From NCBI RefSeq assembly GCF_000377765.1, contig NZ_KB898662.1, positions 248,001-312,000 on the forward strand: a stretch of 64,000 bases of DNA. The letters are read 5' to 3'. Shown here piece by piece: positions 1 through 64,000 of the stretch (position 1 is the stretch's first letter; the number at the start of each line of letters is the position of its first letter). The notes beneath the pieces were generated by a model. It did not search any database and was not told the origin of the DNA. It saw only the letters and a list, made by a program, of their open reading frames with translations. Origin of the DNA: Gracilibacillus lacisalsi DSM 19029 (lineage in GTDB: Bacteria > Bacillota > Bacilli > Bacillales > Amphibacillaceae). Both the position numbers and the translations under genes were made by a program.

Positions 1-77
1 GATCACATCATTGGTATGCAATTTTTTTATCAATTTTACTATTGGATTGAGTCATGAAGATAATTTACCCTAAAAAA

Positions 78-103
78 GCTGCTGAGAAATATATCTCAAC
101 AGC
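78..103 (-). terminator. Rho-independent terminator of decayed MFS gene
   Basis: A 10-bp stem (GCTGTTGAGA pairing with TCTCAGCAGC, one G-T wobble) with a 6-nt loop is followed on the minus strand by a T-run. It is nearly identical to the terminator of the intact MFS paralogue at 20823-20848, so the duplicated unit kept its terminator. Confidence 0.75.
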
Positions 104-131
104 CTGAATTTTATGTTGATTAAACTACTTC

Positions 132-576
132 TTACTGCCGTAACTTCTTATCTTTTACTAACAATGATATATATAACAAAATAGAAAGTACGATGGATAT
201 TGCACCTGCAACATAAATGTAGCTATAACCAAGCGCGGATGCAATAAAGCCAAAGCCGATCGCTCCACCCCCTACACCCAAATCAAAAAAAGGAGAAAAA
301 CGTCGCATTCGCCATTCCTTTGCGGTTATCCGGAGCTTGGTTTACTGCCCATGCTTGAAGGGCAGATTGTACGGTACCAAATCCTAACCCATACAAAGCA
401 GCAGCTGTATAGAGAACAAAAGAATTGAGTAGCCAAGCTAATAACACCATGGCAATTAAAATGAGAAACATCCCTGGCAAGAACACGACAATATGCCCTT
501 TTTTATCATACAATTGTCCGGCAAATGTTCTCATGATCATTAAGAAAGTCGCAAAAACAACAAAGTCCTCCCTCAT
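132..576 (-). pseudogene. MFS transporter pseudogene (C-terminal fragment)
   Basis: This fragment matches roughly the last 150 residues of the intact MFS protein encoded at 20883-22070, sharing for example RTFAGQLYDKKG and ALYGLGFGTVQ. The N-terminal 60 percent is absent: similarity starts abruptly near 570. Around 285-293 one extra base in an A/T homopolymer shifts the frame, after which the peptide continues in the next frame (DLGVGGGAIGFGFI) to an early stop at 132-134. A truncation plus a frameshift means no functional transporter. It is either a decayed duplicate or the scar of an old recombination with the downstream locus. Confidence 0.85.
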
Positions 577-731
577 AATTTGAGATGAATATTATACTTC
601 CTTACTGATTATTGTTAGATAAAGCTATTGAAAGTAATAGATTTGTTCACCGTAATTGGATTTGTCGTTTATCCTAGTTTATTCTACAAATCTTTACTCT
701 TCCTTATTGGATTTTCGAGCTAGTAAAAATT

Positions 732-762
732 CCACCTTTCCTCATAAACCAAAAAAAGGTGG
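732..762 (-). terminator. Terminator of MFS sugar porter
   Basis: CCACCTTT (732-739) pairs with AAAGGTGG (755-762). On the minus strand the stem is followed by ATTTTTAC. It lies just 3' of the MFS gene ending at 776. Confidence 0.7.
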
Positions 763-775
763 ATCAACTTACTAC

Positions 776-2083
776 TTAAAGATTGGAAACCGAAGATATC
801 CGATTTGATCGATTTCCATAACGTTCTTCTTCAATTTGCTCTAGTGTCTTACCACGAGTTTTTGGTGTTAGAGCAACACCAATTATCATATGGATGATTA
901 AGAAACCGATCATAACAATTCCTGCAACCGTAAAGCTAAGTGTATCCATTATGATAGGTAAAACGAAAGACCAAAGGGCAATTCCGCTTCGCACAATAAA
1001 GTACATAAACCCTTGTGCCGTGGCGCGATAACGCGTAATAAATAGTTCACTCGTCCACAATGCATAAAAGGCTTGTGCTCCAATACCTGCTGCTGATCCC
1101 CATAATACTACGAAAAGGAATAAAGAAACCCAATTCATTGGTACAAAAGTTAAAATCAACCATGCTACAACACCCATAGTAGCACCTAAACCAAATAAGA
1201 ATCGTTGACTTATCTTATCAGCCAACTTCATGAAACCAAAGAATGTAGTCAACACTGTAAACATCCATAAAAAGGCTTGCAACAAGTTAGCTTGTCCATT
1301 CGTTAAACCGCCTACATTTTCATAAATATATGGCATGAAATATCCCATTGCTCCAGCCGTTAAATTCCAGAACAAGTAGATTCCAATTAATAGAAAAATA
1401 GCTTGTCGATTCACTTTTAGCGAAAATAAATCTTTCAACGAACTCTGTAATAACTTTTGATCTTTGCTTTCTTGTTTTTTCTTTTCATTATCATCAGACC
1501 AAATCTTAGACTCTGGTAATCCACGTCTTAAATACCAAGTAATGAAAGCCACAATTAATAAGTGGAAGAAGATCAGACGTGAGCCCAATAACCCTAATGG
1601 TTCTACGAGAACCGCTAAGAAAAAGGTAATCATTGGACCAATCGACCAAGCTAATTGCGCTGCTCCTACGCGTGCTGCTCTTTGTTTAGACGGTGCTTCT
1701 TCCGCGATATATGTCCAAGACACTGGTACAGCTACACCAACCGCTACACCTGTAATAATAGTACCGATCAATAACATTGGGAAACTGACTGAAAGCATAA
1801 TCAGTAATATACCAAACATATATACAAGCAAATCATAGTTAAATACAATTTTCCGACCGAATTTGTCTGTAATATAGCCTCCTAATAATGCACCAATAGC
1901 TGCACCAAGCGCATTTGCACTTAAAGCACTCAACAAGCCAACACCAACACTGTCGATTCCCAAATAGGTTTGCCAAAGTGTAAGGCTACTGGCAGCTGCG
2001 ATAATCGCACCAGCCTCAATATAATTCGCCATAGCTATCGCAACAGTAGCCTTCCACCCTGTTGTCACTTTTTGCTTTTTCAT
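776..2083 (-). CDS. MFS transporter, sugar-porter type
   Basis: A 435-residue protein with about 12 hydrophobic segments. It carries the MFS loop 2-3 signature GGYITDKFGRK near residue 70, a PES motif after TM6 (about 190) and a C-terminal PKTRGKTLEQIEEE tail that matches the sugar-porter PETKG-type ending. The family imports sugars, polyols or carboxylates with protons; the substrate cannot be read from sequence. The start has a good RBS (GGAGGAATG). The gene stands alone, with its own terminator, a probable promoter whose -35 is TTGACT (minus strand, about 2190-2195) and a large inverted repeat at 2204-2239. Confidence 0.85.
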   Translation of the reverse strand: MKKQKVTTGWKATVAIAMANYIEAGAIIAAASSLTLWQTYLGIDSVGVGLLSALSANALGAAIGALLGGYITDKFGRKIVFNYDLLVYMFGILLIMLSVSFPMLLIGTIITGVAVGVAVPVSWTYIAEEAPSKQRAARVGAAQLAWSIGPMITFFLAVLVEPLGLLGSRLIFFHLLIVAFITWYLRRGLPESKIWSDDNEKKKQESKDQKLLQSSLKDLFSLKVNRQAIFLLIGIYLFWNLTAGAMGYFMPYIYENVGGLTNGQANLLQAFLWMFTVLTTFFGFMKLADKISQRFLFGLGATMGVVAWLILTFVPMNWVSLFLFVVLWGSAAGIGAQAFYALWTSELFITRYRATAQGFMYFIVRSGIALWSFVLPIIMDTLSFTVAGIVMIGFLIIHMIIGVALTPKTRGKTLEQIEEERYGNRSNRISSVSNL

Positions 2084-2203
2084 GAATCATTCCTCCATTA
2101 TAGAAATTTATGAATTCGTTTACAAAAAGATCTTTATGTCTCTATAAAAATGGAAATGTTACACCTAAAATAGTATAAAAAAACAAAAAAGTCAACACAA
2201 ACA

Positions 2204-2239
2204 AAAACTAAACAAATTAAATAGGTTTTGTTTAGTTTT
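2204..2239 (-). promoter_or_regulatory. 13-bp inverted repeat upstream of MFS gene
   Basis: AAAACTAAACAAA (2204-2216) and TTTGTTTAGTTTT (2227-2239) are perfect inverted repeats with a 10-bp spacer. They sit just upstream of the putative -35 (2190-2195) of the MFS gene and directly 3' of the permease remnant. It could be an operator for a regulator of the MFS gene, or a weak AT-rich terminator of the decayed operon, because T-rich sequence follows on the minus strand. Confidence 0.5.
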
Positions 2240-2588
2240 GAAAAAGGGGATAATAATAGCCCACATTCTTATTGGAATATAGGCTATTATAATACAACCA
2301 TGATAACCGCTTTAATAATGGTAATGTTATATGCACAAGTTTCTGCCACCAGTTCGCTCCATCCAAGCTAGCACTCTCATCTACATCCTGCGGCAAACTA
2401 CTTAATTCCGTTGATAACAATAACATGTTGAATGATATACCGATCCAAATATTAGCTATAATGACACTCCACAAAGCAATATCAAGACTTGATAACCAGC
2501 CGATTGGTTCTTCTATCAAGTGAAGATCAAGCAGCATCTGATTCAATATTCCTTCAAATACACTACCTACTGTATAGATCAATGTATC
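2232..2588 (-). pseudogene. Sugar ABC permease (MalF-type) remnant
   Basis: The fragment aligns with the intact permease at 25086-25976: TLIYTVGSVF is joined directly to EGILNQ, so about 45 internal residues are deleted. The middle block through the EAA loop (SLDGANWWQKLVHITLPLL) is kept. After LLK a single-base deletion shifts the frame, and the continuation (VIMVVL) runs into TAA TAG. Internal deletion, frameshift and loss of both ends make it non-functional. It abuts an SBP remnant on the same strand, which reproduces parts of the 24.2-29.3 kb operon without its central GH31 gene. Confidence 0.88.
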
Positions 2589-2589
2589 C

Positions 2590-2925
2590 CCATTCTTCTA
2601 CATAAGCTGTTATATCAGCTAAAATTCCCATCGACGCCATCGACACATTGTTAACAGTATCGGCAATCACTATACAGGCAATGTATCTTCTGCTGTTCCT
2701 ACAGATAATTGTCGATTCATTTCATCGAACGGAACATATTCAGCTACTACTTCTACTTCATCTTGTTACTCATTATAATCCGCTAAAATTTCCTTTAATG
2801 CATCTTCTGACCCAGTATATTAATGCCATAATAAAAACTCCTGTTTCCCATCATCAGTTTCTTGTTGTGTTCCCTCTTCACTATCTCCACATGCAGCTAA
2901 CACCAACAACATCATCAATGTCGAC
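2590..2925 (-). pseudogene. Sugar ABC solute-binding lipoprotein remnant
   Basis: Reading the minus strand, this matches the N-terminal third of the intact SBP at 28107-29342: a lipobox (LLVLAAC), then GDSEEGTQQ, then the WHYYTGSEE region. In that region TAC has become TAA, giving WH-stop-YTGSEE. The match ends at VEEWG, where it fuses to the permease remnant. It lacks two thirds of the protein and has an in-frame stop, so it is dead. Confidence 0.85.
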
Positions 2926-3033
2926 TTAGACCATACATCAAAGAATTGATGAAAAAGGCACATGAAAAAGGTACGCCTGTCATGAGACCACTGTGACTAT
3001 TGGATTACTGCTGGTGATTCACCGGCGGAATCG
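2922..3033 (+). pseudogene. Two GH31 glycosidase fragments, inverted and reordered
   Basis: On the plus strand 2922-2993 encodes RLRPYIKELMKKAHEKGTPV followed by MRPL, nearly identical to a C-terminal stretch of the GH31 protein at 26019-28028. It is followed in another frame (2995-3030) by DYWITAGDSPAE, which matches that protein's earlier segment DFWLTAGDSPAE. The two pieces are in reversed order and on the opposite strand to the neighbouring SBP and permease remnants, so deletion and inversion both occurred. Confidence 0.8.
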
Positions 3034-3147
3034 TTTTGTTCATTACAGCAAAATATGGAAAGGAAAAATAATCTAGTAATGGTAAGTTGTTATCATATCA
3101 GATCTTAAAAATCTGTTGATAATTAAAATAAGATGGAGGTAAAACAA

Positions 3148-3837
3148 ATGAACAATAATAAGGAAAGGAAATTTAAAGTAACAAACACGGGTCTCATACG
3201 TTGGGCAGGCTTATTCGCTATTTTGGCAGGGATTTTATACATCGTCATTCAGTTTATTCACCCAGCAGATAATATATCTTCAGTAAACTCAGACTCCTGG
3301 GTAATGGTTGCCTGCTTGACAGTTGCGATGTCCATCTTTAACTTAATTGGAATCATTGGGATCTATACGAAACAAGTAGAAGAAAGCGGATGGCTTGGCT
3401 TAGTTGGATTTTTAATCTTTAGCCTATTTTGGTTAGCTTCGACGGCATTTAGTTTCATCGAAGCCTTTGTATTACCAATGCTCACTAACGATGCTCCGGA
3501 ATATGTGACAGGTTTCTTAGGGATCTTTGGCGGAAATGAAAGCGAGGTTAATCTTGGAGTGCTCCCTGCATTAGCACCGATAGCAGGAGGACTGTATACA
3601 CTTGGCGGCCTTTTGCTAGGGATCGCAACTTTCCGTGCTAATGTCTTACCACGGTTGGCGGCAGCCCTGCTTGCTATTGCTGCAGTGGTGACACTCGCTG
3701 CTGCAATCATCCCCCATCCACTCGATCGGCTATTAGCGGTACCTATGGGAATCGCTCTAATATGGTTAGGGTATGCTCTTTGGTCAGGACGTGAAAAAAA
3801 CATCAAAAATTTATCAAATGTCTCATTAGAGGTGTAA
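3148..3837 (+). CDS. Multi-pass membrane protein, DUF4386-like
   Basis: About 230 residues with six hydrophobic segments and short loops, ending in a lysine-rich tail (GREKNIKNL). It resembles the uncharacterised DUF4386-type membrane proteins of Firmicutes, whose function is unknown. The start is set at 3148 rather than the upstream ATG at 3133, because that ATG lies inside the Shine-Dalgarno GGAGG, which is 8 nt before 3148. It is monocistronic, with a terminator 35 bp downstream, and is bounded on the left by gene remnants. Confidence 0.72.
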   Translation: MNNNKERKFKVTNTGLIRWAGLFAILAGILYIVIQFIHPADNISSVNSDSWVMVACLTVAMSIFNLIGIIGIYTKQVEESGWLGLVGFLIFSLFWLASTAFSFIEAFVLPMLTNDAPEYVTGFLGIFGGNESEVNLGVLPALAPIAGGLYTLGGLLLGIATFRANVLPRLAAALLAIAAVVTLAAAIIPHPLDRLLAVPMGIALIWLGYALWSGREKNIKNLSNVSLEV

Positions 3838-3871
3838 ATTTTTCTCCTAGTCGACATTTGTAAAAGATCTT

Positions 3872-3911
3872 AAGCCTAATTTCACGCTAAAGATACGGAA
3901 TTAGGCTTTTT
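3872..3911 (+). terminator. Terminator after DUF4386-like gene
   Basis: AAGCCTAATT (3872-3881) pairs with AATTAGGCTT (3899-3908) and is followed by T residues on the plus strand. The convergent MATE-like gene may also use it, though less well. Confidence 0.8.
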
Positions 3912-3966
3912 GCTCCATTACGTTGTCATGGATATATGCAGCAGGAATTGGTAAAAAAGCATTAAA

Positions 3967-5337
3967 TTACTGACTTGCATGCGCCTTCTTCCTTCTAGAA
4001 AACCCTTTTAAAAATTTGAATCGCTTCGTTTTTTTCGAAGTAGCATTTAAAAATAATAACAAAATAATTAGTTCTGCCAAAAAGCCAATGGATTGCGCCA
4101 ATGCTCCAATCGATCCTCCTCCACTTGGAAAAACAAAAATAAGGATAAACAATGCAGCCACCGCTACTATCACATTTCCAGTTTGTGAAAATGACATCAC
4201 CTTTGTTTCATTTCTTATCATGAGTATACCATTTGCAAAATCAATCCATGGAAAACAAAGCGTGAAAAGAACAAAAAAGCGTAATGCTAGAATACTATGA
4301 TCAAGTAACTCACCTGAAACTCCGATAATATGTTGAAAAACCCATACACCAACAGGAGAATAAGCAATAAACATTAACATTAAGCTAGGTATCAAACTCA
4401 TCAGAACAGTAAAGCGGATAACAGATCGTTGGTCTTGTTGATAAAAATTGATAACAATTTGATGAATATAAGAAGCAATACTATTTAACAAATGTACAAC
4501 AGATAAAGCAACAGCATAAGAAGCAATCGCAATTTCTGCTTTCGTACTCCAACCAAGTACCGCGTTTATCGTTGGTGTGACACTTACTGCAATTAATGAT
4601 GCCACCATTAAAGGGCTATAAAAACGAAAGATCTGTGATTGTTGAACAACTCTATGTTTTTCCTTTTTTTGTGGTAATTCCCTAACAATCAGTCTTCCTT
4701 CCAGAACACTGACAAGTGCTTCAATTGCCATCCCGGACAAGAAGATATAAGCACCTATATAACCGTGGTTCACCCAATCATTCTTGAGTAAGAGCCAGGC
4801 TAAAAAGGCCATAACAATGAGCCGTATGACCATTCCAATTGTCAGCCATTTCGTTTTTAAATTCGATATTATCACACCTTGATATAAACAACGAATACCT
4901 GAAAAAATTGTTACGAACATTAGCACGCGGTAAGCCTCTATTGTTGGTTCAAGCATTCGATCACTTACACCAAGCAAAACCGAAAAAAATCCTTTTCCTA
5001 AAGGAGAGTATGCTAGGATTAGACTAATTAAAAAAATAGCTGACAACACATAAAATGTAGCATTTTTCATTAATTTGTAGGAGATCTTATCTCGTACTAA
5101 TGTCGAACAAGTTTGACGTAATATCACTGCGCAACGTTCCAATAAACCAAATAAACTCATTGCTACAGAATAACTTGCAATGACAATGGCTGGTTCAGGA
5201 GCACGTGCCAGCGTACTGTTTATAATAACGTGTGAAATGGTCACTAAGCTTGCTGATACACCCAATGGAACAAAAAAATAAAGAAGAGTACGAAATGAAA
5301 CTTGACCACCTTGTGAAATCGCTTCCGTTTTATTCAT
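3967..5337 (-). CDS. MATE-like (MOP superfamily) membrane exporter
   Basis: A 456-residue integral membrane protein with about 12 to 14 hydrophobic segments in two similar halves. Each half carries an (I/A)ASYxVA(L/M)S-type helix: AIVIASYSVAMS near 55 and AIASYAVALS near 270. Each half also has a YSPxGxxxF motif. This internal repeat is typical of MATE/MOP flippases and exporters. The substrate is unknown; a drug, lipid-linked or organic-acid exporter is possible. The C-terminus is strongly basic (KKTKRFKFLKGFSRRKK). It is a single gene with RBS AGGAAG. Confidence 0.65.
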   Translation of the reverse strand: MNKTEAISQGGQVSFRTLLYFFVPLGVSASLVTISHVIINSTLARAPEPAIVIASYSVAMSLFGLLERCAVILRQTCSTLVRDKISYKLMKNATFYVLSAIFLISLILAYSPLGKGFFSVLLGVSDRMLEPTIEAYRVLMFVTIFSGIRCLYQGVIISNLKTKWLTIGMVIRLIVMAFLAWLLLKNDWVNHGYIGAYIFLSGMAIEALVSVLEGRLIVRELPQKKEKHRVVQQSQIFRFYSPLMVASLIAVSVTPTINAVLGWSTKAEIAIASYAVALSVVHLLNSIASYIHQIVINFYQQDQRSVIRFTVLMSLIPSLMLMFIAYSPVGVWVFQHIIGVSGELLDHSILALRFFVLFTLCFPWIDFANGILMIRNETKVMSFSQTGNVIVAVAALFILIFVFPSGGGSIGALAQSIGFLAELIILLLFLNATSKKTKRFKFLKGFSRRKKAHASQ

Positions 5338-5429
5338 TATGAAACACTTCCTAAAGTATGTTTATAGAACATATTAGATTAATTCATCAAATAATGCTAG
5401 TTATTAGAGCCATAAAAAAACACAATACG

Positions 5430-5457
5430 AAAAACACCGTCAATTCACGGTGTTTTT
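5430..5457 (-). terminator. Terminator of the RpiB/ABC operon
   Basis: AAAAACACCGT pairs with ACGGTGTTTTT around a 6-nt loop, with T-runs on both flanks. It lies about 195 bp past the rpiB stop. Nothing else was recognised between 5338 and 5652. Confidence 0.8.
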
Positions 5458-5652
5458 AGGTTTATTCGACTCTTCTGTAACTCCTTGTTGTTCCACAATC
5501 GATCTGATGAAACGGTCATGCTATACAAATAACAAATACTACCATTATTGATATTTCCCTCATAGACGATTTTCCTTTGTGAACCTTATTGATGAAGCCT
5601 CGGTGGTCTTGTGAATAACAGTCAGAAATTTAGTAAACCATTCATTTTTTCC

Positions 5653-6102
5653 TTATGAAAATGAATTATCCATTTCATCTAGTTTTGCTACCCTTCTCCT
5701 AAAATCTTCATCAGCACTAAATTTTGCTTTTATAAATGACTCAATGAGATCTTCTGCTAACCATTCTGACACTATTTTACCGCCAACACACATCAGATTT
5801 ACATTATCGTGTTCAACGGATTGATGTGCAGAATAAGTATCATGACAAACAGCCGCCCGTATCCCTTTTATCTTATTACCTGCAACAGCTGCTCCAATAC
5901 CGGTACCGCAAAAAACAATTCCTCGATCACATTCTTTTGTTACTATTTTTTTAGCTACATTTTGAACTATATCAGGAAAATCCACTTGTTCCTCTGAGTA
6001 GCATCCTATATCAACCATTTCACATCCTAAACTTTCCAGAAAAGGAATCATCCGCTTCTTTAATTGAAATCCACAATGATCACTTCCCAAAGCAATTTTC
6101 AC
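5653..6102 (-). CDS. rpiB: RpiB/LacA/LacB-family sugar-phosphate isomerase
   Basis: A 149-residue protein covering the whole RpiB/LacAB fold. SDHCGF lies at residues 7-12, the active-site cysteine is in FCGTGIG near 65-71 and the substrate-binding EHDNVN is near 98. The family interconverts aldose and ketose phosphates (ribose-5-P/ribulose-5-P, allose-6-P/allulose-6-P or galactose-6-P/tagatose-6-P). The start is GTG with AAGGAGG upstream. It is the last gene of an SBP-permease-permease-LacI-isomerase operon, so it probably acts on the phosphorylated form of the imported sugar rather than as the housekeeping isomerase. The exact substrate is not determinable. Confidence 0.85.
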   Translation of the reverse strand: MKIALGSDHCGFQLKKRMIPFLESLGCEMVDIGCYSEEQVDFPDIVQNVAKKIVTKECDRGIVFCGTGIGAAVAGNKIKGIRAAVCHDTYSAHQSVEHDNVNLMCVGGKIVSEWLAEDLIESFIKAKFSADEDFRRRVAKLDEMDNSFS

Positions 6103-6117
6103 CTTGCTGTCACCTCC

Positions 6118-7131
6118 TTATTGTTCTATTTCTTTTGAAGATTCTCTCACTACAAGCTCAGGTTGAAAAATAATATTTTTAATAGTTGCTATTTCTTTTG
6201 ACTTTATCTCTTTAATCAGAAGCTTAGCTGATTCTTTTCCAATATCATAGGAAGGCTGTTTTATAGTTGTTAGCGGAGGAGCGAGATGCTTAGACCAAAT
6301 CGTATCATCATAGCCTACAATACCCATTTCACTAGGTACTTTTTTTCCTAGTTTTTTTAATGCCTCTATTAATTCAAGCGTTAACATATTGTTAGTTGAA
6401 AAGACTCCATCTATAACTGGGTTCTCTAATAAATATTGCTTAATTTGTTTGTTTGCTTTTCTTAAATTTTCGATCTCTAATATATGAAAAGATTCTTCCG
6501 TTAAACCATTAGAAATAAGAGCCTCTTTATAACCTTTAATTCTTTCTTGCCAAGTACTAATATTTTCATTTTTATACGTAATCGCTAATATATACTGACG
6601 ACCGTTTTCCAGCAGATGATTTACTGCTAGATAGCCACCTTTAACATTATCCACAACTACATTATTTGCCTGAAGACCTTCTATTTTTCGATTAATGACA
6701 ACCATCGGATATTTATCATGAACTAGTTTTTCATATAACGCTTGATTTCTAACAGTTGGATTAATGACGATTCCATCTACTTGTCTCATCTGAAATTCTT
6801 TGATATATTGCTCTTCAAGTTCGGGATCACCATCTGAGTTGCATATCATCAAGTTGTATCCTTCATCCTTACAAGTATCTTCTACACCCTCTAATACATT
6901 AAACCAAAATTCATTTCGAAAATTAGATAAAACGATGCCGATCACATTTGTTTTCATGGACTTTAAGCCTTTTGCTAATGCATTGGGGCGATATTCTAAT
7001 TCTTCTACAACTTTTAAAACTGTTTTAATTGTTTCAGGAGTGTTATGACCATAATTACCGTTTAAAATCCTTGAAACAGTAGTTTTGGATACCCCAGCTT
7101 TTTCCGCAACATCAGCTATTGTCACTTTCAT
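6118..7131 (-). CDS. LacI-family transcriptional regulator
   Basis: A DNA-binding helix-turn-helix opens the protein (VTIADVAEKAGVSKTTVSRIL, with the AGVSKTTVSR recognition core), followed by a hinge and a periplasmic-binding-protein-like sensor domain of about 280 residues (NVIGIVLSN, VDGIVINP, IVGYDDT). The start is placed at 7131, since GGTGA precedes that ATG by a proper spacing; 17 extra upstream codons have no family similarity. It lies between the permease and isomerase genes, so it probably senses the imported sugar or its phosphate and controls this operon. Confidence 0.88.
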   Translation of the reverse strand: MKVTIADVAEKAGVSKTTVSRILNGNYGHNTPETIKTVLKVVEELEYRPNALAKGLKSMKTNVIGIVLSNFRNEFWFNVLEGVEDTCKDEGYNLMICNSDGDPELEEQYIKEFQMRQVDGIVINPTVRNQALYEKLVHDKYPMVVINRKIEGLQANNVVVDNVKGGYLAVNHLLENGRQYILAITYKNENISTWQERIKGYKEALISNGLTEESFHILEIENLRKANKQIKQYLLENPVIDGVFSTNNMLTLELIEALKKLGKKVPSEMGIVGYDDTIWSKHLAPPLTTIKQPSYDIGKESAKLLIKEIKSKEIATIKNIIFQPELVVRESSKEIEQ

Positions 7132-7190
7132 AGCTATCACCATTTTCCAAAATTTTATATATTCTATTACTTTTACATCCATTCTACAAC

Positions 7191-8075
7191 TTATCCTTTT
7201 AGACCCCCAGTTGTAATACCCTCAATTAAATACTTTTGAAAAAAAATAAACACTCCGAACAAAGGAATTAAAGATAAAGTAGACATGGCAAACATTGGTC
7301 CCCAAGCACTCTCACCAGCTGAGTCCAGGAACATTCTAAGTCCCTGTGCTACAGTATACAATTTTATATCGCTAATGTATAATAATTGTCCGAAGAAATC
7401 ATTCCAGGTCCAGATAAATGTAAAGATCATGGTGGTTACCAAAGCTGGAATCGATAATGGTAGGATTAAATACCAGTAAGTCATGATTTTACTACTACCA
7501 TCTATCTCTGCTGCTTGCACTAGTTCGTTTGGAATTCCTCTCATAAATTGCACCATGAGAAAAACAAAGAAACCTTCCACTGCAAAGAATTTTGGTAATA
7601 TAAGAGGATAATACGTATTTATCCAATCTAAATAATTAAACATAATATACTGAGGGATGACCGTAACATGAAAAGGTAGCATTAGGGTTACGAGCATTAA
7701 GGCAAATAGAATTGGTTTAAATTTAAATTGTAATTTTGCAAAAGCATAGGCTGCCATAGAACAAGCGACTACATTCCCAATAATCGCTAACAAAACAATT
7801 AACATGGTATTGCTAAAAAATAATCCAAACGTGTATCCAGATACCCCTGCCCATCCCTGTGTGTAATTATCGAATGTCCATTCTGCGGGAAAAAATGATA
7901 CCGAGTTAAAAATCTCAGAGGGATACTTAAAAGAACTACTTACCATCCAAAGCAAAGGATAAAGCATCACCAACCCCAAAACGATAACAAAACAATGAAT
8001 GATTGTTTTACTTATTTTTCTTTTTTGCTTGGATTGATTCTTGGCTTTTAGTGCATCTCGAGCACTAATTTCCAT
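7191..8075 (-). CDS. Carbohydrate ABC importer permease (MalG-type)
   Basis: A 294-residue CUT1 permease with six predicted transmembrane helices. The cytoplasmic EAA loop near 190-210 (ELVQAAEIDGSSKIMTYWYL) docks the ATPase, and the C-terminus (YLIEGITTGGLKG) is the characteristic MalG-type ending. It pairs with the MalF-type permease 12 bp upstream. No ATPase gene is nearby, so a shared MsmX/MsmK-type ATPase must energise the complex. Confidence 0.92.
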   Translation of the reverse strand: MEISARDALKAKNQSKQKRKISKTIIHCFVIVLGLVMLYPLLWMVSSSFKYPSEIFNSVSFFPAEWTFDNYTQGWAGVSGYTFGLFFSNTMLIVLLAIIGNVVACSMAAYAFAKLQFKFKPILFALMLVTLMLPFHVTVIPQYIMFNYLDWINTYYPLILPKFFAVEGFFVFLMVQFMRGIPNELVQAAEIDGSSKIMTYWYLILPLSIPALVTTMIFTFIWTWNDFFGQLLYISDIKLYTVAQGLRMFLDSAGESAWGPMFAMSTLSLIPLFGVFIFFQKYLIEGITTGGLKG

Positions 8076-8087
8076 ATTCCATCACCT

Positions 8088-8978
8088 CTATCCTTGATAA
8101 TATACCCACTTTTTCGATGTAGCAAAAACTATTGCGGTTGCAATCGAAATTACTATTAATAAAACCCAAGCCATAGCTGATGCATATCCCATCGCAAACT
8201 GGGTAAATCCTTTCTGGTAAAGATATAAAGTATAAAATAAGGTTGAATTTAATGGACCACCTGTTCCACCGCTAACAATATATGCAGGAGTAAAAGCTTG
8301 AAATGCTCCAATCATCCCCATCACTAAGTTAAAAAAGACTACAGGAGTGATCAAAGGTAATGTAATCGTAAAGAATTGCTTCACTAATCCTGCACCATCG
8401 ATCTTCGCAGATTCATAAAGTTCAATTGGGACTTGCTTTAACCCAGCAAGAAAAATCACCATGGAAGCACCGAATTGCCAAACCATTAATATAACCAATG
8501 TGTATAGTGCCGTACTCGGAGTGGAGATCCAGTTTATCCCCTCCAATCCGAATTTGCCTAAAATATTATTAACTAAACCATTCCCACCAAAAATTTGCCT
8601 CCAAAGAATTGCAATAGCTACACTTCCACCAAATAAGGATGGGACATAGTAAACCGCTCGGTATACTCTCAATCCACCAATTCCTTTATTTAATAGAACC
8701 GCTATAAATAAGGCAAATGCAAGCTGTAAAGGGACACCTAAACAAACATAGATAACTGTTACTTTTACACTTTGCAGCCACTTTGGATCTGAGAAGAGAG
8801 ACACGTAATTATCAAACCCTATCCAAGTTGGGGCATTAAACATATCGTAGCTAGTGAATGAAAAATAAAGAGATGCTCCCATTGGAATGGCAGTTAATGT
8901 TAATATCCCTATAATCCAAGGTGTTAAAAACAGATAACCTATCCCATTATTTTTCCAAAATAATTTGAATTTTCCCAT
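8088..8978 (-). CDS. Carbohydrate ABC importer permease (MalF-type)
   Basis: A 296-residue CUT1 permease with an N-terminal FLTPWIIGIL helix, six transmembrane segments and an EAA loop near 190 (ELYESAKIDGAGLVKQFFTI). It is the partner of the MalG-type permease that follows. The RBS is AAGGAG. It is separated from its upstream SBP gene by 315 bp containing a strong inverted repeat, which suggests that permeases are made at lower level than the binding protein. Confidence 0.92.
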   Translation of the reverse strand: MGKFKLFWKNNGIGYLFLTPWIIGILTLTAIPMGASLYFSFTSYDMFNAPTWIGFDNYVSLFSDPKWLQSVKVTVIYVCLGVPLQLAFALFIAVLLNKGIGGLRVYRAVYYVPSLFGGSVAIAILWRQIFGGNGLVNNILGKFGLEGINWISTPSTALYTLVILMVWQFGASMVIFLAGLKQVPIELYESAKIDGAGLVKQFFTITLPLITPVVFFNLVMGMIGAFQAFTPAYIVSGGTGGPLNSTLFYTLYLYQKGFTQFAMGYASAMAWVLLIVISIATAIVFATSKKWVYYQG

Positions 8979-9196
8979 AGTGGATACTCCTTATTCTTAA
9001 ATTAAAAAATAGAGGGATTATGCGATATAACTCGTGTTTTCATAATCTTGAAATCCTCATCGTTTGAAATCTATTACTCCAGTGAATAGTTTAAAATGAC
9101 AATGAACGTCTAAAACATATAGGTATGAGATTATTATGGACAAACTTTGTACTGACAACGTAATATTGTCATTAAAAACTGACACTACTTAAAAGG

Positions 9197-9257
9197 AATC
9201 AGATTCAATTAAGATTGCTAAAATGTAATTTTTACTTTTTCCTAATTGAATCTGATT
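9197..9257 (-). promoter_or_regulatory. Intercistronic hairpin after SBP gene
   Basis: A perfect 15-bp inverted repeat, AATCAGATTCAATTA (9197-9211) and TAATTGAATCTGATT (9243-9257), with a 31-nt loop lies between the SBP stop and the first permease. Without a following T-run it looks more like an mRNA 3'-end stabiliser or partial terminator. The rest of 8979-9293 shows only a short AATGACAAT/ATTGTCATT inverted pair. Confidence 0.6.
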
Positions 9258-9293
9258 GGTATCCATTAAAACTTGATTTCATTTCAACTGGAA

Positions 9294-10640
9294 TTATTCT
9301 CCTAATATACTTTTTGCCTCATTCATGAAATCTGTTACAGCCTGTTCTACCGACTTTTGCCCAAATGCAATTGCTTCGGCATTGTCGGCAAAAAGCGTTT
9401 CTACTTCATTTATACCTTCTGGAGCATAAGGTGCAGGTTCTGCTAATGCAACCGTATTTTGAATATGTTCCACTGCTCTTTGCTCAGGTGGTGTAAGTTC
9501 TTCCATAACTAAATTAGAAGCCTCTGTACCAGCTGGAGGACCTTGTTCTGTTTTGAATATTTTTACTGCTTCATCATTACTTACAAAAAACTCAATGAAT
9601 TTTGCTGCCGCATCTTTATGAGGAGAAGCTTCTGTAATACTGAGATAGGCACCTTCAATATATTCACCATTTGGGCCACCTTCAATATGAGCATGACGCA
9701 CAATATTAATTTCACCCTCACCCATTTGTTCTTCATATAAATACATTTGATTTGCTGGCAACCCTAGTAATGCTACTTTTTTCGTTGCAAACATATTTGC
9801 TTCTAATGGTAAGCCTTCATACTCGTTACTAGTAGCCGCATCAGGAATCACGCCATCCTGTCTCATTTGATCCCACATTGTCCACCAATCTGTTAATACT
9901 TGCTCATCAAACCCTAATTTTCCGTCTTCTGTAAAAACATCCTGGCCACTTTGACGTGCAAAATATCTAAATCTTGGTTGTAACTGTCCACCACTTCCAT
10001 CTTCAACAGCCCAACCATCTTCTCCGATTGCTTCCTTGATTTCATATGCTTTATCGACAAAGTCATCCCAAGTCCAATCATATTCAGGATAATCGACACC
10101 TAGATCATCAAAGACTGCTGTATTATATACATATCCCGGCATGGTAATACCTTTGGCTACCATGACAATGTCTTCTCCAACCTTTCCACTATCTAGAGCA
10201 GCCTCTGGGAAATCTGATAAATCTAGTTCACCGCTTTCCACCATATCATTCAAAACATGCAGCGCACCTCGTCGAGCATAGTCTGACACATAAAATTGAT
10301 GCATACTTACAACATCAGGAGCATTTCCACCTGACACCTGTGTCGTTAATCGATCCCAGTAATCCTCCCAGCCTCCAAATTGTCTATCCACTTTTATATT
10401 TGGATACTCTTCTTCAAATAAATCAATAATTTCATTATATTTATCATGACGTCCTGTATCTCCCCACCATGAAAAACTTATCTCGATTTGCTCATCTGAC
10501 TCATTTTCACTTGTGTTTCCTGAGTTATTGTCATTAGATTCACCTTCATTCGTTTCACCGGCATCTTCATTACTTGAGCAACCTACCAACAGCAAAAATG
10601 CTAACACAATTATCGATAACAACAATAAATTTCTCTTCAT
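9294..10640 (-). CDS. Sugar ABC importer solute-binding lipoprotein
   Basis: A 448-residue family-1 extracellular SBP. It has an N-terminal lipoprotein signal with lipobox LLVGCS (Cys about 21), then an acidic Asn/Ser/Glu-rich linker of about 30 residues, then the SBP fold (ISFSWWGDTGRHDKY, GGNAPDVVSMHQFY, a C-terminal EAKSIL helix). It is tethered outside the membrane and delivers sugar to the two permeases downstream. The ATG has an AAGGGGAG RBS. No terminator was found in the 255 bp separating it from the upstream catabolic cluster, so read-through is possible. Confidence 0.92.
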   Translation of the reverse strand: MKRNLLLLSIIVLAFLLLVGCSSNEDAGETNEGESNDNNSGNTSENESDEQIEISFSWWGDTGRHDKYNEIIDLFEEEYPNIKVDRQFGGWEDYWDRLTTQVSGGNAPDVVSMHQFYVSDYARRGALHVLNDMVESGELDLSDFPEAALDSGKVGEDIVMVAKGITMPGYVYNTAVFDDLGVDYPEYDWTWDDFVDKAYEIKEAIGEDGWAVEDGSGGQLQPRFRYFARQSGQDVFTEDGKLGFDEQVLTDWWTMWDQMRQDGVIPDAATSNEYEGLPLEANMFATKKVALLGLPANQMYLYEEQMGEGEINIVRHAHIEGGPNGEYIEGAYLSITEASPHKDAAAKFIEFFVSNDEAVKIFKTEQGPPAGTEASNLVMEELTPPEQRAVEHIQNTVALAEPAPYAPEGINEVETLFADNAEAIAFGQKSVEQAVTDFMNEAKSILGE

Positions 10641-10896
10641 TGTTTTATCTCCCCTTTTTCTTTAATCACCATTAACCAAACAACACTGATAAATGAGCAA
10701 TAATGGCAGGCTTTTCCGATCACCTCCTTCTTTCATAGCCTCGCTTAACATAAGCTAAATTTTTCTCACGGTCCGGATGGTCGCCTCTTCTGACATAGTA
10801 GAATCAAAGAAATAGAAGTGATGGCACGACGATAGTACCCTGATAAATTTTCTTGAGCCAAATGTAGTTAAAAACCTCGCTGATGAAAGTCTTACT

Positions 10897-11751
10897 TTAT
10901 CGAATAATGCTTTTACTAATTGCAGCAAAATCTAATTCACTATTTTCTTGCTGGGATGATTTGTACAACTGTAATGCCAAGGATGCTAAAGGTAATACGG
11001 AAGTTCTCCCTTCATCTACAGCTATCTGTACGTCTTTTTTCATTAAATTCAGCTTAAAACCAGGTTCAAATTGTTCGTTTACAATTGAATCCAGTTTATT
11101 CATCAACATCCACGAAGCTCCAGAACTATTACCAATTACTTCTTTCAACATGGCAGAATCAACTTCTAGTTCTTTTGCTAAACTAATAGCTTCGGAAGTG
11201 GCAATCATATGAATACCTGCAAGCATTTGATTGATAGCCTTGATCGCATTACCTGCACCAACTTCTCCAACTAAATACACGTTCTGCGCCATTGCATCTA
11301 TGACATCTTCTACTTCATTTAATGTCGCTGTTTCACCTCCGGCCATCACCGTTAGCGCACCATTTTCCGCACCAACTGTTCCACCACTAACAGGTGCATC
11401 TAACACTCGTATTCCGTGTTCTTGATAGACCGCATGAAGCTTTTTGATGGCATCAGGTGATCCAGAGGTCATTTCTATTAAAATAGCATTCTTTTGGAAT
11501 GAATCTATGACATCATCTGAAAGTAGTACATCATTCATTTCTTTATCTGTTGGCAGAATGGAAATAACCACTTCACTGTTTCGTAATACTCCTTCTACAC
11601 TGGAATGAACCTGTGCACCTTGACTTTCAAGAGTCCTTATAGGCTCCGGATTCCTATGTTGCGCAACATGTAGTTCAAACCCTTGTTTTAATACGTTCTG
11701 CGCCATCGGTAATCCCATAGCTCCTAATCCAACAAATCCTACTTTTTTCAT
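10897..11751 (-). CDS. NAD(P)-dependent 3-hydroxyacid dehydrogenase (HIBADH/GarR family)
   Basis: About 285 residues. The N-terminal Rossmann signature GFVGLGAMGLPMA is followed by the substrate-binding DAPVSGGTVGAENG segment (about 120) and the catalytic lysine region GNAIKAINQML (about 170). The family reduces tartronate semialdehyde or oxidises 3-hydroxyisobutyrate and similar beta-hydroxyacids. The start is at the second ATG of a tandem pair, 8 nt after GGAGG. It is the last gene of the RraA/dehydrogenase cluster, where it would suit reduction of tartronate semialdehyde or a related C3 semialdehyde; that step is inferred. Confidence 0.85.
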   Translation of the reverse strand: MKKVGFVGLGAMGLPMAQNVLKQGFELHVAQHRNPEPIRTLESQGAQVHSSVEGVLRNSEVVISILPTDKEMNDVLLSDDVIDSFQKNAILIEMTSGSPDAIKKLHAVYQEHGIRVLDAPVSGGTVGAENGALTVMAGGETATLNEVEDVIDAMAQNVYLVGEVGAGNAIKAINQMLAGIHMIATSEAISLAKELEVDSAMLKEVIGNSSGASWMLMNKLDSIVNEQFEPGFKLNLMKKDVQIAVDEGRTSVLPLASLALQLYKSSQQENSELDFAAISKSIIR

Positions 11752-11788
11752 CATTAATACCTCCAAACAATTTAAACTTATTAAACTA

Positions 11789-12484
11789 TCACTGAACGGT
11801 ATCGTCTAATTGCCAACCCAATTTTTCATATAATTTTCTTCGGCCTGCTTTATCACCTGTTAGTTCTTGGTGTGCATATTTCGCTACTTCTTTAGCGTAC
11901 TTACTCGGCACCACTACTACGCCATCACCATCCGCTACCACCACATCATTTGGATAGATCGCAACTCCTCCGATAGCAACTGGAATGTCCTTCTCATAAT
12001 AGCGAATTCTCGTTTGGTCCATTCCTTGTGAGACGAACTTCGACCATACCGGAATCTTCTGCATGATCACTTCATCCGTGTCGCGAATACCGCCACCATT
12101 AGTTAAGTAACCTCTCACTCCTTTTTGCAGATGATCTAACGTATTATTTGAGCCTAATATCCCTACATCTACACCTGCTACATCCATGACAATGAAGTCC
12201 CCTTCTTCGATGTCGTTCGCCCATTCATCCGTACACACTTCACCGTAATACCATTTCACCCATTTCGTATAAGCATCTCCTGTTAAATTGGGAACCGGTC
12301 CTTCAAAAGGTAAATAACGTGCTGTTCTTGCAATACCGACTACTTTCGTCCGGAATAACGGTCGAATACTATGGTCAACCGTTCCATAACCATGTAAACC
12401 GACCCAGTCCATCCCGTCACGTACATCTGTCACACGTAAATCTTTGTACAACTCCAATATTTCTTCTCGATTAAATTCACTCAT
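11789..12484 (-). CDS. RraA-family aldolase-like protein (copy A)
   Basis: A 231-residue RraA/HMG-aldolase-family protein. It keeps the NGGGIRDTDEV core, in which the RD pair is typical of the active or metal site, and DGDGVVVVP near 195. Characterised relatives cleave 4-hydroxy-2-oxoacids to pyruvate and an oxoacid or aldehyde; other members are RNase E regulators in proteobacteria, which is unlikely here. It differs from the copy at 18238-18933 at only three residues while the DNA differs at many silent sites. Its own leader holds hairpins and two operator-like motifs, so it may be transcribed separately from the genes upstream. Confidence 0.82.
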   Translation of the reverse strand: MSEFNREEILELYKDLRVTDVRDGMDWVGLHGYGTVDHSIRPLFRTKVVGIARTARYLPFEGPVPNLTGDAYTKWVKWYYGEVCTDEWANDIEEGDFIVMDVAGVDVGILGSNNTLDHLQKGVRGYLTNGGGIRDTDEVIMQKIPVWSKFVSQGMDQTRIRYYEKDIPVAIGGVAIYPNDVVVADGDGVVVVPSKYAKEVAKYAHQELTGDKAGRRKLYEKLGWQLDDTVQ

Positions 12485-12526
12485 CTTATATCCGCTCCTT
12501 TTTTATTTACTAAAGTGAAACTTCCA

Positions 12527-12619
12527 TCAATGGGTGGGGCTTGACACCCATTGATAAATATTGAAACTTATCTGGGTGTTAGCGTCCGTCATAATGGGGG
12601 TCTACGGACGATTAACACC
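12527..12619 (-). promoter_or_regulatory. Two tandem hairpins in leader of RraA copy A
   Basis: Hairpin 1 pairs GGTGTTA and CGTCCGT (12575-12589) with ACGGACG and TAACACC (12604-12619). Hairpin 2 pairs TCAATGGGTG (12527-12536) with CACCCATTGA (12545-12554). Neither is followed by a T-run, so ordinary termination is not evident. Part of the region (12563-12592) is a repeat also found at 47459-47488. Confidence 0.6.
12563..12592. repeat. Dispersed intergenic repeat, copy 1
   Basis: Thirty bases beginning GAAACTTATC and containing TTAGCGTC match 25 of 30 positions at 47459-47488, 35 kb away in an unrelated intergenic region. This suggests a dispersed non-coding element; in this copy it forms one arm of a stable hairpin. 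Confidence 0.55.
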
Positions 12620-12624
12620 GTGAT

Positions 12625-12640
12625 AAAACGATTTCCAAAA
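12625..12640 (-). promoter_or_regulatory. Operator-like motif, RraA copy A promoter (proximal)
   Basis: The minus strand reads TTTTGGAAATCGTTTT, one of four copies of TTTTGGAAATCGWT found only upstream of the two RraA paralogues. The half-palindrome GGAAATCGnTT is typical of LacI- or IclR-like operators. The regulator is unknown. Confidence 0.55.
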
Positions 12641-12724
12641 CTCAACTAGGTACTTAAGGAACATTTCTACCCATCACCAGTTGTAAAAGAGAATGTATCA
12701 GTTACAATTTTGTCTTCCAAACAG

Positions 12725-12741
12725 TTTTTGGAAATCGTTAC
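12725..12741 (+). promoter_or_regulatory. Operator-like motif, RraA copy A promoter (distal)
   Basis: TTTTTGGAAATCGTTAC, the same motif as at 12625-12640 but in the opposite orientation and about 100 bp away. Two facing sites could allow DNA looping or repression of an internal promoter. Confidence 0.5.
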
Positions 12742-12760
12742 ACAAACAAACAGAAATATT

Positions 12761-13723
12761 TTAGATCACTCTATACATTGGGGGCTTATTCTGTAGTACT
12801 CTTAGAAGATTTTCCGCTGCGACTTCCTCCATTTTTAAACGTGTTGCAATACTTGCACTCCCTATATGTGGTAGAGTGATAACATTAGGTAACGAAACAA
12901 ATCGATTTGATTTGTCAATTGGCTCTTCTTCAAAAACGTCAAGACCGGCTGCCCATATTTGGTGATTAGTTAAAGCATGATAGAGAGCATCTTCGTTTAC
13001 AATTCCACCTCTTGACGTATTAACTAAAATGCAGGTATCTTTCATTAATTGAAATTGTCTTTCTGCAATTAGGTTTTTTGTTTCTTCACTGTACGGAACC
13101 ATCACACATATAAAATCTGAAGTTTTCAGTAATTCTTCAAATTCTACATATTGAACACCTAATTCTCTTTCAAGTTCCAGTGACCGATTACGATTATGGT
13201 AAAGGACGTTCATATTAAATCCTTTTGCACGTCTAGCTAATGCAGATCCAATTCGTCCCATCCCGATAATACCTAAGCTAGCTCCATGTATATCTCTTCC
13301 TGTTAATTGCATCGGTGACCAAGTTAACCATTTGTTGGTTGCTATATAATCAACCGCTTCGACAAGGCGACGTGCAGTTGCCATTAACAAAGCAAAGGTT
13401 AAATCAGCAGTCGTTTCAGTTAGTATTTCTGGCGTGTTGGTGACAATAATGTTATGTTTCTTAGCCTCTTCAATGTCTATATTGTTAAAACCAACAGCCA
13501 TATTACTAATCACTTTTAAATGGGGTGCTGAGGCTATTATTTCTTGATCGATTGTTTCCGTGAGTAAACAGTAAAGGCCATCTATCTTACTCACTTCGTC
13601 GATAAATACATCTCTTGGAACCGGGATCTCTTCTTGATCCCAGATCGAAATGTCACAATACTTATCTAACCTCTCTATGACACTGTCTTCGATTTTTCTT
13701 GTAATATAAATTTTCGGTTTCAT
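12761..13723 (-). CDS. D-isomer 2-hydroxyacid dehydrogenase (glyoxylate reductase-like)
   Basis: About 320 residues. The NAD-binding core is GIIGMGRIGSALARR (about 150), with the family arginine in NTSRGGIVNE (about 235), the acidic partner in GLDVFEEEP and the catalytic histidine in LPHIGSAS (about 290). It reduces glyoxylate, hydroxypyruvate or similar 2-oxoacids with NAD(P)H, or runs the reverse reaction. The start at 13723 is supported by GGAGAG eight bases upstream. It overlaps no gene but follows the ALDH closely, as part of a set that would handle C2/C3 fragments. Confidence 0.88.
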   Translation of the reverse strand: MKPKIYITRKIEDSVIERLDKYCDISIWDQEEIPVPRDVFIDEVSKIDGLYCLLTETIDQEIIASAPHLKVISNMAVGFNNIDIEEAKKHNIIVTNTPEILTETTADLTFALLMATARRLVEAVDYIATNKWLTWSPMQLTGRDIHGASLGIIGMGRIGSALARRAKGFNMNVLYHNRNRSLELERELGVQYVEFEELLKTSDFICVMVPYSEETKNLIAERQFQLMKDTCILVNTSRGGIVNEDALYHALTNHQIWAAGLDVFEEEPIDKSNRFVSLPNVITLPHIGSASIATRLKMEEVAAENLLRVLQNKPPMYRVI

Positions 13724-13748
13724 GTAAAGCTCTCCTATGGCCATATTC

Positions 13749-15221
13749 TTAATACTCAACGTACACAGTTTTTAATTCCGTGAAAAATTCTATATTAGAA
13801 CTCCCTATAGAGAAGGCACCAAACCCTGAACTTTTTGTACCTCCAAACGGTAAGTGTGCTGCACTTGCTGTTCCATGATTAATATGCACCATTCCTGATT
13901 CGATTTTTTCAGCACATTGATGTGCAACGGAAAGATCATTGGTGAATACAGATGCCGCCAACCCGTAATCCACATCATTTGCAACAGATAGTGCTTCTTC
14001 TACACTGTCTACCTCTGTAATGGTAAGGACAGGACCAAATATCTCCTCTTTTGCTATTCTCATGGAGGCTTTTACGTTATCTAACAACGCCGGCTTCATA
14101 TATGCACCTTTACTATATTGCTCATCCTCTAAAAGCTCGCCACCATAAATTAGATTCGCCCCTTCTTGAACACCAATTGCAATATAGTTTTGGACACTAT
14201 CCAAATGACCTTTATTAACTAATGGCCCCATATTAGCATTGTCGTCCCAGGCTGGACCGATTTTTATTTTTTCTAATTGATTGCTTAACGCTTTAACAAG
14301 CTCATCTTTTTTGTCCCTTAATACAATCACTCTACTGATCGACGTGCAACGTTGCCCACTACAAGTGCAAGCAGCACTGATAATTTGTTTGGCTACGTGA
14401 TTTTCGTTGGAATAGTCCAGTACAACAGCAGGGTTTTTACCACCTAATTCTAATTGTGTTTTTGCAAATTTCTTCGAAGCTAATTGATTAATTTGCTGCC
14501 CTAATTCCGTAGAACCAGTAAAACTAATCCCTTTCACATCTGGATGAGTAACTAGTGAATCGCCAACAGTTGATCCACTGCCAACAATTAGATTTACTAC
14601 ACCATCTGGAACACCTGCTTCCGTCAGTAACTCCATAATTCTAGCTGAAGTCCACGGAGTGGCTGTTGCAGGCTTATAAACGACTGTGCATCCATACGCT
14701 AATGCAGGTGCTATCTTTCTTATTGGTGTAATCATCGGAAAATTCCAAGGGGCAATCTCGGCGATAACACCAACAGGTTTTCTGACAGTGGAATTCCAGA
14801 CATTTTGCCTTTCTGCAGGTAGTGTTTTTCCTTCCATTCTAAATGCTTCTCCAGCGCAAAAACGTGTTTCCTTGGCAGCACGTAATACTTCACCCATCGA
14901 TTCATTTAATACTTTTCCTTGCTCTGCAGAAACAATAAAAGAGAGTTCTTGAAGGTTTTCTTCTAACATGTCTGCTACTTTATATAAAATAGCACCTCGT
15001 TCCGGTCCTGGTAATACAGACCATGTTTCAAATGCATCATTTGCCGCTGATACAGCTTGATTAACGTCTTCTGGAGTTGATTTAGGAAAATGGGCTAAAG
15101 GCTGCTTATTATTGGCAGCATTATATATGGTATAGGTTTCGCCACTTACACTGTTTATCCAATTGCCATTAATATAGTTTCCGTAAGCTTTAGCTTGGTG
15201 ATTTTCGAGAAAATGTAACAT
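13749..15221 (-). CDS. NAD(P)-dependent aldehyde dehydrogenase
   Basis: About 490 residues of the ALDH superfamily. It shows the oxyanion/cofactor motif APWNFPM (about 155), the catalytic glutamate in LELGGKNP (about 255), the nucleophilic cysteine in CSGQRCTS (about 290) and the KEEIFGPVL motif (about 385). It resembles succinate-, glycolaldehyde- or 2-oxoglutarate-semialdehyde dehydrogenases. The start is taken at 15221 (GGAG five bases upstream); ATG 15239 or GTG 15251 would add 6 to 10 residues and overlap the ADH gene. It probably oxidises an aldehyde released by the RraA-type aldolases. Confidence 0.9.
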   Translation of the reverse strand: MLHFLENHQAKAYGNYINGNWINSVSGETYTIYNAANNKQPLAHFPKSTPEDVNQAVSAANDAFETWSVLPGPERGAILYKVADMLEENLQELSFIVSAEQGKVLNESMGEVLRAAKETRFCAGEAFRMEGKTLPAERQNVWNSTVRKPVGVIAEIAPWNFPMITPIRKIAPALAYGCTVVYKPATATPWTSARIMELLTEAGVPDGVVNLIVGSGSTVGDSLVTHPDVKGISFTGSTELGQQINQLASKKFAKTQLELGGKNPAVVLDYSNENHVAKQIISAACTCSGQRCTSISRVIVLRDKKDELVKALSNQLEKIKIGPAWDDNANMGPLVNKGHLDSVQNYIAIGVQEGANLIYGGELLEDEQYSKGAYMKPALLDNVKASMRIAKEEIFGPVLTITEVDSVEEALSVANDVDYGLAASVFTNDLSVAHQCAEKIESGMVHINHGTASAAHLPFGGTKSSGFGAFSIGSSNIEFFTELKTVYVEY

Positions 15222-15231
15222 TTTTTCTCCA

Positions 15232-16422
15232 TTATTCATTACACGTTTCACTCCTTACTTCATCCATGACAGATCTACAAATATTCTTAAAGTCTTCTAT
15301 AGTTGGTTTGACAGGGTTGATAGGAGTATTTCCCGATAACATAGCTTCTTCAGCTATTTCTTCAAGATCTTCTTCTGTTACATTAAAATCAGATAGGTTT
15401 TGCTTTATACCGATGTCTTTCTTTAATCTCCTAATAGCATCTACGGCTTTTCGAGCAGCTTCCAAGTCGGAGAGTCCATCTACTTTCTCTCCGAATATCT
15501 TTGCAATTTCAATGAATTTTTGAGTATTACCAACCAAGTTGAATTGCATGACTTCTGGCAACAATATTGCATTCACTACCCCATGTGGAATATTGAATTT
15601 CGCACCAAGCGGAATAGCTAAAGAGTGCGCTAAACCTAGCCGTGTTGTATTGAATGCCATAGCCGCCATAGTACTTGCCAATAACATATCTTTTCTAGCT
15701 GCCAAATTCTCCCCTTGCACAACAGCTAGCCTTAAACCTCTGGAAATTAGTTTCATTGATTCTACTGATAATGCTTCAGATATAGGTTGCGTTTCTTTAT
15801 TCACAAAAGATTCTAACGCATGTGTTAAGGCATCCATACCTGTTGCAGCTGTAATATGAGGAGGTAACGTTAGAGTTAATTCTGGATCAACTAGTGCGAT
15901 GGTGGGACAATTAAACATACTACCAACACTTAATTTTGCTTTTGCTTTTTTATCTGACAAAACCGAAAATCTCGTAATTTCACTACCAGTCCCTGCTGTT
16001 GTTGGAATCGCTATAACTGGCTTACCTTGTGAAGGAACTTTGTCTAAACCAACATAATCCCGAATATCTCCACCATTTCCTAGTAAAATTCCAACCGATT
16101 TAGCAATATCAAGTGAGCTTCCACCACCAACACCAATCACGACATCACATTGATTTTCTTTAGCTTGATAAAAAGCTTTATCTACAGACTCTATCGTTGC
16201 CTCTGTGCCAATATCACTAAATATGTGATAAGGTATATTTGCTTTTTTTATCGTGCTCTCAATTTTTTCGATAATACCAGCTTTTAAAACGCCTGGATCT
16301 CCTACAATAAGCACTTTATTCCCATTTACCTCATCAACATATTTTGCTAGATGTTGAACATAACCAGAGCCAAACTCAATTTTCGTTGGCATTTCATATT
16401 GAAATTCATCCCTAACGAGCAT
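15232..16422 (-). CDS. Iron-containing (group III) alcohol dehydrogenase
   Basis: 396 residues. The NAD-binding GGGSSLDIAK lies near 100, TTAGTGSE near 142, and the metal ligands are in GMDALTHALE (about 193-202) and in the pair GLAHSLA and FNIPHG (about 262-280). Relatives include lactaldehyde/glycolaldehyde reductase (FucO), 1,3-propanediol and hydroxyacid-oxoacid dehydrogenases. It starts 2 bp after the Ldh2-type gene, so translational coupling is likely. In context it would interconvert a short aldehyde and alcohol, such as glycolaldehyde and ethylene glycol; the substrate is inferred only. Confidence 0.9.
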   Translation of the reverse strand: MLVRDEFQYEMPTKIEFGSGYVQHLAKYVDEVNGNKVLIVGDPGVLKAGIIEKIESTIKKANIPYHIFSDIGTEATIESVDKAFYQAKENQCDVVIGVGGGSSLDIAKSVGILLGNGGDIRDYVGLDKVPSQGKPVIAIPTTAGTGSEITRFSVLSDKKAKAKLSVGSMFNCPTIALVDPELTLTLPPHITAATGMDALTHALESFVNKETQPISEALSVESMKLISRGLRLAVVQGENLAARKDMLLASTMAAMAFNTTRLGLAHSLAIPLGAKFNIPHGVVNAILLPEVMQFNLVGNTQKFIEIAKIFGEKVDGLSDLEAARKAVDAIRRLKKDIGIKQNLSDFNVTEEDLEEIAEEAMLSGNTPINPVKPTIEDFKNICRSVMDEVRSETCNE

Positions 16423-16424
16423 GA

Positions 16425-17519
16425 CTAGACACCTTCACTTTCTGTATGATTCGCTATTAATGCATCACTTAAAGATACGCCATACTTCATCCCTATTTCT
16501 GTTAATTCCTTTTCTACTTGTAATGGTAAAATAATCCCATTCTTTTTTCTTTGTTCAGAAATTTTCCTTTCAATTTCACCTGGTATTAAAATTTCGTCGA
16601 CATCTTCTGCCTTTGGTTCAGATTTAATATCACTAATATATAAGTCCATTCTTCGCTTAAATTCCGTAATATTGATAAATTGATTAATATCGATCGTGAT
16701 AAAAAAGTGACCAACATTTTGAGGCTTCTCCCAATTTTCATACATATTATTCACATATTTACCGAAGCCAGCACCCGTAAGAACACCTGACAATATATCG
16801 ATAAACATGGAAATACCGTATCCTTTTGGCCCGCCTAATGGTAAAACAGAACCCTCTAGTGCTTCTTCTGCATTTGTTGTAGGCTTTCCGTTTTTATCAA
16901 CAGCCCATCCAATTGGAATGCTTTCACCTTTTTGTGCCGCAACAATTATTTTCCCTCTTGCCACAACACTTGTAGCCATGTCTAAAATAAATGGCTGATA
17001 TGCACCACATGGAATGCCAACAGCTAAAGGATTTGTTCCGATAAAGGGTCGCACGCCCCCTGTTGGCGGCATTGTTTGAGAGGCATTTGACATAATAATA
17101 GTTATAAAATCTTGCTTTAAGGCTTTTAATGCGTAATATGCTCCTGTGCCAAAATGATTCGAGTTTTTTACACCTACCACTCCAACACCGTTTGTTTTTG
17201 CTTTTTCCATTGCTAGTTGAAGTGCCTGCTCTCCTACCACTGCTCCAAAATGATTTCCTCCATCTACTAAAGCTGTGGACCCATTCTCCTGTTCTATACG
17301 GATATTTGCAGATGGGTTAATCATATTTTTTTCTACTCTTTTTAAGTAAATAGCTGTTCGAACTACACCGTGTGAATCTACACCACGTAAGTCAGCTTGA
17401 ACTAGTGATGCTGCTACAATATCCGCTTGTTTCTTCAACACTCCTGCATGAACAAATACAGTCGCACAAAAATCTTGCAACCTTTTGTAGCTATATTTAT
17501 TGAGGGAGGTCATCTCCAT
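16425..17519 (-). CDS. Ldh2-family NAD(P)-dependent 2-hydroxyacid dehydrogenase
   Basis: A 364-residue member of the malate/L-sulfolactate/ureidoglycolate dehydrogenase family (Ldh2), which is unrelated to the classical Rossmann-fold lactate dehydrogenases. It shows ADLRGVDSHGV (about 42-52), the histidine motif NSNHFGTGAYY (about 120) and the GGPKGYGISMFID block (about 235). Such enzymes oxidise a 2-hydroxyacid to a 2-oxoacid, here possibly preparing the sugar acid for retro-aldol cleavage. The ATG overlaps the end of the upstream RraA-like gene by 10 bp (ATGGAGATGA), indicating coupled translation. Confidence 0.87.
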   Translation of the reverse strand: MEMTSLNKYSYKRLQDFCATVFVHAGVLKKQADIVAASLVQADLRGVDSHGVVRTAIYLKRVEKNMINPSANIRIEQENGSTALVDGGNHFGAVVGEQALQLAMEKAKTNGVGVVGVKNSNHFGTGAYYALKALKQDFITIIMSNASQTMPPTGGVRPFIGTNPLAVGIPCGAYQPFILDMATSVVARGKIIVAAQKGESIPIGWAVDKNGKPTTNAEEALEGSVLPLGGPKGYGISMFIDILSGVLTGAGFGKYVNNMYENWEKPQNVGHFFITIDINQFINITEFKRRMDLYISDIKSEPKAEDVDEILIPGEIERKISEQRKKNGIILPLQVEKELTEIGMKYGVSLSDALIANHTESEGV

Positions 17520-18187
17520 TCACACCCTTTATTTTTTAAAGCTGCATCTACCCAACTTCTATCTACAAGGTCATTTTCTATAGCTTGAAAAGTTTCTAAT
17601 TCTTTTTTTTCTTGGGTTTTAACTAGTTTGAGTACGTCTTCTGTTAGTTCTTGCGGAATGGAAACAACCCCATCCTCATCACCTAAGATTAAATCTCCCG
17701 GATTGATCACCATACCATCTATGGATAAAGGGACGTTTATTTCTCCAGGTCCATCTTTGTATGGCCCTCTATGTGTTACACCTTTGGCATACACCGGGAA
17801 ATCACCATTCAAAAAGGCTGCTGAATCACGAATGGCTCCATTGATAACAAAACCTTTAATCTCTTTTTTTTTCGATAATTCCAACATGATTTCACCAACA
17901 ATCGCATTTGTTGTATCACCACCAGCATCGACCACTAAAACATCACCGGGTTCTGCTATGTCGATAGCTTTGTGAACCATTAAATTATCTCCCGGCCTTG
18001 TTTTTACTGTTAGTGCAGCCCCTAGGAGCTTTCCACTCTTATAAAAAGGCTTCAGGTCTGACCCACCAGAAAACATCCTGTTCATATTATCGCTCACATG
18101 TGGTGTCACAACGTTTTCGAACCTTTTGATCACTTCTTGACTAACTTTTGCATTCCTTTTTAAAATTCTAAACCCTAAATTCTCCAA
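17510..18187 (-). CDS. RraA-family aldolase-like protein (divergent paralogue)
   Basis: About 225 residues, an RraA-family protein clearly different from copies A and B. It has DVLVVDAGGD near 90, GFVINGAIRDSAAF with the RD pair near 130, and LGDEDGVVSIP near 175. It is probably a 4-hydroxy-2-oxoacid aldolase or oxaloacetate-decarboxylase-like enzyme. The start is taken as TTG 18187 (MENLGFRI), 8 nt after GAGGTG, because family members begin with this GFRI segment; an upstream TTG at 18226 would add 13 residues. Three RraA paralogues in one cluster is unusual. Confidence 0.78.
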   Translation of the reverse strand: MENLGFRILKRNAKVSQEVIKRFENVVTPHVSDNMNRMFSGGSDLKPFYKSGKLLGAALTVKTRPGDNLMVHKAIDIAEPGDVLVVDAGGDTTNAIVGEIMLELSKKKEIKGFVINGAIRDSAAFLNGDFPVYAKGVTHRGPYKDGPGEINVPLSIDGMVINPGDLILGDEDGVVSIPQELTEDVLKLVKTQEKKELETFQAIENDLVDRSWVDAALKNKGCEWR

Positions 18188-18237
18188 CCTTCCTTCACCT
18201 CTTTTGCCTACTTGTTCACCTAACAATTTAGAGTAGA

Positions 18238-18933
18238 TTACTGAACGGTATCATCCAACTCCCAACCCAATTTTTCATATAATTTTCGGCGTCCTGCTTT
18301 ATCACCTGTTAGTTCTTGGTGTGCATATTTCGCTACTTCTTTAGCGTACTTACTCGGTACCACTACTACGCCATCACCATCCGCTACCACCACATCATTT
18401 GGATAGATCGCAACTCCTCCGATAGCTACCGGAATATCCTTCTCATAATAGCGGATTCTCGTTTGATCCATTCCTTGTGAGACAAACTTCGACCAGACCG
18501 GAATCTTCTGCATGATCACTTCATCCGTGTCGCGAATACCTCCACCATTAGTTAGGTATCCTCTCACTCCTTTATGCAGATGATCTAAGGTATTATTCGA
18601 GCCTAATATCCCTACATCTACACCTGCTACATCCATGACAATAAAGTCCCCTTCTTCAATGTCGTTCGCCCATTCATCAGTACAAACTTCACCGTAATAC
18701 CACTTCACCCATTTCGTATAGGCATCACCTGTTAAATTAGGGACGGGACCTTCAAATGGTAGATACCGTGCTGTTCTTGCAATACCTACCACTTTTGTTC
18801 GGAATAAAGGTCGTATACTATGGTCAACCGTGCCATAACCATGTAGTCCTACCCAGTCCATCCCGTCGCGTACATCCGTCACGCGTAAATCTTTGTACAA
18901 CTCCAATATTTCTGTTCGATTAAATTCACTCAT
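18238..18933 (-). CDS. RraA-family aldolase-like protein (copy B)
   Basis: 231 residues. Against copy A (11789-12484) I count three amino-acid differences: E7T, one Gln/His near 119 and one Gln/Glu near 225. The shared GGGIRD and DGDGVVVVP motifs are intact, so both copies look functional. The start at 18933 follows AAGGAGC; seven upstream codons would lie over the RBS. It heads the 18.9 to 10.9 kb cluster and has its own promoter region with two operator-like motifs. Near-identity at protein level with silent divergence points to strong selection or gene conversion. Confidence 0.83.
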   Translation of the reverse strand: MSEFNRTEILELYKDLRVTDVRDGMDWVGLHGYGTVDHSIRPLFRTKVVGIARTARYLPFEGPVPNLTGDAYTKWVKWYYGEVCTDEWANDIEEGDFIVMDVAGVDVGILGSNNTLDHLHKGVRGYLTNGGGIRDTDEVIMQKIPVWSKFVSQGMDQTRIRYYEKDIPVAIGGVAIYPNDVVVADGDGVVVVPSKYAKEVAKYAHQELTGDKAGRRKLYEKLGWELDDTVQ

Positions 18934-18959
18934 CTTTATTCGCTCCTTTTTCATTTGAT

Positions 18960-18975
18960 AAATCGATTTCCAAAA
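18960..18975 (-). promoter_or_regulatory. Operator-like motif, RraA copy B leader (proximal)
   Basis: The minus strand reads TTTTGGAAATCGATTT, the same motif seen twice in front of copy A. It is 26 bp before the start codon, a position suited to repression. Confidence 0.6.
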
Positions 18976-19152
18976 GCCCTTACATTTCTAGATATTAAAA
19001 AACTCGCCTCTTCATTTTGAATAAAACCATTGTAAGTATTATCATGAATTTTTTAACCAAAAAACTTGATATATCAGAGATATAGTTAAATACCTACAAA
19101 TTTCAAAAAATGCAAGTCATTTTGTGTTGTTTCATTATTAGTTTGTTATTTC

Positions 19153-19170
19153 TTGGAAATCGATTTCTAA
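19153..19170. promoter_or_regulatory. Operator-like palindrome, RraA copy B promoter (distal)
   Basis: TTGGAAATCGATTTCTAA contains a perfect 12-bp palindrome (GAAATCGATTTC). It is the most symmetric of the four copies in the two RraA promoters, about 190 bp upstream of the proximal site. Confidence 0.6.
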
Positions 19171-19207
19171 AAGTGAGTAGCTAACCTTTTTTAAGGTTAT
19201 ATTTTCA

Positions 19208-19909
19208 TTATATTGAGCGATTTTTCATTAATTCCACTTTTCTATAAATTTTATAAAAACCACTGAATGTGACAAAAGCGATAGAAGAACCTAATAAAAA
19301 TAGAAGCAAGTAAGGTGCATATAGAAAACATATATATATAATAGTTAGATTAAACACCCCAAGAGACACCGTTAAAAAAGGATTTGTAATGACCATAATG
19401 ATAGAATTTTTGATCAAATCTATTATTTTTAATTCGTAATGAACAAGTGAGCAAATTAAAAAGAGTGTAATCATGAGAAGTACTACGCCAAGAATAATGA
19501 AGAATAGTGCTAAAGAGGTGCTAATGTTAGTGGTGAAATAATAGTAATCAACTGCATATATCATCCAAAAAATTTCGATGATAAATCCAGTAACTATACT
19601 TATTTTATAATGTTCCTTGAAGTAGCTTATATAAGATTGAATTACAGGCGTCGATTCATCATCCATTGCCCATTTTCTTACTACAGCAAATAAAGCACTA
19701 GTAGCAGGAAACGTAACAAATGGTGCTAGGATAAACAATAATATGATGATACTAGTAACTTGTTGACTACTAGGTGCAAAGCTTATATTAACACTAAACA
19801 AGATCACAGGTAGATTGAAAAGCAGCCACATCATATTAGCGGAAAACAATCTAGTAATCCATTCTGAAATAAATTGAATTAGTTTCGTAAGTCCACCCTC
19901 TATATTCAT
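19208..19909 (-). CDS. DUF624 (YesL-like) membrane protein
   Basis: 233 residues with about five transmembrane helices. The N-terminal NMMWLLFNLPVILF and the following PATSALFAVVRKW segment with its acidic loop are characteristic of the DUF624/YesL family, often found beside sugar or pectin ABC importers in Bacillaceae but of unknown function. The RBS is GGGAGG. It lies just upstream of the RraA cluster on the same strand; a weak hairpin at 19182-19199 separates them. A role in regulation or assembly of a nearby sugar system is a guess from association only. Confidence 0.8.
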   Translation of the reverse strand: MNIEGGLTKLIQFISEWITRLFSANMMWLLFNLPVILFSVNISFAPSSQQVTSIIILLFILAPFVTFPATSALFAVVRKWAMDDESTPVIQSYISYFKEHYKISIVTGFIIEIFWMIYAVDYYYFTTNISTSLALFFIILGVVLLMITLFLICSLVHYELKIIDLIKNSIIMVITNPFLTVSLGVFNLTIIYICFLYAPYLLLFLLGSSIAFVTFSGFYKIYRKVELMKNRSI

Positions 19910-20340
19910 CTAGTATTCCTCCCATCACTTTGTGAACGTTATCATTTTTGATCTCAAGTATAAACAACTAATATAGAGAAAAATATATACTAAGTATTAA
20001 ATAAGATATGATGCTATTACTATATTATTCATCAGAGTATAGCTAAAACGCCGTCAATATTACACCATTACACAGACAACAAAAACCCCGACTAACAAAA
20101 TTTTAGTCAGGGTCATTGTTTATCATAATTAATTCTACATTTCTCTTGTTTTTTATAGTATTCCGATTTTTAACAATTTATAATTATAAAAACATGACAC
20201 GTCAGTATTCTTGTTCAGTATCAGTCTCTACATTCCGGGAGATCGAAGGTAATATATCCACTCCTCGAAAATGTTACCGCACATTGAACGAACATTTTTA
20301 TAATGAACAAGAGTTTCATGAAGAATGGAGATGGATAAGC
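19910..20340. other. Intergenic region with terminator, no gene
   Basis: Apart from the terminator at 20087-20112 and a LacI/cre-like TGTGAACGTTATCA at 19931-19944 just upstream of the DUF624 gene, nothing is recognisable. A 78-codon open frame at 20116-20352 has no RBS and no protein-like features. Confidence 0.5.
20087..20112 (-). terminator. Terminator downstream of VOC gene
   Basis: CCCGACTAA (20087-20095) pairs with TTAGTCAGGG (20103-20112, one bulged A). On the minus strand it is followed by GTTTTTG. Confidence 0.78.
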
Positions 20341-20748
20341 CTATTTATTTAATTGCGGAGAATCTGGATGTAGTTGCATGAATTCAACCCGGTTACCATC
20401 TGGGTCTTTTACCCAACATTGATAATTTAAATCTAATCCTTGCTGTGGCTCTATATCTAATGTTAACCCTTTTTCTTTTAAGTGGGCTGCAATTTCATGT
20501 ATATCGTCTACCTCTAAACACAAATGATTATAACCAATAGTCTCACCATCTATGGTAGTTTGTTTCTTACCTCCATAGAATAATTCGATAAATTGTCCTT
20601 CACAAACTTTTAAATAAATAATCCACGGCTCATTATCTTGATTATGTAATTCAAACAGCTTTTCGAAACCCAATTGATCACAATAAAACGCTAATGATCT
20701 CTCCATATTTTGAACAGTAAACGCAGTATGACTGATACCTTTAATCAT
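20341..20748 (-). CDS. VOC (glyoxalase/bleomycin-resistance fold) family protein
   Basis: A 135-residue, two-module VOC protein. Likely metal ligands are His7 (GISHTAF), a Glu in the FIELFYGG strand (about 55), His75 (YNHLCLEV) and Glu near 123 (NRVEFMQLH). The module order and length fit lactoylglutathione-lyase-like and dioxygenase-like small VOC proteins; the specific reaction is unknown. The RBS is GGGGGAG. It is monocistronic, or the last gene after the MFS transcript, whose own terminator lies between them. Confidence 0.82.
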   Translation of the reverse strand: MIKGISHTAFTVQNMERSLAFYCDQLGFEKLFELHNQDNEPWIIYLKVCEGQFIELFYGGKKQTTIDGETIGYNHLCLEVDDIHEIAAHLKEKGLTLDIEPQQGLDLNYQCWVKDPDGNRVEFMQLHPDSPQLNK

Positions 20749-20822
20749 CTTTTCTCCCCCTCTTTTCCATTGTTATCGCTTTCTTGATTTTAACACATTA
20801 CTCAGATTCCTAACAAAAAGTA

Positions 20823-20848
20823 GCTGCTGAGAAATACGTCTCAACAGC
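20823..20848 (-). terminator. Terminator of MFS transporter
   Basis: GCTGCTGAGA pairs with TCTCAACAGC around a 6-nt loop, with a T-run on the minus strand. It is nearly identical to the hairpin at 78-103 next to the MFS remnant. Confidence 0.8.
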
Positions 20849-20882
20849 CTGAAAATTCGTCTTATTTTATTCATCAATCTTC

Positions 20883-22070
20883 TCAAACTGCTTCTTGCTC
20901 CCGAACTTTCCTATCTTTCACCAACAAATATACATACAACAAAATCGAAATCGTCGCTGAGACGGCACCTGTCATGTAAATATAGCTGTAACCAAAACCG
21001 GAAGCAATGAAACCAAATCCAATCGCACCAACTCCAACACCTAAATCAAAGAAAGAAAAGAAAGTCGCATTTGCCATTCCTTTTCGATTATCAGGCGACT
21101 GATTTACCGCCCATGCTTGAAGTGCAGGTTGTACGGTACCAAATCCTAACCCATACAAAGCTGCTGCTGTATAGAGAACAAGAGAATTTGGTAGCCAAGC
21201 TAATAACACCATGGCGATTAAAATTAAAAACGTCCCTGGCAGAAACACAACTATATGCCCTTTTTTATCGTACAATTGTCCGGCAAATGTTCTCGTGATC
21301 ATTAAGAAAATCGCAAAAACTAAAAAGTAAACTTCGATTCCTGCAATTCCCTCTTGTTCCGTATATAACGGCAGAAATGAAGCAATTCCACCAAAACATG
21401 TCGTAATAAAAAATAATAGTAATGAAGGTCGCAATGCCTTTTTTTCCAATACATCGAACCTTGGAGCAACTACCTTTTTCGCCTCTGGGTCAACAGGCTT
21501 ATATCTAATTTGACTAGACAACAAAAGCGCTACTAATCCTAATGCTGAACAAATTAAAAACAAGGTCGTAAATGAAATATAACCGTATAAAGTAAGTCCT
21601 AATGCTGGTCCGAAGGCAAGTGCAATATTACCGGATAAACCGAAATAGCCCATTCCTTCTCCCCGTCTGCTTTCTGGAATCAAATCTGTCGCAATAGTAC
21701 CAGTAGCTGTTGTCGAGAAGCCCCAACCTAACCCTTGGACACAACGCATAATAAACAAAAAGACAATACTAGTAATAAATGCATAAGATCCAATGGAAAT
21801 AACAAAAATCCCCAGACCAATCATATAGACAAACTGCCTTCCCCTAGTTTCCAACGCATGTCCGGCAGTCGGACGTAAAAGTAATGCAGAGAAAGTAAAA
21901 ATACCAGTAATAATGCCTATAAACTCATCACTTCCGCCTAAATGCTGGACAAACAGTGGAATCGTTGGCAACGTCATCTGAAATCCTAAAAAGATAAAAA
22001 AATTTGCCATACATATCAAGGCAAAATCCTTCGTCCAAATCTTCTCTTTTTTCTTTAGCGATTGACTCAC
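20883..22070 (-). CDS. MFS transporter (drug/metabolite efflux type)
   Basis: 395 residues, 12 predicted helices. The loop 2-3 motif is RPTAGHALETRGRQ (about 67-80), followed by RCVQGLGWGFSTTATGT (TM4, about 110-126), typical of drug:H+ antiporter-like MFS proteins. The second half contains RTFAGQLYDKKG, a repeat of the loop motif. The start is GTG with AAAGGAG 8 bp upstream. Substrate unknown. It is the intact paralogue of the truncated gene at 132-576. Confidence 0.87.
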   Translation of the reverse strand: MSQSLKKKEKIWTKDFALICMANFFIFLGFQMTLPTIPLFVQHLGGSDEFIGIITGIFTFSALLLRPTAGHALETRGRQFVYMIGLGIFVISIGSYAFITSIVFLFIMRCVQGLGWGFSTTATGTIATDLIPESRRGEGMGYFGLSGNIALAFGPALGLTLYGYISFTTLFLICSALGLVALLLSSQIRYKPVDPEAKKVVAPRFDVLEKKALRPSLLLFFITTCFGGIASFLPLYTEQEGIAGIEVYFLVFAIFLMITRTFAGQLYDKKGHIVVFLPGTFLILIAMVLLAWLPNSLVLYTAAALYGLGFGTVQPALQAWAVNQSPDNRKGMANATFFSFFDLGVGVGAIGFGFIASGFGYSYIYMTGAVSATISILLYVYLLVKDRKVREQEAV

Positions 22071-22220
22071 AAGCAGGACTCCTTTATTTCGATAGTCGAA
22101 ACATATTATAACGCAAGAAACATGCCGATGAAAACATTATGCCTATTAAGTAAGGTATATCCTATAACGTATTGGTAAAAAATGATACATGTACTTCGGA
22201 GAAAGAAAGGGTCATGGAAT

Positions 22221-22337
22221 ATGTGGTGGTGGATAGCCGGTGGAATAATGTCTTCGGTAACGTTCGTGTTATATTGCTGTCTAGTAGTAGCTGGCAGGGC
22301 TGATGAAGCAATGGAACAGTATATGAAAAGGAAGTAG
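22221..22337 (+). CDS. Small single-span membrane peptide (38 aa)
   Basis: An ORF too short for usual thresholds: it begins MWWWIAGGI, has one hydrophobic helix (SSVTFVLYCCLVVAG) and ends with a charged tail (RADEAMEQYMKRK). This N-out helix followed by an R-A-D-E-x-M segment resembles small DUF3789-like membrane peptides common in Firmicutes; that assignment is from memory of the family pattern. A weak RBS (AAAGGG) lies about 9 nt upstream. The stop codon lies inside the following terminator stem, a compact arrangement that supports a real transcript. Confidence 0.55.
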   Translation: MWWWIAGGIMSSVTFVLYCCLVVAGRADEAMEQYMKRK

Positions 22338-22358
22338 GGTTTGGTATCCTACTTCCTT
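22328..22358. terminator. Bidirectional terminator
   Basis: A perfect 11-bp stem, AAGGAAGTAGG with CCTACTTCCTT, has T-runs on both sides. It serves the plus-strand small peptide and the convergent DUF218 gene. Confidence 0.88.
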
Positions 22359-22363
22359 TTTGG

Positions 22364-22942
22364 TTATAGTCGCAAAAGTTCCCAAATAAATTTTAGTACC
22401 TCACTTGCTCCGTGCTTTCTTGTTTCATGATCCTTCCACCAATTCTTGTCATAAACATCTTCACGAACAGGGACGGAAATGACTTCGATATTTTCATCTT
22501 TCAATGTTTTTTGGAAGATCCATTTCGCTCTCGCTGAGTGATATTTGTTGGTTACAAGAAGTAAGGTATCAACGTTCAACTGACGCAGCAAAGGGATGGA
22601 CAGTTCGGCCTCTTCTCTCGTACTTGTTACTTCTTTAAAGGAGTGGATAGCATCTGCTGGCACATCTAATTCGATCAAATGCTCTGTCATAATCTCTGAT
22701 GTGTATGTTTCCCAACCTACAAGGGCACCAGTGACGATAATGGTATCACTCCATCCTTCATGGTAAAGCTTAGCTGCCTCTGTTTCTCGCTCCCCTTTTC
22801 CACCGCTTAATACTAAAATAGCGTCTGCTTTTTTTGGTTGTTGTTCTAACACCAGAAGTTTATGTAAATTAAATAAGATAATCAACCCAATTACTAGCAA
22901 TAATAGAGGAACCGAAAGGAACATCCACTTTTTCCACCCCAT
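22364..22942 (-). CDS. DUF218 (YdcF/SanA/ElyC-like) membrane-anchored protein
   Basis: 192 residues: one N-terminal transmembrane helix (about 8-28), then a DUF218 domain with ADAILVLSGGKGERETEAAKLY (shown in part; about 39-60), VTGA (about 70) and STREEAE (about 107-113), then TNKYHSARA. Relatives take part in envelope integrity or vancomycin resistance in Gram-negatives; the biochemical role in Bacillaceae is unknown. The active region would face outside. The RBS is GGGAGTGG. It is followed 23 bp upstream by a hydroxyacid dehydrogenase on the same strand, perhaps cotranscribed. Confidence 0.85.
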   Translation of the reverse strand: MGWKKWMFLSVPLLLLVIGLIILFNLHKLLVLEQQPKKADAILVLSGGKGERETEAAKLYHEGWSDTIIVTGALVGWETYTSEIMTEHLIELDVPADAIHSFKEVTSTREEAELSIPLLRQLNVDTLLLVTNKYHSARAKWIFQKTLKDENIEVISVPVREDVYDKNWWKDHETRKHGASEVLKFIWELLRL

Positions 22943-22965
22943 ACCACCACTCCCGAACCGATATT

Positions 22966-23925
22966 TTAATATCCCTTATCATAATCTACAATATTTACAT
23001 TTGGTGCACTAAACTCAAGATAATGCCTTAAATTCGGAATGAAAATATCTCGAATGACACGCTCTGTATAGTGTTCTGTTGCTCCAGCTGTGTGCGGTGT
23101 TACGATAACATTCTCCATCGTCCATAATGGACTGTCTTCCGGTAAGGGTTCCGTCTCAAACACATCAAGTCCAGCTCCAGCAATTTCTTGATTTTCCAAC
23201 GCTTGAATTAGCTCATCCTCTTTCACAATCGGTCCTCTTCCAATATTAATGAGAAAAGCACTATTTTTCATTAGATGGAACTCTTTTGCCCCGAACATGC
23301 CAGTTGTTTCCTCTGTTAATGGAAGTGTAATAACGACATAGTCACATAAAGGTAAAAGGTCAGCCAATTGATCGGGAGTATACATTTCGTCAACATGTTC
23401 AGCTGGTTTCCCTGAGTGACGAACACCAAGAACTTTCATACCAAAGGCTTTTGCAATTTTGGCTGTTTCCTGGCCAATCGCACCAACACCTATTATACCG
23501 ACCGTTTTCTCGTGAATTTCTAATTTTAGCCCAGCATTGTGCCACGTTTGCTCCTGTTGTTGGCGCACATATGTATGAATTTTCCGTGTTAATCCAAGCA
23601 TAAGGGCAAAGATTGTTTCAGAAATCGGGTAAGCATGAACACCATTTGCACTTGTCAATGTCACCTTTTTGGCTTGTAATGCATCAAGTGGAAGGCTATT
23701 TACTCCTGCACTCCAAGTTTGAATCCACTTTAAGTGATCATTTTTCTCCAACAAAAACGGGGCAACAGCTCTTTTCCAATGGAGCACGACTTCTGCTTGG
23801 ACAAGTTCATCCGCAATTTTTTCTGTATCTTTGTTTGCGATAACGTTCCAGTCAGGGACTACCTGCTTAATTTCGTTGAACAGGTTTTCAGCTATGTTCA
23901 TGTTAATAACGAGTGTTCGCTTCAT
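22966..23925 (-). CDS. D-2-hydroxyacid dehydrogenase (GhrA/SerA-like)
   Basis: About 319 residues. The NAD-binding segment GIIGVGAIGQETAK lies near 145, the catalytic arginine in NIGRGPIVKE (about 232), the glutamate in GLDVFETEPLP (about 258) and the histidine in TPHTAGATEHY (about 283). It is similar to glyoxylate/hydroxypyruvate reductases but only distantly to the enzyme at 12761-13723. The start at 23925 follows GGGAGG; five upstream codons overlap the RBS. It is a general 2-oxoacid reductase of unknown substrate. Confidence 0.88.
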   Translation of the reverse strand: MKRTLVINMNIAENLFNEIKQVVPDWNVIANKDTEKIADELVQAEVVLHWKRAVAPFLLEKNDHLKWIQTWSAGVNSLPLDALQAKKVTLTSANGVHAYPISETIFALMLGLTRKIHTYVRQQQEQTWHNAGLKLEIHEKTVGIIGVGAIGQETAKIAKAFGMKVLGVRHSGKPAEHVDEMYTPDQLADLLPLCDYVVITLPLTEETTGMFGAKEFHLMKNSAFLINIGRGPIVKEDELIQALENQEIAGAGLDVFETEPLPEDSPLWTMENVIVTPHTAGATEHYTERVIRDIFIPNLRHYLEFSAPNVNIVDYDKGY

Positions 23926-24131
23926 GATAAAACCTCCCATTCTATAAATCTATCTTGATTTATATGTAGTTTATCATGTTTTTTGAATTGATTGGAACGG
24001 ATTGCATGGCAGAAATCCCTTTTTTCTACCGGATAGCAGGTATTAATTTGAACTTTTTTAAAACTACTTGATTAGTGGACAAGATTTTGAATTAGCGAAC
24101 GTAACCGACTTTCCATCTGATATCAGCAAAT

Positions 24132-24174
24132 AAAAAGAGGTACAACCATATTCCAATAGGTTCTACCTCTTTTT
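24132..24174. terminator. Bidirectional terminator of GH31/ABC operon
   Basis: AAAAAGAGGTA (24132-24142) pairs with TACCTCTTTTT (24164-24174), extended internally by AACC/GGTT. It lies 93 bp past the last permease stop. The rest of 23926-24266 shows no gene. Confidence 0.85.
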
Positions 24175-24266
24175 CATTCTTTCAAGTAATACTTAATTGT
24201 TCCAGTTTTTCAGTTTCATCCTGAGTTAAAACTAATCTCTAGTATGAACATTATCTGTCTATCGAA

Positions 24267-25085
24267 CTACTTAACTGATCCGCTTACTAAGCCTTCCACT
24301 AAATGTTTTTGCAAAAGAACAAAAATGATGATGACAGGTAAAACAGAAATCGTCGCAAATGCCATCAAGTTATTCCATTCGATTCCATAACGCCCTACTG
24401 CATTAAAAATACCTGCTGTAAGCGGCCACAATTCTTGATCTCGATTAAATGTAATACTAAATATTAAATCTCCCCAGGCAAAGAAAAAAGAAATTGCTCC
24501 ACATACTAATATACTAGGTAATGAGATTGGAATGATTACTTGCAAAAACGCTCTTAAGCGACCACAACCGTCAATACTTGCTGCTTCTTCTAACTCTTTT
24601 GGTATTCCCGTAAAGAAGGTTCTTAGCAATAAGACAGAAAAAGGAACTCCTAGTGTTGCTGTCGCCAATACAGGTGCAGCATAAGTATTCAGTAACCCCA
24701 AATTGTTGAACACAATGAATAACGGTGTTAACACAACAGTAGCAGGTAACATTTGGGTGACAAGAAAAATGAGCATCATTGATGAAACTCCCTTAATCGG
24801 AAATCTTGCCAAGCCATACGCAGATGGTACTGCTAATAATAAAACAACCAAGGTTGCCAAACCTGCTATAATGACACTATTAAGAAAATATTGCCCAACA
24901 TCCCCTTGCATCACTGCTATAAAACTATCAATCTGAAAATTTTGCGGAAATAGCGTTGGGGGTGTCCGAAATATTTCTGTTTGTGCTTTAAAAGCTGTTA
25001 TTACCATCCAATAAACTGGAAAAAGAAACAAGGTAACTATCACAATACCTACTATGCTTAGCACCCAACTTTTTCTTTTACTCAA
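24267..25085 (-). CDS. Carbohydrate ABC importer permease (MalG-type)
   Basis: 272 residues, six helices. The EAA loop ELEEAASIDGCGRLRAFLQV lies near 160-180 and the C-terminal HLVEGLVSGSVK is the typical MalG ending. It starts with TTG immediately after the TAA of the MalF partner, with GAGGCG as RBS inside the preceding gene, so the two are strictly coupled. With its partner it forms the channel for the oligosaccharide bound by the SBP at 28107-29342; an ATPase is missing locally. Confidence 0.92.
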   Translation of the reverse strand: MSKRKSWVLSIVGIVIVTLFLFPVYWMVITAFKAQTEIFRTPPTLFPQNFQIDSFIAVMQGDVGQYFLNSVIIAGLATLVVLLLAVPSAYGLARFPIKGVSSMMLIFLVTQMLPATVVLTPLFIVFNNLGLLNTYAAPVLATATLGVPFSVLLLRTFFTGIPKELEEAASIDGCGRLRAFLQVIIPISLPSILVCGAISFFFAWGDLIFSITFNRDQELWPLTAGIFNAVGRYGIEWNNLMAFATISVLPVIIIFVLLQKHLVEGLVSGSVK

Positions 25086-25976
25086 TTAAATCGCCTCATC
25101 TTTCTTGATCATTCGTAAATAAATTAAACTGATCACGAATAATATAATAAATAGCACGTTAGCAACAGCTGCACCTAAACTGAAATCAAAATCACTAAAC
25201 GAATATCTAAATGCCAATGTCGAGAGTACCTCTGTTGAATTAATTGGTCCTCCACCAGTCATTACATATACAACATCAAACACTTTAAATGTATAAATAA
25301 AGCCAAGCATTAATACCACCATGATTACCGGCTTTAATAATGGCAATGTAATATGAACGAGTTTTTGCCACCAGTTCGCTCCATCCAAGCTGGCACTTTC
25401 ATAAACATCCTGTGGCAGGCTACTTAGCCCAGTGGATAACAATAACATGTTAAAAGGAATCCCAATCCAAATGTTAGCAATAATTACACTCCACAGTGCT
25501 ATGTTAGGACTAGATAACCACCCAACTGGTTCTTCTACAAAATGTAATGCCATTAACAATTGGTTCAGTATTCCTTCTTCGGAGCCCATCATAAATTTAA
25601 ACAACAAAGCTGTAACCGTCATTGGAATCAACCAGCTGATCATCATAATACCCCTTAAGAAACCCGCTAACTTAAATTTCATACTAAAAAACGAGGCAAG
25701 ACAGAATCCAATAATGACTTGAAAAAAAACACTACCCACAGTGTATATCAACGTATTGTGGATAGATATACCAAACACATCTTCTTCTGCGACGGTTCGA
25801 TAGTTATCAAATCCTACAAATTCTCTATTACCTCCTGCTAAATTACTTAAATCAACATTTTGAAAACTAAGAATAATATTGTAAAGCAACGGATATCCTA
25901 TCAGCACTAGCATAAATAAAACAGCAGGAAGCACAAACAAGTAACCTCCCGCTTGCTTTCTAAGTTTCTTCCACAC
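25086..25976 (-). CDS. Carbohydrate ABC importer permease (MalF-type)
   Basis: 296 residues with six predicted helices. The N-terminal half contains the NYRTVAEEDVFGIS periplasmic loop, and the EAA loop YESASLDGANWWQKLVHI lies near 195-213. The start is GTG with AAAGGGGTG. It is the intact version of the remnant at 2232-2588. It lies between the GH31 gene and the MalG-type permease in a four-gene operon. Confidence 0.92.
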   Translation of the reverse strand: MWKKLRKQAGGYLFVLPAVLFMLVLIGYPLLYNIILSFQNVDLSNLAGGNREFVGFDNYRTVAEEDVFGISIHNTLIYTVGSVFFQVIIGFCLASFFSMKFKLAGFLRGIMMISWLIPMTVTALLFKFMMGSEEGILNQLLMALHFVEEPVGWLSSPNIALWSVIIANIWIGIPFNMLLLSTGLSSLPQDVYESASLDGANWWQKLVHITLPLLKPVIMVVLMLGFIYTFKVFDVVYVMTGGGPINSTEVLSTLAFRYSFSDFDFSLGAAVANVLFIILFVISLIYLRMIKKDEAI

Positions 25977-26018
25977 TTAGATCACCCCTTTCCTTTCTCC
26001 TGTAATTTTCATGCACGC

Positions 26019-28028
26019 TTATTCTTGTATAGGTAATTTAGCATCATCTTTTAAAAATAACGGAATAGTCTCGAGTGATGCCTCGCATTCTATCTGTTGA
26101 CCACCATCAAACACTTCATTTGTGTGCGCATTTGTCCATGTTGCACCTTCGGGTAAATAGACATTTCTAGTTCGTTGCCCTTCATAAAGCACCGGCGCAA
26201 CAAGCAGATCTGGCCCAAACATATAGGCATCCTCTATATTCCAAGCTCTTTGATCAGTATAAAAATCGTAAAAAAGCGGCCTCATCAATGGTGTACCTTT
26301 TTCATGTGCTTCTTTCATCAATTCTTTGATATATGGTCTAAGCCTTTCTCTCATTAACATGTATTTCTTGAAAATATGATAAGCTTCCTCTCCATAACTC
26401 CACACTTCATTGTCTGCACCACTTGGACAAATACCACCACCACTTAATCCAAGTGGTTCTGAATGCGGTTCTCGATCTCCATGAAGTCGGAACACCGGGC
26501 AAAACGCACCATATTGAAACCATCTAATCATACATTCTCTAAAATCTGGATCTTCTGTATAAGCCCCTTGAAATCCACCTATATCAGTAGTCCACCACGG
26601 TATACCTGCTATCCCCATATTTAGTCCTGTATTAAACTGGTTCCGTAATGATTCAAAACTGGAATCAATATCACCTGACCAAACTAGGGCACCGTATCGT
26701 TGACTGCCTGCCCAAGCACAACGTACAAGATTAACGATATTTTTTTGCCCTTCTTCTTTCATTCCATCATAAAATGCCTTAGAAAACATCATCGGATAGA
26801 TATTACCAACCTGTGCATTTGAACCGATATGATAACGGTAATTCTCAAAATCATATACGTTATATTCTGGTTCTGCCTCATCTAACCAAAATATTTTAAT
26901 TCCCTTGTCATAGTAATTTTGCTTTGCCTTTTCCCAAACAAATTCTCTAGCATTAGGATGTGTGGTATCAAAATAAACGGTATTCCCTAAGAAATCATGG
27001 GTAATACGTATGCCTTTTTCTGTTCTAGTCAAATAGCCTTTCTGCAACATTTCTTGGTAGTTTTCACTTTTTTTATCAACTGTTGGCCAGACTGAAACCA
27101 TTAACTCTATTCCCATTTCTTGTAATTCCTTCACCATCGCTTCTGGATCTGGCCAATAATCTGTATCAAACTTCCAATCACCTTGTGTTGGCCAATGGAA
27201 ATAATCAATAACAATAACGTCAATTGGCAGATCTCTCTTTTTATATTCACGAGCAACTTCCAATAACTCCTCTTGTGTTTGATAACGGAGCTTACATTGC
27301 CAGAAGCCCATTCCATAGTCAGGCATCATTGGGACAGTACCAGTTGCTCTCGCATAAGCTTCTTCGATTTCCGCCGGTGAGTCACCAGCAGTAAGCCAAA
27401 AATCAAGCTGTTTGGTGGATTTAGCCACCCATTCCGTTACATTTTTGCCAAAGGTAACTTGTCCAATTGCTGGATTATTCCAAAGGAAACCGTATCCTAA
27501 ACTAGAGAGAGCAAAAGGTACACTTGCTTGTGAGTTACGATGCGCCAATTCTAATGTGCAATTTTTTAAATCCAAAAACGGCTGTTGATATTGCCCCATG
27601 CCATAAAGTTTTTCATTAGGGTCTGATTCAAATCTTTGGGTTAACTGAAAATCACCACCAAGATTTGCTTTGAATTCTCTGGCATCTATTTTCAAAGCAC
27701 TTGTGAATTCTTTTAAATTTTTACGATTCCGTACATACTCTTGCAGCAAAACCTCACCTTTCTGATTATAAAAAGTGGTTTTACCTGCACCTTCTGCTGA
27801 AATAACCGCTCGAATTTTGCCATTTTCTATTATGGCATAGTCATCTTCCACTGTAATATTTGCATCTATATTTGGTTGTGGTAATAACGCCCAATCCTCA
27901 TTAGTCATGGAAGATAGATAAGTAGACCGCACTCTTAAACTATTTTCTCCCCATGGTTCAATCCAAACTTTCTCACCATCAAATTCTCTTATAAGTCGAT
28001 TGCCTTGCACTGTAAATACACTGTCCAT
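26019..28028 (-). CDS. GH31 alpha-glycosidase (alpha-xylosidase/alpha-glucosidase type)
   Basis: About 669 residues with no signal peptide, so cytoplasmic. An N-terminal beta-sandwich precedes a (beta/alpha)8 barrel. The nucleophile is the Asp of FWLDEAEPE (about 395), and the general acid/base is probably the Asp of WSGDIDSSFESL (about 460). The WWTTDIGGF and RLHGDREPH substrate-site motifs follow. Such enzymes hydrolyse alpha-xylosides, isoprimeverose or alpha-glucosides. The start is ATG 28028, since the upstream GTG overlaps the RBS (AGGAG). Placed between SBP and permease genes, it should hydrolyse the imported oligosaccharide. Fragments of a relative survive at 2922-3033. Confidence 0.9.
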   Translation of the reverse strand: MDSVFTVQGNRLIREFDGEKVWIEPWGENSLRVRSTYLSSMTNEDWALLPQPNIDANITVEDDYAIIENGKIRAVISAEGAGKTTFYNQKGEVLLQEYVRNRKNLKEFTSALKIDAREFKANLGGDFQLTQRFESDPNEKLYGMGQYQQPFLDLKNCTLELAHRNSQASVPFALSSLGYGFLWNNPAIGQVTFGKNVTEWVAKSTKQLDFWLTAGDSPAEIEEAYARATGTVPMMPDYGMGFWQCKLRYQTQEELLEVAREYKKRDLPIDVIVIDYFHWPTQGDWKFDTDYWPDPEAMVKELQEMGIELMVSVWPTVDKKSENYQEMLQKGYLTRTEKGIRITHDFLGNTVYFDTTHPNAREFVWEKAKQNYYDKGIKIFWLDEAEPEYNVYDFENYRYHIGSNAQVGNIYPMMFSKAFYDGMKEEGQKNIVNLVRCAWAGSQRYGALVWSGDIDSSFESLRNQFNTGLNMGIAGIPWWTTDIGGFQGAYTEDPDFRECMIRWFQYGAFCPVFRLHGDREPHSEPLGLSGGGICPSGADNEVWSYGEEAYHIFKKYMLMRERLRPYIKELMKEAHEKGTPLMRPLFYDFYTDQRAWNIEDAYMFGPDLLVAPVLYEGQRTRNVYLPEGATWTNAHTNEVFDGGQQIECEASLETIPLFLKDDAKLPIQE

Positions 28029-28061
28029 TACTTCTCTCACTCCTGTTCCTGATGTTTTGAT

Positions 28062-28097
28062 GAGGTAGTTTTTATCTAATTAGATAAAAACTGCCTC
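28062..28097 (-). promoter_or_regulatory. Intercistronic palindrome between SBP and GH31 genes
   Basis: A near-perfect 36-bp palindrome centred at 28079/28080: arms of GAGG, one mismatch, then AGTTTTTATCTAA. It lies within the 78 bp between the SBP stop and the GH31 start. It would form a hairpin stabilising the SBP 3' end or partly terminating transcription, as at 9197-9257 and 39051-39072. Confidence 0.65.
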
Positions 28098-28106
28098 CTA
28101 TTACTT

Positions 28107-29342
28107 TTACTCTGATGCTTCAACCTCAGCTATATTTTCAGCTACTTCACTTAAGGCATCTTCTACTGGCAGTTCATCTGTTAAGATTTTTTGAATCGCC
28201 AGCTGAATTTCTTCCGATACGCTTGGCCAATCCGGAGAAGGTCCTCGCGCTTCAGCTACTTCCATAATTGGAATAAATTCTTTTACAATTTCTTCATTCT
28301 TCCAATAATCCGCTTCATTTAACACATCCGATCTTGTCGGATAATATCCTGTCTCCATCGCGAACCTTTCATTTTGCTCAGGTTCAAACAACCATGTCAT
28401 AAAGTCCCAGGCAGCATCTTGATTACCCGTTTCCGTGATCGAAATATTATCTCCACCTGTAACAGAAGCAAATTCTTTATCTTTTGGAATATTTGTAACA
28501 CCAAAATCTAAATCTTCATTCTCCTGAATTCGTTCAATCATCCATGGTCCATTTATCATCATTGCTAAATTTTCTTCAATAAACATACGTGTCAGGTCAT
28601 CCTGCGTTGCAGTTAGAATATCCTGGCTCATATAACCTTGGTCATACAAGTTTTTCAAGAAATTAAAAGCTTTTATGGCTTCGGAAGATTCCAATTCTTT
28701 ATATGAGCCTCCTGCTGAATAGATGAAAGGATAAAACTGAAAGGTTGCCTCCTCTGACCTGACAGCAGATAAGCCAAATCCTTTAACCCCATCTGTAGTT
28801 AAAGCTTCTGCTGTTTCATCTAGTTCCTCCCATGTCGTTGGAGGTTCTTCAATCCCAGCTTCCTCTAACAATTTTTTATTATAGAATAACCCTAACGAAT
28901 TTGTAGTGAGAGGAAGGCCATATTGTTTCTCCTCATATATTGTTGAATTATAAGGTCCTTCTAAAAACTGGTCTCCTTCTCCCCATTCTTCTACAAAGTC
29001 TGTAATATCAGCCAAAATCCCCATCGATGCCATCGAAACATTATTTACCGTGTCGGCAATCACGATGTCAGGTAACGTATCACCCGCTGTTCCCACAGAT
29101 AATTGTCTATTCATCTCATCAAATGGTACATATTCAGCTACTACTTCTACCTCTTCCTGAGACTGATTATAATCTGCTAAAATTTCATTTAAAGATTCTT
29201 CAGACCCTGTATAGTAATGCCATAATAAAACTTCCTGTTTTTCTCCTTTTTCTTCTTGCTGTGTATTCTCCTCACTATTTCCACATGCAGTTAACACAAC
29301 AAATAACATCAATGTTAAAATAACAACTATTTTATTCTTCAT
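28107..29342 (-). CDS. Sugar ABC importer solute-binding lipoprotein
   Basis: 411 residues. Signal peptide with lipobox VVLTAC (Cys about 20), an acidic linker, then a family-1 SBP with LLWHYYTGSEESL near 40, GDTLPDIVIADT near 85 and MINGPWMIE near 260. It is the first gene of the GH31 operon, directly controlled by two LacI-type palindromes in its 180-bp promoter. The RBS is AAGGAG. A dead N-terminal copy is at 2590-2925. Confidence 0.92.
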   Translation of the reverse strand: MKNKIVVILTLMLFVVLTACGNSEENTQQEEKGEKQEVLLWHYYTGSEESLNEILADYNQSQEEVEVVAEYVPFDEMNRQLSVGTAGDTLPDIVIADTVNNVSMASMGILADITDFVEEWGEGDQFLEGPYNSTIYEEKQYGLPLTTNSLGLFYNKKLLEEAGIEEPPTTWEELDETAEALTTDGVKGFGLSAVRSEEATFQFYPFIYSAGGSYKELESSEAIKAFNFLKNLYDQGYMSQDILTATQDDLTRMFIEENLAMMINGPWMIERIQENEDLDFGVTNIPKDKEFASVTGGDNISITETGNQDAAWDFMTWLFEPEQNERFAMETGYYPTRSDVLNEADYWKNEEIVKEFIPIMEVAEARGPSPDWPSVSEEIQLAIQKILTDELPVEDALSEVAENIAEVEASE

Positions 29343-29418
29343 TTTTACACTCCTTTTTTGATTGCGCTTCCAAACCAGTCATAACAACAACACTTATTTT
29401 TGTGTAAGCACCCCCCAA

Positions 29419-29442
29419 AAAATGATGAGCGCTAATCATTTT
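29419..29442. promoter_or_regulatory. LacI-type operator O1 (GH31 operon promoter)
   Basis: A 24-bp palindrome centred on AGCGCT, with arms AAAATGATG/AATCATTTT and a single mismatch. It is the same site as at 29486-29507 and 30587-30608. It lies about 80 bp upstream of the SBP start. Confidence 0.8.
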
Positions 29443-29485
29443 TTTGTTTTATTAATGTTTATTTAATAACATTTAACTATTATTT

Positions 29486-29507
29486 AAATGATTAGCGCTC
29501 ATCATTT
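29486..29507. promoter_or_regulatory. LacI-type operator O2 (GH31 operon promoter)
   Basis: A 22-bp palindrome with core TTAGCGCTCA and flanks AAATGA/TCATTT. It lies 66 bp centre-to-centre from O1, about six helical turns, which allows looping. It also lies immediately 3' of the lacI gene ending at 29523. Confidence 0.8.
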
Positions 29508-29522
29508 TTGTGCAACCAAATA

Positions 29523-30548
29523 TTATTTCATATAATATTTGGCATTACCTTTAGTGACAATTTCCAACTTCACGATGTTATCTTTCTTCTCAGGGTATTT
29601 ATCTAACATTAAATAATTAAATGCTAAACGTAATGCTAAACTTCCTTGGTATAATGGGTCCTGACAAATGGTTGCCGCAACAATATCATTTTGTAATTGT
29701 TGATATATTGCTTCACTCATATCATGACCAATTAGGACAGGTTTATCTATCTCTATTTCTTTTACCATTTTTGCAACTTCGTCTAATGCACCGCATGCAA
29801 CATAGACACCATCTACATCCAAAATGTTCTGCTTAATTTTTTTTAATGATTCATCCATTTGCTGATTATCTAATTTAAGCATTTTAACAAATTCTACTTG
29901 CTTGTTTTCGAGAGCAAATGCTTCGAATCCCCTTCGCTTCTGCTTCATCTGGAAGGTATCTGCTTCATCAGTAATAATCGCGAATTTTTTGGAGTTACCT
30001 GTTAGTTTAACAGCTAACTCACCTGCTAATCTCCCTGCATCATAATAATCTGCACCTACGTACGAAATTCGCCTGCTTGCTGGAGAGTCATTGTTAAAAG
30101 TGAAGATTGGAAAGTCATTGTTGATTCCTGATTCTATAATACTTGCAAGCGGGACCCCATCTGTAGGACATATAACTAGTCCGTCAAATTTTTGGGACTG
30201 AATAATGTTTTCAACCACTTCTACCTGTTTATGTATGGTTTGTGGTGTTTTTATAATATCTACATGAAATCCATAATCCTTAACATCTTCAATAGTAGTT
30301 TTGATCCCATCTTCTATTTCTTCCCAAAAATACTCTGGATACTCAGGAAATACACAAGCTACATGTATTGATTTCTTTTTTGCCAAAAAACTAGCTGATT
30401 TATTCGGCTCATAATTTAGCTCTTTTGCTTTATCTAATACTTTTCTCGCGGTTTTTGGACTAACACCACCTCTATTATGTATTACTCTATCTACAGTAGC
30501 TGTTGAAATATTTAGTTGTTTTGCAATAGTCTTTGCCGTTACCTTCAT
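29523..30548 (-). CDS. LacI-family regulator of the GH31/ABC operon
   Basis: About 341 residues. The HTH is VTAKTIAKQLNISTATVDRV (about 2-21), followed by the hinge and a sugar-binding sensor domain similar to periplasmic-binding-protein type 4 (VACVFPEYPEYFW, FPIFTFNNDSP, VLIGHDMS). The recognition helix reads STATVDR rather than the more common KTTVSR. The start is ATG 30548 after GGTGAGAG. Matching palindromes precede both this gene (30587-30608) and the GH31 operon, so it is probably autoregulated and represses or activates both. Confidence 0.9.
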   Translation of the reverse strand: MKVTAKTIAKQLNISTATVDRVIHNRGGVSPKTARKVLDKAKELNYEPNKSASFLAKKKSIHVACVFPEYPEYFWEEIEDGIKTTIEDVKDYGFHVDIIKTPQTIHKQVEVVENIIQSQKFDGLVICPTDGVPLASIIESGINNDFPIFTFNNDSPASRRISYVGADYYDAGRLAGELAVKLTGNSKKFAIITDEADTFQMKQKRRGFEAFALENKQVEFVKMLKLDNQQMDESLKKIKQNILDVDGVYVACGALDEVAKMVKEIEIDKPVLIGHDMSEAIYQQLQNDIVAATICQDPLYQGSLALRLAFNYLMLDKYPEKKDNIVKLEIVTKGNAKYYMK

Positions 30549-30586
30549 TTCTCTCACCAATTTCCTTTATCTATTCTGTTAAATTC

Positions 30587-30608
30587 AAATGATGAGCGCT
30601 CATCATTT
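30587..30608. promoter_or_regulatory. LacI-type operator O3 (autoregulatory)
   Basis: A perfect 22-bp palindrome with half-site AAATGATGAGC and its exact complement, 39 bp upstream of the lacI start codon. It is the most symmetric of the three sites. Confidence 0.82.
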
Positions 30609-30746
30609 TTTAGGAATAAAATCGCTTTCACTTAACTTGTTTTTTAGTTTAAGTTTTAAACTATATTTTGTCAATATTTTTTTAAACAGATTATGCAAAA
30701 TACCTCGCAATCTTTTGTTTGTAGTTTTAGAAGTACTTATAGCTAT

Positions 30747-30803
30747 TATCAGACACTGCCTACCGATATCTTTATCAAAAGTATTTGTTGGCAGTGTCTG
30801 ATA
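30747..30803. promoter_or_regulatory. 14-bp inverted repeat upstream of TRAP operon
   Basis: TATCAGACACTGCC (30747-30760) and GGCAGTGTCTGATA (30790-30803) are perfect inverted repeats 29 bp apart. They lie 90-150 bp upstream of the TRAP promoter, and about 140-200 bp from the lacI O3 site. The paired sites may bind a GntR-like or other TRAP regulator, or form a hairpin. No downstream T-run supports termination. Confidence 0.55.
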
Positions 30804-30893
30804 TGATTTCTAATCTCTTTTAAATATTTTGCCATCACCAAAACCTCAAACACAAACAAACCCACCAAAACAAAAATATATAAACATTATTTT

Positions 30894-30922
30894 TTGACTT
30901 TGTTTTTATTCGTTAGTATAAT
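30894..30922 (+). promoter_or_regulatory. Sigma-A promoter of TRAP operon
   Basis: TTGACT (30894-30899), a 17-bp spacer, then TATAAT (30917-30922). This gives a transcription start near 30929, about 80 nt before the dctP start codon. Confidence 0.8.
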
Positions 30923-31010
30923 CGTAGTCGAATTATGTATATTTCCCACAAAAAATGTAAGGGGTTTCCTATTTAACAGCAAAGAAACTAAGAAGTTGGG
31001 GGTAAAATGA

Positions 31011-32021
31011 ATGAAACGAATAATGTTATGGTTTCTGTTTAGTATCTTTCTCATTCTTTTTGTAAACGGATGCAACCAACAAACGCATGCAGAGGAGCGT
31101 GTTGTATTACGATTTGCATATGCTAGTAATGCTCAACCGGTGAAAGATGCTATGGCAAAGTTCGGCGAATTAGTCGAAGACAAAACAAATGGACAAGTTA
31201 GTGTTGAATATTTCCCTGATGGACAACTCGGCGGAGAGCGTGAACTGATTGAATTAACGCAAACAGGGGCAATTGATATTACAAAGGTTGGTGGCTCTGC
31301 GCTCGAAAGTTTTTCCAATAAATATTCTATCTTTGGTATCCCATATCTTTTTGATGATATTGATCATTTCACTCGTGTCATGGAAAACGAGGAAATCATG
31401 CAACCAATCTATCAATCTACCGAAGATTTAGGGTTTGTCGGGCTAACCTATTACAACTCCGGACAACGAAGTTTCTATTTAACAGATGGCCCTGTTGAAA
31501 CTCCAGAGGATATTGAAGGGAAGAAAATTCGTGTAATGGAAAGTGAAACCGCTATCCAAATGATCGAATTGTTAGGCGGAACAGCGGTACCACTTGGAAG
31601 CGGTGAAGTATACACATCTTTGCAACAAGGTATTATCGATGGTGCTGAAAACAATGAGTTTGCCCTTGTGACAGCTGGTCATGGAGATGTAGCTTCTTAT
31701 TATTCTTATGATGAACATACACGAGTACCAGATATTGTGATAATAAATGACAATACGTTAAATCAATTGAGTGAAGAGCAGCAACAGGCCGTACAAGAAG
31801 CTGCTAAAGAATCTACTGAATATGAAAAACAAGTTTGGGCAGAAGCAGTAGAAGCCGAAAAAACAGAAGCTATGGAGAAATATAATGTCAAGTTCAATGA
31901 AGTGGATAAAGCCCCTTTTTTAGAAAAAGTACAGCCTATTCATGAAAAGTTTAAAGAAAATAAGGAATTAAGTGATCTCTACCATAAGATTCAACATGGA
32001 AGTAATAATGAAGGAGAGTAG
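31011..32021 (+). CDS. dctP: TRAP transporter solute-binding lipoprotein DctP
   Basis: 336 residues. Lipobox FVNGC (Cys about 21) followed by a DctP/SiaP-type fold: LRFAYASNAQPV, GQLGGERELIELTQTGAID near 65-83, the conserved substrate-anchoring arginine in GKKIRVMES (about 168) and DGAENNEFAL (about 210). It binds a C4-dicarboxylate, sugar acid or other organic carboxylate outside the cell and hands it to DctQM. The RBS is GGGGG; a nearby out-of-frame ATG four bases earlier is ignored. Next to a sugar-acid-like cluster, uptake of a sugar acid is attractive but unproven. Confidence 0.92.
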   Translation: MKRIMLWFLFSIFLILFVNGCNQQTHAEERVVLRFAYASNAQPVKDAMAKFGELVEDKTNGQVSVEYFPDGQLGGERELIELTQTGAIDITKVGGSALESFSNKYSIFGIPYLFDDIDHFTRVMENEEIMQPIYQSTEDLGFVGLTYYNSGQRSFYLTDGPVETPEDIEGKKIRVMESETAIQMIELLGGTAVPLGSGEVYTSLQQGIIDGAENNEFALVTAGHGDVASYYSYDEHTRVPDIVIINDNTLNQLSEEQQQAVQEAAKESTEYEKQVWAEAVEAEKTEAMEKYNVKFNEVDKAPFLEKVQPIHEKFKENKELSDLYHKIQHGSNNEGE

Positions 32022-32025
32022 CGAT

Positions 32026-32520
32026 ATGAACAAAGCGTTTCGTAAATATCTAGATCGTACCATTGAAACCATCACATGTATGTTGCTAATGATCATGGTT
32101 GTTGTCACAAGCTGGCAAGTGATCAGTCGATACATCTTAAATAACCCAAGTTCCGTAACAGGTGAATTTCTTCGCTTTGGTTTGATCTGGTTCTCATTAT
32201 TAGCAGGTGCCTATGTTGTGGGCAAAAAAAGCCATATTGCCATCACTTTTCTAAGTAACGGGATAAAAAGTGAACAGACAAAACGAGTCTTGGAAGTAAT
32301 TGTGCAAATCAGCTTTATCCTTTTTGCCGTGATGATGATCATGGGAGGTACTAAGGCTGTCTCATTGACGATGGCACAAATTTCACCATCCCTTCATTTA
32401 CCGATGGGATATGTATATTTAGCCCTTCCTGTTTCAGGCGTAACCATCTTATTATATTGTCTCATTAACTTAACGGACCTATTCAGTTCGAAACAGTTAC
32501 ACATACAAGAAAATTCTTAA
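32026..32520 (+). CDS. dctQ: TRAP transporter small permease DctQ
   Basis: About 164 residues with four transmembrane helices. SWQVISRYILNNPSSVTGEF (about 30-50) is the typical DctQ motif, followed by EFLRFGLIWFSLLAGAY. It links the SBP-loaded substrate to the large permease. The start is ATG 32026, four bases after the dctP stop, with AAGGAG inside the end of dctP; upstream in-frame ATGs overlap dctP and are rejected. Confidence 0.9.
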   Translation: MNKAFRKYLDRTIETITCMLLMIMVVVTSWQVISRYILNNPSSVTGEFLRFGLIWFSLLAGAYVVGKKSHIAITFLSNGIKSEQTKRVLEVIVQISFILFAVMMIMGGTKAVSLTMAQISPSLHLPMGYVYLALPVSGVTILLYCLINLTDLFSSKQLHIQENS

Positions 32521-32540
32521 AAAAAGTAGGTGAATTAGAT

Positions 32541-33845
32541 ATGGTTGCAGAAGCTAGTATTTTATTAGTTCTTGTTTTCGCAATATTATTAGCAGTAGGA
32601 ATACCAATTGTCATATGTATCGCTGTAGCATCACTGGCAACGGTTCTATTGATGCTGCCACTTGATATTGCCGTTTTTACAGCTGGTCAGAAAATGGTGG
32701 CAAGTCTAAACAGTTTTTCTTTAATTGCGGTACCGTTCTTTATTCTATCAGGAGTAATTATGAATAATGGCGGGATCGCCCATAAATTAGTAGAATTTGC
32801 GAAACTGATCGTCGGGAGAGTACCAGGATCTTTAGCTCATACGAACGTGGTAGGAAACGCTTTGTTTGGATCGATTTCCAGTTCTGCCATCGCAGCATCT
32901 ACTGCAATTGGCGGGGTGATGGTTCCTTTACAGAAAAAAGAAGGCTATGACCGAAAATTCGCAGCAGCTGTCAATATCGCTTCTGCCCCATCAGGAATGG
33001 TAATACCTCCTAGTACGGCGTTTATTATCTTTTCACTAATTAGTGGTGGTACTTCAATCGCAGCATTATTTGTTGGTGGATACTTAATCGGGATCCTATG
33101 GGCCATAACGATTATAGCCGTTGCATTTGTGATTGCCAAAAAACGTAATTACCCAATTGTACAAAAATCTGAAATCGCAAACATTAATAAAAAGAAAATT
33201 GTCTTAGATGCAATCCCTAGTATTCTGTTAATCTTCATTATTATCGGTGGGATTTTAACAGGTATATTCACAGCGATTGAAGCATCTGCTGTTTGCGTGG
33301 TTTATGCTTTATTTCTAGCGCTTGTGTATTATCGAACGCTAACCATTAAGCAATTACCTGAGGTTTTAATCAAAGCTGTAGAAATGTCTGGTATTGTCAT
33401 GTTACTCATCGCTGCATCTTCTCTAATGTCATTTGCTATGGCATTTACCGGTATTCCAGATGCACTGAGTCAGTTTATTCTCGGTTTATCCGCTAATCCA
33501 TTAATTATTTTGTTACTGATTAATATCTTCTTATTGATTATAGGTATGTTTATGGATATTGCACCAGCGATTCTCATATTCACACCAATTTTCTTACCAA
33601 TCGCAGAAGGTATTGGGATTGACCCAGTGCATTTTGGCATATTCTTTATTTTAAACTTGTGTGTCGGTACGATTACGCCACCTGTTGGAACCGGTTTATT
33701 TGTCGGATCCATGGTTGGAAAAGAAAGAGTCGAAAGCCTAATCAAACCATTAATGCCATTCTATGTTGCCATGTTCGTTCTACTGATGGTTGTTACCTAT
33801 ATACCGGAAATTAGTTTGTTCCTCCCTAATTTGTTAGATTTGTAA
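32541..33845 (+). CDS. dctM: TRAP transporter large permease DctM
   Basis: 434 residues, about 12 helices. Family motifs are SLNSFSLIAVPFFILSG (about 50-66), GNALFGSISSSAIAASTAIG (about 107-126), NIASAPSGMVIPPS (about 148) and CVGTITPPVGTGLFVG (about 377). It is the Na+- or H+-coupled ion/substrate channel of the TRAP system. It is the last gene of the dctPQM operon and runs into the 51-bp hairpin array, which probably terminates it. Confidence 0.92.
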   Translation: MVAEASILLVLVFAILLAVGIPIVICIAVASLATVLLMLPLDIAVFTAGQKMVASLNSFSLIAVPFFILSGVIMNNGGIAHKLVEFAKLIVGRVPGSLAHTNVVGNALFGSISSSAIAASTAIGGVMVPLQKKEGYDRKFAAAVNIASAPSGMVIPPSTAFIIFSLISGGTSIAALFVGGYLIGILWAITIIAVAFVIAKKRNYPIVQKSEIANINKKKIVLDAIPSILLIFIIIGGILTGIFTAIEASAVCVVYALFLALVYYRTLTIKQLPEVLIKAVEMSGIVMLLIAASSLMSFAMAFTGIPDALSQFILGLSANPLIILLLINIFLLIIGMFMDIAPAILIFTPIFLPIAEGIGIDPVHFGIFFILNLCVGTITPPVGTGLFVGSMVGKERVESLIKPLMPFYVAMFVLLMVVTYIPEISLFLPNLLDL

Positions 33846-33890
33846 TGGAGAAGAAGACTCGGAGACAACCTCACAAAAATCATAAAAAAT

Positions 33891-34163
33891 GTCCACGAGA
33901 ACGTATCTCGTGGACATTAATTCTCAAAAATTACAAAATGTGTCCGTGAGAACTCATCTCGTGGACATTATTTCTCAAAAATTACAAAATGTGTCCGTGA
34001 GAACTCATCTCGTGGACACTTATTCTCAAAAATCACAAAATGTGTCCGTGAGAACTCATCTCATGGACACTTATTCTCAAAAATCACAAAATGTGTCCGC
34101 GAGAACTCATCTCGTGGACGCTAATTCACAAAAACTACGAAAAGTGTCCGCTAGAAGAACCCA
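33891..34163. repeat. Tandem 51-bp hairpin repeat array 1
   Basis: Five complete units and one degenerate sixth begin at 33891, 33942, 33993, 34044, 34095 and 34146, exactly 51 bp apart. Each contains the palindrome GTCCGTGAGA, a 5-nt loop, then TCTCGTGGAC, and an A/T-rich linker (TTATTCTCAAAAATCACAAA type). Arms vary in a compensating way only partly (GTCCACGAGA, GTCCGCGAGA, TCTCATGGAC). The array fills the gap between the plus-strand dctM and a convergent minus-strand gene, so it may serve as a bidirectional terminator. It is not a CRISPR: the linkers are near-identical. Confidence 0.92.
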
Positions 34164-34275
34164 CAAAATAATGAGTCTATCAAGAGGTCAATCCTTGTCT
34201 TTATTTCTTAAGTGACTTCTAGTTGTGTACCTAAATCAAAACTACTAAATTAGTCAATAACCACCAACACTAATT

Positions 34276-34857
34276 CTAAACAAGATCACAAGCTTCTGCT
34301 GGCATCCAATGTTCATCTTTACCGTGCCATTTGACGTTACATCCGATTGGATTCGTTAATGGTGTGGTAATTTGCACTCCTGCCAAATGTTCCGCAAGGG
34401 CATTTTCTAAATCATTTACCGTTGCTTTTTCAGACTCACGTGGATTGTCGAGTCCACGACCAGTATAAACCAACTCACGATTTTGATCGAATACGTAGAA
34501 ATGTGGTGTGCGCAAAGCTCCATAAGTCTTGGCTACATCTTGTGACTCATCATGTAAATATACCCATGGGAATTTGTGCTCTTTCATCTGTTCCACCATT
34601 ACTTCGAATGAATCATCTGGTTTTGTATTCACACTATTAGAATTGATCCCCACAAACGTAACACCTTGATCTGCAAACTTTTCGGTAGTTGCTCTTGTCA
34701 CTTCATTCGACCCAACAACAAAAGGACAATGATTGCAAGTGAAGAACACGACCAAAACATTTGCATCATTAAAATCCTCTAAGCTATATGTCTTACCATC
34801 TGTTGCAGGAAGTCTAAAATCCGGTGCCTTCTTACCCAACTCCAACGTAAAAGCCAT
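34276..34857 (-). CDS. Thioredoxin-fold redoxin (AhpC/TSA or ResA-like)
   Basis: 193 residues. [19 protein letters not shown] begins the redoxin domain, [10 protein letters not shown] near 38-47 contains a CxxC active site (CNHC), and [10 protein letters not shown] supplies the cis-Pro region. It has no signal peptide, so it is cytoplasmic. The family includes uncharacterised thioredoxin-like proteins of Bacillaceae and actinobacteria with the CNHCP motif, probably thiol-disulfide oxidoreductases or peroxiredoxin-like. The RBS is GGGAGG. It is monocistronic. Confidence 0.85.
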
Positions 34858-35038
34858 AGAAAAATCCTCCCTTTATTTCGATATTCATGAAAACGATACC
34901 AAAGTATGAAGATAGATTCAAAGATAGTGCTCAACTAACTTCAAAATATCCAAATCATAAAATCGGTAACTTTATATTTACCATTATGTTGATGTTTGGT
35001 TGTTAAATTGACTAATCGGTAATATTTCTTTGTTTTTA

Positions 35039-35081
35039 TTAACAGATAGTTAATATATCCTTAATAATCTATTGTTATGCT
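35039..35081 (+). promoter_or_regulatory. PhoP box array and promoter of organophosphate operon
   Basis: Four hexamers, TTAACA (35039), TTAATA (35050), TTAATA (35061) and TTGTTA (35072), start at exact 11-bp intervals with 5-bp spacers. This matches the Bacillus PhoP consensus of direct TTAACA-like repeats. A -10-like TATGCT (35076-35081) overlaps the last one. PhoP~P boxes at this position normally replace a -35 and activate transcription under phosphate starvation. The rest of 34858-35132 shows nothing else. Confidence 0.8.
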
Positions 35082-35132
35082 TACTTTAGAAACGAAAAAC
35101 AGTAACTATCAAGTTAAAGGAGTACTAACAGA

Positions 35133-35801
35133 ATGATAAAAACAATGAATGAGTCTACAGCCGAAACATTCTCGACGATCAACACTATCTTGTTTGACTT
35201 AGATGGCACTCTCTTAGATAGTAGAGAAACACTTGTCAAAGCAGCCTATCAAACCGTTCAGGAATTTAATCCAAACACGATAACTTATGAAGAACTAATG
35301 CGTCACTTCGGTTCAGATTTCTCTCTATATTTAACTAAATTATTACCAAAACAGCATGAGGTTAAGTCCTTCTTCATTAAGGAAAAAGCAAAATATTATC
35401 ACACTCTTTCTCTCTTCCCCAATGTCTTGGAAGGTTTAAAAAGATTGCACGGTAAAAAGTTTCAATTGGGACTAGTGACAAATCAACAAAAAGAATTAGT
35501 CGAACAAGTACTAAAGGAGAATGGAATTGATGAATATTTCTCAATTGTCATTACTAGAAACGATGTAAAAAGAAGCAAACCATCACCAGAACCCATTTTA
35601 CAAGCAATCAAGAAATTTAGAAGTAATCGTCAAGAAGTGTTAATGGTAGGTGATACGGAATACGACTATCTGGCAGCAAAAAGAGCTGGTATCCCTTGTG
35701 TACTATTAAACTATTATGAGAGTAAAGAAGAAGCGAATGGAATCTTCAATAAATTGGTAGAACAATTAATTTCGGGAGGTGAAGCTTATGCAAAACAGTG
35801 A
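35133..35801 (+). CDS. HAD-family phosphatase (phosphoglycolate phosphatase-like)
   Basis: 222 residues. HAD motif I FDLDGTLLDS (about 21-30), motif II LVTNQQ (about 112), motif III Lys in KRSKPSPEP (about 149) and motif IV GDTEYDYLAA (about 173) are all present, with a helical cap between I and II. It hydrolyses a small phosphate ester in the cytoplasm. It heads the PhoP-box operon and overlaps the permease gene by 14 bp, so it may dephosphorylate the imported organophosphate. Confidence 0.87.
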   Translation: MIKTMNESTAETFSTINTILFDLDGTLLDSRETLVKAAYQTVQEFNPNTITYEELMRHFGSDFSLYLTKLLPKQHEVKSFFIKEKAKYYHTLSLFPNVLEGLKRLHGKKFQLGLVTNQQKELVEQVLKENGIDEYFSIVITRNDVKRSKPSPEPILQAIKKFRSNRQEVLMVGDTEYDYLAAKRAGIPCVLLNYYESKEEANGIFNKLVEQLISGGEAYAKQ

Positions 35802-36732
35802 AAAAGCCTTCGAACGACCTTTTGTCCTTAATAAAGCAGCATCTCCAGCAAAAAGAAAGAGACTTAGAAAAGAACAGATAATTGGCTATGGATTTATTAT
35901 GCCATCTGTTATTTTACTTAGTGCTTTTGTTTTCTTTCCTTTCTTTCAAAGCATTTATTTAAGCTTTTTCATGACAGATCCAATAGGAAATATTGTAGCC
36001 TTTGTGGGGATCCAAAACTACATGGATTTGTTTACTGACCCTGAGTTTTTAAACAGTTTAAAAATAACATTTCTATTCACTATATACACCGTACCAACTG
36101 GCATTTTTATTGCATTACTTTTAGCAGTACTAACAACTTCAAAAGCTAAAGGGATGAAGGTTTTTCAATTCGCATTTTCTTTACCTATAGCTATGTCAGT
36201 AGGGACATCATCTGTTATCTGGTTGCTATTATTTAATCCAACCTCTGGCGTGTTTAATTACATATTAAATAGTTTAGGAATTCCGTCTGTTCATTGGTTG
36301 ACAGATCCTAATTGGGCCTTGACTTCTATTGCCCTCATGACCATTTGGATGACCTTAGGGTTGAATTTCATTATTTTATTGGCTGGATTACAAGGCATTC
36401 CAAAGGATTTATATGAAAGTGCCAAAATAGATGGTGCCAATCAGATTCAATTATTTTTTAAAATTACGATTCCTTTACTATCTCCTACCTTGTTCTTTTT
36501 ATTAATTATCTCGGTGATTAATGCATTACAAGCTTTTGGTCAATTTAACGTAATGACGAATGGTGGACCGATGAATAGTACCAATGTTTTTGTGTTTTCT
36601 TTATATCAAGAAGCATTTGTTAATTTTCAATTTGGATTAGGTAGTACAAGAGCACTCATTTTATTTGTGATTATCTTAGTACTAACCTGGCTACAATTCA
36701 AAGTCGGTGAAAAGAAGGTGCATTATCAATGA
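35788..36732 (+). CDS. ABC importer permease (UgpA/MalF-type)
   Basis: About 314 residues. After a basic N-terminus (PAKRKRLRKEQ) come six helices, with the EAA loop LYESAKIDGANQIQLFFKI near 210-228. The start is ATG 35788 with GGGAGG 8 nt upstream, inside the HAD gene. It is paired with the MalG-type permease downstream by a 4-bp overlap. Context with a UgpB-like SBP and PhoP boxes suggests glycerol-3-phosphate or a phosphodiester as substrate. Confidence 0.9.
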   Translation: MQNSEKAFERPFVLNKAASPAKRKRLRKEQIIGYGFIMPSVILLSAFVFFPFFQSIYLSFFMTDPIGNIVAFVGIQNYMDLFTDPEFLNSLKITFLFTIYTVPTGIFIALLLAVLTTSKAKGMKVFQFAFSLPIAMSVGTSSVIWLLLFNPTSGVFNYILNSLGIPSVHWLTDPNWALTSIALMTIWMTLGLNFIILLAGLQGIPKDLYESAKIDGANQIQLFFKITIPLLSPTLFFLLIISVINALQAFGQFNVMTNGGPMNSTNVFVFSLYQEAFVNFQFGLGSTRALILFVIILVLTWLQFKVGEKKVHYQ

Positions 36733-37571
36733 ATAGCTTATCTGTGAAAGCTAAAAACAAAATGACGTTAATTGTACATTACCTATTACTATTGATGCTT
36801 GCGATCATTGTCATCTATCCTGTTTATTTCGCACTATCTTATACTTTTATGACACCTCAGGAAATTAATACAGGAGCACCTAACTTTTTGCCAGAAAGCT
36901 TTTATTTAGGAAATATCATAGAAGTCATTCAAACTACTCCGATATTAAGATTTATTCTAAATAGTTTCATTATTGCTACAGCTGTCATGATAGGAGAATT
37001 AATTACCGGTTCACTTGCTGCTTATGCCTTTGCATTTATTCCATTTAAAGGTAGAAACTTCATTTTTGCTTTATTTCTAGCAACCTTAATGGTGCCATCT
37101 GAAGTTACGGTGATTCCTAGATACTTAATGATGAATGCTTTAGGCTGGATGAACACGTACCAAGGATTGATTGTACCACACCTTGCAACTGTATTTGGAA
37201 TCTTCTTATTGCGGCAATTCTTTATGCAGCTTCCTAAAGAATTAATGGATGCTGCAAAAATGGATGGTGCTGGTCATGCCCGCATCTTCTTAACCATCGT
37301 GTTACCTTTGTCGCGTCCAGCACTCGGAACGTTAGCTGTATATTCATTCTTAAATACTTGGAACCAATATTTATGGCCATTGTTAATGACTAATTCAGAA
37401 ACTATGAGACCTGTACAAATTGGGATTACGATGCTAGAAAATGAAGAATTTATGGAGTGGAATCTAATCTTAGCAGGTGTAACGATTGCCCTTTTACCAT
37501 CATTAATTTTATTAGTGTTTGGGTTAAAACAGCTAGTTGCTGGTATTACCGCAGGCAGTGTAAAACAATAA
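36729..37571 (+). CDS. ABC importer permease (UgpE/MalG-type)
   Basis: 280 residues, six helices. The EAA loop ELMDAAKMDGAGHARIFLTI lies near 178-197, and the C-terminus QLVAGITAGSVKQ is of MalG type. Its ATG overlaps the preceding stop (ATGA). It is the second channel subunit of the predicted phosphate-ester importer; as elsewhere in the window, no ATPase gene accompanies it. Confidence 0.9.
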   Translation: MNSLSVKAKNKMTLIVHYLLLLMLAIIVIYPVYFALSYTFMTPQEINTGAPNFLPESFYLGNIIEVIQTTPILRFILNSFIIATAVMIGELITGSLAAYAFAFIPFKGRNFIFALFLATLMVPSEVTVIPRYLMMNALGWMNTYQGLIVPHLATVFGIFLLRQFFMQLPKELMDAAKMDGAGHARIFLTIVLPLSRPALGTLAVYSFLNTWNQYLWPLLMTNSETMRPVQIGITMLENEEFMEWNLILAGVTIALLPSLILLVFGLKQLVAGITAGSVKQ

Positions 37572-37593
37572 TTATTTTCTTTTGGAGGGAGTG

Positions 37594-37662
37594 ATGACGT
37601 CTCATTTAGTAGCTACCATGTACCAACAAAAAACAATAATTTCGAGGAGGAATAAACTATGA
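37594..37662 (+). CDS. Possible 22-aa leader ORF before SBP gene
   Basis: Follows a strong GGAGGGAG RBS. It starts MTSHLVATMYQQ and ends ISRRNKL, with its TGA overlapping the ATG of the SBP gene (ATGA). The SBP's own AGGAGG lies within it. It may simply couple translation of the SBP to ribosome transit; the peptide itself has no recognised function. Confidence 0.35.
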   Translation: MTSHLVATMYQQKTIISRRNKL

Positions 37663-39044
37663 AAATGTTAAAGGAAAACAAAATCATTGTTGCTATAATC
37701 AGCATTATGTTATTCACACTTATCGGTTGCTCCAATCAAGAAGCTTCTTCCAAAACAGAAAATACCAATGAAGAAACATCCACCTCTTCTAATGGAGAAA
37801 CAACTAATATTACACTATGGCATTCTATGGGAGGTGTTAATGGTGAAACGTTAGATACTTTAGTCAATCAATTCAACCAAACACAAGATGACATTGAAGT
37901 TGAGGCGATCTTTCAAGGTGATTATGGCGAGAGTTTCACTAAATTAAAAACAAGTTTAAGATCAGATAGTTTGCCCACAATTATGCAATCAAACTTTATT
38001 CGTAGTGGTCCTATGATTGACACAAAAATGGTGAAGCCGATTCAAGATTTTATTGATCAAGAAAACTACGATGTATCAGAATTAGATCAAAATATTCTCA
38101 GTGCATATGATATGGATGGCCAATTGTATTCGATGCCTTTTAATGCATCAACCTTATTGCTTTACTACAATAAAGATATGTTTGAAGAGAACGGATTAGA
38201 TCCTAATAGCCCTCCTGAAACCTATGAAGAACTAACAGAATATGCTGAAGCAATTTCTGATGGAAATCAATTTGGGGCGTCCTTTGGAATTAATGCCTAT
38301 TTTATCGAGCAACTAATTACTGTACAAGGTGCCGAACTTGTTAACAATGGAAATGGACGTGAAGGATTAGCAGATGAATCACTCCTTAATTCAGATGAAG
38401 CTATTGCTACATATGAGTGGTGGAAGGATTTAGTTGATAATGATTTGATGTTAAACCTTGGCACTAACACTCCCGATACACACGAAGCTTTTTTATCTAA
38501 AAAAACAGCGATGACACTTGCTTCCACTGCAGGGTTAGCCAATCTATTGGAAAATTCAGAAGGGAAATTTGAGCTAGGTACTGGTTTCATTCCTTATCCA
38601 GCTGATAAAGAAGGAGAAGGCGGCGTTTCAGTTGGAGGGGGAAGCTTATATATAATGGATGGACAACCAGAAGAAGAGATGCTAGCAGGATGGGAATTCA
38701 TCAAATATTTAATGGAGCCTGAGCAGCAAGCATTTTGGTATATCAACACAGGGTATTTCCCAGTGAATAATTTAGCTTATGATCAAACGGAAGTACAAGA
38801 AACGCTTGACCAATTCCCACAATTTGAAACAGCGATTAATCAATTAGAAGCTGCTTTAAAAAACAACTCAGGAAGTAATGCAGGTAAAGGACCAGTGATT
38901 GGTATTTATCCAGATGCACGAGAAGAAACACAAAAAGCGATGGAAATCATGTTGAATGATAAGGCATCACCAGAGCAGGCATTGAATGATGCAGCTGCTA
39001 CTATTACAAAAGCACTTGAAAGATACAATCAGACCGTTCAATAG
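37659..39044 (+). CDS. UgpB-like ABC solute-binding lipoprotein
   Basis: 461 residues. Lipobox LIGCS (Cys about 24), a Thr/Ser/Asn/Glu-rich linker, then a family-1 SBP whose ITLWHSMGGVNGETLDTLV segment (about 51-69) and FQGDYGESF (about 86) closely resemble the glycerol-3-phosphate binding protein UgpB (WHSM, then a G-D/N-Y motif). The motif resemblance plus the PhoP-box promoter supports an organophosphate ligand. The RBS is AGGAGG. Confidence 0.85.
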   Translation: MKMLKENKIIVAIISIMLFTLIGCSNQEASSKTENTNEETSTSSNGETTNITLWHSMGGVNGETLDTLVNQFNQTQDDIEVEAIFQGDYGESFTKLKTSLRSDSLPTIMQSNFIRSGPMIDTKMVKPIQDFIDQENYDVSELDQNILSAYDMDGQLYSMPFNASTLLLYYNKDMFEENGLDPNSPPETYEELTEYAEAISDGNQFGASFGINAYFIEQLITVQGAELVNNGNGREGLADESLLNSDEAIATYEWWKDLVDNDLMLNLGTNTPDTHEAFLSKKTAMTLASTAGLANLLENSEGKFELGTGFIPYPADKEGEGGVSVGGGSLYIMDGQPEEEMLAGWEFIKYLMEPEQQAFWYINTGYFPVNNLAYDQTEVQETLDQFPQFETAINQLEAALKNNSGSNAGKGPVIGIYPDAREETQKAMEIMLNDKASPEQALNDAAATITKALERYNQTVQ

Positions 39045-39050
39045 CCAATA

Positions 39051-39072
39051 TCGGCATCCATTTGGGTGCCGA
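39051..39072 (+). promoter_or_regulatory. Intercistronic hairpin after UgpB-like gene
   Basis: TCGGCATCC (39051-39059) pairs with GGGTGCCGA (39064-39072), a 9-bp GC-rich stem with an ATTT loop. The T-run is poor, so it probably acts as an attenuator or 3'-end stabiliser before the hydrolase and DeoR genes. Confidence 0.65.
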
Positions 39073-39100
39073 ACTCTTTAAAATGAAAGGTAGGATAAGA

Positions 39101-40495
39101 ATGGATCATCAATTATTTTTTTATGGAGGACTAGATACTGTTGGTGGTGTACACATATTATTTGGACATGGCGAAACAGGTATACTATTTGATGCCGGAA
39201 TTGCACATAGTGGCCTATTTAGAGCACCATTCATTCATGTCAATGACCCGATACAACCACTTAAGAATAGTGAGATAAGACAGCTTTTACTTAGCCGAAT
39301 GGCGCCACCAATTCTTGAACTTTATAAGCCTGATGCACTTCGTGGTTTACAAAAAGAAAATATTCAATCATTATGGAACCAATCTTCCTTCCCTACGTTT
39401 AAGAAGTTATATGTATTTGTTTCTCATATCCACCAAGATCACATGGCACTGCTTCCTTACCTTGATCAACAAGTGACAGTAGTTATGCATGAATCATCTT
39501 ACCTCATTTATCAGGCATTAATAAAAGCAAACTATTATCCAGATACCCATGCTAATATCATAACCTTTACAGATCAAGAAATGGTTGAACTAGATAATTT
39601 TCAATTACAAGGATTAGAGGTAGATCATAATGTCCTAGGCTCTTCAGGCTTTATTATTCGCACAGATGAACACGCTTTTGCTTTTACTGCTGATTGGAGA
39701 ATGCATGGACCACATCCAGAGAAAATGGACAAATTCATCCAAACATGTCAACAAGCAGAAATTGATTTGCTTATTACTGAGACGACAATGGTTAATAAAG
39801 CATCCCTTTTCCAAAAACAAGTTCCTGCAAGTGAATCATTAGTATTGGAAAATTTCTCTAAAATAGTCTCTAAAAGCGATGGACTTGTCTATTTAATGGC
39901 CTTGCCGCTCGATGTAGAGCGAACTGCTAACCTACTTTATATAGCAAAGCAATCGAATCGTGAAGTCGTCATGGATGAGAAAATTGCCTGCTTTTGGTCC
40001 CATGTTACAAAAGACAGGAACGAATTGTTTCATCCGGAATTAGCAGCGACCATTCATGTATTAACAAGTCAAAAAAATGAAATTGATTTACCATACACAC
40101 CGATCACTATAGAAGAAATAGTTTTAGAAAAAGATAAATATGTAGTAGATTTAAGTTTTTCTTCCCTACCGTTTTTAATAGAATTCGAACGAATAGGAGA
40201 CCGATCAATACAATCAAACTTTATTCACGCGGATGCACCAATTGATCGAAATATCGTGATGAAGTGGCTGGAAGATTTGGAAATCGAGTATCATAATATT
40301 AGCAACGGGGGACATGCTACTCATCAGGCAATTACTCATTTCATTGAACAAGTAAAACCCAAAAAGGTTATTCCTGTTCACGGTCGTTTTCCTTTTCTGC
40401 TAAATTCCAAAAGTATTCCAAAAATACACCCGTCGATCAGTGAATCGATTAGTCTAAAAACGTTAAGCAACAAGGTACATCATGAAATCTACTAA
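39101..40495 (+). CDS. Beta-CASP-type metallo-beta-lactamase-fold hydrolase
   Basis: About 464 residues. The metal motif SHIHQDHMALLP (H-x-H-x-D-H, about 107-118) is followed by DHNVLGSSGF, FTADWRMHG (about 205), and C-terminal NGGHATHQAI and VKPKKVIPVHGRFPF, which are like beta-CASP motifs B and C of RNase J. Length and order match the RNase J/beta-CASP class rather than simple MBL hydrolases, yet it lies inside a transporter operon. A phosphodiesterase acting on an imported compound or on RNA/DNA is possible; the function is unknown. The start at 39101 avoids the hairpin at 39051-39072; the RBS (AAAGGTAGG) is modest. Confidence 0.8.
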   Translation: MDHQLFFYGGLDTVGGVHILFGHGETGILFDAGIAHSGLFRAPFIHVNDPIQPLKNSEIRQLLLSRMAPPILELYKPDALRGLQKENIQSLWNQSSFPTFKKLYVFVSHIHQDHMALLPYLDQQVTVVMHESSYLIYQALIKANYYPDTHANIITFTDQEMVELDNFQLQGLEVDHNVLGSSGFIIRTDEHAFAFTADWRMHGPHPEKMDKFIQTCQQAEIDLLITETTMVNKASLFQKQVPASESLVLENFSKIVSKSDGLVYLMALPLDVERTANLLYIAKQSNREVVMDEKIACFWSHVTKDRNELFHPELAATIHVLTSQKNEIDLPYTPITIEEIVLEKDKYVVDLSFSSLPFLIEFERIGDRSIQSNFIHADAPIDRNIVMKWLEDLEIEYHNISNGGHATHQAITHFIEQVKPKKVIPVHGRFPFLLNSKSIPKIHPSISESISLKTLSNKVHHEIY

Positions 40496-41276
40496 TAGAA
40501 GAGCAGAAATCTTACAAATCATTGAACATGATGGAAAGGTTTCGGTGGAACAACTTATCACTAAATATGAAGTTTCAGAGGAAACGCTAAGAAGAGATTT
40601 ACGAATCTTAGCAGATAGTGGTTATGTGAAAAGAGTTTATGGTGGTGCTGAAAAAGTAGAAAAAGCTTCAAGATATATTCCTTATGAAGACCGACTTTCC
40701 ATTCAATACAATGAAAAAAGAGCAATCGGGAAGGAATGCCTAACCTTAATAGAAAAAGGGGATAGTATATTTTTAGATGGTAAAACGACCTGTTTAGTGT
40801 TTGCTGGTTTGATTCCTGTTGATCTGGAATTAACGATTGTAACAAATTCGATTGTATTAGCAAATCATTTATGGAGTAAACAAGGTAAATGGAAAATCCA
40901 TCTGCTTGGTGGAGAGTTAAATGCCGATGGTTTATTAAATGGACCTAAATTATACCATGAATTAAGAGAATACCGTTTTGATAAGGCTATATTCTCTTGT
41001 ATTGGCCTTGATGAAAAAGGCTGTTATTTCGCAAAAGCAGACGCACAACAACTAGCTGTTACACTAAAGGAAATTACATCATCACTAATTTTACTAGCAG
41101 ACTCATCTAAAATTAATCGCCATGCTTTTTTATACGGATTAACAATTGATGACTTTAGCTATATTGTAACGGATAGTGAAGCACCTAAAATCTTTGTTAA
41201 ACATATTAATCAAACAAATTGCAATATACGGCTAGCGAATGTAAAGCAAGGAGAAATTTTACACAAGGATAAATAA
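40482..41276 (+). CDS. DeoR-family transcriptional regulator
   Basis: 264 residues. N-terminal DeoR HTH (ILQIIEHDGKVSVEQLITKY and SEETLRRDLRILADSGYVKRVYGGA as successive segments), then a DeoRC sensor domain (KRAIGKECLTLI, IFLDGKTTC, TIVTNSIVLA, LLGGELNADG, ADSSKINRHAF). Family effectors are usually sugar phosphates, in keeping with an organophosphate operon. It overlaps the hydrolase gene by 14 bp and is followed by a terminator. Confidence 0.9.
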   Translation: MKSTNRRAEILQIIEHDGKVSVEQLITKYEVSEETLRRDLRILADSGYVKRVYGGAEKVEKASRYIPYEDRLSIQYNEKRAIGKECLTLIEKGDSIFLDGKTTCLVFAGLIPVDLELTIVTNSIVLANHLWSKQGKWKIHLLGGELNADGLLNGPKLYHELREYRFDKAIFSCIGLDEKGCYFAKADAQQLAVTLKEITSSLILLADSSKINRHAFLYGLTIDDFSYIVTDSEAPKIFVKHINQTNCNIRLANVKQGEILHKDK

Positions 41277-41279
41277 ATA

Positions 41280-41324
41280 GAGCCTAGGAATGTTCTAATT
41301 TAGATTAGTTCATTCCATAGGCTC
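41280..41324. terminator. Terminator of the PhoP-box operon
   Basis: GAGCCTAGGAATG pairs with CATTCCATAGGCTC, with T-rich sequence after it on both strands. Confidence 0.8.
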
Positions 41325-41436
41325 CTAGTTTTATACTCTTCGCATGATTATTTCTCTTAGGACTTCTTATAACTTGAGCAAATGGAATGTAGTATTAATC
41401 ATTTTCCAAATCCTTCACACAACTAGAATAGTCATT

Positions 41437-42264
41437 CTAAAATGGATTATAAAACCGAGTCCCATCATGAAAGGTAATCACCATAGCTGCGATAAAAAGC
41501 ACCAGACTAATCATTAAGGTAAACACATCTGCCTTTAATAGCGGTCGGGCGCTATACCAGGTACGTTGTTTATGTTTCCCAAAGCTGCGTAACTCCATGG
41601 CATTACTGATTACTTCAATCCGGTCGAGACTGGAAAAAATTAATGGCACCATAATGGAAATGACGTTTTTTAGACGTTTTGTTAGTTTTTCATTTTTGGA
41701 CAAATCAATTCCTCTCGTCTGCTGGACTTGAGCGATAGTACGAAAATCACGTTGGATATCTGGTATATAACGCAATGCCAACGATACTGCAATGCCTATT
41801 TTATAACTAATACCAACTTTATTAAGAGATGCTGCAAATTCACTAGGGTGCGTGGTCAGAATAAACAATAAGGCAGCTGGGATCACGACAAAATATTTCA
41901 ATGTAATATTCATTTGGTAGAATAATTGCTCCCATGTCAGATTATATCTGCCTATCCCATCCCAAATCACATGACTACTGCCATAGATTTGAACACCTTC
42001 TTGGGGCGAAAATAGATAAATCGCCACATTATTAAGAGCGAGAAACGCTAGAATAATGATCAGTACAAAGGATATGTCTTTTAGTTGAATCTTCGATAGC
42101 TGGAAGATAACAAGACTTGCAATCAATAACACAAGCAATACCCTAGTATCATAAGTTAGCATAGCAACAGAAGACCAAATTAAAAAAACGATCAGCTTAG
42201 TAATTCCTGATAACTTGTGTATTGGTGATGTTCGTTCCATATAACCCAATATATTTACTGCCAT
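41437..42264 (-). CDS. ECF transporter transmembrane component EcfT
   Basis: 275 residues: an N-terminal helix group, then the two cytoplasmic coupling helices with the Ala-Arg-Gly-type signatures, here VQQTRGIDL (about 178-186) and SNAMELRSFGKH (about 222-233, A-M-E-L-R-S-F-G). It anchors the S component to the ATPases. Its start overlaps the EcfA stop by 10 bp, indicating coupled synthesis. It is the last gene of the T-box-controlled operon. Confidence 0.9.
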   Translation of the reverse strand: MAVNILGYMERTSPIHKLSGITKLIVFLIWSSVAMLTYDTRVLLVLLIASLVIFQLSKIQLKDISFVLIIILAFLALNNVAIYLFSPQEGVQIYGSSHVIWDGIGRYNLTWEQLFYQMNITLKYFVVIPAALLFILTTHPSEFAASLNKVGISYKIGIAVSLALRYIPDIQRDFRTIAQVQQTRGIDLSKNEKLTKRLKNVISIMVPLIFSSLDRIEVISNAMELRSFGKHKQRTWYSARPLLKADVFTLMISLVLFIAAMVITFHDGTRFYNPF

Positions 42265-43970
42265 CTTGCTCGAACCTTTCTATCATAAGAAATAAAGTGA
42301 TGAACAAACTGCTTTGGATCTGAAATACCTACTTTTACTGCAATGTCAAATAATGAAGTACGCTTTAAGTTTGCCTTGTCGACTATTTCATCATTTGTTA
42401 TAACATCAACAGCGGACTCATCTGCAATTAATCGACCATCTGCTAGTACAATCGACCTTGAAGTGTACTCCAGCATCAGGTGCATATCATGTGTAATGAA
42501 TAATATCGTTGTCCCATTATCATTTAGTTGCCGTAAAAATTCCATCATTTCTGTATAATGACGAAAATCCTGTCCGGCAGTTGGCTCGTCCAAGATGATT
42601 ATATTTGGCTCTAAAACTAAAATAGAAGCAATTGTTACCCTTTTCTTCTGCCCGTAACTTAAAGCAGAGATTGGCCAATTGCGGAACTGGTATAATCCGC
42701 AAACTTTAAGCGTTTCCCAAACTCTTTCCTCGATCTCTTTCTGAGAATATCCGCGATTAACAAGACCCAAGGCAACTTCATCATAAATCATATGCTTGGA
42801 AATCATATGATTCGGATTTTGTAAGACAAAACCAATGTGGTTAGCCCTTTCAAATATCGTTTGATTGGTGATGTCTTCTCCTTCTAAAAAAATCTGTCCA
42901 CTATTCATTATCTCAAAACCACAAATAAGCTTGGACAAAGTAGATTTACCTGCACCATTCTTGCCAACGATACTGACCATCTCTCCCTGCTGAATCGAAA
43001 AGGAGATATTCTGTAAAATCGGGTCTTGCTGGTAACGGAAATTTAAGTTATTTACTTCCAATAGTGGTGTGAATGCCTCCTCTTCACCTCGTTCCATAGA
43101 CTTGGTATACCATTGCTTTAATTGCAGCTGGCAGTCCTCAGCAATGTTTAAGGTATCTATGTGCTCCAACCCCATATCCGGCTCGATCTCACATCCACTA
43201 TACTTCAATGCCTTTAAATAAAGTGGTTCGCGTATATGTACTTGGTTTAAGACATGAGATGCTAACAATTGCTTGGGAGCACCGTTGAAAACAACCTCTC
43301 CTTCATCGAGCACAATAACCCTATCAAAATCAATATGGAGTGCATCTTCTAAACGGTGTTCAATCATCATGATGGTGTTATTTGTTTCTTGATGAATACG
43401 GTCTATTAATTCCATGGCATATTGACCTGTTGCAGGGTCTAAATTGGCCAGTGGCTCGTCGAAAAGTAAAATCTCAACCTCCTCGTTTACCATAACACCG
43501 CCAACTGAGACACGCTGTTTTTGTCCACCAGAAAGCTCATGGATAGAATGATCTATATGGCGCTCTATTTCCACTAGTTCTGCTACTCGTTGAACGGATT
43601 CTTTCATCACGTGCTGAGGAACCTTTTCATTTTCTAATGAAAAAGCGATATCTTCCCCAACATTAAGCCCAATGAATTGTCCATCTGTATCTTGTAATAC
43701 CGTACCTACCATTCGTGAGATCGTAAAGATATCCAAGTTTCTTGTATCGTTGCCTTTGATAAAAAGTTCCCCTTCAATATCCCCTTTATAAGAGAATGGA
43801 ACTAGCCCATTTAAACAATGGACTAGGGTGCTTTTCCCTGAACCAGATGGACCTAGAATTAATACTTTTTCACCTTGGTAAATGGTTACATCGATATTTT
43901 TTAAAGTTGGGTCAGTTTGGCTGTAATATTTAAATGTGAAATGATTAAATTCTATTATCGGTTGTCTCAT
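42255..43970 (-). CDS. ECF transporter dual ATPase (fused EcfA1-EcfA2)
   Basis: 571 residues with two ABC domains in one chain. Domain 1: Walker A GPSGSGKST (about 36-44), signature ELSGGQKQR (about 143), Walker B ILLFDEP. Domain 2: Walker A GKNGAGKST (about 334-342), a slightly unusual signature ALSYGQKKR (about 440) and Walker B IIILDEP. It hydrolyses ATP to drive the ECF complex. It is encoded between the S and T components, a complete dedicated (group I-like) transporter. Confidence 0.92.
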   Translation of the reverse strand: MRQPIIEFNHFTFKYYSQTDPTLKNIDVTIYQGEKVLILGPSGSGKSTLVHCLNGLVPFSYKGDIEGELFIKGNDTRNLDIFTISRMVGTVLQDTDGQFIGLNVGEDIAFSLENEKVPQHVMKESVQRVAELVEIERHIDHSIHELSGGQKQRVSVGGVMVNEEVEILLFDEPLANLDPATGQYAMELIDRIHQETNNTIMMIEHRLEDALHIDFDRVIVLDEGEVVFNGAPKQLLASHVLNQVHIREPLYLKALKYSGCEIEPDMGLEHIDTLNIAEDCQLQLKQWYTKSMERGEEEAFTPLLEVNNLNFRYQQDPILQNISFSIQQGEMVSIVGKNGAGKSTLSKLICGFEIMNSGQIFLEGEDITNQTIFERANHIGFVLQNPNHMISKHMIYDEVALGLVNRGYSQKEIEERVWETLKVCGLYQFRNWPISALSYGQKKRVTIASILVLEPNIIILDEPTAGQDFRHYTEMMEFLRQLNDNGTTILFITHDMHLMLEYTSRSIVLADGRLIADESAVDVITNDEIVDKANLKRTSLFDIAVKVGISDPKQFVHHFISYDRKVRARWQ

Positions 43971-43989
43971 TCTCTACTCCTTTATCTAA

Positions 43990-44544
43990 TTAGGCTTCCT
44001 TTGATAAACTATTACCTTTCGTCCGTGTCTTCGCGTATGCTGCAAGTAAGATCGTACCAATGACACCAACAGAGATAATATTGGAAACACCTGCTACTGC
44101 ACCTTGAGTAAATACTTTGTTTGCTGGCTCTGCATATATAATAATATCTAATAATGGCGCTAAAAGGAACCAGCCAATCACCTGCACAATCACTTGCACT
44201 ACATTAAATGAAATGATTTGTTTCGTACCAAATTCTCCATTCTCTATAGCAATTCGGCGTGCAAATAAACCAATGAACAACCCGATAAATAGTGAAACAA
44301 AAACCCAACTCCACCAAATAGATCCCCAAAGTAAAACATCCTTCAGTGCATGACCGATAAGACCAATAAGTCCTCCGGCGACAGGGCCAAATAATACAGC
44401 CATAAATGCTAGAAATGCAACTGCTGTCTCAATATTTGTGTTGGGAATTCCTGTTGGAATCGTTAAAAAACGCCCCAAAATCACATATACAGCAGCACCA
44501 ATACCAATAGCAACAATCGTTCTAATTGATAAATTACCTTTCAT
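43990..44544 (-). CDS. ECF transporter substrate-binding S component (UPF0397-like)
   Basis: 184 residues with about six helices. The N-terminal [23 protein letters not shown]-type helix (residues about 10-32) and [17 protein letters not shown] (about 53-69) are typical of S components, resembling UPF0397/YkoE-like members. It binds the substrate in the membrane. The cognate ligand is unknown. Location after a Met T-box and a SAM hydrolase gene argues for methionine, SAM or a related thio-compound; this is inference. Confidence 0.85.
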
Positions 44545-44643
44545 TGATTTCTCTCTCCTTTATTTAAATTAGTTTTATTGCTAACAAGTTGATTTCTGTT
44601 GATTCATAGCTGTATGACAATAATTATCGAAATATTCTTACTC

Positions 44644-45501
44644 TTAACTATACACAATTTTAGGTGCTTTGCGTATAAAAATTTTCCACTTTTCGCCTGT
44701 CTTAATATGATATGCCTTAGCAAAAGATCCTTGATTTAAAGCCACACCAATATTCTCTAAGGAATTAATATATAGCAATGGCTCGCCAACCTGTGTATCT
44801 GCAAATGACTTACCGTAGGACATCACGTTTTTATATACTTGTCGTGTATCATCTAAAATCGTTACTTCTAATGTATCTCCATAGTCAATGGAAGCTTCCT
44901 GAAAGTAGCGTTTATGAATATTGGTCCAGAGATTACCAAAACGGATATCTAATATATCAATCGTCCCCTTAATAATCCCTCCATCTACTATCACACTTGG
45001 CGTTGAAAGTTTTACCAGCTGATCTACGTCAATTTTCTGCCCAACTTCTTCAAACGTGATAACTCCAGCAGCAAGCCTAGCTCCTGTGTAGGCATAAACA
45101 TCTCTTCCATGAAACGTATAAGATTCATAGGACCTTGCCAGCCTGTTTAGCTTTTCATCAATTACTCTAGCTTCTTCAATACCAACAGAATTCTCAATAT
45201 GGGTAATCGTTCCGTTATCTGGTGTAACGATAAAACGATTATCTTTCGTTTTCACTACGATACTTAATCGATCAGAGCCTACCCCTGGATCAACAACAGA
45301 TACAAAAACAGAACCTTCTGGCCAATAACAAATCGTCTGGTACAACCGGTAAGATGCCTCCCAAATATTATATTGTGGTATATCGTGGGTAACATCATAT
45401 AAATCTAGGGCATGATCGACTGTTTTTGCCACTCCATACATGGCACTTACTGCACCATCACTTGTACCAAAATCTGATTGAAAAACTAAATGCTTTGTCA
45501 T
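44644..45501 (-). CDS. S-adenosyl-L-methionine hydrolase (DUF62/SAM hydroxide adenosyltransferase)
   Basis: About 285 residues of the DUF62/fluorinase-chlorinase family. The catalytic Asp-Arg-His set is recognisable: VVDPGVGSDR (Asp about 68, Arg about 74) and the His in TFHGRDVYA (about 126), with DFGTSDGAVSAMYG at the N-terminus. Family members lacking halogenase features convert SAM plus water to adenosine plus methionine. The start is ATG 45501 with AAGGAGG; upstream in-frame codons lie near the terminator arm. It is the first gene behind a Met-type T-box, which implies that it supplies methionine during starvation. Confidence 0.88.
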   Translation of the reverse strand: MTKHLVFQSDFGTSDGAVSAMYGVAKTVDHALDLYDVTHDIPQYNIWEASYRLYQTICYWPEGSVFVSVVDPGVGSDRLSIVVKTKDNRFIVTPDNGTITHIENSVGIEEARVIDEKLNRLARSYESYTFHGRDVYAYTGARLAAGVITFEEVGQKIDVDQLVKLSTPSVIVDGGIIKGTIDILDIRFGNLWTNIHKRYFQEASIDYGDTLEVTILDDTRQVYKNVMSYGKSFADTQVGEPLLYINSLENIGVALNQGSFAKAYHIKTGEKWKIFIRKAPKIVYS

Positions 45502-45563
45502 ATTATTCCTCCTTGAAAATGTTTGATTGGTGAAAGCCTTCCTGATGATCCGGAGCATTAAAA

Positions 45564-45887
45564 AACGCCCCTATTGTTCAATGAACAATAAGGGCGTTGA
45601 TATTATTTTCAACACGGTACCACCTTAGTTTACTGCATACTCACATATACAGTCTTTACAAGTACTCCACCAAAACAGGCTTTCATACTTTGGTATAGAT
45701 AACGAGTACCAAATCTCGTCGTCACTTACTTGTGTCATAAATAGACACGTTCAGCACGAAGCTCGAAGGCCATTTTCAGCATCTGCATTTTTGCTTCTTT
45801 TCAGCTACCGAAGCTCTCTGTCGAAAAACGCTCGAAACTTACTTTCCCTTTTCATCGCTTTTTAACTATTGATTTACTCAATCTTTA
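45564..45887 (-). ncRNA. T-box riboswitch leader, predicted tRNA-Met specific
   Basis: The minus-strand leader contains the AGTAA motif, AGAGAGCTTCGGTAGCTG (stem I distal part), the conserved T-box AAGGTGGTACCGTG (complement of 45613-45626) and a terminator (45564-45598) with a 17-bp stem followed by TTTTTT. The specifier bulge reads GAAA-ATG-GCCTTCGAG, placing AUG at 45773-45771. The discriminator-pairing TGGT fits the A73 of tRNA-Met. Uncharged tRNA-Met should favour the antiterminator and turn on the SAM hydrolase/ECF operon. Specifier assignment is by alignment by eye, so it is likely but not certain. Confidence 0.88.
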
Positions 45888-45893
45888 AATAGG

Positions 45894-45922
45894 ATTATAC
45901 GAAATATTCATTTTGAATGCAA
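45894..45922 (-). promoter_or_regulatory. Sigma-A promoter of T-box operon
   Basis: On the minus strand TTGCAT (complement of 45917-45922), a 17-bp spacer, then TATAAT (complement of 45894-45899). Transcription would begin near 45887, just before stem I. Confidence 0.82.
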
Positions 45923-46134
45923 GCATTTTTTGAATATTTAGATAATTAGTATTTAAATACAAGCTGATACATATTTCATTTACTTCCCGTTCTATCCGGA
46001 TACAAAAAAATAATCATTATCTCACATTACAAATTCAAAATTGTAACTTTATTTCCGTTTTACACCTCGTCTACTTCTTACTAAATGGTAAATAATTCAA
46101 TTTTAAGGATAATATATGTAAAAATGATTATTTA

Positions 46135-46150
46135 TAGAAAACGCTTACGT
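46135..46150. promoter_or_regulatory. Probable CcpA cre site upstream of pectate lyase
   Basis: TAGAAAACGCTTACGT matches the TGNAANCGNWNNCW pattern except for the first T. It would give glucose repression of the secreted pectinase, as is usual for such genes. It lies about 100 bp before the gene. Confidence 0.5.
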
Positions 46151-46185
46151 GATATGATTTAAGTATCTATACGAAAGGAGGACGG

Positions 46186-46242
46186 ATGTTTTATCGCTTC
46201 GGTGTCAAACGTAAGCTTCAAACAATAATGAAAAGGACGTGA
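46186..46242 (+). CDS. Possible 18-aa leader ORF before pectate lyase
   Basis: Follows an ideal AAAGGAGG eight bases upstream of ATG. It encodes a short basic peptide MFYRFGVKRKLQTIMKRT and ends six bases before the pectate lyase ATG. The lyase RBS (AAAAGGACG) is inside it. It may act by translational coupling, or be chance; an RBS this strong is hard to explain otherwise. Confidence 0.4.
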   Translation: MFYRFGVKRKLQTIMKRT

Positions 46243-46248
46243 GAAAAA

Positions 46249-47247
46249 ATGAAGAAAAAATTGCTTAAGTGGTTGTCTTTCAGTCTTTTCGTTACTCTAT
46301 TATTCGGTTTGTCGTTCCAATCTGTCTCTGCAAGTAATCCTGATTTCAGTATGACCGGTTTTGCCACGCAAAATGGCGGTACAACTGGTGGCGCAGGTGG
46401 AGATACCGTAACTGTTCATACAGGAGACGAACTTGTTCAAGCGTTAAAGGACAAAGAAGATCATACACCTTTAACCATTTATGTCAATGGAACCATTACA
46501 CCAGACAATACGCCTGACAGCAAAATTAACATTAAGGATGTATCAGATGTTTCCTTATTAGGTGTTGGTACTAATGGGGAATTAGACGGCATAGGCATTA
46601 AAGTGTGGCGAGCAGATAATGTTATAATCCGTAATCTCACGATTCATGAAGTACGTACCGGTGACAAGGATGCCATTAGCATTGAAGGACCATCAAACAA
46701 CATTTGGGTGGATCATAATGAACTTTATGCTAGCCTAAATGTGGACAAAGACTACTATGATGGTTTATTTGATGTGAAACGGGATGCATTTAATATTACT
46801 TTCTCATGGAACTATGTCCATGATGGCTGGAAAGCGATGTTAATGGGGTCATCAGATAGTGACAGCGACGATCGAAACATTACGTTCCACCATAATCATT
46901 TTCAAAACTTGAATTCGCGAGTCCCTAGCTACCGTCATGGCGAAGGTCACTTGTATAATAATTACTTTGAAGGAATTATCGATACAGGGATTAATGCCAG
47001 AATGGGAGCTGAACTACTTATAGAAAATAACGTATTTGAGAATTCCAAGGATCCACTTGGCGCTTGGTATAGTAGTTCTCCAGGGTACTGGAACGTTTCC
47101 AACAACTTATACATCAACAGCACTGGCAGTCAACCAACGACATCCACAACCAACTATACCGTTCCATATAACTATACACTTACACCAGTTGAAGATGTAA
47201 AATCACTCGTTACACAATATGCTGGTGTTGGAGTAATTCAACCGTAA
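46249..47247 (+). CDS. Secreted pectate lyase (PL1 family)
   Basis: 332 residues. A signal peptide ([19 protein letters not shown]...SVSAS, cleavage near 29) is followed by a PL1 parallel beta-helix. [16 protein letters not shown] (about 142-157) carries Ca-binding/active-site acids, [19 protein letters not shown] follows, and the catalytic Arg is in [13 protein letters not shown] (about 222-234). It cleaves polygalacturonate by beta-elimination outside the cell. With the downstream orphan LplA-type SBP it suggests pectin use. It is probably CcpA-repressed. Confidence 0.92.
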
Positions 47248-47255
47248 ATGAATGA

Positions 47256-47279
47256 GAGGGCTTGCTCTAAGCAGCCCTC
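47256..47279 (+). terminator. Hairpin after pectate lyase
   Basis: GAGGGC pairs with GCCCTC, continued by TGCT/AGCA, just after the stop. There is no T-run, so termination is uncertain and it may stabilise the mRNA end. Confidence 0.5.
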
Positions 47280-47643
47280 CTAAGAATTGTTGTACTGCCC
47301 TAAAACGGAGCAAACTATAATTCTTGCGCTTTTATAAAATTCTCATATCGAAACTCACCAGTTCAATGATTAGCTAGTTAAACTATTGCGCTGCAGACCG
47401 CTAAAGTCATAAAATGAGACTAAGATCAGCGGGGTTTGTGTCACCACTATTCCTTAGCGAAACTTATCAGGTAGTTAGCGTCTGTTATCTCTAAACATTA
47501 TTAATATAACTTTCACTACTCACAGTAACTCGTAATGATTCTAAACAACATATTAATTTTGTCGAAGGATATTTAATTCCAATTTACTATTTACTTTCGT
47601 GAAGAATTTGCATACAATTATTTCACTCGGGTTCTTACCTGAA
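47280..47643. other. Intergenic region with dispersed repeat, no gene
   Basis: No protein-like ORF. It contains a repeat at 47459-47488 (25 of 30 bases match 12563-12592) and the promoter region of the next SBP gene. Confidence 0.5.
47459..47488. repeat. Dispersed intergenic repeat, copy 2
   Basis: GAAACTTATC, AGGTAGT and TAGCGTCTGTTAT align with 12563-12592 with five differences and no gap. Similarity continues more weakly upstream (TGTCACC versus TGACACC about 20 bases before). Confidence 0.55.
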
Positions 47644-47661
47644 AATAACAACGTTGTTATT
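47644..47661. promoter_or_regulatory. Perfect 18-bp palindrome upstream of orphan SBP
   Basis: AATAACAACGTTGTTATT is a perfect palindrome with a central CG, typical of LacI/CcpA-like operators. It is 75 bp before the SBP gene. No regulator gene is adjacent. Confidence 0.6.
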
Positions 47662-47736
47662 GACAAGGAGGTGTCCAATCGTTCATTGAGGCAGTTTGCT
47701 TTATCGCATTAAAAACAAAAAGGGGTTGTGTGAAAG

Positions 47737-49245
47737 ATGGAAAAAAATAAAATTCGGCTGGCTTTTCTCCTGTTTGTATCATTAGCTCTGTTTCTATTTG
47801 CTTGTTCCAAAAATGAAAGCGCTTCAAATAATGAGGATAATGATGATGGTCCACAAGAAATTTCCATGATGTTTAACTTGCATGTTCCAGAAGTACCTGA
47901 CAGTCGCCTCGAAGAATTATTAGAAGAAGCTACCAACACAGAATTAGATATTCGCTGGGTACCTGACAATAACTATGCAGAAACATTGAATTCACAAATC
48001 GCAACCGGTAATCTCCCTGATGTATTTCTACTAAAAGACGTGACATTGGATCAACAAAAAGAAGCAGTGCGTGACGGACAATACTGGGAGATAGGCCCCT
48101 ACCTTGAAGAGTTTCCTAACTTGAACAAACTAAATGAAGATATTCTAAAAAATACAATGATCGATGGTAAGCTATATACCCTTTACGCAGGCCGACCTCT
48201 ATCTCGCCAAGGACTTATTTATCGAAAAGATTGGGCTGAGAACCTAGGACTTGATACACCAACCAACCTTGATGAATTATACGAAATGATGAAAGCATTC
48301 ACTGAAGATGACCCTGATGGAAATGGCCAGGATGACACGATTGGTTTAACAGACCGAGAAATCCTAGGAACATTTGAAAACTTTGCGACATGGCACGGAG
48401 CACCTAATAGATGGGGAGAAAAAGATGGGCAGCTTTTACCACAATTTATGTTTCCTGAATACCGGGAAGCAATGGATTATTTCAAAAGCTTGTTTGATAA
48501 TGGCTACATCAACAAAGATGCTCCTGTAACAAGTAAAACAGACCAACAAGAGATGCTAAAGAATGGTACTGCTGGCGTTTATATTGGTACGATGGGTGAT
48601 GTGGAACCAATGTATCGTGATGCAGTTGCCATTAATCCTGATGTAGAATTGGATGTCCACAATTACATTGAAGGTCCTGACGGGGAATATCGAACGCGTG
48701 CCATCCCAGGCTATGGAAGCATGCTTATTTTTCCGAAACAATCTGTTGAAACAGAAGAAGAACTGAAAGGAATTCTTGGATTTTTCGATTATTTAATGAC
48801 TCCAGAAGGCTCTAACTTACTTTACTGGGGTATTGAAGGAGAACATTATGAAGTGATTGATGGTTTTGCTAAGGTTCTCGATGAAAGTGAAGACAAGTAC
48901 AATCAAGAAATCCGCCCGTACACACCATTTGAAATTGGTGAACCAGAAACAAACGGCCGTTATACGGGATACTATGACTATGAACCACGTGCAAAAGCAG
49001 ATGAATTATATGAAGATAACAATAATTACTTGGTTCACGACCCAACAGCAGCATTAGAATCACCAACATGGGCTGATAAATCTGAAACACTCAATCAAAT
49101 TATGGAAGATGCTACCTACCAATACTTCCTAGGTCAAATTGATGAAGCAGGATTCGATGAAGCCATTGAGAAATGGAAAAATGCAGGCGGCGCCCAAGTA
49201 ATCGAAGAATATACTGAAGACTACAACAAGCAAAACAGCGAATAA
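47737..49245 (+). CDS. Orphan LplA-type ABC solute-binding lipoprotein
   Basis: 502 residues. Lipobox FLFAC (Cys about 23), an Asn/Asp/Glu-rich linker, then a large SBP of the LplA/YtcQ class (ATGNLPDVFLLKD near 88, YRKDWAENLGLDTPTNLDELY near 160, AIPGYGSMLIFPKQ near 310). This class usually binds oligosaccharides such as oligogalacturonides and works with LplB/LplC-like permeases, but no permease or ATPase follows: a strong terminator is 10 bp downstream. It must use permeases encoded elsewhere, perhaps those of a pectin operon. Confidence 0.88.
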   Translation: MEKNKIRLAFLLFVSLALFLFACSKNESASNNEDNDDGPQEISMMFNLHVPEVPDSRLEELLEEATNTELDIRWVPDNNYAETLNSQIATGNLPDVFLLKDVTLDQQKEAVRDGQYWEIGPYLEEFPNLNKLNEDILKNTMIDGKLYTLYAGRPLSRQGLIYRKDWAENLGLDTPTNLDELYEMMKAFTEDDPDGNGQDDTIGLTDREILGTFENFATWHGAPNRWGEKDGQLLPQFMFPEYREAMDYFKSLFDNGYINKDAPVTSKTDQQEMLKNGTAGVYIGTMGDVEPMYRDAVAINPDVELDVHNYIEGPDGEYRTRAIPGYGSMLIFPKQSVETEEELKGILGFFDYLMTPEGSNLLYWGIEGEHYEVIDGFAKVLDESEDKYNQEIRPYTPFEIGEPETNGRYTGYYDYEPRAKADELYEDNNNYLVHDPTAALESPTWADKSETLNQIMEDATYQYFLGQIDEAGFDEAIEKWKNAGGAQVIEEYTEDYNKQNSE

Positions 49246-49254
49246 CATGATAAA

Positions 49255-49283
49255 GCAGCCCATAAGCTATGCTTGTGGGCTGC
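49255..49283. terminator. Bidirectional terminator after orphan SBP
   Basis: GCAGCCCATAAGC pairs with GCTTGTGGGCTGC, 13 bp with one wobble and a 3-nt loop, flanked by A/T runs. It can serve the convergent Rpn gene. Confidence 0.88.
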
Positions 49284-49355
49284 CAAAAAGTGATTTATTA
49301 ATTATACGACAAATTTTCACTCTCCACTTGAGATTGACGATTAAACTTCATATTG

Positions 49356-50342
49356 TTATGATTCACTTCCAAAATTCTCGAGTTCTTCTTTTGTTAGCCC
49401 TGTTATCTCCATTACATATTCAGGTTGCATGCCCTTGGACAGCATTTTCTTTGCCATTTCTTTTTTTGCTATTTTTTCTCCTTCTTCTCTGCCGATTTGT
49501 TGTCCAATTTGTTGTCCGATTTGTTTTCCTATTTGTTTTCCGATTTCTCTTCCTTCAGCTAATCCCTTTTCTCTTCCTTCACGTAATCCTTTATCACGCC
49601 AGGAGTTAGGTAATTTTTTTACAAATTCCTCTAAGCTTTCATCATTTGAGTTCTGTATGCTTTCCATTAGTTTATCCTCCTCTATTTGATTTAATTTTAC
49701 ATACGTTTCAAAAAAGCCATATATCAATTCCATTTTAGCCGCATCTAATTCTAATTTTGCCAGCATACGCAGAAATTCTTTTTTCACTTGTACCTTTTCG
49801 CTATTCTTATAACCCATTTTACTAAGTAAGGCTGCTGCAACTGGGTTATTGGATCTTAGAAACGAACGCCAATCCTGTTTCTTTAGTTCTATTTTTAAAA
49901 AATGAAAAGTTAAAACATGGAGGAAAGGGAAAGTCAATTCAAAATAATCCTGTTCATCACGAACCTTATCATAACTGAATACTGCAATGGGGATAATTGG
50001 TTTTCTATACCTATTATACAATATACTAAAGTAATGATACATTCTTTCATGAAAATTCTTTTGCTCATAACTCTGTGATTCTACATGAATAATAATAAGC
50101 GTATCCTGTTCTTTCAACCTGCCTTCCATAACTATGTCAGCACGTCTTCTTTCTCCGTGAATCAAATCCGTAAATACTTCATCTGAAAGAGGTTTGAGTG
50201 AGGAAAAATCTAGTTGTTGATGTACAGAGGGGAAGAATACTTCGATGAATTCATCAAAAAATGTACCAATCAGTTGTTTGAACAACTGATCATGATCAAT
50301 ATAAGTTGGAGTGTCTTCATGGACTTTCATTAATACAGACAA
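49356..50342 (-). CDS. Rpn-family recombination-promoting nuclease (YhgA-like)
   Basis: 328 residues. A PD-(D/E)XK nuclease-like N-terminal half: D in RRRADIVMEGR (about 68) and E in IIIHVESQSYE (about 87-97), preceded by HDQLFKQLIGTFFDEFIEVFF. The C-terminal part has tandem short charged repeats (GREKGLAEGREIGKQIGKQ, then IGQQIGQQIGRE, about 255-285) and a helix-rich tail. Rpn proteins are transposase-related nucleases that promote RecA-independent recombination. TTG 50342 with AAGGGTG seven bases upstream is the preferred start, as ATG 50330 would be too far. It is often a multi-copy family in Bacillaceae. Confidence 0.85.
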   Translation of the reverse strand: MSVLMKVHEDTPTYIDHDQLFKQLIGTFFDEFIEVFFPSVHQQLDFSSLKPLSDEVFTDLIHGERRRADIVMEGRLKEQDTLIIIHVESQSYEQKNFHERMYHYFSILYNRYRKPIIPIAVFSYDKVRDEQDYFELTFPFLHVLTFHFLKIELKKQDWRSFLRSNNPVAAALLSKMGYKNSEKVQVKKEFLRMLAKLELDAAKMELIYGFFETYVKLNQIEEDKLMESIQNSNDESLEEFVKKLPNSWRDKGLREGREKGLAEGREIGKQIGKQIGQQIGQQIGREEGEKIAKKEMAKKMLSKGMQPEYVMEITGLTKEELENFGSES

Positions 50343-50477
50343 TGCTTATCACCCTTCTTTCTTCTTTGCTTTGAACATTATAAAGTTGTTTACATCCACC
50401 AATAGTATATCAAAAACGCATTGCTCACACAAGAACAAATGTTCCCTGCATAAAAGAACTGAGAATGATAAAAAAAT

Positions 50478-50512
50478 AATCCCGTAACACGTTTAATCGT
50501 GCCACGAGATTA
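50478..50512 (-). terminator. Terminator of BCCT transporter
   Basis: On the minus strand AATCTCGT and CACG pair with CGTG and ACGGGATT, followed by ATTTTTTT. It lies immediately after the BCCT stop. Confidence 0.82.
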
Positions 50513-50515
50513 TGA

Positions 50516-52045
50516 TTATTTTTGTTCTGCTCGTTTATTCTTTCGAGGCTTAGGCTTGAGATAAAGACCAAGCTCCTTCTTCTCCTTCGCTAAAGATCGA
50601 TATAGCGAAAGCATCATTAAACACATAATAATGGAGAACGGGAGTGCTGCGATGATCAGGGTATTTTGTAATGCTTGCAGTCCCCCACTATATAATAGTA
50701 CTATCGCTACCGCAGATTGTGCTACCCCCCATGTTAACTTCACACTGTTTGGAGGTGTTAACGAACCGTAAGTAGTCTGCATCCCCAATACGAAAGTTGC
50801 CGAATCGGCTGATGTAATAAAGAATGTACTAACCAATAAAATGGCTACTATGGACAATACAATCGATCCAGGATATTCACTGAACATAGCGAATAACACT
50901 TGCTCAGTTGGAAATGAAGATAAATCGATATTTCCACTGTTTTGTACACCAATTGAGGATGTACCGAAGGTGGTGAACCATAGAAAACTAACGACAGCTG
51001 GTAATAATAATACCCCTATCATAAATTCGCGAATCGTCCGACCTCGTGACACACGAGCGATAAAGATACCTACGAATGGTGACCACGAAATCCACCATGC
51101 CCAATAAAAAATCGTCCAGTCGTTAATCCAATTACGGTGCTCACCATCGAGCGGTGCAATACGAAAACTCATCCGCATAATGTTTTGTATATATCCACCT
51201 ACCGAGTCTGTGAACATATTTAAAATCAAAATAGTGGGACCAATAAAAAACATTAAAGCAAATAAACCAACAGCTAAGACCATATTCGTATTACTTAAGT
51301 ATTTGATACCTTTACCTAAACCAGTTGAAGCAGATATCATAAATAATACAGTAACGATGATAATAATGATGAACTGTACGATGAAGCTATTTGGCACATC
51401 TGTTAAATAGGATAGACCACCATTAATCTGTGCGGCACCGAACCCTAACGTGGTTGCAACTCCAACTACTGTTGCAAATACTGCTAGGACGTCAACTACT
51501 TTCCCAAAAGCACCATCCATTTTTGAACCGAATATCGGTTTTAGTGTAGCAGATATTAAACCAGGTTCATCTTTGCGGAATTTAAAATAAGCTAAAGCTA
51601 AGGCTACAACTGCATAGATTCCCCATGCATGAAGACCCCAGTGAAAAAAGACATATCTCATTGCTTCTTTTTGCGCAGCATTTGTGCCACCTTCGGCAAG
51701 TGGCGGTTCGAGGAAATGTGATAGCGGCTCTGCTGCACCCCAGAATACCAGACCAATACCCATACCGGCACTAAAGAGCATCGCAAACCATGTTGTTTTC
51801 TTATATTCCGGTTTTTCATCAGGCTTCCCAAGCTTAATAGCACCAACGGGACTAAAAATCAAAAATATACAAAAAATAACAACCACTGTTACCAATATAA
51901 GATAATACCATCCAAACGCAGACGAGATCATCGCTTGGATGTTTCCAGTCAATTCTTCGAAACTACTTGGAGCTACCATTCCGAAAATAACTGCTGCCAA
52001 AACGATCGAAACCGTTATCCAAAATACACTTGATATTTTTTTCAT
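50516..52045 (-). CDS. BCCT-family betaine/choline/carnitine transporter
   Basis: About 509 residues, 12 helices. The BCCT core motifs are present: [18 protein letters not shown] (about 92-109, with the Gly-rich segment), [20 protein letters not shown] (about 133-152) and the aromatic-rich [29 protein letters not shown] segment seen in three pieces near 308-336, including the substrate-coordinating Trp residues. It takes up glycine betaine, choline or carnitine with Na+ as an osmoprotectant. The start at 52045 follows AGGAAG, with ten upstream codons rejected. It fits a salt-tolerant organism. Confidence 0.93.
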
Positions 52046-52411
52046 GAACTTCCTACCTCTCCTACAACTTATCAACTATATTAAAATAACACTACCTGCC
52101 CTTTAAGTAAATAGTAGCAAAGATTTTCTTTGTATACATGATCGAACATTGCTTCCCTATTTTGCTTAAAATATCTTTCATAATACACCATCGAAGTCTC
52201 ACCAAATTATACATACCCATAAATATCATCTACCAAACCAGTTATCTTATCCAAGTTTGAAATCGATAACTATCAATAACATATTCTTTTTTATCTACTA
52301 ACGATATAAACTTAAGCGCATGAGGAATGGTAATTCAATCGTATTGCCGGTGACTATGGCATAGAATGTATACACCACTTTTCACGTACCCCTTACTGTC
52401 AACAAAGAAAA
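52046..52411. other. Intergenic region upstream of BCCT gene
   Basis: No gene-like ORF. A 7-bp inverted pair AGTTATC/GATAACT near 52240-52272 is the only structure seen apart from the ribose-operon terminator beyond it. Confidence 0.4.
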
Positions 52412-52452
52412 ACTACCCAATCACATCGAGAATACGATGATTATTGGGTAGT
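52412..52452 (-). terminator. Terminator of ribose operon
   Basis: ACTACCCAAT pairs with ATTGGGTAGT, with inner CATCG/CGATG and a T-run on the minus strand (AGTTTTTC). Confidence 0.88.
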
Positions 52453-52483
52453 ATAAAACACCTCTACTACTTACATACTGTCA

Positions 52484-53407
52484 CTATTCTTGAATTAATT
52501 CCAGTTCTACCGGAACAAACTCTTCCACTTCTTCACCTTTAAAGATTTTTTCTGCTTCTACAATAGCTGTTTCGCCAATTATGGTTGGCTGTTGGGCAAC
52601 AGTGCCAGCCATTCTCCCCTCTTCCACAGCAGCAACCGCGTCATCTGTTGCATCAAAGCCGATAATATGAATATCATCACGTCCGGCTGCTTCTATTGCT
52701 TCTAATGCACCAAGTGCCATTTCATCATTATGAGCAAAAACTCCTGTGATTTCTGAGTTGCTTTGCAAGATATTCTCCATTACAGATAAAGCTTCTGCAC
52801 GGTTAAAATTAGCTGTCTGAGAAGTTACAATGTCTAATGAATCTTCCGCTATATTATGGAATCCTTGACCACGCTCACGAGCTGCGGAAGAACCTGAGAT
52901 TCCTTCTAGTTCAGCTACTTGAGCATCTTCACCAACTAATTCTACCATCAGCTCACCTGCTAATTCGCCACCTGCGATATTATCTGAAGCAACATGAACG
53001 GCAACATCGCCAGAATCTGCAGCACGATCTAATGTAACGACAGGAATACCAGCTGAATTCGCAGATTCAACTGCTGCTACTACGGATGCTGAATCTGTCG
53101 GATTAATCATAATAACATCCACTTCTCTTTCAATTAAATCCTCTACATCATTAATTTGCTTTGCAACATCATCTTGTGAATCTACGGTAATTAATTCAGC
53201 ACCAATTTCCTCAGCCTTTGCTTCCGCCCCTTCTTGAAGGGTAACAAAAAATGGGTTGTTTAACGTTGAAATGGAAAAGCCAATCGTTAACTCTCCATCG
53301 TTGTCCTCACTACCACTTTCCTCTTCGACTGGTGATTCTGTTGAACACGCCATTAGTACACTACCTACCACTAAGATTATCCAAAATAATACTGTTTTCT
53401 TTAACAT
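52484..53407 (-). CDS. rbsB: Ribose ABC transporter solute-binding lipoprotein RbsB
   Basis: About 307 residues. Lipobox LMACS, then an acidic linker and the RbsB fold: GFSISTLNNPFFVTL (about 43-57), NPTDSASVVAAVE, VTLDRAADSG (about 130, ribose-contacting Asp-Arg), GVFAHNDEMALGALEA (about 222) and IIGFDATDD. It captures ribose outside the cell for RbsAC. The start at 53407 follows GGAG. It is the last gene of the rbsRKDACB order known from B. subtilis. Confidence 0.93.
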   Translation of the reverse strand: MLKKTVLFWIILVVGSVLMACSTESPVEEESGSEDNDGELTIGFSISTLNNPFFVTLQEGAEAKAEEIGAELITVDSQDDVAKQINDVEDLIEREVDVIMINPTDSASVVAAVESANSAGIPVVTLDRAADSGDVAVHVASDNIAGGELAGELMVELVGEDAQVAELEGISGSSAARERGQGFHNIAEDSLDIVTSQTANFNRAEALSVMENILQSNSEITGVFAHNDEMALGALEAIEAAGRDDIHIIGFDATDDAVAAVEEGRMAGTVAQQPTIIGETAIVEAEKIFKGEEVEEFVPVELELIQE

Positions 53408-53420
53408 AATTTCCACTCCT

Positions 53421-54362
53421 TTAAGCATTTTTACGGTCTAGTAATACCGCTAATAGAATGACACTACCTTTTACTACTTGTTGGAAAAAGGAACTTACTC
53501 CCAACAAGTTGAGTCCATTGTTAAGGACCCCTATGATTAAGGCACCAATAAAGGTACCAAAAATCCACCCTTTACCTCCTGTCAAACTTGTTCCACCTAG
53601 TACAACTGCTGCGATGGCATCCAACTCATACATTTGACCTGCCGTGGGTTGTGCAGAATTTAATCTAGATGTTAAGATCATACCTGCTAAAGCAGATAAG
53701 AAACCGATTAACGAGTAAACATAAATTTTAATTCTTGTTGCACTAATTCCTGATAGAATAGCAGCCTCTTCATTGCCACCAACTGCATAAACACGGCGAC
53801 CAAAAGTTGTCTTCTTTAAAATTAAGAAAAGAACAACAAAGGAAACTAACATGGTAATAGCTGGTACAGGAATACCAAAGAAATATCCCTTTCCTAACAT
53901 TTCAAAAAAAGCAGACTCCCCTAAACCTGAAACAGGACGTCCATCCGTTAACATTAAAGTAAATCCTCTAAATACTGTCATCGTAGCTAATGTCGCTATA
54001 AAAGGCGCAACTTTCCCCTTAGCTATCACTAGGCCATTAATAGCACCTAATAATGTACCGGTTAATAAACCAATAATAACTGCTAAAACCGGGTCCATTC
54101 CTGCTGCCATTAAAGAGGCTGTTACAGCACCTGATAAGGCTAAAATTGACCCGACAGATAAGTCAATACCACCTGTCAAAATAACAAACGTCATACCAAA
54201 GGCAATCAAAGCATTAATCGAAACCTGGCGTAATACATTTAGCAAGTTACTAGTAGATAGAAACTCTGGGTTTAAGATACTTATGATGACGACGATAAAA
54301 AACAAACCAAGTAATGGGCCAAGCAAACCAAGCATTGACTTTACCTTTTTTATATCAAGCAT
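53421..54362 (-). CDS. rbsC: Ribose ABC transporter permease RbsC
   Basis: About 313 residues with 8 to 10 helices. The FVILTGGIDLSVGSILALSG motif (about 55-74) is characteristic of RbsC/XylH-type permeases, followed by GRRVYAVGGNEEAAILSGI (about 190-208), the ATPase-contacting loop. Its RBS (AGGAGG) is within the last codons of rbsA; one base separates the stop and the start. Confidence 0.93.
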   Translation of the reverse strand: MLDIKKVKSMLGLLGPLLGLFFIVVIISILNPEFLSTSNLLNVLRQVSINALIAFGMTFVILTGGIDLSVGSILALSGAVTASLMAAGMDPVLAVIIGLLTGTLLGAINGLVIAKGKVAPFIATLATMTVFRGFTLMLTDGRPVSGLGESAFFEMLGKGYFFGIPVPAITMLVSFVVLFLILKKTTFGRRVYAVGGNEEAAILSGISATRIKIYVYSLIGFLSALAGMILTSRLNSAQPTAGQMYELDAIAAVVLGGTSLTGGKGWIFGTFIGALIIGVLNNGLNLLGVSSFFQQVVKGSVILLAVLLDRKNA

Positions 54363-54363
54363 T

Positions 54364-55845
54364 TTAATTACCTCCTGTAGCATAGTGCATTATTTTCTCT
54401 TCGGATAACTCAGAACGCTGAAGTGTTGCCATATGCTTCCCTTCACACATTACAACTACCCTCGTACTCATTCCGATAATTTCGGGTAATTCAGATGATA
54501 CCATGATGATGGCTACACCTTGATCAGCTAGATCATTCATAATAGAATAAATTTCTTTTTTGGCACCAACATCAACCCCTCGAGTGGGCTCGTCCAAGAT
54601 TAATATCTTCGGATTAATCGCTAGCCACTTAGCGATAACTACTTTTTGTTGATTACCACCACTTAATGATTTAGCTAATTGGCCCGCACTGGAAGACACA
54701 ATATTTAATTTCTTAACCATTGTTTCATAAAGGCTTTGTTCTTTTTGTTGTAGCATCCATCCATTTTGGGATAATTCTCGTAAACTAGTCATATTCAAAT
54801 TGTTTTGAATGGAAGAATCAACGACTAACCCTTTTGACTTACGATCTTCCGATACAAATCCAACCCCTTGTTGCATCGCATAACTTGGGTTTTTTATTTT
54901 CACTGGTTTACCATCGACTTTTATTGTTCCTTTATCAGGTTGACGGTAGCCAAAAATGGTTTCAACTAATTCGGAACGCCCTGCACCCATTAAGCCTGAT
55001 ATACCAAGAATTTCCCCTGCTCGTACTTGAAGGGAGACGGAGTCAAATTCATCTTCACGAGTCAAATTGTCAATTTCTAATTTCACGTCAGATGGTGATC
55101 CTTTTCGTTCGGGAAAACGCTCCCCAAGTTCCCTCCCCACCATCATGCTGACTATTTCATCAAAGCTCGTTTCTTTAATCACCTTTGTACCTATGGATGC
55201 ACCATCTCGAAGTACTGTAATTCGGTCACATATCGCAAATATTTCTTCCATGCGATGTGAAATATAGACGAAAGAGACACCTTGTTTCTTCAAATCATCT
55301 ATCGTTTCGAATAGTGTTTCTATCTCGCGGTCTGTAAGTGCAGCGGTTGGTTCATCCATGACAATATACTTAGCATTGATTAGTAATGACTTAGCTATTT
55401 CAACAATTTGCTGTTGCCCCACAGATAGATGCTTGGCTAGCATAGACGGTTTTACATGTAATCCAAGCTTGGAAAGTTGTTTTTGCGCAATCTCGTTCAT
55501 TTCTTTAGTCTTAATCCAACCTGTCTTACCGATCGTTTGTTCATTTCCTAAAAACAAATTCTCTGCAATAGATAATTCAGGTAAGATGTTTAGTTCTTGA
55601 TGAATGACGGCAATACCATCTTTTTCAGCTTGCTTAGGGTTGGTATAATTCACCTCTTGGCCGTTTACTTTAACCGTGCCTTCATTTCGTGAATAAATTC
55701 CAGCCAAGATTTTCATCATCGTTGATTTACCAGCACCATTCTCTCCCATGAGTGCATGTATTTCTCCATCCCTTAACGTGAAATCGACTCCTTTCAATAC
55801 TTTTGTTCCACTAAAAGACTTTTCAATACCACTCATTTCAATCAT
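54364..55845 (-). CDS. rbsA: Ribose ABC transporter dual ATPase RbsA
   Basis: About 493 residues, two ABC domains. Domain 1: Walker [10 protein letters not shown] (about 34-42), signature LSVGQQQ, Walker B YIVMDEPT. Domain 2: altered Walker-like GLMGAGRSE (about 287), signature SLSGGNQQK (about 392) and [12 protein letters not shown]. The degenerate second Walker A (GAGRSE) is normal for this family. It energises ribose import. ATG 55845 follows AAAGGGG. Confidence 0.93.
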
Positions 55846-55862
55846 CAACTACACCCCTTTCA

Positions 55863-56252
55863 TCAAAAGATAACTCCTGCATGTAAAATAACATTGGCAT
55901 ATGGTGTGTTTTCTCCTGTTCGAATAATGACTTTGGCGTCTCTGGTTAATTGTTTAAACCGTTCGTGTTGCACATAATGGTCAGGCATATCATATTTCAA
56001 TAAGGCAGCATGTAACGGTTGATTTTTCATCTTTATCTCTTCTGCTAAAGTGAATTGTTCTACTTCCATCTCTTGTAACATGATTGAAAGTACGTCCAAG
56101 AAATGTGGCACACCCGGTTTTAAAGAAAGATCAATACATGTTACATCGTTAGGAATCGGCAAGCCACAGTCAGCTATAACAATTTGGTCTGTATGTCCTA
56201 ATTTTGATAATGCTATCGATATGTCTCTGTTTAATACGCCATGTTTTTTCAT
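55863..56252 (-). CDS. rbsD: D-ribose pyranase RbsD
   Basis: 129 residues, the full family length. The catalytic His is in LSKLGHTDQIVIADCGLPIP (about 14-33), with the C-terminal TGENTPYANVIL containing the conserved Tyr/Asn. It converts beta-pyranose to beta-furanose ribose, the form used by the kinase. It overlaps rbsK by 4 bp (ATGA). Confidence 0.93.
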   Translation of the reverse strand: MKKHGVLNRDISIALSKLGHTDQIVIADCGLPIPNDVTCIDLSLKPGVPHFLDVLSIMLQEMEVEQFTLAEEIKMKNQPLHAALLKYDMPDHYVQHERFKQLTRDAKVIIRTGENTPYANVILHAGVIF

Positions 56253-57136
56253 GATGATGGTGCTCCTTCCAAAAATTCAATAACCTCTCGCATTGTCGGC
56301 ATTCCTTGTTGAGCGCCTCTTTTTTGTATAGATAAGGCTGCTGCTGCATTTGCAAAAGTAATCGCTTCTTCCAAATGTATCCCTTTAGCAAGTTGAACTG
56401 CCAAAGCCCCATTAAACGTGTCTCCCGCACCTGTTGTGTCAACAGGTGTTACTCTGTAACCGGTTACCGTTTCGAGATTATCTTCGGAACAGTATTCTAC
56501 TCCTTTTTCACCTAATGTTACGATCATTTTCTCTTTATAAGTATCTATATCATCTGTAATTTCTAGCTTCTCTGTTTCATTCGGTGTTAGATATGTGCAA
56601 TTTTCTAAAACAAATGCTGATAAACGTTGTGCTGGTGCAGGATTTAATATAACTGGTATTCCTTTCTCAGAACAGTAACCGATTACATACTCAATCGTAT
56701 TTAACGGTATCTCTAACTGTAATAATACAACATCACTCTGGTCTATAACATCCAAATATTGCTGAAGATAGGATGGCGTAACACTATAGTTTGCACCAGG
56801 TGTGACAATAATTCGATTGTCATTATCTTTTATTAAAATGGTAGCCACGCCCGTATGCTTATCGGTAACCGGTTCCACATTATCGATATTAACCTTTTCT
56901 TTGCTGAGATTATTGATTAATATTTGACCAAAAGGATCATCTCCTACACAACCTAACATATTAACCTGTGCTCCTAACCTTGCACATGCAACAGCTTGAT
57001 TGGCTCCTTTCCCACCTGGATTATAAAAGAATGACTCGCCCATTATGGTTTCTCCCTGTTCAGGGATCCGTTCACTGGTTGTTACTAGATCCATATTAAT
57101 ACTCCCGATAACGGTAATGGATGGCTCCTTCATCAT
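56249..57136 (-). CDS. rbsK: Ribokinase RbsK
   Basis: 295 residues of the PfkB family. GSINMDLV (about 11-18), GGKGANQAVACARLG (about 41-55, PfkB signature 1) and DTTGAGDTFNGALAV (about 246-260, signature 2 with the catalytic Asp). It phosphorylates ribose to ribose-5-phosphate. It overlaps rbsR and rbsD by 4 bp each, so translation is coupled. Confidence 0.93.
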   Translation of the reverse strand: MMKEPSITVIGSINMDLVTTSERIPEQGETIMGESFFYNPGGKGANQAVACARLGAQVNMLGCVGDDPFGQILINNLSKEKVNIDNVEPVTDKHTGVATILIKDNDNRIIVTPGANYSVTPSYLQQYLDVIDQSDVVLLQLEIPLNTIEYVIGYCSEKGIPVILNPAPAQRLSAFVLENCTYLTPNETEKLEITDDIDTYKEKMIVTLGEKGVEYCSEDNLETVTGYRVTPVDTTGAGDTFNGALAVQLAKGIHLEEAITFANAAAALSIQKRGAQQGMPTMREVIEFLEGAPSS

Positions 57137-58113
57137 GTATCACTCCTTGTTGTTTCTCGATATTGAATAGTGGTTTCAACTTCATAATTTCTTACATCAA
57201 GTAATTGTTTTTCAATTTGCTTTATTAACAGCCTTGCTGATAAAGCTCCCATTTTATAGATTGGTTGTGCAACAGTAGTTATGGCAGGTGTTAACATTTC
57301 ACCTAAAGGTATGCCATCAAATCCGATTATTTGAAGGTCTTCAGGTATTTGTTTGTTGATATTTTTTGCAACTTTTAGAACACCCGCAGCAGCTATATCA
57401 CTACTAGCAAATACTGCATCAATAGTTGGGTATTTCTCAAATAGACCTTTCGCAACTTCCATTGCATTTGTCATCGTAAAATCACAATCCACTACAATAT
57501 GAGCAATCCCTTGTTCCTCTACTACATCTTTAAATCCTCGATACCGATCATCAGCTGGTTTTACATGATAAGGCCCGCGAATATGAGCGATGAACTCGCT
57601 TCCATTTTTAATTAAATATTCTGTTGCTTTTCTAGCACCTTCATAGTTTTTCGAGCTAACAGTTGGTACCCGATTACTAAACTGTCGATCTAATGCAACA
57701 AGTGGAATACCCAGATTTTCATAATTATCCGTACTCAATTGATTTGTTGTTAATATCAAGCCATCAATATATTTTTGCTGAAGTGCTTCTAAATACTGTG
57801 CTTCTTTTCGAATATCTTCATCGGTATTACAAATAACTACCGTATATCCATAGGTTAATGCTACATCTTCAACCGCTCTCGCCAACTCTGGAAAGAAAGG
57901 GTTGGAGATATCCGGTATCAATAATCCTATCATTTTAGATGTTTTATGATAAAGGGATCTAGCTACAGAATTTGGTTTGTAATTTAAATCAGATATCGCT
58001 TTTAATACGTTCTCTTCTGCTTCTTTACTTACATATCCTTTTTTATTAAGAACCCTCGAAACAGTTGCCACTGAAACGCTTGCATATTTTGCTACATCTT
58101 TTATCGTTGGCAT
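57133..58113 (-). CDS. rbsR: Ribose operon repressor RbsR (LacI family)
   Basis: 326 residues. HTH TIKDVAKYASVSVATVSRVL at residues 3-22, then a ribose-sensing domain (IGLLIPDISNPFFPEL, DGLILTTN, IIGFDGIPLGE). It is the first gene of the operon, directly downstream of a LacI-type operator and a strong promoter, so it is probably autoregulated. Confidence 0.92.
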   Translation of the reverse strand: MPTIKDVAKYASVSVATVSRVLNKKGYVSKEAEENVLKAISDLNYKPNSVARSLYHKTSKMIGLLIPDISNPFFPELARAVEDVALTYGYTVVICNTDEDIRKEAQYLEALQQKYIDGLILTTNQLSTDNYENLGIPLVALDRQFSNRVPTVSSKNYEGARKATEYLIKNGSEFIAHIRGPYHVKPADDRYRGFKDVVEEQGIAHIVVDCDFTMTNAMEVAKGLFEKYPTIDAVFASSDIAAAGVLKVAKNINKQIPEDLQIIGFDGIPLGEMLTPAITTVAQPIYKMGALSARLLIKQIEKQLLDVRNYEVETTIQYRETTRSDT

Positions 58114-58131
58114 ATTTTCAAACCCCTTACC

Positions 58132-58145
58132 TGTAACCCGTTACA
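58132..58145. promoter_or_regulatory. RbsR-type operator
   Basis: TGTAACCCGTTACA, symmetric except for the central two bases. It lies between the -10 and the rbsR start, a position suited to repression. Confidence 0.8.
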
Positions 58146-58148
58146 CAC

Positions 58149-58177
58149 ACTATAATATTATATTATTATGTTGTCAA
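58149..58177 (-). promoter_or_regulatory. Sigma-A promoter of rbs operon
   Basis: On the minus strand TTGACA (complement of 58172-58177), a 17-bp spacer, then TATAGT (complement of 58149-58154), just upstream of the RbsR operator. Confidence 0.82.
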
Positions 58178-58258
58178 TATTTTTTCAAAATTTATATGTT
58201 AAAAAATCATTCAGCAATATCATTAAATTCAGCAAGTTCAGTTAGTTATAACCTACCA

Positions 58259-59092
58259 TCAAACATACATTTGCCGATATTTAGTAGGAGTCATCCCCTC
58301 ATTTTCTAAGAAAAGTTTATTAAAATAACTAGGATTCGGATAGCCAGATCTTTCCGCGATTTCCTTAACCGTCAACTCTTTTTCTTCTAACAGTAATTGT
58401 TTACTCCATTGCAACCGACATAAAGTGATAAACGCCATCGGAGTCATCTGTGTGACACGTTTAAACAATCGACAGAAGTAAAAAGTGCTTACTCCCGTTT
58501 CTTTTGCCCAATATTCTAGATCGAAAGGTTCTGGTGCCTTTTCTTGCATTTTCGGTAAAAGTGATTGAATTCGCACATCTAATTCTTGCCTAGAATTGGA
58601 CTCACTTGGCACAGCAATATTGGTAAAGGTGGACAAAAAAGCATAGGTTAATGTTGATAAAGTTGATAGCTGTAAGAAGCTGTTTTCCTCTGCTTCTTGT
58701 AATAATTGTTCGTGAGTTTGCTCTAATTTATCTAAATTCGGCAGTCTCCACAAAATAAATCTACCAAAACCAATCTCCGATAAAAACGTATGCAGTGGAT
58801 TCCCATAAAAATGAACCCACCTGACACTCCAAGGATCCTCTTCGCTACTATAATACCGTTGTTCTTGCTCCGGAAAATAAAGAAAGGCATCTCCTTTTTT
58901 TAACATATATTGCTTTCTATCTATCTCTACATAGCCAGCCCCCGCTACAACAAAATGTATACTAAAATTATCTAATGAGCCTGCTTCCCGATAGACGTCA
59001 TGGTCCGCTTTCAACTTATAGCAACCAACTGATTCAGGCAGGATCATATATTCATGTTTTTTCAATATTGGTAATAAAACTTGACGATTCAT
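58259..59092 (-). CDS. AraC-family transcriptional regulator
   Basis: About 277 residues. An N-terminal cupin-like sensor (FSIHFVVAGAGYVEI, FLYFPEQEQRYY) precedes the double HTH: WAKETGVSTFYFCRLFKRVT and KEIAERSGYPNPSYFNKLF. The start is put at ATG 59092; a GTG at 59152 would add 20 residues but lacks an RBS. It is transcribed divergently from the Gfo/Idh/MocA and aldo-keto reductase genes, which it probably activates. Confidence 0.88.
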   Translation of the reverse strand: MNRQVLLPILKKHEYMILPESVGCYKLKADHDVYREAGSLDNFSIHFVVAGAGYVEIDRKQYMLKKGDAFLYFPEQEQRYYSSEEDPWSVRWVHFYGNPLHTFLSEIGFGRFILWRLPNLDKLEQTHEQLLQEAEENSFLQLSTLSTLTYAFLSTFTNIAVPSESNSRQELDVRIQSLLPKMQEKAPEPFDLEYWAKETGVSTFYFCRLFKRVTQMTPMAFITLCRLQWSKQLLLEEKELTVKEIAERSGYPNPSYFNKLFLENEGMTPTKYRQMYV

Positions 59093-59204
59093 ACCCTCAC
59101 ATCCTATAGGACAATATTGTGTTATCTGATAGCAAAAAGCTTCTATTTTCACATTAATACCAATCGATTATAATAACAATAAAGTTATAGGAGGAGGTTA
59201 AACG

Positions 59205-60206
59205 ATGACGCTTAAATGGGGAATTATAAGCACCGCAAATATCGCGCAAAAAGCAGTTATACCAGGAATAAAAGAGTCAGAAACAGGTGAAGTATATGCC
59301 ATTGCCAGTCGAAATCTAGACAATGCAAAAGAAACAGCAGAGGAATTAGAGATTCCGGCTGCATATGGGAGCTATGAAGAATTATTAGCTGATCCTGATA
59401 TTGATGCCGTTTACATCCCATTACCGAATCATTTGCATAAAGAATGGTCGATAAAAGCTATGGAAGCTGGAAAACATGTACTCTGCGAAAAACCGATTGC
59501 TTTAAATGCCAAGGAAGCTCTAGAAATGGAAGCAGCAAGTAAAAAAGCCGGAGTTGTTCTGGCAGAAGCCTTTATGTATCGCTATCACCCCAGATATCAA
59601 AAAATTCAAAAGATCATTCAATCAGGAGAAATCGGAGCAATACGCGGCATACATGGAGCATTCACTTTCAACAATGCAGCTGCAAATGAAAATGTTCGCT
59701 TTCGAAAGGATTGGGGTGGTGGTTCCTTATATGATGTTGGAGTTTATCCGATAAGTGCCGCTAGAATGATTTTAAATGAAGAGCCTCAAGCAGCAACCGT
59801 TCATGCTTTCTTTTCCGAACAGCATGATCAGGTAGATATGATGGCATCCGGAATATTGGAATTTGATCATGGTGTTGCACTTACCTTTGATTGTGGCATG
59901 TGGGCAGACTTCCGAAATCAACTAGAAATTTTAGGGACAGACGGTCGAATTGAGATTCCTTCTGCTTTTGTTACAAATCAAAATAAGCAAGACCATTTTT
60001 ATCTACACACTAGTAAAGGAACAAAAGAGGTAGAAGTTCCCTATGTAAATCAATATGCACTACAGGCAGATGTGATTGGACATAGTATTCAACAGAATAA
60101 GACATTACCTTTTCCTGTTGCAGATGCCACTTTAAACATGAAGGTATTGGATGCATGTCTTACTTCCGCTGAGGAAAGAAAACGTATTGAAATTACGAAA
60201 GGATGA
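59205..60206 (+). CDS. Gfo/Idh/MocA-family NAD(P)-dependent oxidoreductase
   Basis: 333 residues. The Rossmann start WGIISTANIAQKAV is followed by IPLPNHLHKEW (about 72), CEKPIALNAKEA (about 93, catalytic Lys in EKP) and DWGGGSLYDVGVYPI (about 167-181, with the conserved D/Y active-site residues). Such enzymes oxidise sugars or polyols at a hydroxyl group. The RBS is AGGAGGAGG. It is cotranscribed with an aldo/keto reductase 6 bp downstream, probably acting on the same sugar or derivative. Confidence 0.9.
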   Translation: MTLKWGIISTANIAQKAVIPGIKESETGEVYAIASRNLDNAKETAEELEIPAAYGSYEELLADPDIDAVYIPLPNHLHKEWSIKAMEAGKHVLCEKPIALNAKEALEMEAASKKAGVVLAEAFMYRYHPRYQKIQKIIQSGEIGAIRGIHGAFTFNNAAANENVRFRKDWGGGSLYDVGVYPISAARMILNEEPQAATVHAFFSEQHDQVDMMASGILEFDHGVALTFDCGMWADFRNQLEILGTDGRIEIPSAFVTNQNKQDHFYLHTSKGTKEVEVPYVNQYALQADVIGHSIQQNKTLPFPVADATLNMKVLDACLTSAEERKRIEITKG

Positions 60207-60212
60207 GCTGAA

Positions 60213-61142
60213 ATGAAAACGATTCAAATCGATGGCCTTGATAAGTCTGTTACTACATTAATTCAAGGGTCCGATTATTTTAAGCCGAGTGTATATGATA
60301 AAGTCTGCCAGGTATTAGATCGTTATCTAGCAATCGGCGGCAATACGATTGATACCGCTCATATCTACTGTGGAGGAGAAAGTGAAGTAGCGATCGGCAT
60401 GTGGCTAAAAGAACGGAATAACCGAGAGGATATCGTTATTTTAACTAAAGGCGCTCATCATGACCAAAACGGACCACGTGTAAATCCTGAGGCAATTAGG
60501 CAAGATCTTTTTGAAAGTTTAGAAAGACTTGGCACCGATTATATTGATTTATATGCATTACACAGAGATGACCCTGATGTACCAGTAAGTGAAATTATCG
60601 ATGCTTTAAATGAACATATTGAGGTAGGTCGTATTAAAGCAATTGGTGGCTCTAACTGGACAACAGAACGAATTCAAGCAGCAAATGAATATGCCGCCGC
60701 CAATAACTTAGTAGGCTTTTCATTCAGCAGTCCGAACCTTAGTTTAGCTAAGGCAAACGAGCCATTCTGGAAGGGCTGTGTCTCTACTGATAGTGATGAC
60801 AAGAAATGGCACGAAGAAACCCAACTTCCCCTTTTATCATGGTCCTCACAAGCAAGAGGATTTTTCACTGGCAGGTTCACACCAGAGGACCGAAGTAATG
60901 AAGATCTAGTTCGCGTGTTTTATAGTGATGCCAACTGGGAGCGACTGGCAAGAGCAAAACAACTAGCAAATAAAAAAGGCGTAACCGCAATCCAAATCGC
61001 TTTAGCCTATGTATTAAATCAAGCCTTCCCTACCTGTGCCCTAATTGGAGCCCAAAATGAGCAAGAACTTGTCTCCTGTTTGGAAGGATCAAAGATTGAA
61101 CTATCAAAGGATGAAGTTGAATGGTTAGAAAATGGGAGCTGA
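60213..61142 (+). CDS. Aldo/keto reductase
   Basis: 309 residues, a complete TIM barrel. The catalytic tetrad is Asp in NTIDTAHIY (about 45), Tyr in the same motif (about 49), Lys in ILTKGA (about 77) and His in ALHRDDPD (about 111). The C-terminal ALIGAQNEQEL is NADPH binding. It reduces or oxidises a sugar-derived carbonyl. It is the last gene of the AraC-controlled pair. Confidence 0.9.
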   Translation: MKTIQIDGLDKSVTTLIQGSDYFKPSVYDKVCQVLDRYLAIGGNTIDTAHIYCGGESEVAIGMWLKERNNREDIVILTKGAHHDQNGPRVNPEAIRQDLFESLERLGTDYIDLYALHRDDPDVPVSEIIDALNEHIEVGRIKAIGGSNWTTERIQAANEYAAANNLVGFSFSSPNLSLAKANEPFWKGCVSTDSDDKKWHEETQLPLLSWSSQARGFFTGRFTPEDRSNEDLVRVFYSDANWERLARAKQLANKKGVTAIQIALAYVLNQAFPTCALIGAQNEQELVSCLEGSKIELSKDEVEWLENGS

Positions 61143-61302
61143 CATAGGCTTTGCTTATGATATTCCAAATGAATAGAAGCGAACGGAAATCTTGAATAAA
61201 TAGAAAACTAAATAAGCAATGGTAATTATCTTAAGAAGCTGACTTTACTTTTGTTTCAAGTGCTACTCTCGAAGACAATTGTTTCGATATTGGCTTTAGT
61301 TT

Positions 61303-61605
61303 GTCCATGAGAGCTTTTTCCCATTTTGGCTTTCTTTTGTCCGCGAGAGCTATTCTCATGGACACTTTTTCCGATTATGGCTCTCTTTTGTCCGCGAGAA
61401 CCGATCTCGTGGACACTTTTTCCGATTTTGGCTTTCTTTTGTCCGCGAGAACCGATCTCGTGGACACTTTTTCCGATTTTGGCTCTCTTTTGTCCGCGAG
61501 AGCAGTTCTCATGGACACTTTTTCCGATTTTGGCTTTCTTTTGTCCGCGAGAGCTATTCTCGTGGACACTTTTTCCCGTTTTAGCTCTTTTGTCCGCTTA
61601 TCCTG
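61303..61605. repeat. Tandem 51-bp hairpin repeat array 2
   Basis: Five full units start at 61339, 61390, 61441, 61492 and 61543 (exact 51-bp period), with partial units at 61303 (lacking 15 bp including the right arm) and 61592. Each has GTCCGCGAGA, a 5-nt loop and TCTCGTGGAC. The linker is ACTTTTTCCGATTTTGGC-like, unrelated to that of array 1. It lies between the plus-strand aldo/keto reductase and a minus-strand small gene. Frames on both strands stay open only because 51 is a multiple of 3; no RBS is seen. Confidence 0.92.
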
Positions 61606-61608
61606 AAC

Positions 61609-61932
61609 TTATAAGTATAATAATGGTATGACGTTAATAACAGGCTCTTCATAAGGATGGATGTTTTTAATAATCTGTTTGGCTTCTGCGATATTTTCGA
61701 GTGAACATCTAAATTCCATTTTACACTCAGATCCAAAGGAAATTTCCCCTTTCGTTCCATCAAAAGGGGAAGATCCTTCTAATGGCCTCCAATAGCCCTT
61801 CACAACAGAGTATGAAACAACATTATCATACTTTCCAACAGTTAATAGACCAATATTATTTAACTCATCTCGCAACCTTTCTATATAATCTTCTGGAACC
61901 AAAATTTCCACTTTTACAGATTCAAACTCCAT
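61609..61932 (-). CDS. Small YqfO/NIF3-associated (CutA-like) domain protein
   Basis: 107 residues beginning VKVEILVPEDYIERLRDEL and ending IHPYEEPVINVIPLL. The EEP/HPYEEP motif and length match the COG3323-type PII/CutA-like domain that is inserted in the NIF3 protein YqfO. It is a stand-alone version, function unknown. The RBS is GGAGG. It ends just beside repeat array 2. Confidence 0.72.
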   Translation of the reverse strand: MEFESVKVEILVPEDYIERLRDELNNIGLLTVGKYDNVVSYSVVKGYWRPLEGSSPFDGTKGEISFGSECKMEFRCSLENIAEAKQIIKNIHPYEEPVINVIPLLYL

Positions 61933-61970
61933 TCAAATACCTCCGTCTGTATTCATTTTGAAAACATATA

Positions 61971-62402
61971 TTACTCTACTTCTTTTGTATACTTCTCTGG
62001 TAACAGCTCCATCACATTACACTTTACTAGTTTACTATGATAGGAAATGATGACATCCGTATTTTTTCCATAATCACTGATAAGTTCTCGACACATACCA
62101 CAAGGAGAAACAACCCAACATTTCTCTATGTCTTCGTTTGGATGCGGATGAGCCACTGCTACAATCGTTTCAAATTCGTTCTCACCTTCAGAAATAGATT
62201 TGCCGATTGCCATTGCTTCCCCACATACCGCTATTCTACCGACATTTGCTTCTAAATGGACAGCTGAGAAAACACGGCCAGATGTTGTTCTTACAGCTGA
62301 ACCAATATGATGTCGACCATATCTATAATTTTTTTCAATTACTTTTTCAGCTTCTTTAATTAGTTGATAGTCTTTGTCTTCTAAAGGTCTTACTTTTAAC
62401 AT
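61971..62402 (-). CDS. Cytidine deaminase-like protein
   Basis: 143 residues. The zinc-binding motif CGEAMAIG (about 60-67; the C-x-E form of the usual H/C-A-E) and SPCGMCREL (about 99-107, P-C-x-x-C) are present, with ANVGRIAVCGE before. It resembles blasticidin-S deaminase and cytidine deaminases; the substrate could be cytidine or a related nucleoside. The RBS is AGGTG. Confidence 0.87.
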   Translation of the reverse strand: MLKVRPLEDKDYQLIKEAEKVIEKNYRYGRHHIGSAVRTTSGRVFSAVHLEANVGRIAVCGEAMAIGKSISEGENEFETIVAVAHPHPNEDIEKCWVVSPCGMCRELISDYGKNTDVIISYHSKLVKCNVMELLPEKYTKEVE

Positions 62403-62448
62403 AAGGGTGCACCTACTTTCTATTGCTTTCCTAACACTATTTTTAAAG

Positions 62449-62964
62449 TTATCCTTGATACCAGTCTATTGCTTTTGCTTCTATTTCTTTTACAAGTTGT
62501 TCTTTACCCTCAATATATGATCCAATATCATAGGGAAACTGTTGTGCTAATTCTTCTTTTAACTCTCCATAACTTTTCTTTGATTCTGGATGAAATCGTA
62601 AGTAATCCCTAAAAGCTAAATGTCGCTTTATTTCATAACTACCAACCTGAAAAAAATGGACGTGATGAGTACGATTGTCACCACCCTTTTGAAAGTACCT
62701 CCGTCCAGGTATACCATTTTCTCCTTTTTGTACATATCCAATCTTGTTCATTTCCGCATTAAATCTATCAATACTATTAATATCCGTAACAACTGGCATC
62801 ATATCAATGATAGGTTTGGCTTTTAACCCTGGAACTGATGTGCTGCCTATATGGTAAATGTCTACAATATTACTCCCAAGAATGATTTTAAGTTGGTTTG
62901 CTTCCTCCAAAAACATTTCCGGCCATTTTTCATTATACGGACAAACTTCCACCCTTCTCACCAT
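62449..62964 (-). CDS. GrpB family protein (nucleotidyltransferase fold)
   Basis: 171 residues. The DIYHIGSTSVPGLKAKPIIDMMPVV segment (given in part, about 35-59) has the nucleotidyltransferase-like G-S and D-x-D/M pattern of GrpB/UPF0157. The ending GSYIEGKEQLVKEIEAKAIDW is also typical. Some relatives are dephospho-CoA kinase fusion partners; function otherwise unknown. The RBS is AAGGGG. 62965-63191 holds no gene. Confidence 0.85.
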   Translation of the reverse strand: MVRRVEVCPYNEKWPEMFLEEANQLKIILGSNIVDIYHIGSTSVPGLKAKPIIDMMPVVTDINSIDRFNAEMNKIGYVQKGENGIPGRRYFQKGGDNRTHHVHFFQVGSYEIKRHLAFRDYLRFHPESKKSYGELKEELAQQFPYDIGSYIEGKEQLVKEIEAKAIDWYQG

Positions 62965-63191
62965 ATCGCCCCTTTTTATTACCTAAGCTCTTGATTGCAT
63001 CGTAACCATTACACCATTATTTTAACATTTAGTTCCATTAATTCCATCTTATTCTTCGTTCGGTTAGCTTGGCGAATCTCTGGCTAATTGTTTTCTCCCA
63101 CTATAAATGGTATTATTTAATTCTGAGGATTATCGTAAGTCTAATGCTTTAACGAACTTTTCAACATGAAGTTAATTTAAAAAGTGAGTAG

Positions 63192-63584
63192 GTGAACGAC
63201 ATAATAGAAATAAAAACATCCGCACTCAGTGATGGGGAATTCAATAGAGGAGTGTTCGCTAAAATTGATATCAAAAAAGGGGAGCTTATCCATGAAGCAC
63301 CTGTTATTGCTTATCCAAATGAAGAGCACAAACACATTGAAAAAACCTTGCTTGCTGATTACGCATTCGAGTATGGCATAAATCATTCTGCTATCCTTTT
63401 TGGTTACGGAATGCTATTTAATCATTCCTATCAACCAAATGCCAATTATGAGATTAACTTTGATAATCATACCTTTGACTTTTATGCATACACAGATATA
63501 ACTGCTGGTGATGAGATTGTCATTAATTATAATGGCGATGTAGATAATATGGATCCACTTTGGTTTAATGATGAAAAGAAATAA
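63192..63584 (+). CDS. SET domain protein (putative lysine methyltransferase)
   Basis: 130 residues. It has GVFAKIDIKKGELIHE (SET-N, about 20-35), LFNHSYQPNANYEI (about 73-86, the NHS-xxPN catalytic/SAM-contact motif) and AGDEIVINYNGD (about 107-118). It is a short, complete SET domain without pre- or post-SET. Its target is unknown. The start is GTG with a weak GAGTAGG upstream, which is uncertain. A strong terminator follows. Confidence 0.78.
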   Translation: MNDIIEIKTSALSDGEFNRGVFAKIDIKKGELIHEAPVIAYPNEEHKHIEKTLLADYAFEYGINHSAILFGYGMLFNHSYQPNANYEINFDNHTFDFYAYTDITAGDEIVINYNGDVDNMDPLWFNDEKK

Positions 63585-63591
63585 CAAAGAG

Positions 63592-63615
63592 AAAGACCTC
63601 GTACAAGAGGTCTTT
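63592..63615 (+). terminator. Terminator of SET-domain gene
   Basis: AAAGACCTC pairs with GAGGTCTTT around a 6-nt loop, followed by TT. It is also usable by the convergent membrane-protein gene. Confidence 0.85.
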
Positions 63616-63631
63616 TTGCTGTTATAAATCT

Positions 63632-64000
63632 TTAAAATGTAGCGATATCAATTCCATTTAGTACATAGGTTGCAACGATTAATACTAATAGATATCCAGC
63701 AATTGTCCAGTACAAATCAAATTTCGCTTCCTTCATATGAACTAGGAATAGATAGATATGCAATACTCCATAGAGCATTAATGCAAACACATATGTAATC
63801 ACAAATAAATCTACCATTAAAAATCCAAAAAGTAGAATTACTAAACAAAAGACAATTGCAAAAGGAATATTGACGATCGCATATTTGGTCAGCAACTCCT
63901 TGTGATCCATCTTTCTATTACCGGTATAAAGCAATAACAGGTATAGGGAAAAATAGCCGACAGCAAACGTAATAACCCAAGAAAAAATACTTCTGATTGC
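63632..64000 (-). CDS. Multi-pass membrane protein, 5' end outside window
   Basis: The minus-strand frame stays open from the window end (IRSIFSWVITFAVGYF continuing to SLYLLLLYTGN) to the stop at 63632, so the gene is cut by the edge and its true start lies beyond 64000. The visible 122 residues have about four hydrophobic helices with basic loops (TGNRKMDHKEL, HMKEAKFDLYW). No family recognised. Confidence 0.6.
   Translation of the reverse strand, partial: AIRSIFSWVITFAVGYFSLYLLLLYTGNRKMDHKELLTKYAIVNIPFAIVFCLVILLFGFLMVDLFVITYVFALMLYGVLHIYLFLVHMKEAKFDLYWTIAGYLLVLIVATYVLNGIDIATF

Follow-up and report, generated by a model that had tools for sequence, protein, structure and literature searches.

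Why should an RNA that senses tRNA-Met stand in front of an enzyme predicted to destroy SAM, and why should both be followed by an importer of the energy-coupling factor (ECF) type? The question is raised by a minus-strand operon (45864-41437) of Gracilibacillus lacisalsi, which comprises a T-box leader, a SAM hydrolase gene and the genes for the S component, the fused A-A ATPase and the T component of an ECF transporter (Table 1). The operon lies in the window, i.e. the 64-kb stretch of DNA that was analysed as a whole. A first reading of the letters alone had confined the unit to 44644-45887; this span covers the leader and the hydrolase, but it misses the end of the operon at 41437. We propose here that the operon responds to methionine starvation, such that a shortage induces the release of methionine from SAM, with the importer most probably supplying the SAM, and we would give this reading an even chance. 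Beside the operon, on the plus strand, a pectate-lyase-like secreted protein (46249-47247) and a sugar-type solute-binding lipoprotein (47737-49245) are encoded, as judged by eye, and no link of either to the operon was seen.

Table 1. Features of the operon (positions in the window).
Feature	Position	Strand	Basis
T-box leader (tRNA-sensing RNA)	45587..45864	-	RF00230, 107 bits, E 1.2e-22
AUG codon of the specifier loop, as read from the alignment	45771..45773	-	sequence; ATG+G kept in relatives
UGGU of the T-box bulge, predicted to pair with the ACCA end of tRNA-Met	45619..45622	-	sequence; host tRNA ends
Intrinsic terminator hairpin and U run	45560..45599	-	fold of 45552-45650, z -5.1
SAM hydrolase (DUF62, SAM hydroxide adenosyltransferase), 285 aa; probable start	44644..45501	-	SAM_HAT domains, triad pattern
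ECF transporter S component (PF07155), 184 aa	43990..44544	-	profile match, AlphaFold2 model
Fused duplicated ECF ATPase (A-A), 571 aa	42255..43970	-	two ABC_tran domains and DUF3744
ECF T component (CbiQ family), 275 aa	41437..42264	-	PF02361, 4.6e-26

The leader and methionine control in the host

Apart from the T-box, nothing in the 64-kb window reaches an Rfam gathering score. The covariance model aligns with the leader over its full length (model positions 1-219) and exceeds its gathering score of 93, and hence the canonical T-box that the sequence-only reading had recognized is borne out. At the specifier place the leader reads GCUGAAAAUGGCC, and by the 5' anchor alone both an AAU and an AUG register are readable. 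The alignment of 58 relatives decides between the two: ATG followed by G occupies identical columns in all 59 rows (the window and the 58 relatives), whereas the AAU register has become GAU in five of the rows (L037, L064, L065, L068 and L075). Four further relatives that the letter pattern had overlooked also have ATG and G, so that every genome-contig relative with a detected T-box (62 in total), like the window itself, carries this motif. The specifier codon, as read from this alignment, is AUG (Met). The end of the tRNA leads to the same choice. All three host CAU tRNA genes that were read end in A, one of them without an encoded CCA, while the discriminator of the host tRNA-Asn gene that was read is G; therefore UGGU suits tRNA-Met and not tRNA-Asn. 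An Asn specifier is rejected on both grounds, and the Met specifier as well as the fit of UGGU to tRNA-Met, which had both been claimed from the letters, hold. UGGU is found in 56 of the 59 aligned leaders. Three leaders of Paucisalibacillus with a Met specifier (L030, L048, L091) have UGGA instead, for which U73 on the tRNA would be needed.

The terminator that had likewise been claimed is a 15-bp hairpin followed by a U run, and the 99-nt stretch that contains it is more stable than all of its shuffled versions (z = -5.1; 0 of 200 shuffles equally stable), which upholds the claim. Terminator and antiterminator, the latter placed from the Rfam alignment, are mutually exclusive.

Methionine metabolism of the host is otherwise marked by SAM riboswitches, with 13 matches in the genome. 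Behind them lie genes for a homocysteine S-methyltransferase/MTHFR, a MetN-type ATPase (a match below the model's own cut-off), two O-acetylhomoserine sulfhydrylases, CysH, a methionine-biosynthesis PLP enzyme and methionine synthase, and further an FMN-dependent dehydrogenase, a thiolase and a phosphate-transporter-like protein. Since methionine synthesis and the MetN-type ATPase are encoded under SAM riboswitches, the host is not an evident methionine auxotroph. Among the candidates scored, the host has 18 T-box matches, 17 of them over the Rfam score, and among those with an assigned specifier the window leader is the one that reads Met. The T-boxes at L002, L003 and L016 contain similar letter runs, but these are away from the specifier place, where TGG, CTC and CCT are found.

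The hydrolase and the importer

Translation of the hydrolase probably starts at 45501, behind an AGGAGG ribosome site, and reads MTKHLVF; compared with this start, the first in-frame ATG (45558), immediately beyond the terminator, is disfavoured. Both Pfam domains of the family are present (SAM_HAT_N, 1e-47; SAM_HAT_C, 4.5e-23), and the best relatives of solved structure are DUF62-type proteins and the fluorinase/chlorinase group. The residues D71, R78 and H131 are invariant in the eight aligned proteins, and by their spacing and the numbering of PH0463, which we take to carry over, they fit the DUF62 triad. Such a His-Arg-Asp triad is described as separating DUF62 hydrolases from halogenases (PMC10491745), and on this pattern a halogenase is rejected. 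Domains and triad pattern together confirm the DUF62 SAM hydrolase that had been named downstream of the T-box. Judged from its family and the conserved triad, the enzyme would hydrolyse SAM to yield methionine plus adenosine. The (R)-SAM hydrolase equivalogs of NCBIfam match below their curated cut-offs (138.7 bits versus 350 and 108.6 versus 470). The PF01887 model also matches in the Escherichia coli control genome. A report on StDUF62 describes the physiological role of DUF62 proteins as unsettled, and this enzyme prefers (R,S)-SAM and is strongly inhibited by salt (PMC12120602). An enzyme with these properties need not suit a bulk supply of methionine, which is a point against our main reading.

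The S, A-A and T parts that the sequence-only reading had assigned to one ECF transporter form a complete set by their Pfam domains, with an ATPase that carries two fused ABC domains plus DUF3744 and a T component of the CbiQ type. The S component matches PF07155 (2.1e-52; 178 bits versus a cut-off of 26.7) and NF010182 (255.8 bits versus 99), and Pfam and NCBIfam both name it a riboflavin carrier. Support for this name was not seen in the genomic context. Rfam scans of the window and of 24 S-bearing loci (L193 included) gave no FMN riboswitch, and this absence speaks weakly against riboflavin import. An AlphaFold2 model of the S component from a 50-sequence alignment reached a pLDDT of 90. 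The nearest folds are those of the S components ThiT (Z 18.1), FolT (Z 16.4) and RibU (Z 16.2), which resemble the model in fold but share 15-18% identity with it in these alignments, and among PDB structures no sequence relative was found at E 1. Three residues (78, 121 and 124) differ between hydrolase-linked and unlinked S components, and these differences seem to track phylogeny and not linkage. The host has a second, distant PF07155 match (L226, contig C28, 10578-11039, 33.4 bits).

Distribution of leader, hydrolase and importer

A census of 146 genomes of the host's family gave 87 hydrolase genes in 84 genomes, with G144 (a fragment, E 3.4e-4) and second fragments in G140 and G143 left out. 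A Met T-box precedes 57 of the 87 genes, where 51 were recognized by letter pattern and six by Rfam, and ATG is the specifier in all 57. The 51 rest on the pattern and the specifier motif, nearly all without an Rfam-model score, and hydrolases counted as T-box-less may carry one below the Rfam score. Of the 87 hydrolases, 24 are followed by ECF genes, and every one of these 24 has the T-box. The 63 hydrolases without ECF genes divide into 33 with a T-box and 30 at which none was detected; both groups, the latter including the second copy of the host, count against our main reading. Orthologs of the S component (66-100% identity) occur in 25 genomes; in 24 of these a hydrolase gene lies 18-646 nt upstream, while the 25th S gene is at a contig end. 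Because 24 of 25 S components adjoin a hydrolase and 63 of 87 hydrolases lack ECF genes, S practically implies the hydrolase in the host's family, but the hydrolase does not imply S.

The same asymmetry can be followed on a hydrolase tree of 86 rows (a quick tree with SH-aLRT support only, in which the broken G143 was left out). On it the T-box label requires eight changes, compared with 14 for the ECF label; the ECF changes always fall on T-box-bearing genes, and well-supported branches force at least eight of them. Given the T-box at 24 of 24 ECF-linked and at 33 of 63 ECF-less hydrolases, the conserved core is, to judge from gene order and tree, the Met T-box together with the SAM hydrolase, and the importer is an accessory that was gained or lost many times. 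The pairing of importer and hydrolase suggested by the sequence-only reading is thus a real coupling (24 of 24 and 24 of 25), but the 33 ECF-less hydrolases behind a T-box speak against the importer as a required partner. At high identity, no substitute S was found in the genomes with a solitary T-box hydrolase; eight matches at 22-28% identity (E > 1e-5) were excluded. Nor did a shared partner emerge from ten proteins downstream of solitary hydrolases that were scanned with Pfam. The proteins found there are NUDIX, alpha/beta hydrolase, GntR with a Cys/Met enzyme, peptidase, histidine kinase (in three), aldo/keto reductase and ABC-2 permease. The second SAM hydrolase of the host (L127, contig C1, around 13472-13921) is solitary, without ECF neighbours or a detected T-box, and falls in a clade mostly confined to its genus.

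The genome-contig set consists of the best 80 of 325 S relatives, is biased to close relatives and overlaps the family set in some genomes (e.g. L019 and G109). A hydrolase lies 6-285 nt upstream of S in 67 of these 80 and is missing in 12, and one locus is cut by its contig (L020, at a contig edge, belongs to neither linkage class). A T-box was found at 62 of the 67 hydrolase-linked loci. The other five, L036 and four Clostridium operons of hydrolase and S (L084, L085, L087, L090), have neither a T-box nor a SAM riboswitch, which also counts against the main reading. Upstream of about 5110 in the four Clostridium loci there is no Rfam leader at gathering score. An inverted repeat resembling ATTCG...CGAAT was seen by eye near the promoter in at least two of them, and hence these operons may be under a DNA-binding regulator.

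In the assemblies of the 12 S-A-A-T operons that are not linked to a hydrolase, a PF01887 gene was found in none (0 of 12; completeness of the assemblies unstated), so that the substrate of these importers would be either useful without the hydrolase or a different one, a further point against the main reading. In one of the 12, L098, S is immediately preceded by a SAM riboswitch. Before S of the other 11 Rfam gave no methionine-type leader, and a T-box at Rfam score precedes S in none of the 12. No common partner was noticed near these operons, in the maps of all 12 and the proteins of eight inspected by eye. At L038, an adenine-deaminase-like gene (by eye; 9263-11188, minus strand) with a purine riboswitch lies on the strand opposite to the S-A-A-T operon.

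Proposed function and comparison with known systems

How might such an operon work? In methionine-starved cells uncharged tRNA-Met would accumulate, bind the leader and stabilise the antiterminator, and in this way termination would be prevented. The hydrolase would then cut SAM to methionine and adenosine, as expected from family function and triad. Extracellular SAM, including the spontaneously formed (R,S) epimer, is most likely what the importer brings in. SAM as substrate is suggested by the exclusive coupling to the hydrolase in the family and by the SAM riboswitch on the hydrolase-free L098. We regard the regulatory finding as sound and infer SAM as the substrate of the importer. Hydrolysis of imported, partly epimerised SAM would give stereochemically neutral methionine, and plain methionine from such a mixture fits the (R,S) preference reported for StDUF62 (PMC12120602). 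Without import, hydrolysis of cell-made SAM would bring no net methionine, but it could move methionine out of the SAM pool and into protein synthesis while SAM riboswitches keep methionine synthesis off. A role of this kind would account for the 33 hydrolases that have a T-box but no ECF genes. SAM riboswitches shut off at high SAM, whereas a T-box can respond to low methionine at any SAM level, and the T-box logic would therefore complement the SAM riboswitches on the methionine synthesis and uptake genes of the host. Whether the operon serves the nutritional scavenging of SAM, with a dedicated ECF SAM importer that feeds the hydrolase under Met T-box control, is a narrower proposal; we hold it tentatively, at slightly less than an even chance.

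The importer could also carry another methionine-related compound, such as a methionine precursor, methylthioribose, MTA or S-methylmethionine, and share the signal with the hydrolase. S-A-A-T operons in 12 assemblies in which no DUF62 gene was found are in line with this idea, the SAM riboswitch at L098 would be expected for any sulfur-salvage importer, and the SEED label says only 'methionine-regulated ECF transporter' (PMC9423846). However, S adjoins the hydrolase in 24 of 25 family cases, and no gene for methylthioribose or MTA was noticed in the neighbours sampled by eye or in the ten Pfam scans. We also know of no action of DUF62 on methylthioribose, MTA, S-methylmethionine or methionine precursors, and consider this alternative rather unlikely. 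Less probable still is that the hydrolase alone matters and that the ECF transporter has an unrelated job. At high SAM and low methionine, cell-made SAM would then be returned to methionine because SAM riboswitches keep methionine synthesis off in this state. The 33 of 63 ECF-less hydrolases under the same Met T-box favour such a role, and so do the 13 SAM riboswitch matches of the host, several of them before methionine synthesis genes; it is at odds with the repeated and exclusive coupling of ECF genes to T-box hydrolases on the tree. Highly improbable, finally, is a housekeeping pair in which the hydrolase clears inactive (R,S)-SAM, the importer carries riboflavin and the shared leader is incidental: NCBIfam names the proteins in this way (the hydrolase models matching below their cut-offs) and StDUF62 prefers (R,S)-SAM (PMC12120602), but a Met T-box stands on 57 of 87 hydrolase genes, the window and the 24 S-bearing loci scanned contain no FMN riboswitch, and the S component, without a PDB sequence relative at E 1, is as close in fold to ThiT and FolT as to RibU.

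We thus favour a methionine-starvation operon, and the presence of a Met T-box before 57 of the 87 hydrolase genes examined in the family points to methionine supply as the purpose of DUF62. This control makes the unsettled role of the enzyme directly testable in culturable Bacillaceae. If SAM is indeed scavenged, the main role of DUF62 in Bacillaceae would be methionine release and not epimer clean-up, and an importer that carries SAM would be, to our knowledge, the first ECF system for this cofactor. A T-box beside SAM riboswitches would, if our reading is true, cover the combination of high SAM and low methionine, a state that the riboswitches cannot sense. Many relatives of the host share this arrangement, which hints at a function for a widespread enzyme of uncertain purpose.

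Among the matches listed in the literature searched there was nothing on this operon, and SAM hydrolase was not found there together with ECF transporter, energy-coupling factor or T-box; an earlier prediction may be contained in Rodionov 2004 or 2009, which reportedly deal with methionine regulons and ECF transporters. The label 'methionine-regulated ECF transporter' originates from SEED, and MtsB of the MtsABC system that bears it is a duplicated ATPase. Like the present importer, MtsABC is predicted to be an ECF importer linked with control by methionine (PMC9423846, with the MtsA label in Streptococcus suis; the system label also appears in PMC5408102). The likeness is one of label, and neither a SAM hydrolase nor a substrate was seen attached to the name. 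With StDUF62 and PH0463 the window hydrolase shares the two SAM_HAT domains and the pattern of the His-Arg-Asp triad. However, published DUF62 members are discussed for the removal of (R,S)-SAM (PMC12120602), while the window gene would be under methionine-starvation control and its relatives often stand beside an importer. In Listeria, lmo2587 was listed in 2008 with a Met T-box as 'Met related cytosolic hypothetical' (PMC2494555, Table 2), and this cytosolic protein can be likened to the hydrolase by its description. Met T-boxes with an ATG specifier are also described on methionine genes of Lactobacillus, where they precede genes for synthesis and ABC import (PMC6004538). The window T-box, in contrast, precedes a predicted SAM-degrading enzyme and an ECF importer, and its host genome has 13 SAM riboswitch matches.
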